Below, piece by piece: positions 1-33,996 of a stretch of 33,996 nucleotides of DNA. The stretch comes from a virus: IMG/VR virus record IMGVR_UViG_3300032215_000074, positions 1 to 33,996 of that record. One strand, given 5' to 3'. Made by a program: the position numbers and the translations under genes. Each line of letters starts with the position of its first letter. The stretch's first letter is position 1. The notes under the pieces are model-generated. The model was not told the origin of the DNA, did no database searches, and saw only the letters and a list, made by a program, of their open reading frames with translations.

Positions 1-17
1 TCTAAGTTGGAGGCAGC

Positions 18-893
18 GTGAAAGATTTATTTGGCGATGAAATTGTTGTGGATGAATTATTACGAGATAAATTTATAGAACCACCTTTTTCTGTTTTAGA
101 TACAAAAAGCGCAAGTTGGCAACAAAGAAAAAGAATTTGGATTAGCAGAGGCTTAAAAAGTGAAATTGGGCGAAATGTCGCTGCTATTGTTTCTGGAACT
201 GATTTATATCGTGATATTTCAAAAAAAGAAAATTACGACAATAAAGATAATTATGTAAGCGTATTTGATCCTGCATTGTGCGAAATTATTTATAAATGGT
301 TTTGTAAAGACGGTGGCAAAATTCTTGACCCGTTTGCAGGAGGAAGCGTAAGAGGCATAGTTGCTAATTATTTGGGATACAAATACACAGGGATTGACAT
401 TCGGCAAGAACAAATAAACAGCAATCGTGAGCAAGGTTTAGATATTTTAGGTGTAGAAAATCAACCAAATTGGTATGTTGGTGACAGTAATAAATTGCTT
501 AACGAAGGTTGGAATGATGAATTTGATTTAGTATTTAGTTGTCCACCTTATGCGGATTTAGAGGTTTATAGTGATTTAGACGGTGACATTAGCAACAAAC
601 CTTACAAAGAATTTTTATCATTATATGAAAGCATTATTGATAAAAGTTGCAAATTACTTCAGCGTGGAGGTTATGCTTGTTTTGTAGTCGGTGAGGTTCG
701 TGACAAAAATGGTTATTACATTGGTTTTGTGCCGGACACAATACGGGCGTTTGAAAAATGCGGTATGAGGTTTTATAACGAGGCAATATTGTTAAATCCC
801 GTAGCAAGCGCAAGTATGAGGGCCAATGGAAATATGAAAACAGAAAAATTGGTAAAAATTCATCAAAATGTTTTGATATTTAAAAAATTATGA
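18..893 (+). CDS. DNA methyltransferase (orphan, adenine- or cytosine-N type)
   Basis: Probable SAM-dependent DNA methyltransferase of 291 aa that would methylate an exocyclic amino group in phage or host DNA. Visible motifs are the SAM-binding loop DPFAGG (residues 104-109), the acidic ribose-binding GIDI (125-128) and a catalytic SCPPY (174-178), the form of motif IV seen in N4-cytosine/N6-adenine enzymes. The N-terminal stretch PPFSVLD...WQQRKRIW is typical of phage-borne modification methylases. The start is GTG at 18, chosen because GGAGG lies four bases upstream. No restriction endonuclease is adjacent, so protection against host restriction or a regulatory role is inferred. It overlaps the next gene by ATGA. 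Target specificity cannot be read from the sequence. Confidence 0.85.
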   Translation: MKDLFGDEIVVDELLRDKFIEPPFSVLDTKSASWQQRKRIWISRGLKSEIGRNVAAIVSGTDLYRDISKKENYDNKDNYVSVFDPALCEIIYKWFCKDGGKILDPFAGGSVRGIVANYLGYKYTGIDIRQEQINSNREQGLDILGVENQPNWYVGDSNKLLNEGWNDEFDLVFSCPPYADLEVYSDLDGDISNKPYKEFLSLYESIIDKSCKLLQRGGYACFVVGEVRDKNGYYIGFVPDTIRAFEKCGMRFYNEAILLNPVASASMRANGNMKTEKLVKIHQNVLIFKKL

Positions 894-1213
894 AAGACCA
901 ACACGATGCAATCGACTACATCTACACAACAGCACCGATATACGGCAAAGCTAAAGGTCGAGTTGCAGAACTGGAAACTTATAAACACAGCCTTCGGGCA
1001 ATTATGATGAGTAAGTCAATAGAAACAACTATTGGCGGTCAAGAGAAAGAAGCCCTTGCAAGCCCCGAATACCAAAACCTATGCAAAGCTATAGGCGAGG
1101 CTACAGAAACGGCTGAAACGCTTAAATGGCGGCTTGAGAGTGCCAAAATGAGGTTTGAGGCTTGGCGTAGTGAACAGGCAAACAATCGACAATTAGAGAA
1201 ATTAACAAAATGA
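890..1213 (+). CDS. Small helical phage protein, function unknown
   Basis: Hypothetical protein of 107 aa, translationally coupled to the methyltransferase through an ATGA overlap and to the next gene by another ATGA overlap. It is charged and almost entirely helix-forming, with a likely coiled coil over residues 20-105. It resembles small proteins found near recombination or modification genes in other phages (segments such as KSIETTIGGQEKEALASPEY), but I know no assigned biochemical function. There is no signal peptide, membrane segment or cysteine pattern. The coding call rests on the tight overlaps on both sides and protein-like composition. Confidence 0.8.
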   Translation: MKDQHDAIDYIYTTAPIYGKAKGRVAELETYKHSLRAIMMSKSIETTIGGQEKEALASPEYQNLCKAIGEATETAETLKWRLESAKMRFEAWRSEQANNRQLEKLTK

Positions 1214-1416
1214 CAGCAAACGACACCCAAACTGGCGGCTCTCATTACCAAGTCAAAATACAACCTTGGGACTACATTATTGAAAATAACTTAGGTTATT
1301 TAGAAGGCAATATCATAAAATATGTAACGAGGTACAAAGCAAAAGGTGGGGTTGAAGATTTAAAGAAAGCGCAACATTACTTAAGTAAACTAATTGAAAT
1401 TAACTCAAAGGATTGA
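1210..1416 (+). CDS. DUF3310-family small protein
   Basis: A 68-aa protein matching the DUF3310 pattern: GGSHY near the N-terminus (residues 9-13), then QPWDYI, then an IIKYVTRYKAKGG segment followed by a short helix. DUF3310 proteins are widespread in phages and are often annotated as nucleotide kinase-like. Their activity is not established, so I give no function. It starts by ATGA overlap with the previous gene and ends just before the ATG at 1418, within a chain of coupled small genes. Confidence 0.85.
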   Translation: MTANDTQTGGSHYQVKIQPWDYIIENNLGYLEGNIIKYVTRYKAKGGVEDLKKAQHYLSKLIEINSKD

Positions 1417-1417
1417 C

Positions 1418-1588
1418 ATGGCTATTACCTTTTATTCTGAGCAAGAAGATGGTACTGAAGTGCTGATTACAACCGAGCATGAAGGATTAAACGAAATTTT
1501 TGAAGTATTTAAAAACTTTCTTAAAGCCAACGGTTACGATCCTGACGTTTATGACTTTTCAAACGAACAACTAGACTTTGATGAGTAG
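1418..1588 (+). CDS. Small acidic hypothetical protein
   Basis: Protein of 56 aa, very acidic, ending in a D/E-rich tail. An in-frame TTG exists at 1394, but the ATG at 1418 is preferred: it lies one base after the stop of the previous gene and has AAAGG about six bases upstream. No motif is recognised. It overlaps the next small gene by eight bases (1581-1588), consistent with translational coupling. Confidence 0.7.
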   Translation: MAITFYSEQEDGTEVLITTEHEGLNEIFEVFKNFLKANGYDPDVYDFSNEQLDFDE

Positions 1589-1724
1589 TTGGTTAATAGT
1601 GCTGACAGGCTCTATATACGCCTTCATCAGCGTTGAACAACTATTTAAGGGTAATGTACCCATGTCGGTAACTTACGCAGGATACGCCCTTGGCAATGTC
1701 GGCTTGTATTGGATGGCAAAGTGA
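1581..1724 (+). CDS. Small two-helix membrane protein
   Basis: A 47-aa reading frame starting at the ATG inside the end of the previous gene. It has two hydrophobic segments, roughly residues 4-18 (WLIVLTGSIYAFI) and 29-46 (VTYAGYALGNVGLYWMA), separated by a short polar loop, so an inner-membrane hairpin is likely. Similar tiny membrane proteins occur in early or accessory regions of other phages; the function is unknown. Coding support is the unbroken chain of start-stop overlaps (1581/1588, 1721/1724) and the coherent membrane pattern. Confidence 0.65.
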   Translation: MSSWLIVLTGSIYAFISVEQLFKGNVPMSVTYAGYALGNVGLYWMAK

Positions 1725-1828
1725 TCTATTTGTTAACGGCTTTTGTGTTATGCCACCTTGAAGCAGCGTGGGGCTGGTGGGTAACCTTTGGTTTATGCTT
1801 AATTATTGATGCGTTAAGGCGTTTATGA
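1721..1828 (+). CDS. Very small membrane protein (35 aa)
   Basis: A 35-aa frame starting with GTG in the GTGA overlap with the preceding stop and ending in an ATGA overlap with the next gene. Most of it is hydrophobic (MIYLLTAFVLC, then WGWWVTFGLCLIIDAL), followed by a positive tail RRL, which fits one or two membrane passes with the C-terminus inside. Function unknown. The double overlap is the main evidence that it is translated. Confidence 0.5.
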   Translation: MIYLLTAFVLCHLEAAWGWWVTFGLCLIIDALRRL

Positions 1829-1995
1829 ATGACTATTCTGAATGTTTGATTAAGATCAACGCAGGTTTAAACGATTACCGCAATGCTATTTTGCGTAACA
1901 ATATGTTTGAAGCCTTTAAAATTGCTGAAGATTTAAAACATTTGTGTCAATGGCTTGAAGGTTGGACGTATCAAAAGGTCAAAAGTGGTAACTAA
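1825..1995 (+). CDS. Small helical hypothetical protein
   Basis: A 56-aa frame beginning in an ATGA overlap with the tiny membrane protein gene. It is predicted soluble and helical, with aromatic residues near the end (WLEGWTYQ). Its 3' end overlaps the start of the Ref-like nuclease gene by up to 41 bases, depending on which nuclease start is used. No family is recognised. Confidence 0.55.
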   Translation: MNDYSECLIKINAGLNDYRNAILRNNMFEAFKIAEDLKHLCQWLEGWTYQKVKSGN

Positions 1996-2248
1996 GACCG
2001 AAAAGAAACATTACGACAAACTTGCCCAGATTGGTTGCGTGCTTTGTAAACATTTGGGTTATGGCGAAACACCTGCCCACATTCACCATATACGCAGGCT
2101 AGGCATGAAACGCAGCAATGCAAACGTTATTCCGTTGTGTCCTGAACACCACACGGGCAAAACTGGCGTGCATGGGTTAGGCAGAAAAGCGTTTGAATCA
2201 ACCTATGGGTTAACAGAAGATGATCTTTTATTAACCTATTGTTCATAG
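1955..2248 (+). CDS. Ref-like (RecA-dependent) HNH-type nuclease
   Basis: A basic protein of up to 97 aa resembling the phage Ref family (recombination enhancement function, a RecA-dependent nuclease of phage P1), with the same order of metal-binding residues: CVLC near residue 28, an HIHHIRR block, then LCPEHH and a GVHG segment. Ref proteins cut DNA at RecA filaments; that role here is inference from the family. The TTG start at 1955 has no ribosome-binding site. GTG at 1985, with AAAAGG six bases upstream, is an equally good start and would give 87 aa with all metal ligands kept. Its last six bases overlap the convergent SprT-like gene. Confidence 0.75.
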   Translation: MKVGRIKRSKVVTKTEKKHYDKLAQIGCVLCKHLGYGETPAHIHHIRRLGMKRSNANVIPLCPEHHTGKTGVHGLGRKAFESTYGLTEDDLLLTYCS

Positions 2249-2587
2249 TTCAAGCGGATCGAACCCCAATTCATTGCTAATTTGTGCCGCTAATTTGCGA
2301 AATACATTGTCATGTTTGTCCCATTTTGACGTATTGGCACGTTTAAGGTGAATCATTTCATGAGCAAGAGTACGGATAACGGTGGATAAATGACCGTTTT
2401 TAGCTCGACTAATAGTTATTTGGTGCTTTTCGGTAATATCGCAAAAAAGATATGTACCCATAGCGTCAAGTTCGTTGGTAACCTTAAACTCAATAGATGA
2501 TATTTCCGGTAGATGCCAACCATTAAAAGGCTTGAGCGTTTTAAGCATTGAATAGATTGACTCAAGCATTTTGGAGGTCAGTTTCAT
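2243..2587 (-). CDS. SprT-like zinc metalloprotease domain protein
   Basis: Protein of 114 aa with the zincin motif HEMIH (H76, E77, H80) followed by a conserved downstream histidine (KWDKHD, about residue 92), the arrangement seen in SprT/Spartan-type domains. Spartan relatives cleave DNA-crosslinked proteins. The phage protein is a minimal version without the C-terminal zinc ribbon, so the substrate is uncertain. Its start lies one base beyond the stop of the phosphoesterase gene, so the two probably form one leftward transcript. It converges on the Ref-like gene with a 6-bp overlap. Confidence 0.8.
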   Translation of the reverse strand: MKLTSKMLESIYSMLKTLKPFNGWHLPEISSIEFKVTNELDAMGTYLFCDITEKHQITISRAKNGHLSTVIRTLAHEMIHLKRANTSKWDKHDNVFRKLAAQISNELGFDPLEL

Positions 2588-2588
2588 G

Positions 2589-3548
2589 CTAAACCTTTAC
2601 GATTTTGCCACGGAACACCACTTCATCTTCGCCAAACACTTGAACCAGTTCGGGCATTAACAACTTGCCCCTATCCCAAGTTAACACGGCGAACCCTGAA
2701 CGCCAATCTTTCGGATTGTCTTCGGTATAGTCAGCAAACTGCATATTGTTAGGTTCTGCAAGCGTTCCAGTTTGAACGCCATATCGAGTGCCGTTGTAAT
2801 CGGTAATGGGTTGAACGGCGAGTACATGGGTATGGCCCGTAACTATAGACGTACCGCTATGCAAAGTCGCGTTATAACCTGCATACTTGCCACCGCCTTT
2901 AAATCGGTGCTTGATGCAAACATCTTCGTTAACCCAATATGACCAACAAGGTTGCCATCGGGGAAAATGGTCTTTAAGGGTAAAGCCTTGTACACCTTCG
3001 TAGGCCGAGGCTTGATTGGCCAACATAGTTTCAAAGCGTGCATCGTGATTGCCTAAAGTCCAAATTAACGGGCATTTTGTAATGTCTTCAATTTTGCCCA
3101 AATAGAACTTGCAAGCCTCTAATTCATCTTTAACCGTGGGTTTGGAATCCCATCCAATGCGTGGGTAACGAGATACACTTCCTCCGTCAAAGGCATCCCC
3201 GTTGTTTACAATTACGGTTGGTCGTAGTAATTTAATGAAATGAATCAATGCTTTAAAGGCTGTGGTGGTATCGTCAGGCCAAAAGTGAGCGTCTGAAAAT
3301 ACAATTACTATGCCTTTTTCAATGTCAATGCCACGGCGAATGTTGCCAGGCGTGTCGTGGATCTTTTTGACAAAGGCGTTTTGTTGCGAATTATGGGTAA
3401 ATAATTGAATATTATGCTTAAATTCAATGGATCGCCTACGAGTGTAAACATTTCTTAAAGCAATTTTTAATCTTTCTGCAACTAATCCTGGGCTACCTAA
3501 TTCATTCCAAACCTTAATAAATTCATCATCGGTATACACAATTGACAT
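2589..3548 (-). CDS. Calcineurin-like metallophosphoesterase
   Basis: A 319-aa two-metal phosphoesterase. The canonical blocks are in order: SDAH (85-88, where the usual DxH is present), NNGDAFDG (115-122), GNHD (166-169) and GHTH (238-241). The first 50 or so residues look like a small HTH-like helical domain (DEFIKVWNELGSPGLVAERL), suggesting a DNA-binding or targeting module ahead of the catalytic domain. The family includes nucleases, nucleotide phosphatases and protein phosphatases; the substrate is unknown. AGGG seven bases ahead of the ATG supports the start. The divergent nuclease gene begins only 11 bases away. Confidence 0.85.
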   Translation of the reverse strand: MSIVYTDDEFIKVWNELGSPGLVAERLKIALRNVYTRRRSIEFKHNIQLFTHNSQQNAFVKKIHDTPGNIRRGIDIEKGIVIVFSDAHFWPDDTTTAFKALIHFIKLLRPTVIVNNGDAFDGGSVSRYPRIGWDSKPTVKDELEACKFYLGKIEDITKCPLIWTLGNHDARFETMLANQASAYEGVQGFTLKDHFPRWQPCWSYWVNEDVCIKHRFKGGGKYAGYNATLHSGTSIVTGHTHVLAVQPITDYNGTRYGVQTGTLAEPNNMQFADYTEDNPKDWRSGFAVLTWDRGKLLMPELVQVFGEDEVVFRGKIVKV

Positions 3549-3553
3549 AAAAT
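3548..3553 (+). promoter_or_regulatory. Possible -10 box for a leaderless nuclease transcript
   Basis: TAAAAT sits six bases before the ATG of the nuclease gene. If it is a -10 element, transcription begins at about the A of the ATG. The region 17 bp upstream has no good -35, so this is a weak call made mainly because no ribosome-binding site is present. Confidence 0.3.
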
Positions 3554-3559
3554 TACCCT

Positions 3560-3826
3560 ATGAGAGCAAAACGAGTCGATACGAATCAAAAGGATATTGT
3601 GAACGCTTTGAAAATGTTTGGCGCTACTGTCGTCGATCTTTCAAGTGTCGGCAAAGGTTGCCCAGACTTACTAATGGGATTTAATAACAAAACCTATCTT
3701 ATTGAAGTAAAACGAGATAGTAAAGCGAAATTTACCCCACAGCAATTACAGTTTAATGAATTATGGTGCGGCGGTTTGGTGGTTCGAGTAGAAACAGTTC
3801 AAGATGCACTTGCTCTGTTAAATTAA
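3560..3826 (+). CDS. VRR-NUC-like PD-(D/E)XK nuclease
   Basis: An 88-aa compact nuclease of the PD-(D/E)XK fold, close to VRR-NUC or Holliday-junction-resolvase-like phage proteins. The catalytic blocks are GCPD (33-36) and IEVK (48-51), preceded by a helix with Q10 and followed by a QLQF helix. It probably cuts branched or recombination DNA; activity is inferred from the family. The ATG has no Shine-Dalgarno sequence. A TAAAAT box at 3548-3553 lies exactly where a -10 would place transcription at the ATG, so the message may be leaderless. Confidence 0.8.
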   Translation: MRAKRVDTNQKDIVNALKMFGATVVDLSSVGKGCPDLLMGFNNKTYLIEVKRDSKAKFTPQQLQFNELWCGGLVVRVETVQDALALLN

Positions 3827-3855
3827 ATGCAAAAGGTTTAAAATCGGTATAACTG

Positions 3856-3883
3856 TTGCACATAGCTTTAATTTTAGTAAAAT
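3856..3883 (+). promoter_or_regulatory. Sigma70-like promoter before the small-protein/packaging operon
   Basis: TTGCAC (3856-3861), a 16-bp spacer and TAAAAT (3878-3883) lie in the gap before the gene at 3912, in AT-rich surroundings. AGGA at 3900-3903 supplies the ribosome-binding site eight bases before the ATG. This is the best candidate on sequence for a start of the late transcript. Confidence 0.5.
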
Positions 3884-3911
3884 ACATTTACCTTAATTTA
3901 GGACGAATATA

Positions 3912-4238
3912 ATGGCCTACGAAAAAATGCCCAAAGGTGTTGCATCAAGTGATCGCACCGGCACAAAGAAAATTGTCGCGTCAAAAGTTGACAAAGAAGA
4001 ATTCCATAGCGGCGCATCGGGCGAGAAAATGCCTAAAGGTGTCCTAGCATCAGATACAAGCGGCGAGCGTAAGCGTCCTATTGCTGGTGGTGTCGGAATG
4101 GGCAAAGCTGATGGCATCGGCGCACGCGAAGCCGGTCATATGGGCAAGCACGACGGTCGCTTGGGCGAAATGAAAGGTCATATGGGCGAGAAAGTCGTCT
4201 ATGACCACAAACGCGTCGAGCACGACCAAGACTGCTAA
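3912..4238 (+). CDS. Gly/Lys-rich repeat protein, function unknown
   Basis: A 108-aa, highly polar, basic protein with little predicted fold. It has an internal duplication: EKMPKGVASSD near residue 4 and EKMPKGVLASD near residue 38. A later part is rich in HMGK/HMGE-type units (AGHMGKHDGRLGEMKGHMGE). It ends in cysteine. It has its own promoter-like sequence and a good AGGA ribosome-binding site. Similar Gly/Lys-rich proteins sit upstream of terminase genes in other phages without known function. Binding to DNA or RNA through its basic character is possible but unproven. Confidence 0.75.
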   Translation: MAYEKMPKGVASSDRTGTKKIVASKVDKEEFHSGASGEKMPKGVLASDTSGERKRPIAGGVGMGKADGIGAREAGHMGKHDGRLGEMKGHMGEKVVYDHKRVEHDQDC

Positions 4239-4247
4239 ACGCAGCCG

Positions 4248-4265
4248 GTGGTGTTAGCGCACCAC
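4248..4265 (+). other. Hairpin flanked by a 9-bp direct repeat
   Basis: GTGGTG-TTAGCG-CACCAC forms a perfect 6-bp stem in the short gap after the repeat protein gene. It has no T tract, so it is not a classical terminator. GACTGCTAA occurs on both sides (4230-4238 and 4267-4275). It may stabilise the mRNA 3' end or be a recombination scar. Confidence 0.4.
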
Positions 4266-4297
4266 AGACTGCTAATCAGACATAAAAAGGCTTATGA

Positions 4298-4510
4298 ATG
4301 ACTGCTATCAATTCTAGTGCTAGTTGTTACGACTGTCTATTTTGGCTGCGTGGTGATGTCCACGGTCAATGTAGACGGTATCCTATTCATCATTTAAAAC
4401 ACATGAATGAATGGTGCGGCGAGTATTCAAAGATACTCGTAAGCGTAGAACCCTACGAAGAAGTCATTAAAAAGCGTGGCAGACCCGCAAAGAAGGCTGT
4501 TTATGCTTAG
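4298..4510 (+). CDS. Small cysteine-rich protein with AT-hook
   Basis: A 70-aa protein with C10-x2-C13, C25 and C40, a plausible four-cysteine metal or Fe-S site, followed by an AT-hook core KKRGRPAKK near residues 58-66 that would bind the minor groove of AT-rich DNA. AAAAGG ahead of the ATG supports the start. It overlaps the GroES-like gene by eight bases. A nucleic-acid-binding role is inferred from the hook; no enzymatic motif is seen. Confidence 0.75.
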   Translation: MTAINSSASCYDCLFWLRGDVHGQCRRYPIHHLKHMNEWCGEYSKILVSVEPYEEVIKKRGRPAKKAVYA

Positions 4511-4781
4511 GCCGCTAAAAGACAAAATTGTCGTTAAACCCGATGTAAGGGTAAAAAGTTCAATTATTGAAGTCATAATGTCTGAAAAAGACAACATGGG
4601 CGAAGTAATTGCTGTCGGGCCACTCGCTGCTGATAAACTCGAAGTGGGTGATTACGTTCGCTTTGGGACGATGGGTAAGGATGAATACCTGAGTTATCAC
4701 GAATACTTTGAAAACAATACACGTTATCTTGTTATGTCTTGGCAAGATGTTTGTTTTATTGAGGAAAATCATGCCGCTTAA
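4503..4781 (+). CDS. GroES-like co-chaperonin (Cpn10 fold)
   Basis: A 92-aa protein that reads as a phage GroES: N-terminal LRPLKDKIVVKPD, a mobile-loop region near residues 14-24, GEVIAVGP and VGDYVRFGTM in the beta-barrel, and a C-terminal strand pair. GroES relatives cap GroEL, and phage T4 Gp31 is the known case in which a phage version is needed to fold the capsid protein. A similar job for the coat protein is inferred. Its place just ahead of the packaging and head genes fits. The ATG at 4503 lies inside the previous gene, with AAGAAGG upstream. Confidence 0.75.
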   Translation: MLRPLKDKIVVKPDVRVKSSIIEVIMSEKDNMGEVIAVGPLAADKLEVGDYVRFGTMGKDEYLSYHEYFENNTRYLVMSWQDVCFIEENHAA

Positions 4782-4914
4782 AAAATCAGCAAGCCCAAAA
4801 GCATTTAAATCAAACATTAAAACCGAAGTCGCTGCGGGTAAACCCGTAAAGCAAGCCGTGGCAATTGCTTACGCTGAAAAACGTGAAGCAGAAAAGAAAG
4901 GGAAAAAGAAATGA
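4771..4914 (+). CDS. Small lysine-rich protein
   Basis: A 47-aa, strongly basic protein (PLKKSASPKAFKSN... ending in KKGKKK). Proteins of this pattern, with VAAGKPVKQAVAIAYA in the middle, are extremely common next to terminase genes in phages, but no function is assigned. The ATG overlaps the GroES-like gene, and GAGG stands about seven bases upstream. It couples to the following gene by ATGA. Confidence 0.75.
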   Translation: MPLKKSASPKAFKSNIKTEVAAGKPVKQAVAIAYAEKREAEKKGKKK

Positions 4915-5066
4915 CATTAGATTTAACAATCCAACAATGGAACTTTATCGCCGCAGCATTGCGCGAGTTTCCTGCAATCATTGCTAAAACATCTGAAGAA
5001 ATCTTAGCTGAGATGGCAAAGCAAGCTACGCCTGCTGAACCAATTGAGCCAACAAATGAATCCTAA
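4911..5066 (+). CDS. Small helical hypothetical protein
   Basis: A 51-aa frame starting in the ATGA overlap with the lysine-rich gene and overlapping the next gene by 11 bases. It is helical and mildly acidic, with a Pro/Glu tail (TPAEPIEPTNES). No family is recognised. The GGGAAAAAG just upstream is an adequate ribosome-binding site. Confidence 0.65.
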   Translation: MTLDLTIQQWNFIAAALREFPAIIAKTSEEILAEMAKQATPAEPIEPTNES

Positions 5067-5253
5067 CGTTTACTTACCTTATCCAAGTCCGCAAAACACT
5101 TTAGAACTAAATGAAGATGTAGCGGCATTGTTGAATCAGCCAGGCGTGCCATTGCAATTATTGAATGAATACAACGCTGTAATGGCAAATCCACAAACCC
5201 AAGTAACTATTGATGAAACTGAGGCAAACTCAGATTCAATGGACAATGAGTAA
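5056..5253 (+). CDS. Small hypothetical protein upstream of terminase
   Basis: A 65-aa acidic protein. The ATG at 5056 is preferred over a TTG at 5044. It has a proline-rich N-terminus (NPNVYLPYPSP) and a short helical core. It overlaps the terminase small-subunit gene by eight bases. Possibly a packaging accessory given the location, but nothing in the sequence shows this. Confidence 0.65.
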   Translation: MNPNVYLPYPSPQNTLELNEDVAALLNQPGVPLQLLNEYNAVMANPQTQVTIDETEANSDSMDNE

Positions 5254-5650
5254 TCCTGTAGGTAGACCAACTCTTTATGACCCATCGTTATGTGAGCGAG
5301 TAATCGCTTTGGGGAAACTAGGCAAAAGCATTGAACAAATTGCTTGCGAGTTAGGGTTTTCCACTAGAGTATTGTTTAAATGGCGTGACGAACACGAAGA
5401 ATTTATGCACGCCATGAGCGATGCTAAGGAATATGAACAGGTTTGGTGGGAAAGTATTGCCCAAACGCACATGATTGAGGAAAAAGACGCAGCGAAGCTA
5501 AATGCTTCAATTTGGTCGCGCTCGATGGCTGCACGATTCCCCAAGAAATACCGCGAATCAACAAAGACAGAGATTACAGGCGCAGATGGCGCACCACTAT
5601 TGCAGGGAATTGAAGTATCGTTTGTAACGCCTGAAAAGCGCGATGAGTGA
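5246..5650 (+). CDS. terS: Terminase small subunit
   Basis: A 134-aa DNA-packaging recognition protein. The N-terminal VGRPTLYDP lead-in is followed by an HTH (about residues 18-45: LGKLGKSIEQIACELGFS, then LFKWRDEHEEF), a helical oligomerisation core with W/E-rich helices, and an extended tail ending close to the large-subunit start. Small subunits of this kind form rings that bind pac DNA and regulate the motor. The ATG at 5246 is chosen rather than upstream in-frame codons because it sits in the overlap with the previous stop. Confidence 0.85.
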   Translation: MSNPVGRPTLYDPSLCERVIALGKLGKSIEQIACELGFSTRVLFKWRDEHEEFMHAMSDAKEYEQVWWESIAQTHMIEEKDAAKLNASIWSRSMAARFPKKYRESTKTEITGADGAPLLQGIEVSFVTPEKRDE

Positions 5651-6920
5651 ATTACAGGCAGCAATAGCTAAGGCACAGTTTCCTGTCAAACTGGCTTGTT
5701 TGTTCGAAAAGTCTAGATATAAAGTTTTACACGGCGGTCGAGGCGGCGCTAAGTCTTGGGGTGTGGCTAGGGCGCTATTGATCCTCGGTGCTAAATCACA
5801 ATTGCGTATCCTTTGTGCGCGAGAATTTCAAACTTCAATTAAAGATTCCGTCCACAAATTGCTGTCAGATCAGATCATTGATCTAGGTTTAATATCGTTT
5901 TATGAGATTACTCAAACGTCAATTCGTGGTAAAAATGGTACAGAATTTGCGTTTAGTGGCTTAAAAAATAACGTTACAAACATAAAATCGTTTGAAGGTG
6001 TCGATATTTGCTGGGTTGAGGAAGCCCAGTCGGTATCAAAACGATCATGGGATGTATTGATTCCAACGATCAGAAAACAAGATTCAGAGATATGGATTAC
6101 TTTTAATCCTGAATTGGAGTCTGACGAAACATATCAAAGATTTGTATTAAAACCGCCTGAAAATGCGATTATTCAAAAGATTGGTTGGCAAGACAATCCG
6201 TGGTTTCCTGAAACGCTAGATTTAGAGCGTCGGTCGTTGCACATGCGCGATCAGGAAAGCTATAACACGGTTTGGGAAGGCGTTTGCCGACAGACTGTAG
6301 ATGGCGCTGTATTTGCCCGTGAAATGCAGATGGCTGAGTTACAAGGCAGAATTACAAAGGTCAATTATGATCCAATGAAGCCTGTACACGCTGTCTTTGA
6401 CTTGGGTTGGGCAGACTCAACGGCTATTTGGTTCGTTCAATTTGTGGGGATGGAGACCAGGCTGATTCGCTATATGGAGAACAGTCAGCAAACAATTTCT
6501 TGGTATTTGGCGCAAATGCAAACCTATGGATACATCTACGATACGCTGTGGTTGCCTCACGATGCTGAAAACAAAACCCTTGCAGCAGCAGGCAGAACAA
6601 TCGAGGAAATCGTCCGAAACTCAGGGTTTAAGACCAGAATTATCGGGAAAACGCCAATTGTCGATTCTATTAACGCGGCGAGAACAATTTTCACAAACTG
6701 TTGGTTTGATAGAGAAAATTGCCACGATGGATTACAATGTTTAAGACATTATCGGTATGAAGTCGATCCTGATAGCAAACAATTCAGCAAAACACCTGTG
6801 CATGACTCATATTCTCACGGTGCTGATGCGTTCAGGTATATAGGATTGATGATTACTGAATCGAAAGAAAAACGGGTAAGAAAACCCACATACACCGCAC
6901 CTGGCAACTGGATGGGCTGA
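5643..6920 (+). CDS. terL: Terminase large subunit (packaging ATPase/nuclease)
   Basis: The 425-aa motor that pumps DNA into the procapsid and cuts the concatemer. The ATPase domain shows Walker A GGRGGAKS (31-38), Walker B ICWVEE (122-127) and a coupling-like ITFNPE block. The RNase H-like nuclease domain has acidic residues at FDLGWADS, LPHDAEN and DSYSHGADAFRY. It belongs to the PBSX/P22-like Terminase_3/6 type. It starts eight bases inside the small-subunit gene and is followed after two bases by the portal gene. Length and motif set are complete, so it should be functional. Confidence 0.95.
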   Translation: MSELQAAIAKAQFPVKLACLFEKSRYKVLHGGRGGAKSWGVARALLILGAKSQLRILCAREFQTSIKDSVHKLLSDQIIDLGLISFYEITQTSIRGKNGTEFAFSGLKNNVTNIKSFEGVDICWVEEAQSVSKRSWDVLIPTIRKQDSEIWITFNPELESDETYQRFVLKPPENAIIQKIGWQDNPWFPETLDLERRSLHMRDQESYNTVWEGVCRQTVDGAVFAREMQMAELQGRITKVNYDPMKPVHAVFDLGWADSTAIWFVQFVGMETRLIRYMENSQQTISWYLAQMQTYGYIYDTLWLPHDAENKTLAAAGRTIEEIVRNSGFKTRIIGKTPIVDSINAARTIFTNCWFDRENCHDGLQCLRHYRYEVDPDSKQFSKTPVHDSYSHGADAFRYIGLMITESKEKRVRKPTYTAPGNWMG

Positions 6921-6922
6921 AC

Positions 6923-9019
6923 ATGGCTGATGATCTTGAAAATGACGGACGCATCGAAGACGCTAAGAAATTCCTGCGTCTAGTCAGCGAAGCGGATTCT
7001 AATAACCGATCTGAAGCCTTAGAAGATTTAAAGTTTGCTGCTGGCGATCAATGGCCCGTCGAAGTGCAAAACTCCCGTGGTCTTGAATCTCGCCCATGCC
7101 TGACTATTAACAAGGTTGACGCTTATTGTAGGCAGATTGCTAACCAACAACGTCAGCAACGCCCACGCATCAAAGTGCATGGAATGAACAATCAAGCAGA
7201 TGCAAAAGTCGCTGAGATTATTACCGGCATTTGCAGACACATTGAGGTCAACAGCGATGCGGATGACGCTTACGATAATGCTTTTGATTTTGCTGTGCGT
7301 ATGGGTTGGGGCTATTGGCGCATAGATACAGACTATGTGCGCGACGATTCATTTAATCAAGAGATATACATTCGTCGAATTAACAACCCATTTACTGTGT
7401 ATTTTGATCCCAATTCGATCATGCCCGATGGCTCGGACGCTGAAAAGTGTTTGATTACTGAAGTTATTAGCAAAGAAGTATTCCGTTCAATGTATCCGGA
7501 TGCGGACGATGGCGGCAACTTTAATGCTCGCGGCACAGGTGATTCAAACGCTGAATGGATTATGAAAGAGGATATTCGGATCGCCGAATTCTTTTATACC
7601 GAGCGTAAACGGGTGAAATTGATTCTTTTAAGCGATGGTACGCAAGTTTACGAAGATGAAATGCCAAGCAAAGAAATGATGGACTTGGCAGGGATTCAAG
7701 AGGTTAGTCGGCGCGAAACTTGGAAAAAAGAGATCAAGTGGTGCAAACTGACTGCGATGGAAATCCTAGAAGAAGGCGTTTGGGCAGGTAAATACATCCC
7801 AATTGTGCCGATCTATGGTCAGCAATTGATTGTTGAGAATAAGCGTAAGAAGTTTGGCTTGGTTCGCATGGCTAAAGACCCAGCGCGGATGTATAACTAT
7901 TGGGCAACAAGTTTGACTGAATCTGTCGCACTTGCACCAAAAGCTAAATGGTTGTTGGCTGAAGGGCAAGACGAAGGACATGAAAACGAATGGGCGCAAG
8001 CTAACATTAAAGCTACGCCTGTTTTGCGCTATAAACAGACTGATATTGATGGCAGAATTGCGCCACCACCGAGCAGAATTCAGCCTGAAGCACCGCCTGC
8101 CGGTGTCATGGCAGCTGCGTCAGGTATGAACGCTGATTTGATGGCTGTGATTGGGATTTATGATCCGTCACAACTGCCTACCGGCAATATGAGTGGAAAG
8201 GCTATAAACGGTCAGCAACAACAGACCGACATGACCAATTTCCACTATTACGACAATTTAACCCGTTCGATTCGATGGACGGGCAAGATTTTGCTTGATT
8301 TAATCCCCAAGATTTACGATACAGAACGAGTAATGCGAATCATCGGCGATGATGGTCAGCCTGATTTGGTGACATTAAATCAACGAAGCCAAGACGAACA
8401 AGGCGTTGCTAAGGTATTAAATGACGTAACTGTCGGCGAATATGATGTCGTGATGGATACTGGGCCTGGCTACAACAGCAAGCGCCAAGAGGCAGTCGAT
8501 GCAATGATGACGCTGTTAACGGCTGATCCCGCATTGATGACTCAAGCGGGTGATTTGATTTTCCGTAACATGGACTTCCCAGGCGCGGATGTGATTGCGG
8601 ATCGTCTTGCAGCGTCTAACCCAATGGCGCAGATTGATGAAAAATCCCCTGTGCCGCCACAAGTACAGATGCAGCTAAAGAACGCTCAACAGACGATTCA
8701 AGAGTTGCAACAGCAGATTCAGATGATGACGATGGATATGAAGTACGGCGCAACTGTGGCTCAACAGAAAGATGAGGCAGAAACTAAACGCGAGTTGATG
8801 CGTCAAACTACAAAAGCACATCAGATTGAAACACAGGCGCAAACTGCTGAACAAACTGCCAAAATGAAGGTTGATGTTGCAGCGCACGATACGGTTATTG
8901 ATAACCAAACCAAAATCACAATTGAGAATATCAAGGCACAATTAGCAATGTTATTGGCTAATATTGATAAACGAGATACCACATTAGCAAAAGAAGAAGC
9001 TATTGAACGCGGCATTTAA
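6923..9019 (+). CDS. Portal protein (P22-like)
   Basis: A 698-aa portal, close in length to P22 gp1 (725 aa) and with its N-terminal signature: EDAKKFLRLVSEADSN, then LEDLKFAAGDQWP, then LTINKVDAYCRQIANQQRQ. The dodecameric portal is the DNA channel, the terminase docking site and the attachment point of the tail. The last 130 residues are a Gln/Met-rich coiled coil (about 575-690), matching the helical barrel inside P22 heads, where it acts as a pressure sensor. Confidence 0.92.
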   Translation: MADDLENDGRIEDAKKFLRLVSEADSNNRSEALEDLKFAAGDQWPVEVQNSRGLESRPCLTINKVDAYCRQIANQQRQQRPRIKVHGMNNQADAKVAEIITGICRHIEVNSDADDAYDNAFDFAVRMGWGYWRIDTDYVRDDSFNQEIYIRRINNPFTVYFDPNSIMPDGSDAEKCLITEVISKEVFRSMYPDADDGGNFNARGTGDSNAEWIMKEDIRIAEFFYTERKRVKLILLSDGTQVYEDEMPSKEMMDLAGIQEVSRRETWKKEIKWCKLTAMEILEEGVWAGKYIPIVPIYGQQLIVENKRKKFGLVRMAKDPARMYNYWATSLTESVALAPKAKWLLAEGQDEGHENEWAQANIKATPVLRYKQTDIDGRIAPPPSRIQPEAPPAGVMAAASGMNADLMAVIGIYDPSQLPTGNMSGKAINGQQQQTDMTNFHYYDNLTRSIRWTGKILLDLIPKIYDTERVMRIIGDDGQPDLVTLNQRSQDEQGVAKVLNDVTVGEYDVVMDTGPGYNSKRQEAVDAMMTLLTADPALMTQAGDLIFRNMDFPGADVIADRLAASNPMAQIDEKSPVPPQVQMQLKNAQQTIQELQQQIQMMTMDMKYGATVAQQKDEAETKRELMRQTTKAHQIETQAQTAEQTAKMKVDVAAHDTVIDNQTKITIENIKAQLAMLLANIDKRDTTLAKEEAIERGI

Positions 9020-9047
9020 TTGACAAACAATTTAGTAGGATTAAACT
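9020..9047 (+). promoter_or_regulatory. Candidate promoter ahead of the scaffold and coat genes
   Basis: A perfect TTGACA (9020-9025) overlaps the portal stop region. A 16-bp spacer and TAAACT (9042-9047, four of six matches) follow. It could give extra transcription of the scaffold and coat genes, which are needed in high amounts. The -10 is weak. Confidence 0.35.
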
Positions 9048-9058
9048 ATCAAATATCC

Positions 9059-9084
9059 TTACCAGTTAGGTTTTAACTGGGTAA
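9059..9084 (+). other. Leader hairpin before the scaffold gene
   Basis: TTACCAGTTA pairs with TAACTGGGTAA, leaving one bulged G, around a five-base GGTTT loop. It stands seven bases before the GAGG ribosome-binding site of the scaffold gene. There is no T tract. It may be an RNA stabiliser or processing point in the head transcript. Confidence 0.45.
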
Positions 9085-9100
9085 ACCCTTGAGGCAACTC

Positions 9101-10003
9101 ATGTCAGACAAAGAAGCAGGATCAGTTGTAACGAGTGAAAATTTAGCGGATTTCAATGCACAAAGGTTGGGTTTAGCTGTATCAAATGATCCCGATGTGG
9201 CTGAAGCGGTAGAAACCGAGTCAGAGCCTTCGGTAGAGTCAGAAGAACAGAGTGAACCAGACGCAGAGAAAGAAGCGGAAGTAACAGATAAACCGAAAAA
9301 TCCAAAGTTGGAAAAGCGGTTTTCTGAGTTAACCAAGCAACGCGAAGCTGCACGGCAAGAGGCCGTTAAAGAACGCGAAGCAAGGGAAGCCTTAGAAAAC
9401 CGATTGAAAGCCCTAGAAAACCGTGAAAGCCCAAAAGCAGACACGAATTCTGAGCCTCAACCTAGCCAGTTTACCGATGCGTTTGAGTATGCAAAGGCAC
9501 TAGCTGAGTTTTCCGCTGAGAAGGCTTTAGCAGACAGAGATAGGCAGGATGCAGAACGTAAGGCATCAGAGGCGCGAGATCAAGTCATTCAGGCTTGGGC
9601 AAAACGTCTAGATGCAACGAAAGCAGAGTTGCCTGACTTTGACGAAATGGTGCAATCCGCAGATGTGATGGTATCGGATCAGGTGCGGGATGCAATCTTA
9701 GAAAGTGATGTAGGCCCACGAATCCTGTATCACTTAGCTGAGAACCCTGAATTTGCGAATGAGTTGACTGCAATGTCGATTCAAAAGGCTTTAAAGGAAC
9801 TTGGGAAACTTGAAGCAAAGTTTGAAAAGACTGAGCCTGAAGTTAAAAGTAAATCTGTTGCTGCACGATCAAAAGCGCCTGAACCTATCAAGCCTTTGCG
9901 TAGTGGTAGCGCCGGAGTTGATGTAAAAGTGGATTCAAATGGACAATTCCACGGAACATATCAACAATGGAAAGCAGCGCGACAGGCGGGTAAGATCAGG
10001 TAA
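9101..10003 (+). CDS. Scaffolding protein
   Basis: A 300-aa, very charged, mostly helical protein between portal and coat genes, the position of P22 gp8 scaffold (303 aa). The first 75 residues are acidic and probably disordered; residues 75-170 form a long coiled coil rich in E, K, R and A; the C-terminus is basic with a final helix GTYQQWKAARQAG, similar to scaffold tails that bind coat. Scaffold directs procapsid assembly and leaves before DNA packaging. ATG at 9101 with GAGG upstream is chosen over TTG at 9089. Confidence 0.82.
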   Translation: MSDKEAGSVVTSENLADFNAQRLGLAVSNDPDVAEAVETESEPSVESEEQSEPDAEKEAEVTDKPKNPKLEKRFSELTKQREAARQEAVKEREAREALENRLKALENRESPKADTNSEPQPSQFTDAFEYAKALAEFSAEKALADRDRQDAERKASEARDQVIQAWAKRLDATKAELPDFDEMVQSADVMVSDQVRDAILESDVGPRILYHLAENPEFANELTAMSIQKALKELGKLEAKFEKTEPEVKSKSVAARSKAPEPIKPLRSGSAGVDVKVDSNGQFHGTYQQWKAARQAGKIR

Positions 10004-10030
10004 TAAATTTACTTAATCTAAGGAAATATC

Positions 10031-11278
10031 ATGGCAAATAACTTGCTAACCATTAGTAAAATCACCAATGAAGCATTGATGGTTTTGGAAAACGAACTGA
10101 CATTTACGTCAGAAGTTGACCGTAACTATGACGATCAATTCGCTGTTGTCGGCGCAAAGATTGGTAACACCGTGAACGTTCGCCGCCCTGGTCGCTTTAT
10201 CGGTACAACCGGCCCAGCATTGAACGTTGAAGACTTTAACGAGACTTCTGTGCCTGTTACCCTTTCGACTCAATTCCACGTTGACACTCAATTCACTACG
10301 CAAGATTTGGCTCTGTCGCTTGATATGTTTAGTGACCGTGTTCTAAAGCCTGCTGTTGCTGCGATTGCCAACAAGATTGATCGTGATGGTTTGATCATGG
10401 CTAAGAACAACACCGCCAACATCGTTGGTACTGCTGGTACGCCCCCGACTGGTTTGATTACTTACCTGACAGCCGGTGCTTACCTTGATGCTGAAGGCGC
10501 ACCCCGTGACGGTCGCCGGTCATGTATCGTTGAGCCATTCACATCAGCCACTATCGTTGACAGCCTGAAAGGTCTGTTTATGCCTGCTGCTAAGATCAGC
10601 GAGCAGTACGAAAAAGGTTTGATGGGTGTTGACTCTGCCGGTATGACTTGGAAAATGGATCAAAACGTTGTTTCACAAACGTTTGGTTCGTATTCGACAG
10701 CTACATTGTCAACCAATACATCAACCTTTACCGGTTCGTTGACTTCGGGTTGGGCATCGACTTCGACTATCACTATTGCTGCTGCAACTGCTGCTGCTGC
10801 GCTGCAACAAGGTGATGTGATTCAGATTGCCAACGTCTACGCTGTTAACCCACAAAACCGCCAGGCTTATGGTTCAAACAAGTTGCGTAATTTCGTTATT
10901 ACCGCACCTGTGACCATTGCATCAAGCGGTTCTGCATCGGTTACGGTTTCGCCTGCGATTATTACTGCCGGTCAATTCCAAAACGTGTCGGTTACTTCGA
11001 CTTCATCTACCGCTGTCGTTACCCCTTTCAACAACACAGGTACAGTTTCACCACAAAACATCGTGATGCACCGCAATGCATTTACGTTGGCTGTGGCTGA
11101 CCTAGAGTTGCCTGAAGGTGTCCACTTCGCCGGTCGTGCAAGTGATAAGGAAATCGGTCTGTCAATGCGTGTGGTTCGTCAGTACACCATTAACAACGAT
11201 TCGATCCCAACTCGTTTAGATGTCTTGTACGGGTGGGCGCCGCTGTATCCAGAACTTGCCTGCCGCGTCGCAGCGTAA
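10031..11278 (+). CDS. Major capsid protein (P22 coat-like)
   Basis: A 415-aa coat subunit, near the 430 aa of P22 gp5, with matching N-terminal features: NLLTISKITNEALMVLEN, then a GNTVNVRRPGRF strand, and QFHVDTQFTTQDLALSLD. The central part (about 220-350) is Thr/Ser/Ala-rich and would be the inserted I-like domain. HK97 fold and T=7 assembly are inferred from the family. Codons such as CGT, GGT, AAC and TTC are used more than in neighbours, as expected for a very highly expressed gene. AAGGAAA precedes the ATG. A strong UUCG hairpin follows the stop. Confidence 0.92.
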   Translation: MANNLLTISKITNEALMVLENELTFTSEVDRNYDDQFAVVGAKIGNTVNVRRPGRFIGTTGPALNVEDFNETSVPVTLSTQFHVDTQFTTQDLALSLDMFSDRVLKPAVAAIANKIDRDGLIMAKNNTANIVGTAGTPPTGLITYLTAGAYLDAEGAPRDGRRSCIVEPFTSATIVDSLKGLFMPAAKISEQYEKGLMGVDSAGMTWKMDQNVVSQTFGSYSTATLSTNTSTFTGSLTSGWASTSTITIAAATAAAALQQGDVIQIANVYAVNPQNRQAYGSNKLRNFVITAPVTIASSGSASVTVSPAIITAGQFQNVSVTSTSSTAVVTPFNNTGTVSPQNIVMHRNAFTLAVADLELPEGVHFAGRASDKEIGLSMRVVRQYTINNDSIPTRLDVLYGWAPLYPELACRVAA

Positions 11279-11284
11279 TTTAGT

Positions 11285-11300
11285 GGGGGGTTCGCCCCCC
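11285..11300 (+). terminator. UUCG hairpin after the coat gene
   Basis: GGGGGG-TTCG-CCCCCC: six consecutive G-C pairs closed by a UUCG tetraloop, seven bases after the coat stop codon. It is followed by GTTAATAACTTTT rather than a clean T tract, so partial termination or protection of the coat mRNA 3' end is more likely than full termination. Confidence 0.6.
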
Positions 11301-11327
11301 GTTAATAACTTTTAAAGGAATTTCATC

Positions 11328-11738
11328 ATGGCAAATCCAGGCCCAGCAACTACCGTCAGTAATCACCCATCTAATGTTTCAACCAATCAGGCTTTGCGTC
11401 TATTGGCTTATTATCAAGGCGTAAACGTTAACGCCACGGGTGATACTGTTTTACCAATCATTAACTCGACTAGCTATTCTGTGTCGAACGTTATTTTCAC
11501 AAACGCTTCAGTCAGCCTTACAACGGCTCTTGCCGGTTTGTTTACTGCACCAAGCGCAAGTGGTGCTATTGTGTCTAACGCTGCCCTGTCAGGCTTGACT
11601 GGCTCAACCGTCGTGTCACAACGTACTGTTGCGTCAACTGCTGCACAGACTGGTCAAAACCTTTATGTAAACGTCGGTACAGCGCAAGGTGCGGCTGCTA
11701 CAATCGACGTATACGTTTACGGCTACGACTTCAGCTAA
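11328..11738 (+). CDS. Putative head-associated (decoration-like) protein
   Basis: A 136-aa, small-residue-rich protein (Ser, Thr, Ala, Val, Asn), without cysteine or a membrane segment and apparently all beta. It follows the coat gene and lies between two strong UUCG hairpins, implying its own mRNA level. AAAGGA before the ATG is a good ribosome-binding site. A head decoration or fibre-base role is inferred from position and composition; I do not recognise a defined family. Confidence 0.7.
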   Translation: MANPGPATTVSNHPSNVSTNQALRLLAYYQGVNVNATGDTVLPIINSTSYSVSNVIFTNASVSLTTALAGLFTAPSASGAIVSNAALSGLTGSTVVSQRTVASTAAQTGQNLYVNVGTAQGAAATIDVYVYGYDFS

Positions 11739-11745
11739 TCCAATT

Positions 11746-11771
11746 TCCCCTCTAGCTTCGGTTAGGGGGGA
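11746..11771 (+). terminator. Second UUCG hairpin in the head gene cluster
   Basis: TCCCCTCTAGC and GTTAGGGGGGA form an 11-bp stem (with G-T pairs) closed by TTCG. It lies eight bases after the previous stop and just upstream of AAGGAAAC, the next ribosome-binding site. As with the coat hairpin there is no T tract, so an attenuator or RNA stabiliser is likely. Confidence 0.55.
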
Positions 11772-11788
11772 TTGATAAGGAAACAGAT

Positions 11789-12115
11789 ATGCCATCTACT
11801 ACTTTAGCTCGCGGCAATTCGTTGTCAACATTTTACGTTCAACCAAGCATTACTCCCGCAGCCGTTGCATCGTATACATCCGCTGTGCAAACTTTTACAT
11901 TACCTGGTCTACAAACAACCGATATTGTGAAATGTATTGGTGCTGTTGGTGTACAAACGGCAGGCATTATTACGGGTGAAGCAGATTGTTACACTACAAA
12001 CGTTTTAAGTTTGCAAATTGTTAATGCAACAAATGCATCGGCTACACCTATTTCTGGTGCTTATGTTTTTATGATTGTTCGTTCTGATGGGCCACTTCCT
12101 GCCACGGCGGTGTAA
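11789..12115 (+). CDS. Putative virion-associated beta protein
   Basis: A 108-aa hypothetical protein, probably all beta (FTLPGLQTTDIVKC, then VLSLQIVNATNASATP, then GAYVFMIVRS). Proteins with this GLQTTD...NAT...P pattern are found beside capsid and tail genes in many phages. Structural function is inferred from place. AAGGAAA upstream supports the ATG. Only two bases separate it from the next gene. Confidence 0.7.
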   Translation: MPSTTLARGNSLSTFYVQPSITPAAVASYTSAVQTFTLPGLQTTDIVKCIGAVGVQTAGIITGEADCYTTNVLSLQIVNATNASATPISGAYVFMIVRSDGPLPATAV

Positions 12116-12117
12116 TC

Positions 12118-12465
12118 ATGTCCAACACAAGCGTAATCCGCACCGCTGGACAAACCTATGCGCTGAGTGTCACAAACACTTCGCACGCATCGGTTTTGAT
12201 TAACGATACAACAAACGACCAAGTAAATTTTGCTAGTTTTTTGAATTTGGGTGCTTCGCCAATTGCCATTGCGGTATCAAATGCAGCAACAGCACCGGCT
12301 GCAACGTTTCCCGTGGATGGTACGCCAGGCGGATTTGTATTACCGCCGTTGATGACGCAGCCAATTATTTTAGCTGTGCCAACAAGCCCATTTTCAATGA
12401 CTGCAATTAGCAATTCAGCAGTAGCAGGTATTTTGTATGTAACAGCTACTAACGATCAGTCCTAA
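12118..12465 (+). CDS. Putative virion-associated beta protein
   Basis: A 115-aa hypothetical protein, beta-rich, with SHASVLINDTTNDQVNFASF near the N-terminus, a proline-rich middle (GGFVLPPLMTQP) and a YVTATNDQS end. It is similar in style, though not clearly homologous, to its upstream neighbour. It probably belongs to the virion surface or fibre base, judging by its site between coat and fibre genes. Confidence 0.7.
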   Translation: MSNTSVIRTAGQTYALSVTNTSHASVLINDTTNDQVNFASFLNLGASPIAIAVSNAATAPAATFPVDGTPGGFVLPPLMTQPIILAVPTSPFSMTAISNSAVAGILYVTATNDQS

Positions 12466-12476
12466 AGGAAGTTTTT

Positions 12477-13961
12477 ATGGCTAACCCAGCCCTGACGGTT
12501 AATCCAAACATATTGCCGGTTCAAGCATATTTTAATGTTGACGGTAGTTTTAACACATTTATTGGGCAGGGTCAGCCTTTTACCGTTTCTGCGGGTACAG
12601 GTCTGAGCATTGTTGATGTATCAAGTTTAAATGCAACGATTTACCCGACATTTAGTTTAGTAAATACAGGTTCAATTACTAGCCTAGATGTTTCATCGAC
12701 AAAAGTAACATTTAATCCTTATACCGGAGTATTTGTTGCCCCGACATTTCAAGGGTCTTTGACAGGAACGGCATCTTCCGCAAGCAATTTAAGCGGTGGA
12801 TCGGCAAACTCTGTTGTTTATCAATCCGCAGCAGGTACGACTGCATACCTAACTAATGGCACAACAGGTCAATTTTTAGGTGCTAATACAAGTGGCGCAC
12901 CGACTTGGCAAACAATACCATCAAGTGCGGCAACGATTACAGATGATACGACTACAAATGCCACTCGCTATGTTAGTTTTACAGCTGCGACAACTGGAAC
13001 GTTAGCAACGCTTTATACCAGTTCGACAAAATTACAATACAACCCATCTACAGGACTGTTTTCTGCCACATCGTATAGCGGTGCATGGGCAGGATCAACA
13101 ATTGGCGCAACTTATGGCGGGACAGGACAAAGTTTGTACGCTGTGGGTGATATTTTATATGCCTCGACTACGACTGCATTGTCTAAATTATCGGTTGGAT
13201 CAAACGGTCAAGTTTTAACTTTAGCGGCAGGTGTACCAACTTGGTCGGCAGGATCGTCAGGAACGGTTACTTCGGTTAGCTTTACCGGTGGCTTAATTTC
13301 TGTCGCTACAGCAACTACAACTCCTGCATTGACTGTTGCCGGTACGTCTGGCGGTATTGTTTATTTTTCAAGCGCATCAACTTGGGCAAGTTCATCTTTA
13401 TTGGCAGCTAACGCCTTGATGATTGGTGGCGGCGCGGGTACTGCACCATCTACGATTACAACAGGCACAGGTGTCGTAACGGCATTGGGTGTCAACGTAG
13501 GATCTGCGGGTGCTTTTGTCACGTTTAACGGCGCTTTAGGCACGCCTTCGAGCGGTACGGTCACGAACCTGACAGGTACAGCGTCAATCAATATTAACGG
13601 CACGGTGGGCGCTACAACAGCCACGACAGGTCAATTTACAACTGGTTGGGCAGCTAATACAACACTTTCGGATGCTGCGACAATTGCTTGGGATACTTCG
13701 GTTAGTCAAGTCGCTACGTTTACGTTTGTATCGACGAATAGAACGATGGGTGCGCCTACGAACTTAAAGAACGGTGCATTTTATGCCTTGGCTGTGATTC
13801 AGAACGGTGGGTCTAATACGCTCACGTGGAACAGTATTTTTAAGTGGGCTGCGGGTACTGCGCCTACATTGTCTACAGCAGCAGGAGCAAAAGATTATTT
13901 CACGTTTCGCTCAGACGGCACAAACCTCCTACAACAAGGCATCTCACAGGCGGTGGCTTAA
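12477..13961 (+). CDS. Tail/head fibre-like structural protein
   Basis: A 494-aa Ser/Thr/Gly-rich protein built of repeats typical of phage fibres: LTGTASSASNLSGGS, ATYGGTGQS, and NGQVLTLAAGVPTW. The final 110 residues form a distinct beta domain with a core such as TFTFVSTNRTMGAPTN and NTLTWNSIFKWAAGT, common at the ends of receptor-binding fibres. It starts 11 bases after the previous stop, with AAGGAAG as ribosome-binding site, and ends in TAATG overlap with the next gene. Host-surface contact is inferred. Confidence 0.75.
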   Translation: MANPALTVNPNILPVQAYFNVDGSFNTFIGQGQPFTVSAGTGLSIVDVSSLNATIYPTFSLVNTGSITSLDVSSTKVTFNPYTGVFVAPTFQGSLTGTASSASNLSGGSANSVVYQSAAGTTAYLTNGTTGQFLGANTSGAPTWQTIPSSAATITDDTTTNATRYVSFTAATTGTLATLYTSSTKLQYNPSTGLFSATSYSGAWAGSTIGATYGGTGQSLYAVGDILYASTTTALSKLSVGSNGQVLTLAAGVPTWSAGSSGTVTSVSFTGGLISVATATTTPALTVAGTSGGIVYFSSASTWASSSLLAANALMIGGGAGTAPSTITTGTGVVTALGVNVGSAGAFVTFNGALGTPSSGTVTNLTGTASININGTVGATTATTGQFTTGWAANTTLSDAATIAWDTSVSQVATFTFVSTNRTMGAPTNLKNGAFYALAVIQNGGSNTLTWNSIFKWAAGTAPTLSTAAGAKDYFTFRSDGTNLLQQGISQAVA

Positions 13962-16312
13962 TGTTTCCGATACTTGCCGGTAACTCTGCATCCACAGGCT
14001 ACAACCTCACACGCTCATTGCGCTTTCGTAATAGTGCGTCTGCTTATTTGAGTAGGACTCCTGCAAGTGCGGGAAATCGTTCTGTCTGGACATGGAGTGG
14101 CTGGGTAAAAAGAGGAAAATTAGGAACGCTTCAAGGAATTTTTGGGGCTGGAAATACAAGCGGTGGTGGACCCGGCGCGACATATATTACCGGCGTTACT
14201 TTTAACGGTTCAGACCAATTATTTTGTTATTGGGGTGGAAGTGGTGCAGGAACTTCTACTGCGGTATTTCGTGATCCTTCTGCTTGGTATCATCTTGTTG
14301 TTGTCGCTAATACAACTACGCTTACTTGTTACATGAATAATGTTTCAGTGTTAAGCAATTCTATATCAGGCAGCGGTGCAATTAACGATACTCAAAAAAC
14401 AACATTAGGTTCGTTTTGGGATACGGCAGGCGGCGCTGTTTTATGGCCAAATGATATTTATATGACAGAGGTTAACTTTGTTGACGGTCAGGCGCTCACC
14501 CCATCCTCATTTGGCTCATATAACTCCGCAACAGGCGTATGGCAACCCGCACGGTATTCAGGCACTTACGGCACAAACGGTTTCTATCTCCCTTTCACAG
14601 ACAACTCTGCGCTGACCACAAGCAGCAACGTAGGCTTGGGTAAAGACTTCTCAGGTAATGGCAATTACTGGACTACCAACAACATCAGCATCACGGCGGG
14701 TGTGACGTATGACTCGATGACGGATGTGCCTACGTTGACTTCTGCTACGGCGGCTAACTTTGCTGTGTTGAATCCTGTTAATAAAGGGTCTGGTGGTGTA
14801 ACTATTTCAGACGGAAATTTAGCATTTACTAGCACAGCAACTACAGCAGCATGTCGAGTTTTATCAACCATTGGAATGTCTACAGGCAAATGGTATTGTG
14901 AATATATTGCAACAAGTTCAAGCACGTTGCCAAACGTGGGTATTGCAATTTCTACTGATTCACCTGATGCGGGATATGTAGGGGCAACGGCTGGCTCATA
15001 CGGTTATTACGCTTTAAATGGAAACAAGTACAACAATGGCTCTAATTCAGCTTATGGGGCTACTTTTAACAATGGCGACGTAATTGGCATTGCGTTTGAT
15101 GCTAGTGCGGGGTCATTGACGTTTTATAAAAATGGCACAAGCCAAGGCGTTGCTTTTACTGGGATACCTGCTGGAACATATTATTTTGGGCAAGGCGATT
15201 ACACCGCAACTTTTAGTGGCGCTTTTAACTTCGGTCAACAACCCTTCACCTACACACCCCCCACAGGCTATGTAGCCCTGAACACATACAACTTGCCGAC
15301 AAGCACCATCGTCAAGGGCAACACGGTGATGGATGCGACCTTGTACACGGGTACGTTGCTGTCAAACGCAATTACCAACGCTGCATCGTTTAAGCCTGAC
15401 CTTGTGTGGGTTAAATCACGTTCGGCGGCTACTGATAACAAACTAACAGACTCGGTGCGTGGCACAACTAAGGGCTTAGTGTCAAACTCCACGGCTGCTG
15501 AAACAACCGATACTCAAGGCTTGACTGCTTTTGGTAGCGCAGGGTTTACCGTTGGCACAAACACCGATTACAACAACTTGTCAGCTACTTACGTTGCTTG
15601 GCAATGGCAAGCAGGACAAGGCTCAACATCGTCAAACACCAACGGCACAATCACATCGACTGTGAGCGTAAACGCAAGCGCGGGGTTTAGCGTAGCAACG
15701 TGGACAGGAACAGGTGCTTTGGCTACGGTAGGGCATGGGTTAGGCGTAGCACCTAGTTTTATTATTGTTAAAAATAGATCAAGTGCTTTAGATTGGCCTG
15801 TCTATACATCTTATTACGGCATAAATGCTACTTTGGCGTTAAATACTACGGCTGCTGGCGCAGCAGCAGCAAACTATTGGGGGTCTGCACTTCCTACTTC
15901 ATCTGTATTTGGAGTTGGTACTAGCACAAATAACAACGGAAGTGGCAATGCAATGCTTGCCTACTGCTGGACACCCATAGCCGGATACAGCGCGTTTGGT
16001 AGCTTCGTTGGAAACGGCACTTCTGACAACACTTTTGTATACACAGGGTTTAGACCAAAGTTTGTAATGATTAAACCTACAAGCGGTGCGGGAGGAGATT
16101 GGATTGTGCAAGATACTGCAAGAGATCCATACAACGTAGCAACGGCATTGCTTAATCCAAATCTTAGCGGCGCAGAATATACAAGTGGAGTTATTCAAAT
16201 CGACTTTCTTTCTAATGGTTTTAAAGTTAGAGGGTCTTGGGGTGGCTATACGCTTAACCCGATATATGCTGCGTTTGCAGAAACGCCTTTCAAAAATAGT
16301 TTAGCGAGGTAG
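13961..16312 (+). CDS. LamG/SPRY multidomain tail protein
   Basis: A 783-aa protein starting at the ATG in the TAATG overlap at 13961; a longer in-frame opening upstream is only the shadow of the previous gene. Domains: a LamG/concanavalin-like lectin fold at about 15-190 (SVWTWSGWVKRG, then WYHLVVVANTTT), a SPRY-like domain at about 285-430 (KWYCEYI, then NGDVIGIAFD, then LTFYKNGTSQG), and three diverged tandem modules to the C-terminus (about 460-560, 575-675, 676-783) of the kind PDLVWVKSR / PSFIIVKNRS / PKFVMIKPTS. Binding of glycans on the host surface is the likely role. Confidence 0.8.
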   Translation: MFPILAGNSASTGYNLTRSLRFRNSASAYLSRTPASAGNRSVWTWSGWVKRGKLGTLQGIFGAGNTSGGGPGATYITGVTFNGSDQLFCYWGGSGAGTSTAVFRDPSAWYHLVVVANTTTLTCYMNNVSVLSNSISGSGAINDTQKTTLGSFWDTAGGAVLWPNDIYMTEVNFVDGQALTPSSFGSYNSATGVWQPARYSGTYGTNGFYLPFTDNSALTTSSNVGLGKDFSGNGNYWTTNNISITAGVTYDSMTDVPTLTSATAANFAVLNPVNKGSGGVTISDGNLAFTSTATTAACRVLSTIGMSTGKWYCEYIATSSSTLPNVGIAISTDSPDAGYVGATAGSYGYYALNGNKYNNGSNSAYGATFNNGDVIGIAFDASAGSLTFYKNGTSQGVAFTGIPAGTYYFGQGDYTATFSGAFNFGQQPFTYTPPTGYVALNTYNLPTSTIVKGNTVMDATLYTGTLLSNAITNAASFKPDLVWVKSRSAATDNKLTDSVRGTTKGLVSNSTAAETTDTQGLTAFGSAGFTVGTNTDYNNLSATYVAWQWQAGQGSTSSNTNGTITSTVSVNASAGFSVATWTGTGALATVGHGLGVAPSFIIVKNRSSALDWPVYTSYYGINATLALNTTAAGAAAANYWGSALPTSSVFGVGTSTNNNGSGNAMLAYCWTPIAGYSAFGSFVGNGTSDNTFVYTGFRPKFVMIKPTSGAGGDWIVQDTARDPYNVATALLNPNLSGAEYTSGVIQIDFLSNGFKVRGSWGGYTLNPIYAAFAETPFKNSLAR

Positions 16313-16314
16313 TT

Positions 16315-16824
16315 ATGTTTGCAATTATCAGTAACGGCGTTATCGCCCTCCTAGTACCCGCTAGCACAGCCTTTGAGTGGGATTCAATAAATTACCCTTC
16401 CAACTGGTGCAACCTGTCTAGCCCCGAAGAAAAGGCGGCTATTGGCATGGTCGATGTGGTGTACGGAAATCGTGTAGATGATCGTTATTATTGGGTAAGT
16501 CAAGACGAACCTATTTATGCTGATGGCGTTGTAAAAATTAACTACACGGCAACGCCTAAAGATTTCGATCAAGTTAAATTAACTGTTTTAGCTGAAATCA
16601 ATCGTTATGCCGATACTTTGCTTGCGCCGAGCGATTACATGAGCATTAAAGCGATGGAAACAAGCGTGCCAATGGCAGATTCTTGGAAAACTTGGCGAGC
16701 GCAGATTCGTAGCCAAGCGCAAGATGCTAAAACTGCAATTGCTGCGGCAACATCTGTTGATGAAATTGTGACAGCTAGAACAATAGTTTGGGCAAATGAT
16801 CCAAATTGGAAAGCCAATGTTTAA
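16315..16824 (+). CDS. Putative tail fibre assembly/accessory protein
   Basis: A 169-aa protein with a beta-like N-terminal half (FAIISNGVIALLVPAS, YYWVSQDEPIYADGVV) and a helical C-terminal half (LTVLAEINRYADTLL, WRAQIRSQAQDAKTAI). This resembles the DUF4376-like C-termini of phage tail-fibre assembly proteins, which act as chaperones for the fibre encoded next to them. It lies two bases after the LamG/SPRY gene. Chaperone function is inferred, not shown. Confidence 0.6.
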   Translation: MFAIISNGVIALLVPASTAFEWDSINYPSNWCNLSSPEEKAAIGMVDVVYGNRVDDRYYWVSQDEPIYADGVVKINYTATPKDFDQVKLTVLAEINRYADTLLAPSDYMSIKAMETSVPMADSWKTWRAQIRSQAQDAKTAIAAATSVDEIVTARTIVWANDPNWKANV

Positions 16825-17113
16825 TTGGAAAATCCTTGAAATATTTGCTAAAAATGGCGTGGTCAATGCTGTTAAATATAGCTGCGAATATGAAGGCGTA
16901 ACAACTGAAGGCGTATGTGCGTTTTCATCTATTGACGTTAAAATACCATTTGAGCAACTTAACGAAGGTTTAGTGCGAGATTGGGTTAAACAAGAATTAA
17001 CTGTTAATGGTATCAATTTAGTTGAATCAAATTTAGCAAAACAAGTATCGGGATTAAATAACAAAGTACAAATCCCTTGGCGAGCAGCTACTTTTACGCC
17101 TTTTGGAGAGTAA
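16817..17113 (+). CDS. Small hypothetical tail-region protein
   Basis: A 98-aa protein. ATG at 16817 is preferred because GGAAAG stands just upstream and the codon overlaps the previous stop (ATGTTTAA); ATG at 16796 is a longer alternative. It has a beta hairpin region with VVNAVKYSCEYEGVTTEGVC, then a helix QLNEGLVRDWVKQEL. Similar short proteins accompany fibre genes in other phages with no known function. Confidence 0.65.
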   Translation: MFNWKILEIFAKNGVVNAVKYSCEYEGVTTEGVCAFSSIDVKIPFEQLNEGLVRDWVKQELTVNGINLVESNLAKQVSGLNNKVQIPWRAATFTPFGE

Positions 17114-17116
17114 ATA

Positions 17117-18274
17117 ATGTCAGTAAATCTTTCACCTCTAGCTGGCGCAGGATGGCAATTCTTTGATAGCAACGGCGTGCCTTTGGCTGCGGGATTGTTA
17201 TATACCTATGCTGCCGGTACTTCTACGCCACAAGCAACGTATACAACTAGCTCAGGTTCTATTGCTAATTCAAATCCTATTGTTTTAGACGCATCAGGTC
17301 GTGTTGTTAATGAGATATGGCTTACAGCAGGTCAATCTTATAAGTTTGTATTACAAACAGCAACGGCGGTGCAAATTTGGTCATTTGACAACATTACAGG
17401 TGTTAACGACTTTAGTTCTGCAACGGCTACAAATTTGACTGTTACCGGCACATTAACGGCTTCAGGCACGATTACAGGTTCAGGTTTTACTAATTATTTT
17501 GCCGCACCGCCTGCTATTGGTGGCACAACGCCTGCAAACGGCACATTTACTAATTTAATAGCAACCGTTGGCGCAACTGTACCAACTGCCGGTATATTTG
17601 ATAACAGCACGGCAGCAGCGACTACAGCGTTTGTTCAGCGTGCGCTAGGTAATGCTTCAACCGTTTTGTTTCCAACGGCTACGACTACGTTAACAACGTC
17701 TGCGGCGGGTGCTTTAGTTTATTGTTTACCTGTATCGGCAACAACTTTAACGCTGCCTGCTTCATCTTCTATTGTTTTAGGCACGACAATTAAATTTGTC
17801 AATATTTATAGCCCTTTAGTTACGATTCAAGGCGCGGGTTCGGACAAAATCTATTTTGTTGGTTATGGACTTCCGGTAAATCCGGTGCTTAACGTAAACG
17901 ATACCGCAACTTTAGTGTGGACTGGCGGCAATTGGACAATTACCGAAGGCTCAATTGAATGGAAATATCAAACTGACAAATACGGTTCTGTATTGTCAGG
18001 CAATGGTTATCAAAAATTACCATCAGGTTTGATTGTGCAATGGGGTACGGTTACATCATCAGGCACGGGAACAAGCAATGCGGTAGTAACGTATCCAACA
18101 CCATTTCCAAATGTCACATTTCAAACATATGCAGTTTGCGGCGGTTCGCCAACATCGGGTTCGTATACCGTATTAAGCAGTACAAATAGCGTATCAGGCG
18201 CAACTTTTACTGTATTAGTGAACGGTTCAGGCGTAAGCGGTGTTGCGATCAATTGGCTTGCTTTGGGGTATTAA
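17117..18274 (+). CDS. Tail fibre with gp53-like C-terminal domain
   Basis: A 385-aa fibre. The N-terminal 60 residues (GWQFFDSNGVPLAAGLLYTYAAGTSTPQATY) look like the particle-binding start of podovirus tailspikes. The middle carries fibre repeats (TNLTVTGTLTASGTITG). The last 90 residues (YQKLPSGLIVQWG ... WLALGY) match the C-terminal domain of gp53-like tail fibre proteins. It is likely a receptor-binding protein attached to the tail. It ends immediately before the gp4-like gene with no gap. Confidence 0.8.
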   Translation: MSVNLSPLAGAGWQFFDSNGVPLAAGLLYTYAAGTSTPQATYTTSSGSIANSNPIVLDASGRVVNEIWLTAGQSYKFVLQTATAVQIWSFDNITGVNDFSSATATNLTVTGTLTASGTITGSGFTNYFAAPPAIGGTTPANGTFTNLIATVGATVPTAGIFDNSTAAATTAFVQRALGNASTVLFPTATTTLTTSAAGALVYCLPVSATTLTLPASSSIVLGTTIKFVNIYSPLVTIQGAGSDKIYFVGYGLPVNPVLNVNDTATLVWTGGNWTITEGSIEWKYQTDKYGSVLSGNGYQKLPSGLIVQWGTVTSSGTGTSNAVVTYPTPFPNVTFQTYAVCGGSPTSGSYTVLSSTNSVSGATFTVLVNGSGVSGVAINWLALGY

Positions 18275-19246
18275 ATGACAACTCCGTTAGATATTGTCAG
18301 TCGAGCATTAAAAGACATTGGCGCATTAGAGGCAGGTGAAACGCCGACTTCCGACGCTGCACAAGATGCGTTTGATATGCTCAACGGTATGTTGGATCAA
18401 TGGTCTAACGAAAATATGATGGTTTACAACATTACGGAAATTGTGTTTCCGATTGTGCCAGGGCAAACGCAGTACACGATTGGCCCAAGCGGTTCTATTG
18501 GCGCAACGTTTACAGGATCAATTTCAGGTAATGTTTTAACCATTACGGGCATTACTTCAGGCGCGGTTGCTGCCAATCAAACTTTAACAGGTGCGGGCAT
18601 TGCCGCAGGAACAAAGATCACAACCTTTTTAACAGGCGGTGGCGGCAACGTAGTCGAGGCGGGAACGTATTTAGTTAACATTCCGCAGACTGTAGCAAGC
18701 ACAACGATCACGGCTTATTATCAACGTCCTTTAGGGATTGACTCGGCGTTTGTGCGAATTAACACCAATTCAAATGGCTATCCGATTGTTAACGGTGGTT
18801 TGGATTATCCGGTAGCGATTTTAGCGTTACAAGACTATGAAATGATTGGTTTAAAGACGCTAAACGGGCCGTGGCCTAAAGCGTTGTATTACAACCCAGG
18901 CGAAGTGTTGGGCAATTTGTTTGTATGGCCCAACCCCGCGCAAGGCGAAATGCATATGTTTGCCGAAACAATATTTGGCAACTTTACAACTTTAAATGAA
19001 ACTATTTTTATTCCTCAAGGCTATGACATGGCGTTGAGATGGTGTTTAGCTGAACGACTAATGCCGATGTATGGCAAAAATAGTCAAGCGCAGATTGCCA
19101 TGATTACGGGATTTGCAGCACAGGCAAAAGCCACAATTAAACGCACAAATATGCAACCTATACAGACCGCAAGATTTGACGATTCAATGCTTGTTGGCAG
19201 ACAAAAGGATGCCGGTTGGATATTGACGGGCGGCTTTTTTCGATAA
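18275..19246 (+). CDS. P22 gp4-like tail accessory/head completion protein
   Basis: A 323-aa protein in the family of P22 gp4, which binds under the portal to plug the head and receive the tail. The N-terminus is typical: [16 protein letters not shown], then [17 protein letters not shown]. The sequence GPSG at 71-73 should run straight into [10 protein letters not shown]; instead about 75 residues (74-149) rich in Gly/Thr/Ala and strand-forming are inserted. P22 gp4 is 166 aa, so this is a much larger version, in part because of the insertion. Confidence 0.82.
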
Positions 19247-19254
19247 GGACTGAT

Positions 19255-20721
19255 ATGCCTGATTTTGGATTTATCGGCCCAAGCTATGAAACACCTAGTA
19301 TCTATCAAGATGCTCAGGAATGTATTAACTATTATCCTGAAATTGATCCGTTAAAAGCGCCAGGCAGTCGCGGTGTGGTGGCTTTGTACCCCACGCCTGG
19401 TCTTACCCAATGGGCGCAATTAGTTAACGCACCGGTTCGCGGTATGCGAGCATTATCGGGCGGCAATATATTGATTGCGGTAGCCGGAAATACTGTTTAC
19501 TCGATCAATACGTCTTTAACCATTACAACGGTCGGCACGCTAACTACTACAACGGGTGTTGTTGTTATTACTGACAATATTGTGTCCACAAGTGGATTGC
19601 TTGCGTACATTGTGGATGGGCCAAACCGTTACACGCTTGATGTATCTACTAATACTTTGACTCGATTGCCATCAACTGACGGTGCATGGCAAGGTGCAAC
19701 GGTTTGCGATGTAGTTGATAATTACATTATTTACAATCAACCAAATACGCAAAATTGGGGTGCAACTGATTTATCGTCGGCATTGTCTGCAAATCAATAT
19801 TTTGGTTCAAAAGATGGTTCGCCTGATAGCTTAGTGTCGTTAATTGCCGATCATCGTCAAGTGTATCTGCTTGGCGAAGTAACTTCTGAAGTTTGGGTTG
19901 ATGTTGGTAATGTGATTGCGGGAATTATTACTTTTCCATTTCAAAGAATTCAGGGTACGTCGATGCAGCACGGTTGCGCTGCGCCGTATTCTGTTGCTCG
20001 TTTTGCTGAACAATTTATGTTTGTTAGTAAAGACACTAGAGGTCAAATTACTATTGGCATGATTCAAGGCTATCAGTTTCAAAGATTATCAACTCATGCG
20101 GTTGAGCAAAGTTTAATGAATCAAGTGGTATCAGATGCTATTGCTTACACTTATCGTATTGAAGGACATGAATTTTACGTTGTTACTTTTCCAACTGCTG
20201 ACATTACTTGGGCATATGATCTTGCGTCACAAATGTGGCATAAATGGTTGTCTGTAGATTCGTTTAATAATTTTCATCGTCATCGCTCTAATTGCCATGC
20301 GTTTTTTAACGGGTTGAATTTAGTTGGCGATTATCAAAATGGCAAAATCTATAGTTTAGACAATAACGTTTACACAGATAATGGCTCTACGATTCGCAGA
20401 GTGAGGCGTGCGCCACATTTAGTATCTGATTTGCAACGTCAATATTTTGATGAATTGCAGATACAGTTTCAGCCAGGCGTGGGACTCTCGACAGGTCAAG
20501 GTCAAGATCCACAAGCTATGCTGCGCTGGTCTAATGATGGCGGTTCAACTTGGAGTAATGAGCATTGGACAAGCATTGGAAAGATTGGCAGATACAAGAA
20601 TCGTGCCATTTGGCGGCGATTAGGTTGGTCAAGGGATCGTATTTTTGAAGTTGTTGTGACTGATCCTGTTAAAGCTGTAATTATTTCTGCGAATTTAAAA
20701 GCATCAGCAGGGGATAATTGA
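19255..20721 (+). CDS. P22 gp10-like packaged DNA stabilisation protein
   Basis: A 488-aa protein of the P22 gp10 tail-hub family (472 aa in P22), which follows gp4 in tail assembly and keeps packaged DNA in. The N-terminal signature is GPSYETPSIYQDAQECINYYPE, with a beta-propeller-like body (NTVYSINTSLTI, then DVVDNYIIYNQPN, then FVSKDTRGQITIGMIQ). ATG at 19255 is chosen, just after AAGGACTG; an upstream in-frame start lies within the previous gene. It overlaps the tailspike gene by one base. Confidence 0.88.
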   Translation: MPDFGFIGPSYETPSIYQDAQECINYYPEIDPLKAPGSRGVVALYPTPGLTQWAQLVNAPVRGMRALSGGNILIAVAGNTVYSINTSLTITTVGTLTTTTGVVVITDNIVSTSGLLAYIVDGPNRYTLDVSTNTLTRLPSTDGAWQGATVCDVVDNYIIYNQPNTQNWGATDLSSALSANQYFGSKDGSPDSLVSLIADHRQVYLLGEVTSEVWVDVGNVIAGIITFPFQRIQGTSMQHGCAAPYSVARFAEQFMFVSKDTRGQITIGMIQGYQFQRLSTHAVEQSLMNQVVSDAIAYTYRIEGHEFYVVTFPTADITWAYDLASQMWHKWLSVDSFNNFHRHRSNCHAFFNGLNLVGDYQNGKIYSLDNNVYTDNGSTIRRVRRAPHLVSDLQRQYFDELQIQFQPGVGLSTGQGQDPQAMLRWSNDGGSTWSNEHWTSIGKIGRYKNRAIWRRLGWSRDRIFEVVVTDPVKAVIISANLKASAGDN

Positions 20722-22493
20722 TGGCTGTTAACACTAATATCAATATTCCACAAAGTCCTTTTCTTGACCCGATTACAGGTAGACCGGCAAGAGAATGGGC
20801 TATATGGTTACAAAATCCAAGCGTTATTAACTTTAATATCGCTAATGCGTTGCCGGTATCAAGCGGTGGAACGGGTATTAGCACAGCGCCTAAAAACGGT
20901 CAGCTGTTAATCGGTAACAATAACGGCTATTCGTTAGGTTATTTAACCGGCAGTACAAATATCAATGTTGCGTCTAATGCGGGAACAATTGCTTTATCGT
21001 TAAATAATTCGGGCGTAACGGCAGGTCTTTACGGCGCTGCTGCAACCATTCCGCAATTTGTTGTAGATAGCAAAGGATTGATTACTTCGGTACAAAATGT
21101 GCCAATTTCAATCCCATCATTTAACTATACTGCGCCATTTACGGGTTCTGTAACTCGTACAAGTACATCAAAATGGTCTGATCTTGTTAGCGTTAAAGAT
21201 TTTGGCGCGGCGGGTGATGGTACTACTGATGATACTACGGCAATCCGAAACGCTATTGCAACTGGCAAACACGTTTATTTGCCTGCGGGAAATTATCTAA
21301 TTACAAATTCTTTGACTATGACTACGGGCGGTCAAATGATGACCGGTGATGGTCGTAATTCATCATATTTTACAATTAACTCATCCTTTAATATGAGTGC
21401 AACTGGTGTCATTATTTTTTCTACAGGTGAGCCAGGCCCACAATTAGAAAATTTCGGGATGAGATTTGTACAGCCAGACACAAGTAATCGTGCAAGTTTA
21501 ACAAGTTATCCGGTTGCTATTTATGCTCAAAACATACCTAGATTTACAATCAATTCATTAAAAATTAGCAATGCAAGCAACGGCATTGATATGCGTGGGA
21601 ATTCTGGTGGCGCATTTATAGAATTGTTAGAAATGTCTGCTTATGGAACTGGAATTAAAATTGATGGTTCGCTAGATACAATTCGTATAAATAAATATCA
21701 TTTTTATAATTTTGATATGACTGGCAATCAAGCAAGTATTTTTTATTCTGCGGGTACTCAAGCGTTTAATGTTGGTCGTGTTGATGGTTTATTTATTCAA
21801 CAATTTTTAAACATTTCAAATCTTGGCATGACAATGTATCAAGGTTCTAGTGGCGCACCTTGGGTATATATTACCGATTCAGGTTTTGATACTTGGTATG
21901 GCATTAACCATTTAGCAGGCAGTTTGCAAATTGTAAATTCATATTTTACTAATCAAGATGGTGGCGGTTATTACGCTATTTATAGCAATGCAAGCGATCA
22001 ATTTGTACAAATTACAAATTGCGAGTTTTTTGCAGGGCCTTCTAATGGCAACCCAATGCTTATAGTAGGTTGTTCTAATACTACATTTACTTTAACAAAT
22101 TGTTATTTTAATAATTACATTAACGGTGGCCCAATAATTTACGTTAATGGGACACAAACATTTTTTTCAATGTCTGATTGTTCTTTTAATTTTGGCAGCG
22201 CAAATGGTCTTTGTGTTTGGAGTGAAGGCGCACAACAAGAACGAGTGCATTTAGTTAATAATTATATAAATACGCAACCAAATACATCATATAGCGGGCC
22301 AATGTTTCAGTTTCAACCAGGTTGTCGAGTTTATATGACCGGCAATCGCGTCAATGACAAAGGCGCAAATGCAGCAACATTTATTTCAAATAATGGCGAT
22401 AACTATAGCTGGATTAGCGGAAACATAGCACCTGGATGGTCTAACTTTTTTGCAGGCGGCGGTACGGGTTATTACGCCAACAATTTAATATGA
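20721..22493 (+). CDS. Tailspike with pectate-lyase-like beta-helix
   Basis: A 590-aa protein. Residues 1-45 (IPQSPFLDPITGRPAREW) look like a virion-anchoring start, followed by SSGGTGIST fibre motifs. From residue 155, VSVKDFGAAGDGTTDDTTAI is the hallmark start of Pectate_lyase_3 beta-helix depolymerases, and the rest has the regular short strands and Asn/Ser turns of a right-handed beta helix. It would bind and perhaps cleave host polysaccharide; catalytic residues cannot be assigned by eye. It overlaps the GNAT gene by ATGA. AT content rises in the C-terminal half, as often in exchanged spike regions. Confidence 0.85.
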   Translation: MAVNTNINIPQSPFLDPITGRPAREWAIWLQNPSVINFNIANALPVSSGGTGISTAPKNGQLLIGNNNGYSLGYLTGSTNINVASNAGTIALSLNNSGVTAGLYGAAATIPQFVVDSKGLITSVQNVPISIPSFNYTAPFTGSVTRTSTSKWSDLVSVKDFGAAGDGTTDDTTAIRNAIATGKHVYLPAGNYLITNSLTMTTGGQMMTGDGRNSSYFTINSSFNMSATGVIIFSTGEPGPQLENFGMRFVQPDTSNRASLTSYPVAIYAQNIPRFTINSLKISNASNGIDMRGNSGGAFIELLEMSAYGTGIKIDGSLDTIRINKYHFYNFDMTGNQASIFYSAGTQAFNVGRVDGLFIQQFLNISNLGMTMYQGSSGAPWVYITDSGFDTWYGINHLAGSLQIVNSYFTNQDGGGYYAIYSNASDQFVQITNCEFFAGPSNGNPMLIVGCSNTTFTLTNCYFNNYINGGPIIYVNGTQTFFSMSDCSFNFGSANGLCVWSEGAQQERVHLVNNYINTQPNTSYSGPMFQFQPGCRVYMTGNRVNDKGANAATFISNNGDNYSWISGNIAPGWSNFFAGGGTGYYANNLI

Positions 22494-22867
22494 TCGACCA
22501 AATTGCCGCCAAAGAAATGCTTTATCAGTCTGTAAAAGATAGATTAACCATTTCTTGTTCTGAGTACATAAATGCAATTAAAAATTGGGAAATAGTGCCT
22601 TTAAAGCGTCAAAACGAGGTTATAGGCGCGGTTTTGATAAAAGGCAATGAAGTACACATAGGATATGGAAAGCCTGCGGGCGCGGCTTTAAAAGCCCATT
22701 TAAGGTTAACTTTAAAGAAATTATTGGATAAATACGGATATGTCGTAACTTATGTGCAAAACGACAATTTGAAAGGTTTAAATTTCTGTAAACGCTTAGG
22801 ATTTATTGAGTTATCGCAAGACTCAGTTAAAATCTTCTTACGATGCGATGGGAGTAAATATGTTTAA
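22490..22867 (+). CDS. GNAT-like protein in the ejection gene cluster
   Basis: A 125-aa protein with an N-acetyltransferase-like fold pattern: beta strands around NEVIGAVLIKGNEVHIGYG, a helix AHLRLTLKKLLDKYG, and the C-terminal VQNDNLKGLNFCKRLGFIEL that matches the last helix-strand of GNAT enzymes. The acetyl-CoA loop (Q/RxxGxG/A) is not clearly present, so it may have lost catalysis. T7-like phages place a GNAT-related internal virion protein (gp13 region) in a comparable position. It may help assemble the internal proteins; inference only. Confidence 0.65.
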   Translation: MIDQIAAKEMLYQSVKDRLTISCSEYINAIKNWEIVPLKRQNEVIGAVLIKGNEVHIGYGKPAGAALKAHLRLTLKKLLDKYGYVVTYVQNDNLKGLNFCKRLGFIELSQDSVKIFLRCDGSKYV

Positions 22868-23771
22868 GAATTATCTAAATCGACGAAATGTGGAACACGA
22901 TCCTATTGGCGATCCCAATGGCGGCGATCCTAGACTTTCTCGCACTCGTAAATTGCATGATCCTGTGACTGCGGCAATTTCTGTTGGCGGGTCTTTGATT
23001 GGCGGCGCAATTTCATCTAATGCTGCGACTTCAGCGGCTAAAACGCAAGCAGATGCAGCAAAAGATGCTCAAGCGCAACAAGAAAGGATGTTTCAGACTT
23101 TACAAACTCAACAAGCACCTGCTCGCGCTACGGGTTATCAGGCGTTAAATACGCTTGGCTCGATGTTGCCTGGTTACTATCAACAGTATGACGCTTTAGG
23201 CAATCCGGTAGCGGGTGCTATAGGTTCAGGTGAATTAACTAGACCATTTACTGCTGAAGATTTAAAAACCAATCTTGCGCCTAATTATCAATTTATGCTT
23301 GGGCAAGGCACAACTGCTGCACGAATGGGTACAAATGCAGGCGGCGGTGGTTCTAATGTAAACATTGCAGGCACTAAGTTTGCTGAAGATTACGCTTCAA
23401 ATGCGTATCAAAATGCTTTTAATAACTTTCAAACGCAGCAAACCAATATTTATAATCGTTTGGCAGGCGTGGCAGGTATAGGTCAACAAGCACAAGCAGG
23501 CACAAATACTGCGGCAGGTAATTACATCAATGCGGCAACAGGATTAACCACAGGTGGCGCAGCAGCTACCGCAGGCGGTACAGTCGGATCGGCAAATGCT
23601 TTAGCGGGAACACTTGGCAATGCATCAGGTAATTACACGCTTTATAGTTTGTTGAATCAAAATCCAAGTTTAGGTGTGCCAGGTCAAACAACTTACGGGA
23701 CACAATCTCCCAATCAAATAGCAGCAAATCAAACTTTTGCAGCGAATACTGGCTATCCCACCGGATTTTAA
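22860..23771 (+). CDS. Internal virion (DNA ejection) protein, first of three
   Basis: A 303-aa protein. The start at 22860 has GGGAG five to eight bases upstream and overlaps the previous stop. After a polar N-terminus with a likely processed or flexible segment comes a small hydrophobic glycine-rich stretch (TAAISVGGSLIGGAISS, about 38-54), then a helical Gln/Ala-rich body (AKTQADAAKDAQAQQERM) and a Gly/Ala/Asn-rich end. This is the usual make-up of podovirus ejection proteins (P22 gp7/gp20-like), which leave the head with DNA and help build a conduit across the envelope. Confidence 0.75.
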   Translation: MFKNYLNRRNVEHDPIGDPNGGDPRLSRTRKLHDPVTAAISVGGSLIGGAISSNAATSAAKTQADAAKDAQAQQERMFQTLQTQQAPARATGYQALNTLGSMLPGYYQQYDALGNPVAGAIGSGELTRPFTAEDLKTNLAPNYQFMLGQGTTAARMGTNAGGGGSNVNIAGTKFAEDYASNAYQNAFNNFQTQQTNIYNRLAGVAGIGQQAQAGTNTAAGNYINAATGLTTGGAAATAGGTVGSANALAGTLGNASGNYTLYSLLNQNPSLGVPGQTTYGTQSPNQIAANQTFAANTGYPTGF

Positions 23772-23780
23772 GGTATAAAA

Positions 23781-25223
23781 ATGGCTACTAATATTGATCC
23801 AAATATTTCCTTAAATGCAAAAGTACCGGATTCAATGACCAGTCTTGGTCAAATGATGAACGTTGCTCGCGGCGCACAGGCTTATCAACAACAAGCACAA
23901 TCTTTTCCCACATTGCTTGAACAGCAAAAGTTGGCATTGCAAAAAAGCCAACAAATGTTGCCGATTGAATTGCGTCAAGCGGAAGCAGCGGCAGGCACAT
24001 CTGAATTAGGATTAAGTCAAAAACAACTTACGCTTGCCGGTGGAATGTTAACGGGTTTGGAATATTCAGACGCATTAAAAACGGGAAACATTCCTGAGTT
24101 AACAAGCCAAGTTAATACGATTGAACACGTTTTAAAAGCTAATGGGGTTCCCGTAAAAAAGACGTTTGGGCAAGTTAACGCTATGCTCAAAGCAGGTGAT
24201 GTAAAAGGCGTACAGAATTTTATTGCCAACCTTAGAACTGGTCTTGCATCTGAAACGCAAAAATTCTCTGCTGCATTGCCACAATTTACAGATGTTGGTG
24301 GTCAACCGGCGACTACCACTCAAGGTGGGCCAAAAGGCGGAACAATTCAAAATGCGCCTATTGTTAATAATGAACCTTTGCAGCCTGCCCAACCTACCCC
24401 AATTACAACTGGTGGCACAACAACTTTTCCTGTAGCTGCGCCTTCTAAGACAGTTGCTAGACCTGCGCCATTTGTTGTTGGAGGTATTGATATTAACGAA
24501 CCTGAAACGCCTAAATATCCAAATCGTGTTTCGGGCAAAGTTACAGCACCCGCAACTCCTGAAGAAACTGCGGCACAAACGTCAGGAAATGCTTATTACA
24601 CAAGTTTATCAATGGAACAACCTAAATTGGCTCGACAAGTTGATAATTTGAGAAATGTTGTAAGTCAAGCTACAAAACTTCAAGGTACGATGTTAGGCGC
24701 AGGTGAAAAAAGTGAAAGTGCATGGGCGCAACTTGGTAATGATGCTTTGCGAAAAGTTTATACAAATGTTGCCGTTAAACTTGGAAGTACAGAATTGCAA
24801 GAATTGGCAAAAGATTTGGCTAACGTTCAAACTTCAATTAGTGCTGCCGGTGGAACACGAACTGATGCAGGTTTAGATTTAATCAAAATTGCAAGTGGAA
24901 CTGAAAAAACTTCACCAGAAGTATTAATTAAAATTGCACAACGCACAATGGCTGAAGTTAAAAACATTGATTCGCAAACCGCAGCAGCACGAAAATTTAA
25001 AGACAAATTTGGCACAAATAATATGGAAGCATTTCAGCGTATGTGGGGCAAAAACGCTGACACTAGAGTTTTTCAAATTATGAACGTTGTTGATAGCGTC
25101 AAAGATCAAAAAGAGCAAAAAGCATTGCTTGGTCAAATTTACGGCGGTGACACAAAAGAACTCGCAGCCGGATTACAAAAATACCGTAACATTAAAAAAT
25201 TAATGGCTGATGGGACACTCTAA
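23781..25223 (+). CDS. Internal virion (DNA ejection) protein, second of three
   Basis: A 480-aa mostly helical protein rich in Gln, Ala and Lys, with a proline/threonine-rich linker in the middle (about 165-235: PLQPAQPTPITTGGTTTFP). The N-terminal half has amphipathic helices (SLGQMMNVARGAQAYQQQ) and the C-terminal half a longer helical domain. It has no enzymatic motif. Position between the two other internal proteins and a TAATG overlap with the third suggest it is an injected protein comparable to P22 gp20 in role. Confidence 0.72.
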   Translation: MATNIDPNISLNAKVPDSMTSLGQMMNVARGAQAYQQQAQSFPTLLEQQKLALQKSQQMLPIELRQAEAAAGTSELGLSQKQLTLAGGMLTGLEYSDALKTGNIPELTSQVNTIEHVLKANGVPVKKTFGQVNAMLKAGDVKGVQNFIANLRTGLASETQKFSAALPQFTDVGGQPATTTQGGPKGGTIQNAPIVNNEPLQPAQPTPITTGGTTTFPVAAPSKTVARPAPFVVGGIDINEPETPKYPNRVSGKVTAPATPEETAAQTSGNAYYTSLSMEQPKLARQVDNLRNVVSQATKLQGTMLGAGEKSESAWAQLGNDALRKVYTNVAVKLGSTELQELAKDLANVQTSISAAGGTRTDAGLDLIKIASGTEKTSPEVLIKIAQRTMAEVKNIDSQTAAARKFKDKFGTNNMEAFQRMWGKNADTRVFQIMNVVDSVKDQKEQKALLGQIYGGDTKELAAGLQKYRNIKKLMADGTL

Positions 25224-28200
25224 TGTCTACACTTGATGCAGTAGAACAATTGTTTTCGTCAGAGTTGCAAACTTCTAAAAAATTAGATTTTAGTAGTTTG
25301 CATCCTGATTTAGCTACGGCTGCTGAACAAGCAAATCAATTACATATTGAAAAATACGGCACACCGTTGCCGGTTACAAGCATGGCTCGATCAAGAGCAG
25401 AGCAACAAGCGTTGTTTAATCAACGTGGTCAACCTAATGTGTTTATGCCATTAGATCCGTCTAAATATCCAAATCAAAATATATTTCATGCTAATGCTAT
25501 TGATGTGGGCACTAACATTAATCCTGAATTTGTATCGGTAATGGAAGGATTGGGGTTACATCGCCCTCACGGTGCAAAAGATCCTGTTCATTGGGAACTT
25601 AACCCAAATTATAAAAAAACAATTGCACCATCAGAAAAAGGCGATAGCATTGAACAATTGTTTTCAGATGCGTTAGCCAATGCACCTGCTGAACAACCTG
25701 CATCCACAGCACCGGTTGCACCGCCTGCCGCGCCTGTTGTAGCGGCTGAACCTGTTGCACCAACTGCGCCAGTTCAAACTGCACCGGATCAAGTTGCACC
25801 GGCTGTAGAACCTGTTGCTGCTGTACCTGCCGCACCTGTTGTTGCTGCGCCGGTTGCGCCTGTTGCTGTGCCTGTTGCGTCAGTTGAGCCAACAACACCG
25901 CCTGCACCACGAACGTTTAAAGATTATGTGAAAGAAACAGGCAAAAGCGTTGCATCATTTTTAGATAACACCATTGGCGGCATAATTCCTGCTGCGGTTG
26001 GCGTTGTAGCGCATCCATTGCTAAAAGTTGTTGAAGCTACTTCTTTAGCAACTGGCGGCAAATTTAATGCGGCAGAAGCTACTCACGCCATTGTTGATCC
26101 AATTTCAAGACCGTTTGCCAAAGCGGTTGGCATTGATCCTGAAGATCCCGCATATAAACGTGAAAGCGTTAACCGTTTAATGACATGGGTTGGTGAACAC
26201 GTTGGCGAAGGTTCACAAGTTTTATCCGATAAATTTTATGAACAAACTGGCGTAAGAATCCCGCCATCAGATTTTGAATATGCTGCCAATCTTGGTCTTG
26301 CTGCGGTAAGTGGCAAAGTCGCACCTGTCGCTGTTAAAGGCGTAAAAAATGCGATTGGTGCATTAGAAGAACAATTTGCAGCCAAAAAAGGCGCAGAACA
26401 AAAAACAACATCGAAAACAGAACCAAGTATTGAACCTGTAGATACTAATTTAACTGCAAGAGAGGCTATTTGGGAAAAATTACAACCATTGCACGATGAA
26501 CATACTGCGTTGCAAGAGGTATCTAAACAATTTGAAACTGGTAGTTCTGAGTGGCATAAAAGCATGGATGCAGCAAATGCTTTTTTTGATGAAAAAATAA
26601 AACCGTTACATAACAAATTAGATGCATTAGAAAACGAACCAACAACAGTTGTTTCTGAAGCCCCTGGTATCCGTGTTGAATATCCTGTTGAAAAACCTAA
26701 ACTGACTGCCGATCAATATAGTCAATTAGTTGAGGCTGAAAAAGCCGGTGCTACGCCTGAAGCGTTGCAAACAATGGTTGAACAGTTTAATGCTAAGAAA
26801 GCAGCGGCAGAACCAGTTGCGCCTGTTGGAACAGTTGAAACTCAATTGGGTGAACAACTTACGGCTAAACAGTCACCGATTCAAGTGCCTGTTGAAAATC
26901 CTCCAATGCCAACCCGTGCTGCATCGGCACAAGATGTTGCCGCTAAAAAAGATTTGTTGCGTAGTGTTGGCGTTGAAACATTTAGAAATTCAGCACTTGA
27001 AGGCAATCCTAAAGAGGCTAGTTCGCAATTTATTACTGCATCTGCCGATCAAGGGCCATACGCAACCGGCATGACCGCACAGATTAATCACGAAAAATCT
27101 GCGTTAAATAATCATTTTGGTAAGATTTCTGAAGATGCCGGTGGCACAAACGTGCGTTATGGAACGCCAGAAGAAGTTAGCGATCAGATTACAAGCGGTG
27201 CAAAAATTAAAAGCGCATTAGAACAAGGCTACAAAGCGCACGTTGCAGAAAGCAAAAGTTTGTATAAAGAAGCTGAAACGGCGCATGGTGGAAAACCTGT
27301 AACCGTAGATAAATTTAGCGATTTTCTTAAAGACAATTCTAATTTTGCGTATGAAAACGAAAAAGGTTTAAGAAACGGCATTAACCAATATATGTCGGCT
27401 AAAGGTTTGCTTGATGCTGAAGGCAATGTAAAGCCTATGTCTATTGCACAGGCTGAAGGTGTACGCCAGTATATTAACAATAAGTATCATCACGAAACTG
27501 CAAAACTTGGAGGACAGTTAAAAGGTTTGATTGATAACGAAGTTTTTGAACAAGTTGGTGGAGAAACTTATCAAAAAGCTAGGGCGCATTGGAAAAAAGG
27601 AATTGAAACTTATGACAATCCTAAAGCCGTTGGTGATTTGTTGTCTGATCGTGGTGTTAATCAAAAAATTGCAGATGAATCAGTTACAATTAAAGTTGCT
27701 GGTTTAGCAGAAAGCCAATTTAAACATTTAATTGATACATTACGAACTGATGGGCAAACCGCAGCAATAAATGAAATCAAAACATCATTGGTCGATCAAA
27801 TTAGACGTTCAGGTGAAAGTGGTGTGAACCAACCGTGGAACTCAATTGCTGCGGCTAAAACAGCGTCTAAAATTAGCGAAAAGTTAAAAGTAGCGTTTGC
27901 TGATGATCCTAAAGGCTTGGCTAAAATCTATGATGGCATTGAAGCCGGTAATATTTTGCACATTCCAAGCCGTTACCCTGGCGCAGCTGTGCAAACAAAT
28001 TTATTAAAAAACAAGTTTTCGGATATTGCATTGCAACGTGGTTTGGGAACAGCAGGTGCAAGTATTGGCGGGTTTTTAGGTGAAGGCATAGGTGCTGCTG
28101 GTGGTTATGCTGCGGGAGAATATTTTGGTGCTAAAGTTGTTGGCGCGAAGAAAGCCAGACGCCAAATTAAACAACTTGAATCAGAATTAACGCAAAAACA

Positions 28201-28249
28201 AAAAAGCAGATTATCTGATATGTTAGGTATTACTTCAAAAAATAAATAG
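25223..28249 (+). CDS. Large ejection protein with N-terminal M15-like peptidase
   Basis: A 1008-aa virion protein. Residues about 20-130 look like an M15/VanY-type peptidoglycan peptidase: LPVTSMARSRAEQQALF, then FHANAIDVG (H89, D94), then GLHRPHG and DPVHWEL (H123). The H-to-D spacing is two shorter than the usual HxxGxAxD. The motif EQLFS(S/D)xL flanks the domain at 8-15 and 144-151. A Pro/Ala/Val linker spans about 152-232, and the rest is long helical with a Gly/Ala-rich, membrane-prone stretch near 940-970. It likely opens the cell wall during DNA entry, as T7 gp16 does with a different enzyme. Confidence 0.75.
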   Translation: MSTLDAVEQLFSSELQTSKKLDFSSLHPDLATAAEQANQLHIEKYGTPLPVTSMARSRAEQQALFNQRGQPNVFMPLDPSKYPNQNIFHANAIDVGTNINPEFVSVMEGLGLHRPHGAKDPVHWELNPNYKKTIAPSEKGDSIEQLFSDALANAPAEQPASTAPVAPPAAPVVAAEPVAPTAPVQTAPDQVAPAVEPVAAVPAAPVVAAPVAPVAVPVASVEPTTPPAPRTFKDYVKETGKSVASFLDNTIGGIIPAAVGVVAHPLLKVVEATSLATGGKFNAAEATHAIVDPISRPFAKAVGIDPEDPAYKRESVNRLMTWVGEHVGEGSQVLSDKFYEQTGVRIPPSDFEYAANLGLAAVSGKVAPVAVKGVKNAIGALEEQFAAKKGAEQKTTSKTEPSIEPVDTNLTAREAIWEKLQPLHDEHTALQEVSKQFETGSSEWHKSMDAANAFFDEKIKPLHNKLDALENEPTTVVSEAPGIRVEYPVEKPKLTADQYSQLVEAEKAGATPEALQTMVEQFNAKKAAAEPVAPVGTVETQLGEQLTAKQSPIQVPVENPPMPTRAASAQDVAAKKDLLRSVGVETFRNSALEGNPKEASSQFITASADQGPYATGMTAQINHEKSALNNHFGKISEDAGGTNVRYGTPEEVSDQITSGAKIKSALEQGYKAHVAESKSLYKEAETAHGGKPVTVDKFSDFLKDNSNFAYENEKGLRNGINQYMSAKGLLDAEGNVKPMSIAQAEGVRQYINNKYHHETAKLGGQLKGLIDNEVFEQVGGETYQKARAHWKKGIETYDNPKAVGDLLSDRGVNQKIADESVTIKVAGLAESQFKHLIDTLRTDGQTAAINEIKTSLVDQIRRSGESGVNQPWNSIAAAKTASKISEKLKVAFADDPKGLAKIYDGIEAGNILHIPSRYPGAAVQTNLLKNKFSDIALQRGLGTAGASIGGFLGEGIGAAGGYAAGEYFGAKVVGAKKARRQIKQLESELTQKQKSRLSDMLGITSKNK

Positions 28250-28256
28250 GATTATG

Positions 28257-28511
28257 ATGGACACACAGTTAGCACTTAACTTATTGTTTGGCGGGTTCTG
28301 TACATTGGCTGTGTGGGTCTTAAAAGTCATTTGGGATGGTCAATCAAAGATACAAGAATCCCATACGGATTTGAAAGAAAAGTTGCATGATTTTCAAGCG
28401 CAGATGCACTCTGATTTTGTGCGGCGTGATGATTTCAAAGATTTTGCACAAGAAATGAAAGAAATGCTTGGCAAGATTTACGACAAGCTAGACAATAAAG
28501 CGGACAAATGA
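28257..28511 (+). CDS. Single-pass membrane protein of the lysis cassette
   Basis: An 84-aa protein (ATG at 28257 with AGG six bases upstream; ATG at 28254 is equally in frame). One N-terminal membrane helix (about 5-23, LALNLLFGGFCTLAVWVLK) is followed by a charged coiled coil ending in KMLGKIYDKLDNK-like residues. This architecture is common for holin-neighbour or antiholin-like proteins beside endolysins. It may be a holin partner; the next gene is the better holin candidate. Confidence 0.7.
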   Translation: MDTQLALNLLFGGFCTLAVWVLKVIWDGQSKIQESHTDLKEKLHDFQAQMHSDFVRRDDFKDFAQEMKEMLGKIYDKLDNKADK

Positions 28512-28729
28512 AATTTTCCGATCTGATTACAGGCAAAGATAACACCACGCTTGACATTGCTCGCGTGTCTTGGCTCACGACAACGGCATTTTTAATGTTT
28601 GGTTGGGCGTATCAAGCATTGCATAACAACGTTGTTGTATTGATGGATTTTGCTCAATCCATCGGCATTATTACTGGCGCACATGGCGCAGCCGTAATGT
28701 TAAAAAAAGACACAGAACCGGATAAATAA
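28508..28729 (+). CDS. Holin candidate (two membrane helices)
   Basis: A 73-aa protein with two hydrophobic segments (about 20-38, VSWLTTTAFLMFGWAYQAL, and 42-66, NVVVLMDFAQSIGIITGAHG), short loop and charged C-terminus LKKDTEPDK: the size and layout of a class II holin. It starts in an ATGA overlap and ends by one-base overlap with the spanin gene. Holins form the lesion that releases or activates the endolysin at lysis time. The identification rests on architecture and neighbours. Confidence 0.7.
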   Translation: MKFSDLITGKDNTTLDIARVSWLTTTAFLMFGWAYQALHNNVVVLMDFAQSIGIITGAHGAAVMLKKDTEPDK

Positions 28730-29145
28730 TGTTTCCATTACCTAGTGTGTTAATGCTAAAAATTGGCGCAGCACTTGCGTTATGCTTGGTCATGTACTTT
28801 ATGGGGTATAGCCATGAACACAAGAAATTCGTTAAGTATCAGGCTGAGATTGCTGCATTGGGTAAAGCACAAGAAATTATTAACGCTGCAAAGGTAAAAG
28901 AACATGAAACTATATCGGAATCTATCAAGTCGGAATATGATGCTAGGCTTTCTGCTGTGCATAATTATTACTCTGACAGGATGCAGCGCGACACCGGTAG
29001 CAGTAACGTGTCCGCCGTTTCCAAGCCCGCCCAATGTCCTAATGTCCCAACCACCGACGCAGGACTTGCTCGACGCTGCGCTCAAACTACCCTCCAGTTA
29101 ACTGAACTCCAAAAGTGGGTGCAAGGCGTAACCAATGCAAAGTAA
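28729..29145 (+). CDS. Rz: Inner-membrane spanin (Rz-like)
   Basis: A 138-aa i-spanin: an N-terminal signal-anchor helix (about 8-26, LMLKIGAALALCLVMYFMGY) followed by a periplasmic coiled coil (HKKFVKYQAEIAALGKAQEI) and a final helical segment with two cysteines. With the lipoprotein encoded inside it in another frame it would span the periplasm and fuse inner and outer membranes after wall degradation. It stands between holin candidates and endolysin, which proves a Gram-negative host as far as context can. Confidence 0.82.
   Translation: MFPLPSVLMLKIGAALALCLVMYFMGYSHEHKKFVKYQAEIAALGKAQEIINAAKVKEHETISESIKSEYDARLSAVHNYYSDRMQRDTGSSNVSAVSKPAQCPNVPTTDAGLARRCAQTTLQLTELQKWVQGVTNAK
28904..29101 (+). 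CDS. Rz1: Outer-membrane spanin lipoprotein (Rz1-like), nested
   Basis: A 65-aa frame wholly inside the i-spanin gene in the +1 frame. It has a signal sequence (MMLGFLLCIIITLTGC) with lipobox LTGC (C27 as the lipidated cysteine), then a short proline-rich mature part (CPPFPSPP) typical of Rz1. AAGG about nine bases upstream serves the ATG; ATG at 28937 is an alternative start closer to the hydrophobic core. The nested arrangement matches lambda Rz/Rz1. Confidence 0.8.
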   Translation: MKLYRNLSSRNMMLGFLLCIIITLTGCSATPVAVTCPPFPSPPNVLMSQPPTQDLLDAALKLPSS

Positions 29146-29644
29146 TTTTCAAAAATCATTTGAGTTAATGCTTAAATCAGAAGGTGGATACGTTAATAAT
29201 CCTGCTGATCCAGGCGGCATGACCAACCTTGGCGTGACCAAAGCCACTTGGGAAAACTGGATTGGTCGGCAATCAAACGAAGCAGAGATCCGTAATCTTA
29301 CGTTTGCAAAAGTCGAGCCTTTATACAAAAAGAAATATTGGGATGCTGTGCGTGCGGACGAATTGCCTGATGGCATTGATTACTTAGTTTTTGATTTTGC
29401 CGTGAACGCTGGCGTAGGTCGAGCAATCAAAACCTTGCAAACTGCCGTAGGCGTAGCGTCAGACGGTTGGTTTGGGCCTGCAACAATGACAGATGTAAAG
29501 GCTCTTGATCCGCATGAATTGATTGAGCGTTTTAGCAAGGCAAAAGAAGATTTTTACCGTAGTTTGCCAACCTTTGATGTATTTGGTCAAGGTTGGATAA
29601 ATCGAGTCGCAGACGTTAAACAAAAAGCAACTTTAATGGTGTAA
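29135..29644 (+). CDS. Endolysin, GH108-type muramidase
   Basis: A 169-aa peptidoglycan hydrolase. The catalytic N-terminal motif EGGYVNNPADPGG (glutamate E16) followed by TNLGVT is diagnostic of glycoside hydrolase family 108 (N-acetylmuramidase). A C-terminal helical part with VGVASDGWFGPATM resembles the peptidoglycan-binding type 3 domain usually fused to it. There is no signal peptide, so release depends on the holin. It overlaps the i-spanin gene by 11 bases. Confidence 0.92.
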   Translation: MQSNFQKSFELMLKSEGGYVNNPADPGGMTNLGVTKATWENWIGRQSNEAEIRNLTFAKVEPLYKKKYWDAVRADELPDGIDYLVFDFAVNAGVGRAIKTLQTAVGVASDGWFGPATMTDVKALDPHELIERFSKAKEDFYRSLPTFDVFGQGWINRVADVKQKATLMV

Positions 29645-29646
29645 TT

Positions 29647-29793
29647 ATGGCTACTAAACCCGTATTTAAAGATGAACGCAAAGGTCAAGGCAAAAGCGAC
29701 TATGTTGTTTTAAAAGACCATGTAAAAGAATTGGCTCGTGAACTAAAAAAACATGAGTCCGAGCCAATGTCTAAAGCACATCCGTCTAAATAA
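29647..29793 (+). CDS. Small charged protein at the end of the late operon
   Basis: A 48-aa frame, two bases after the endolysin stop, very rich in Lys, Glu and His (KDERKGQGKSD, VKELARELKKHESEP). No family is recognised. It has only a weak ribosome-binding site, but the immediate juxtaposition supports coding. Its last eight bases overlap the convergent gene. Confidence 0.6.
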   Translation: MATKPVFKDERKGQGKSDYVVLKDHVKELARELKKHESEPMSKAHPSK

Positions 29794-30082
29794 GTTGGTG
29801 TTGTTTAGGCATTACACGCCATTCGCGTTCTGCCCGACCTGATTTAGATTGCACGTTTTTGCCGGTTAGCAAGATTTCGTGATTGCGTTGTAACTCGCTT
29901 AAACGCCTGGCAACCTGATTGCCATCAAGTCCCGTAATCTGCGCTATACCGTCCTTTCCTTGTGGGCCATACTTAGTTAAGGCTTGAATGATTATCGTGG
30001 CGTGTTGAGCGGCTAAAGACTTTGCAGAGTCAGCAGCAGCCCAACTGGTTATGGGATCGGTGTTTCTAGCAACTTGATTCAT
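29786..30082 (-). CDS. Winged-helix DNA-binding protein
   Basis: A 98-aa protein with a clear helix-turn-helix/winged-helix pattern: HATIIIQALTKYGPQGKDGIAQITGLDGNQVARRLSELQ followed by a hairpin (GKNVQSKSGRAEREWRV). Similar proteins in phage early regions are predicted DNA-binding regulators or nuclease partners. It is the last gene of the leftward operon from the promoter at 30806-30834 and overlaps the upstream gene by 17 bases. Its stop overlaps the convergent late-end gene by eight bases. Confidence 0.75.
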   Translation of the reverse strand: MNQVARNTDPITSWAAADSAKSLAAQHATIIIQALTKYGPQGKDGIAQITGLDGNQVARRLSELQRNHEILLTGKNVQSKSGRAEREWRVMPKQHQLI

Positions 30083-30311
30083 TTTCTAAATATTCCTCGG
30101 CTCGGTTTCTAATTGCTGCGGCACAATGCAATGAATTCATACCGTTGTAATTTAATTCATCACAAATTTTTGCGGCTTCTTCCATTGCGGCTTGATGAAC
30201 AAGTTTGGCAAATTGTTTTAATTCGTTTTCGCCGCCCATCAATTCTTTTGGTTCAAACCTCGTTTCAAAACAACCCGCTTCTTCGGCAAAAGTTTTTAAT
30301 TGTTTGTTCAT
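30066..30311 (-). CDS. Small helical hypothetical protein
   Basis: An 81-aa protein; the ATG at 30311 is chosen because it sits in an ATGA overlap with the upstream gene (a longer in-frame opening extends into it). It is helical, with AAMEEAAKICDEL and HCAAAIRNRAEEYL, a pattern seen in many small phage proteins of unknown function. No catalytic motif. Confidence 0.65.
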   Translation of the reverse strand: MNKQLKTFAEEAGCFETRFEPKELMGGENELKQFAKLVHQAAMEEAAKICDELNYNGMNSLHCAAAIRNRAEEYLENESSC

Positions 30312-30505
30312 TGCATCACCCATGACATAAAAGGAACAAGACCAAAAACAACCCCTAAAAGTGCCAAGCCAACAAACCAAGCAATAGGCGGTATGCGTTC
30401 GTCAGCTCGTGTGTAGCGTGTTTGTTTACGCATCGTGCGAGTGGTGCGACCTGTCCAATTAGGATCGCCAAGGTCTGTCAAGAAAGGCCAGTTATGCTTA
30501 TTCAT
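30308..30505 (-). CDS. Small C-terminally anchored membrane protein
   Basis: A 65-aa protein with a basic, polar N-terminus (TGRTTRTMRKQTRYTR) and one C-terminal membrane helix (about 38-62, PPIAWFVGLALLGVVFGLVPF). ATG at 30505 overlaps the upstream stop; a longer frame runs into that gene and is not preferred. Function unknown; inner-membrane localisation is inferred. Confidence 0.65.
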   Translation of the reverse strand: MNKHNWPFLTDLGDPNWTGRTTRTMRKQTRYTRADERIPPIAWFVGLALLGVVFGLVPFMSWVMQ

Positions 30506-30761
30506 CGCTGCCATCCTCCTCGTTAGCTGTAACTTTTTCAATGTGGTTGATGTCAATGAAATGTGTGTACATTGGCACAGCGCAGCACAATACGTTATCA
30601 GCATCAATTTTGATGTACGGTTCGCCGTTGCTGTCTGTTTTTACGCCATCTGCAAATTGATCCATAAGCTCTGCAATCTTTTTGTCGGTCAGCTCAAGGC
30701 TAAGTTCACGCATTAACTGGCGTTTACCTTCGTCTGTCATTTGGATGTATGAGTATTTCAT
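30498..30761 (-). CDS. Hypothetical early protein
   Basis: First gene of the second leftward operon: 87 aa, N-terminal MTDEGKRQLMRELSLELTD helix and an acidic C-terminus (EDGSDE), with two adjacent cysteines in the middle (VLCCAVPMYTHF). No family is recognised. The ribosome-binding site is AAAAGGTG, inside a leader nearly identical to that of the ERF gene, so the two operons are probably expressed together. Confidence 0.7.
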   Translation of the reverse strand: MKYSYIQMTDEGKRQLMRELSLELTDKKIAELMDQFADGVKTDSNGEPYIKIDADNVLCCAVPMYTHFIDINHIEKVTANEEDGSDE

Positions 30762-30784
30762 TTATGCACCTTTTGTCGTGGTTG

Positions 30785-30799
30785 ATGGCGTGTTGCCAT
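30785..30799 (-). other. 5'-terminal leader hairpin, operon 2
   Basis: On the transcript strand ATGGC-AACAC-GCCAT gives a perfect 5-bp stem just downstream of the -10 box, at about +1 to +15. It holds the same place as the CTGAC/GTCAG hairpin of the ERF operon, with different bases but the same pairing. Confidence 0.55.
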
Positions 30800-30805
30800 G
30801 TACAA

Positions 30806-30834
30806 ATATTAAGATAGCTAAACAATCAATGCAA
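30806..30834 (-). promoter_or_regulatory. Leftward promoter of the small-regulator operon
   Basis: On the minus strand: TTGCAT (-35), 17-bp spacer and TAATAT (-10). Predicted start is at about 30799, 38 bases before the ATG at 30761. The -10 surroundings (CTAAA/CTTAATAT) are shared with the promoter at 33074-33102. Confidence 0.6.
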
Positions 30835-30880
30835 GCGTTATTTATAGGGACAAACCCTAAGTGTTGTATTTTTGTTAAGG

Positions 30881-30930
30881 TGCGGCTACTAGCTGAACAA
30901 GGAGCGTGAGGGACACTAGCGTTCGCCGCA
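30881..30930. repeat. Inverted repeat between the two leftward operons
   Basis: TGCGGC (30881-30886) and GCCGCA (30925-30930) are perfect complements enclosing 38 bases with CTAG pairs inside. It stands just past the exonuclease stop and upstream of the next promoter. No T tract follows on either strand, so it is a weak terminator candidate or a mRNA 3' structure. Confidence 0.4.
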
Positions 30931-30936
30931 TATTGA

Positions 30937-31671
30937 TTATAGGTTGTTTTTACGCTTGTAGAACGCTAGTAAATACTGAAAGCAATCCCATGCAGAGGCT
31001 AAATCCTCCTCTGAATGTTCGATCAGTTTCACATCACCTTCGGCAGTAAAGAACACGTTGGCACATCTAGCTGTGGGTTTGCCAAGGCCGACACGGTAAG
31101 CACTTAATTGCATCAGCTGCTCATGGTACGGCACAACTTTGTCGAGATTGTCTTTGCTCTTAAAGTCGATCACGATGTTTTCAGCAATCAAATCAACTTT
31201 TCCACCGAACCCTTGATATGCAAACGAGCGTTCTGCCTCCCATTTTTGATCTTGCCCAAAATGAATCCGAATGGCGGCATCAACTTGGTCAACGTATCGT
31301 GGGTAATCGTCACGTTCGCCAGAGTAAAACCGTTCCAAAACGCCGTGCATCTGTGTGCCTCGATCCGCAGCGTCACGGCCTGTAGACTTAGAGTCAGAAA
31401 TAACTCGTTCTAGCCAGTTATCTTCACTCTCACTTTCAATGCGTGGCAACGTCAGCGCAGCTAATAAAACTTGTTGTTGCAGCCAGTTGGTAAGACCAGG
31501 CTTTGCAATGATGTTAAGTACCGTAGTAACTGATGGGACAAAGCCACGCTCTCTTGCGTCTTTAACGTTAGTATTGCGTTCTTTGCCGTTTTTGCCGATG
31601 ATTCGATACGCAGGCGTTCCGTCAGCTGCGTACCAATGGCCTGACTCTGAATCTGCGGATTTAATAATCAT
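30937..31671 (-). CDS. PD-(D/E)XK exonuclease (RecB/lambda-exo-like)
   Basis: A nuclease of 244 aa (ATG at 31671; ATG at 31686 would add five residues). Catalytic core: H109 (RGTQMHGVLERF), E147 (EAERSF), D160 in GFGGKVDLIAE and D169-x-K171 in VIDFKSK, the PD-(D/E)XK arrangement with a RecB-family QLSAYR motif further on. Next to ERF and SSB it would resect DNA ends to give single strands for annealing, a lambda Exo-like job. Its first bases overlap the upstream small gene. Confidence 0.85.
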   Translation of the reverse strand: MIIKSADSESGHWYAADGTPAYRIIGKNGKERNTNVKDARERGFVPSVTTVLNIIAKPGLTNWLQQQVLLAALTLPRIESESEDNWLERVISDSKSTGRDAADRGTQMHGVLERFYSGERDDYPRYVDQVDAAIRIHFGQDQKWEAERSFAYQGFGGKVDLIAENIVIDFKSKDNLDKVVPYHEQLMQLSAYRVGLGKPTARCANVFFTAEGDVKLIEHSEEDLASAWDCFQYLLAFYKRKNNL

Positions 31672-31867
31672 AATTTTCTCTTTCATTCAACATTGCATTA
31701 GCCACTTTATAAGCCCAATCTGACATTGTTACGCAATCTATGCCCATGTGCCGTTTATTAGCAATTAAACCTTGCAAAGCAGCAGCGGCAAAATAATCCC
31801 GCAACGTCATCCCGTTGTCAGTATGTTCGTTAATTTCAATTGGAAAAGCATTTGTATTTTTATTCAT
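31661..31867 (-). CDS. Small hypothetical early protein
   Basis: A 68-aa protein with the segment GMTLRDYFAAAALQGLIA, a signature of a small protein family very common in phage early operons and with no known function. The ATG at 31867 is in an ATGA overlap with the upstream small gene; AGGTGC precedes it. Confidence 0.7.
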   Translation of the reverse strand: MNKNTNAFPIEINEHTDNGMTLRDYFAAAALQGLIANKRHMGIDCVTMSDWAYKVANAMLNERENYDY

Positions 31868-32007
31868 TTTTGCACCTGTTTAGCTAGTTTTTTAAGCATC
31901 TCAATGGCATCCTGAAGGTCTTGCATGGTTCTAACATCTAGAACCATGCCTTCGTACCATTGCTGCAATCGCCAAGAAATCAATATGGCTTGTTCAGTTT
32001 GATTCAT
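31864..32007 (-). CDS. Small helical protein between SSB and downstream genes
   Basis: A 47-aa frame starting in the TAATG overlap with the SSB stop and ending in an ATGA overlap with the next gene. Helical, with two tryptophans (ISWRLQQWYEG) and a basic C-terminus (MLKKLAKQVQK). Coding is supported mainly by coupled overlaps on both sides. Function unknown. Confidence 0.6.
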   Translation of the reverse strand: MNQTEQAILISWRLQQWYEGMVLDVRTMQDLQDAIEMLKKLAKQVQK

Positions 32008-32462
32008 TAGAATGGTGGATCGTTAAAGTCAGATTCCATTGGAACAAACGTGCCTTCTTTCATGGCTCGATAACCACCATCTGGTTTTAATTTAACAGGT
32101 GCATCAACTTGTGGTGCATTTTCAGCAGGTCGACCACCAAGCATCTGCATCTGGTCAGCAACCACCTCAGTTGTGTATTGGTCAACTCCGTCTTTGTTAA
32201 CCCACTTCCGAACAGTAAATTTTCCTGCAATATATATTTGCGAACCTTTTTTAAGGTAATCGCCACAAATGCCAGCCAAATGACTATACGCACTAATTCT
32301 TACCCAAGTTACCGTTTTTTGTGGTTCACCAGCTTTGTTTTTATATTCAAAATTAACGCCAAGTGATAAATTACAAATGGCATTGCCATCGGCTGAATAA
32401 CGCATTTCAGGGTCTTTACCCAAGCGCCCAATAAACTCGCAGCGGTTAAGATCGTTTGCCAT
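32007..32462 (-). CDS. ssb: Single-stranded DNA-binding protein
   Basis: A 151-aa SSB: an OB-fold domain of about 105 residues (NRCEFIGRLGKDPEMRY, then WVRISAYSHLA, then GSQIYIAGKFTVRKW, then VVADQMQMLGG), a flexible linker and an acidic tip DFNDPPF that mimics the protein-docking tail of bacterial SSB. It coats ssDNA for recombination and replication. It is coupled to ERF by a TAATG overlap. Confidence 0.93.
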   Translation of the reverse strand: MANDLNRCEFIGRLGKDPEMRYSADGNAICNLSLGVNFEYKNKAGEPQKTVTWVRISAYSHLAGICGDYLKKGSQIYIAGKFTVRKWVNKDGVDQYTTEVVADQMQMLGGRPAENAPQVDAPVKLKPDGGYRAMKEGTFVPMESDFNDPPF

Positions 32463-33028
32463 TATTGTTGTTCCCAGTTTGCTTTAAATTGATCGTATGC
32501 AGCCTTCAATGGAATCTGTTGCTCTTTCAAACAAATAGTCCATGCTGCTCTAAATATGTCCTTCAGGCTTTCGTAGCTAACCGCTGATGCCATTTGAGCC
32601 ACGGTGTTGTCTAACTCAATGCCTTTGGGTTTCTCAATGACTTTAACTGGTGGTGCTTTGGTTGCTGCATTACCGTCATCATCTTCTGACGCAATGCCAA
32701 GCGCAGATTGCAGGCTATAGCGTTTTGCATACGAAATTGCTGAACCGTAACCTTGTGCATCTTGCTTACTGGCGGGAATAAACAACGTGCCGCAGCTAAG
32801 TTGTTCTCCTGATTCATGGATTAAAACTGTTTCTACTGCTACGCCACCGTCTGCTGTATGCAACATCTGCACAAAAGCTAAACCGTTAGCCGACAGAGCA
32901 GGCCGCACAGCGTCAATGACTGATGCCAGACTTGAGTATGCAGATTTAAAGTGTGGGTTTTTGCTATCTTTGGCTGCGTGTGACATTGCTGCCTGAGCCG
33001 TGACAAGTGCTTTTGCTAGTTCTTTCAT
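32462..33028 (-). CDS. erf: ERF-family single-strand annealing protein
   Basis: A 188-aa recombinase of the ERF superfamily (P22 Erf is 204 aa), with the core LVTAQAAMSHAAKDSKNPHFKSAYSSL, then VIDAVRPALSANGLAFVQ and the conserved GSAISYAKRYSLQSALGI. It anneals complementary strands for phage recombination or circularisation. It is the first gene of the leftward operon; the leader carries AAAAGGT seven bases before the ATG, a 5-bp hairpin and the promoter at 33074-33102. Confidence 0.92.
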   Translation of the reverse strand: MKELAKALVTAQAAMSHAAKDSKNPHFKSAYSSLASVIDAVRPALSANGLAFVQMLHTADGGVAVETVLIHESGEQLSCGTLFIPASKQDAQGYGSAISYAKRYSLQSALGIASEDDDGNAATKAPPVKVIEKPKGIELDNTVAQMASAVSYESLKDIFRAAWTICLKEQQIPLKAAYDQFKANWEQQ

Positions 33029-33050
33029 TTATGTACCTTTTATCGTTGTC

Positions 33051-33066
33051 CTGACGGGTATGTCAG
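33051..33066 (-). other. 5'-terminal leader hairpin, ERF operon
   Basis: CTGAC-ATACCC-GTCAG on the transcript strand: a perfect 5-bp stem at about +1 to +16, equivalent in place to the ATGGC/GCCAT hairpin of the other leftward operon. Confidence 0.55.
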
Positions 33067-33073
33067 TAGATAG

Positions 33074-33102
33074 ATATTAAGGCATCTAAATACATAAGTC
33101 AA
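33074..33102 (-). promoter_or_regulatory. Leftward promoter of the ERF operon
   Basis: On the minus strand: TTGACT (-35), 17-bp spacer, TAATAT (-10), with predicted start at about 33067. A dyad TAGAT-ATTAAGGC-ATCTA (33071-33088) overlaps the -10. The -35 faces the HTH promoter, so the polymerase footprints should overlap. Confidence 0.65.
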
Positions 33103-33115
33103 ACCATACAGAAAG

Positions 33116-33132
33116 ATTCTGTTAAGATAACT
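33116..33132 (+). promoter_or_regulatory. Extended -10 promoter and putative operator of the HTH gene (copy 1)
   Basis: The 17-bp sequence contains TGtTAAGAT, an extended -10, overlapping the dyad GTTA-AGA-TAAC. It lies three bases before the ATG of the HTH gene, putting transcription start at or next to the ATG. An identical 17-mer is at 33977-33993. Confidence 0.55.
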
Positions 33133-33135
33133 TAC

Positions 33136-33375
33136 ATGAATACAACAGAAATCATTGAGACACTAGGTGGCACGTTTGCTGTAGCAAAGCTATGTCGTGT
33201 TAGTCCGCCAGCCGTAAGTCAATGGCGCAACAACGGTATGCCTGGTGACAAACTGGTGCTATTAGCTGCTGAACTTGAAAAGAAATCAGATGGCAAATGG
33301 AATCGTAAAGAAATCCCCAATTGGCAACAAATCTGGCCTGAGTTGCATAAAGTAAAAAAATCGAATAGAATTTAA
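33136..33375 (+). CDS. Cro/YdaS-like HTH regulator
   Basis: A 79-aa DNA-binding protein with a single HTH over about residues 13-34 (TFAVAKLCRVSPPAVSQWRN, ending NNGMP), a pattern of small Cro/YdaS-type phage repressors. It is transcribed away from the ERF operon with only about 107 bp between the two start codons, so it most likely controls both promoters. There is no Shine-Dalgarno sequence before the ATG. The likely operator is GTTAnnnTAAC overlapping its own promoter. Whether it acts as Cro or as the main repressor cannot be told; no second repressor gene is present in the window. Confidence 0.82.
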   Translation: MNTTEIIETLGGTFAVAKLCRVSPPAVSQWRNNGMPGDKLVLLAAELEKKSDGKWNRKEIPNWQQIWPELHKVKKSNRI

Positions 33376-33425
33376 CTATCTATTGGATTGGTAACCCAGT
33401 AGTAGTTAAGCACAGCGAATAGAAC

Positions 33426-33521
33426 GCCCTAATAAGGCGGCTTCGTCAAAGCTACAGGAAGGTGGTGCTTCACCTCTTGTATGTGGCAACCAAGCCTAAA
33501 GCCTCCTTATTAGGGCTTTTT
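33426..33521 (+). terminator. Multibranched terminator-like structured RNA
   Basis: GCCCTAATAAGG (33426-33437) is perfectly complementary to CCTTATTAGGGC (33505-33516), extended by GGC/GCC after one mismatch and followed by TTTTT: a 15-pair closing stem with a terminator T tract. The 59 inner bases can form small hairpins, for example AGGTG/CACCT (33460-33475) and CTTG/CAAG (33476-33494). It could terminate the HTH transcript or be the 3' end of an independent small RNA. Confidence 0.6.
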
Positions 33522-33525
33522 GTTG

Positions 33526-33676
33526 TCTGTCACTTACTTGTCAGGGCGCATCAGCTAATAGAGTGACCACTCGTACCCAGAACAGGTTAAGTAAAGATTC
33601 AAGGTTGTATCCGGTGTGACCCGCACCTCTAAGTAGAGAAATCGAACAGGATATAGACAGAGTTTGGAAACAAACT
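33526..33676 (+). ncRNA. Candidate structured RNA, several tight stem-loops
   Basis: Perfect or near-perfect hairpins in a row: GTCACT/AGTGAC (33529-33567), GGTGTG-ACC-CGCACC (about 33612-33626), CTCT-AAGT-AGAG (about 33627-33638) and AGTTTG-GAAA-CAAACT with a GNRA tetraloop (33661-33676). TCTGTC (33526-33531) can also pair with GACAGA (33656-33661), closing the whole segment. No known RNA class is recognised and no promoter is obvious, so this is a candidate only. Confidence 0.35.
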
Positions 33677-33820
33677 AAAACCATTTACTCTAAATTGTGA
33701 TCTTCTACAGCTGCAAGGACTGCTACTGTTTTAGGGAGTTTAGGGGTGGGGTGAGTTGCCTGCCATAAGCGTTACAACGCACAGGTCTGTCGTAAAGGAT
33801 TTATCCTCAACTACTACGGT

Positions 33821-33841
33821 GGGTGGGTATAAGGGTAGGGG
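33821..33841 (+). other. G-quadruplex motif
   Basis: GGG-T-GGG-TATAA-GGG-TA-GGGG: four G runs with loops of one, five and two bases, which satisfies the usual G4 pattern. A three-run G cluster lies upstream (33734-33751). Confidence 0.5.
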
Positions 33842-33905
33842 AACTATTGTCAAATACATTTAACATCTGACGGAAATGTCACATATATTGTACAAATACC
33901 GACTT

Positions 33906-33927
33906 TATGTCTCATAAGTGATACATA
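33906..33927. promoter_or_regulatory. 22-bp imperfect dyad, possible operator
   Basis: TATGTCTCA-TAAG-TGATACATA pairs over nine positions with one mismatch. The inner CATAAGT also occurs next to the ERF -35 at 33093-33099. It is operator-like but unproven. Confidence 0.35.
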
Positions 33928-33976
33928 GATAACAGTAGGTTAAAAACAACAGTTTAATTGCTGCTTTTTTTTAAAC

Positions 33977-33993
33977 ATTCTGTTAAGATAACT
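33977..33993 (+). promoter_or_regulatory. Extended -10/operator repeat (copy 2)
   Basis: Exact second copy of the 17-mer at 33116-33132, including TGtTAAGAT and GTTA-AGA-TAAC. It would direct rightward transcription starting at about the window edge, so the next gene should lie just outside. Confidence 0.5.
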
Positions 33994-33996
33994 AAA

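Follow-up and report, generated by a model that had tools for sequence, protein, structure and literature searches.

The analysed stretch of DNA (33,996 nucleotides; hereafter the window) encodes an ejection-type protein, E3, that probably docks twice on the adjacent tunnel protein, E2, with an exchangeable enzyme for wall cutting between the docks, a reading that draws the docking from co-variation. In the proposed mechanism, two copies of a short amphipathic motif near the N terminus of E3 would bind the C-terminal third of E2, with the exchangeable slot between them. Here the slot appears to hold an M15-type zinc peptidase, which would open the peptidoglycan at the point where the tunnel crosses it. 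Little is known about the mutual recognition of podovirus ejection proteins, whether inside the head or once ejected, and least for P22-like phages, whose ejection proteins are reported to be invisible in virion cryo-EM reconstructions (PMC8402733). With a paired motif, some nine residues long, that co-varies with a delimited portion of the tunnel protein, this recognition becomes testable by peptide binding. Such an attachment scheme would also explain why unrelated enzymes occupy the same place in related phages.

The features of the ejection gene region are as follows.
22806-23771, plus strand: E1, a gp7-like 'DNA ejection' protein (PHROG 598, 7.5e-19)
23781-25223, plus strand: E2, 480 aa, adjoining E3 upstream; the proposed docking partner
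24741-25220, plus strand: C-terminal third of E2, the part that follows the twin motifs most closely in similarity (related family; tail types)
25223-28249, plus strand: E3, a 1008-aa ORF from ATG; the slot-bearing ejection-type protein
25235-25267, plus strand: candidate docking motif copy 1, DAVEQLFSSEL (aa 5-15); helix predicted at aa 3-15 with low confidence (pLDDT about 50)
25280-25612, plus strand: slot domain, M15-like peptidase (aa 20-130), from PHROG 2649, an AlphaFold2 model and structure matches
25643-25675, plus strand: candidate docking motif copy 2, DSIEQLFSDAL (aa 141-151); helix predicted at aa 143-151
26900-28249, plus strand: conserved C-terminal region of E3, used as the query for gathering the family

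The gene order, gp7-like E1 followed by E2 (480 aa) and E3, places E3 as a third ejection gene of the gp16 type, and the window also encodes a portal (PHROG 156) and a head closure protein (PHROG 578). The likeness of E3 to gp16 of P22 and T7 is one of position and build, and that of E2 to P22 gp20 and T7 gp15 is one of gene order and size only. E2 had no family match in Pfam or PHROG, and its predicted model is all-helical with low confidence (pLDDT 59). The C-terminal region of E3 is 58-95% identical in the collected relatives, of which one that bears an SLT domain matches PHROG 342, 'internal virion protein with endolysin domain'. As part of the favoured explanation, E3 is likely to be an ejection protein that a P22-like podovirus carries in its virion. 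Two scans of bacterial genome contigs confirmed no prophage relatives.

The motif pair and the contents of the slot

The first-pass annotation had noticed EQLFS(S/D)xL on both sides of the domain, and the two copies are indeed present, as EQLFSSEL (aa 8-15) and EQLFSDAL (aa 144-151). The 11-residue pair scores 37 BLOSUM62 units, a value that is not decisive alone because Pro/Ala-rich linker repeats reach 40 in the same self-comparison. When the first residues of the window protein were compared with the stretch after them, the best 8-mer was matched by 0/500 shuffles. The DNA pattern encoding EQLF is weak, occurring three times in the window against 0.64 expected, and a count of three was reached by 7 of 100 shuffles.

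A significant self-matching pair (at most 5/500 shuffles) was found in 28 of the 34 clusters into which 122 related sequences fall, and in 106 of the 122 proteins taken singly. Six clusters gave no clear pair (L040, L042, L013, L020, L141 and L159), and the pair of L094 is borderline at 5 and 7 of 500 shuffles. The motif sequence differs from lineage to lineage across the 34 clusters, and the mean score of a protein's own pair is 31.9 versus 19.4 for permuted pairs (0/20000 permutations). Copy 1 is best matched by its own downstream stretch in only 19 of the 34 clusters, many of which have a motif class in common, and ranks it among the top three in 27. Residues identical in the two copies use the same codon in 42 of 91 cases, against 48.3 expected from codon usage (16 representatives, L042 left out), so recent duplication or gene conversion of the motif is unsupported. 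No convincing third copy was detected in the other ORFs of 15 loci scanned. The top score, 28.5 (L066), fell in an ORF on the reverse strand whose coordinates suggest that it lies antisense to the ejection gene, and the best in the window, 24.0, fell in the large terminase ORF (mean maximum of 10 shuffles, 18.2). The literature searched yielded no description of such a motif pair.

Across the relatives, the slot may be nearly empty or taken up by a helical-looking linker; in others it contains an M15 peptidase, an SLT transglycosylase, or a domain of the NPxNL or lambda-lysozyme-like kind. In 10 of the 122 proteins (L012, L021, L022, L120, L123, L138, L153, L156, L158 and L160) the pair is kept, its copies less than 50 residues apart and enclosing no enzyme. 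The window and MW202520 have unrelated domains between the copies; in 15-base steps their DNA is 80-100% identical through copy 1 and 93-100% over copy 2, about which homology resumes. Unrelated slots were found inside one protein cluster in four clusters. L118 and L157 have equal motifs, with values of 0.97 for the E2 tail and 0.96 for the C terminus, yet unlike slots (0.08). The domain had earlier been described as if inserted into, or duplicated with, a binding motif. What holds of this is a domain exchangeable between copies of a binding-like motif; that the motif arrived or was duplicated together with the peptidase is rejected, because the pair also occurs where there is no enzyme and around unrelated ones. 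By eye, no motif precedes the N-terminal lysozyme-type domain of protein D from Bordetella phage BB8, which is T7-like, and gp31 of Sinorhizobium phage phiM5 has no bracketed slot. The phiM5 record places gp31, a distant relative of the L043 C terminus, in the particle proteome.

The M15-like peptidase and its putative zinc loop

An N-terminal M15/VanY-like peptidase had been proposed for E3, and the predicted fold bears this out, the first 152 residues holding the domain. A profile search with E3 matched PHROG 2649, 'endolysin', at aa 20-129 (E 2.1e-6). At the curated cut-off the window domain had no match to Pfam VanY/Peptidase_M15, whereas its relative L052 lies above the VanY cut-off (37.4 bits versus 25). 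The AlphaFold2 model has pLDDT above 90 across most of aa 20-130, and its top matches among solved structures are M15 enzymes rather than an unrelated fold. Foldseek gave 2vo9 at E 6.5e-3 (probability 1.00) and none at or below 0.001. Comparison with the families in the VIA list gave Ply500 with a Z score of 7.6 (107 residues, 4.1 Å), LysB4 with 7.2 and then more M15 enzymes. A Z score below 8 is weak by itself, but the sequence profile and PHROG 2649 agree with it, and the domain is thus assigned the M15 (LAS-type) fold. Profiles that include the relatives match LysB4 at 3.9e-14 and Ply500 at 3.1e-13; the domain sequence alone found no M15 match in the PDB, its best rows being RNase H with E values from 0.79 up. 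The fold is a computed one; the domain is likely to act as an M15-type zinc peptidase, with catalysis and zinc geometry inferred, and is probably an L-Ala-D-Glu endopeptidase.

Two elements of the putative active site can be located.
25466-25504, plus strand: remodelled zinc loop YPNQNIFHANAID (aa 82-94), from alignments A5-A7 and a spacing count
25580-25591, plus strand: DPVH, with D120 as putative catalytic base and H123 as putative third zinc ligand, both invariant in 36/36 rows of A7

The putative zinc ligands H89, D94 and H123 follow the His/Asp/His order of M15 enzymes, and R56, D94, D120 and H123 are invariant in all 36 rows of alignment A7. The shortened motif FHANAID is confirmed at aa 88-94 of the ORF translation, with H89 (codon 25487-25489) five residues before D94 (codon 25502-25504). 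HxxGxAxD has its His seven before the Asp; HANAID in the window has it five before. Among 65 M15-bearing locus entries, 57 have a spacing of seven, seven have the short form and one is truncated. FHxxAxD, the short form, is also present in relatives of 30-41% identity, and the short spacing is conserved in six distinct sequences (the window, L033, L034, L036, L038 and L040). The first two ligands are separated by a loop two residues shorter than in most relatives, after a stretch that is about six residues longer. In a tree from 75 columns, with the loop left out, the short form requires four changes, and a single clade is not rejected (p-AU 0.397). As part of a bolder reading that we regard as rather doubtful, the rebuilt loop with the first ligand could be an alternative way to build the metal site of an M15 enzyme.

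DPVHWEL (aa 120-126) is intact, as had been noted, and can be described more closely: D120 lies three residues before the last ligand, H123, as in the L-Ala-D-Glu endopeptidases of M15_C. In EndoT5 the corresponding residues are D130 and H133, and a Trp near the active site is described as strictly conserved in the M15_C set of the same study (PMC10487532). The window has P115 five residues before its Asp (RB49 counterpart, W109/D114).

Co-variation with E2 and alternative explanations

Within the family to which the window belongs, both E2 and the C terminus of E3 separate the motif classes, so the two cannot be told apart. In a second, larger family (A9), both motif copies follow the E2 C-terminal third, with rank correlations of 0.78 and 0.84, and copy 2 follows the C-terminal, middle and N-terminal thirds at 0.836, 0.609 and 0.215. 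The motif is correlated with E2 given the C terminus (partial correlation 0.74; 0/2000), and hardly with the C terminus given E2 (0.09; 284/2000) or with the E1 counterpart given E2 (0.03; 659/2000). Slot content retains a weak link to E2, of 0.125 given the C terminus (73/2000) and 0.21 given copy 1 (1/2000). A circularity control gave at most 0.18 with shuffles and 0.31 with the stretches of other proteins.

Since E2 adjoins copy 1 upstream, linkage may contribute to this signal. That linkage alone explains it, with E2 and the start of E3 inherited as a block whose types agree without contact, we consider improbable. The one-base overlap of E2 and E3 in the window and the strongest E2 signal at its near end would fit such a block. 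Against E2 as a whole in A9, however, copy 2, which lies beyond the slot, reaches 0.78 and copy 1 0.74; slot content reaches only 0.25 and the 150 aa that start the C-terminal region after copy 2 only 0.22, which argues against linkage alone. L094 and L157, moreover, have the same slot type and differ in motif and E2 tail. Even less probable, and already disfavoured, is that the motifs are mere recombination seams, repeated DNA for the exchange of enzyme cassettes. In the single pair examined, the window and MW202520, the exchange boundaries do fall at the motifs, and the four clusters with unrelated slots point the same way, but the two copies are only 18-23 of 33 bases alike in four phages compared, their codon sharing is about what codon usage predicts, and the pair is retained where the enzyme is absent.

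Somewhat less unlikely is a packaging signal, comparable to the capsid-targeting peptides of T4, in which the motifs bind scaffold, coat or portal and E2 co-varies through the common partner. Copy 1 lies at the extreme N terminus, and P22 ejection proteins are reported to enter procapsids with scaffold (PMC8402733); the same source has P22 gp20 packaged through its N-terminal 314 residues, whereas motif similarity here tracks the C-terminal third of E2 and not E1, which is also presumed to be packaged, and the 15 loci scanned hold no further convincing copy of the motif. There is a similarly small chance that the peptidase is a degenerate pseudo-enzyme, retained as a spacer or wall-binding module. 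Such decay would account for the shortened spacing, the missing canonical Gly and the change of the conserved Trp to Pro, but R56, H89, D94, D120 and H123 are retained in all six short forms, one of which (L038) belongs to a differently built 565-aa protein, and relatives with a spacing of seven occupy the equivalent slot position.

The twin-motif slot in this freshwater phage suggests a route by which entry enzymes could be swapped with the injection machine unbroken. It is conceivable, although we doubt it, that the two docks let one E3 grip two E2 subunits and make the stretch between them a general-purpose enzyme slot, and that motif and E2 tail form a lock-and-key code deciding which ejection proteins can mix when phages recombine, together with the rebuilt metal site. 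Virions of T7 contain 8 gp15 to 4 visible gp16, and those of P22 about 30 gp20 to 12 gp16; a two-subunit grip would suit this ratio of roughly 2:1 between tunnel protein and enzyme-bearing protein. After ejection, T7 gp15 and gp16 are each described as hexameric, a 1:1 ratio that counts against such a grip (PMC8954989).

Comparison with known systems

The gp16/gp15 ejectosome of T7 and TEP/OEP of PhiM1 resemble E3 in that a large ejection protein has a wall-degrading domain near the N terminus, followed in them by a tunnel-binding stretch and in E3 by a proposed one (PMC8954989, PMC11440229). In T7, the stretch of gp16 after the transglycosylase is reported to bind gp15 and to stabilise its C-terminal domain (PMC8954989), and the position of the enzyme in the large ejection protein is said to vary among phages (PMC8954989, PMC11440229). 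In contrast, the proposed binding element of E3 is short, occurs both before and after the enzyme, and varies between lineages with the tunnel protein; the portions of these two accounts that describe T7 and PhiM1 mention no such pair. The gp7/gp20/gp16 genes of P22 are like those of the window in order and in size (E2 480 aa versus 471 aa), and P22 gp16, unlike E3, is described in the same account without a wall-hydrolase domain (PMC8954989).

The virion endolysin-domain proteins of PHROG 342, 873 and 2013 are matched by the SLT and NPxNL slots of relatives, with matches that span the enzymes and not the bracketing motif pair. The M15_C enzymes Ply500, LysB4 and EndoT5 are like the window domain in predicted fold, ligand order and the catalytic Asp before the last His. 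The window domain differs from them in its His-Asp spacing of five instead of seven, in lacking the Gly and in lacking a Trp five residues before the catalytic Asp. Whereas these three are free lysins, the window domain sits in an ejection-type protein.

A peptidase domain with a variable zinc loop

The first-pass annotation had placed the open reading frame and residues of E3, a 1008-residue ejection-type protein, correctly. Two features of the window are needed here:

25223..28249, + strand: E3, open reading frame of 1008 residues
29135..29644: GH108 lysozyme with a peptidoglycan-binding domain, separate from the E3 peptidase and probably the lysis enzyme of the phage

Upstream of E3 lie, in order, E1 (321 residues), which matches PHROG 598 ("DNA ejection"), and E2 (480 residues), which has no confident family match. 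The genome also encodes a portal (PHROG 156), a major head protein (PHROG 283) and head closure protein Hc3 (PHROG 578). From gene order and size (P22 sizes from excerpts of PMC8954989), rather than a homology test, we infer that E1, E2 and E3 are analogues of P22 gp7, gp20 and gp16.

A Pfam search with E3 residues 1–152 gave no match, and PHROG 2649 ("endolysin") covers residues 20–129 (2.1e-6). AlphaFold2, run on an alignment of 36 rows, modelled most of residues 20–130 with pLDDT above 90. Foldseek with the predicted domain returned Ply500 on top (E 6.5e-3, probability 1.00), followed by the L-Ala-D-Glu endopeptidases ChiX and RB49 (E 0.13 and 0.14). VIA-align placed Ply500 (Z 7.6) and LysB4 (Z 7.2) on top, together with VanX, VanY and LdcB enzymes. 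These Z values are middling, and the M15 assignment rests on the agreement of structure with the sequence profile, which, with relatives included, matches LysB4 (3.9e-14) and Ply500 (3.1e-13). The M15-type fold proposed earlier is thus supported. The catalytic position is occupied by Asp, as in EndoT5 (D130; excerpts of PMC10487532), which makes an L-Ala-D-Glu endopeptidase likelier than a D,D-carboxypeptidase. A Trp strictly conserved among the enzymes in those excerpts is Pro115 in the window.

The first putative zinc ligand, His-89, precedes Asp-94 by five residues instead of the usual seven. A profile scan of viral contigs for the domain gave 46 loci. Among the 65 M15-bearing entries classed (these and later loci, with three contigs entered twice under different locus ids), the spacing is seven in 57, short in seven (L033, L034, L036, L038, L039, L040 and L041), and one entry is cut; the window, not counted among the 65, brings the short cases to eight. 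There are six distinct short-form sequences, with identity to the window as low as 30% in the alignment. In the short form, the segment that precedes the His is about six residues longer, and the one that follows it is two residues shorter. Downstream of the site, L036 (FHESAADIPASVPESFLNQ) is nearly identical to L129, L148 (HETNEAADIPASVPESFLNQ) and L162 (HEVNEAADIPASVPESFLNQ), which keep spacing seven but without the Gly, so both spacings occur among closely related domains. In a tree built without the loop (75 columns, 37 rows), the short forms need four changes, and a single clade is not rejected (p-AU 0.397). DSSP of the model shows that His-89 directly follows the bridge at residues 87–88 and that Asp-94 lies within strand 92–95. 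In L038 and L039, the short form is at the C terminus of a 565-residue protein that matches PHROG 7694, a family with no assigned function, and, weakly, a tail protein. Spacing varies in more than one direction, because the distant actinophage-type endolysins L006, L014, L015, L016 and L019 have their first His 9–10 positions ahead of the Asp, and an additional His occurs at -5 in L006 and L014. These endolysins are from Curtobacterium phages, phage 4A and one viral contig.

A motif pair around an exchangeable slot

The nature of the motif that flanks the peptidase (copy 1, DAVEQLFSSEL; copy 2, DSIEQLFSDAL) was recognized by comparing homologues of the E3 C terminus. MW202520.1 matches 77% of E3 at 84% identity and contains both window motifs with an unrelated domain in the slot between them. 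In 15-base steps, its DNA is 80–100% identical to the window up to gene base 45, then 27–40% over three steps and 73% in the next, and 93–100% over the 60 bases that begin with copy 2. In MW202674.1 and L010, an SLT transglycosylase (Pfam 2.4e-8 in MW202674) lies between DEISALILGE and DDISSLILGE; the slot of L013 holds a lambda-lysozyme-like domain, and in L012, L021 and L022 the copies are 11–17 residues apart with no enzyme. M15-bearing proteins with other C termini have their own pairs, such as DMRKALG/DMRKSLG and GLKFL/GLKFI. When a second C-terminal family was used for scanning (142 loci confirmed, 80 kept), the pairs seen included LADLW/LADLW, FADFL/FADFL, LEQFLSG/LEAFLSG and DELGQLILG/DELGALILG. 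In L063 and L064, VPGLK/IPGLK is altered in both copies to NPGLK/NSGLK, which suggests that the pair changed jointly.

Slot classes of 122 proteins, assigned by regular expressions, were M15 (58), other or helical-looking (39), no enzyme (10), SLT (8), NPxNL (4), L020-type (2) and lambda-like (1). L020 and L023 share a slot domain at about residues 20–185; that of L020 has no family match, and the domain is without a match in the phage collection and resembles transglycosylases only through a GAQGAYAI stretch. L110 and its relatives have a common helical-looking filler of about 80 residues (DQAMRDKSRMDILQ...ALTREMGGK); that of L110 has neither a Pfam nor a PHROG match. In the ejection-type proteins L159 and L161, an SLT-like domain is not bracketed but precedes two near-identical DPAKILADFQxWKAAKQ copies in tandem. 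By eye, N-terminal motifs appear doubled, without an enzyme between the copies, in EBPR podovirus 1 gp25 (L081; YGEVAKQFGGQ/YSGLAAKFGGK) and Caulobacter phage RW gp63c (L080; AYRRGLLP/AVRRGLIAG), the latter with an SLT-like domain at the opposite end; as proteins of named phages, both are possible test cases.

The pair was evaluated on 122 proteins with complete N termini, in 34 clusters. The mean 8-mer score was 31.9 for the own pair versus 19.4 (maximum 23.4) with upstream and downstream parts permuted among proteins, and 0 of 20000 permuted sets reached the own-pair mean. At most 5 of 500 shuffles were counted in 28 of the 34 clusters; the others are L020 (9), L040 (25), L013 (73), L141 (170), L042 (281) and L159 (441), where both copies follow the enzyme. 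Taken one by one, 106 of the 122 proteins passed; for the second family alone the count was 64 of 73. L094 was borderline (5/500, then 7/500). The own downstream stretch ranks best in 19 of the 34 clusters and falls within the top three for 27; it is often not the top match because many clusters have a motif class in common. In an earlier test, 14 of 17 clusters had 0/200. Outside E3, the top-scoring stretch of the window against the motif is DSVHKLLSD in the terminase reading frame (5643–6920), at 24.0 (mean shuffle maximum 18.2).

Codons are identical at 42 of 91 same-residue positions of the two copies (48.3 expected), so the likeness reflects no recent copying event. The comparison points to selection at the protein level. 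The earlier idea that the motif was duplicated with the M15 domain is not supported, since pairs also surround unrelated domains or no enzyme.

Co-variation with E2 and comparison with T7 and P22

In the window family (10 proteins), motif classes are split by E2 identity (at least 48% within, at most 43% between) and also by the C terminus (at least 74% and at most 66%), and therefore this family cannot tell the two apart; E1 does not split them. In 40 representatives of the second family, the partial rank correlation of the motif with E2 given the C terminus is 0.74 (0/2000), versus 0.09 with the C terminus given E2 (284/2000) and 0.03 with E1 given E2 (659/2000; 36 representatives with E1).

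As a test for linkage, the correlation with E2 was compared by position along E3 (38 representatives of the second family). It is 0.783 for copy 2 and 0.736 for copy 1, though copy 2 sits past the slot; slot content gives 0.25, and the C-terminal region, over its initial 150 residues, 0.22. The slot correlation is weak, not nil (0.125 given the C terminus, 73/2000; 0.21 given copy 1, 1/2000). Within E2, copy 2 follows the C-terminal third (0.836) more than the middle (0.609) or N-terminal third (0.215). As copy 2 had been picked by likeness to copy 1, the choice was repeated on control stretches, which reached at most 0.18 (shuffled) and 0.31 (from other proteins) versus the observed 0.78. Inside bins of C-terminal similarity, the E2 tail and copy 2 correlate at 0.71–0.83, and E2 tail groups of 26, 11 and 1 coincide with the motif classes. 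L118 and L157 have the E2 tail, C terminus and motif in common with unlike slots (0.08); L094 and L157 have the slot type in common (0.56) and differ in motif and E2 tail (0.07). By eye, E2 tail types occur across different E3 C-terminal families.

Wall-hydrolase domains inside ejection proteins are already known, at variable positions, including one inserted in the PhiM1 hub (excerpts of PMC11440229). No paired motif was found among the titles and abstracts listed by searches of the open-licence literature, which omits most subscription papers, and excerpts of the T7 and PhiM1 ejection-protein accounts (PMC8954989, PMC11440229) do not mention one. In T7, according to the former, gp16 residues 1–156 contain the transglycosylase and form wings on the gp15 tunnel, residues 157–228 cement the gp15 interfaces, and gp16 stabilizes the gp15 C termini. 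By analogy, the co-variation points to a T7-type contact of the E3 N terminus with the E2 C terminus. A short motif present in two copies would make this contact, and the enzyme would sit in the loop that joins them. A two-handed grip of E3 on E2 remains conjecture, because ejected T7 gp15 and gp16 are both hexameric; it would suit the virion ratio of tunnel to enzyme proteins, which is roughly two to one in T7 (8 versus 4 visible) and P22 (about 30 versus 12) (PMC8954989, excerpts).
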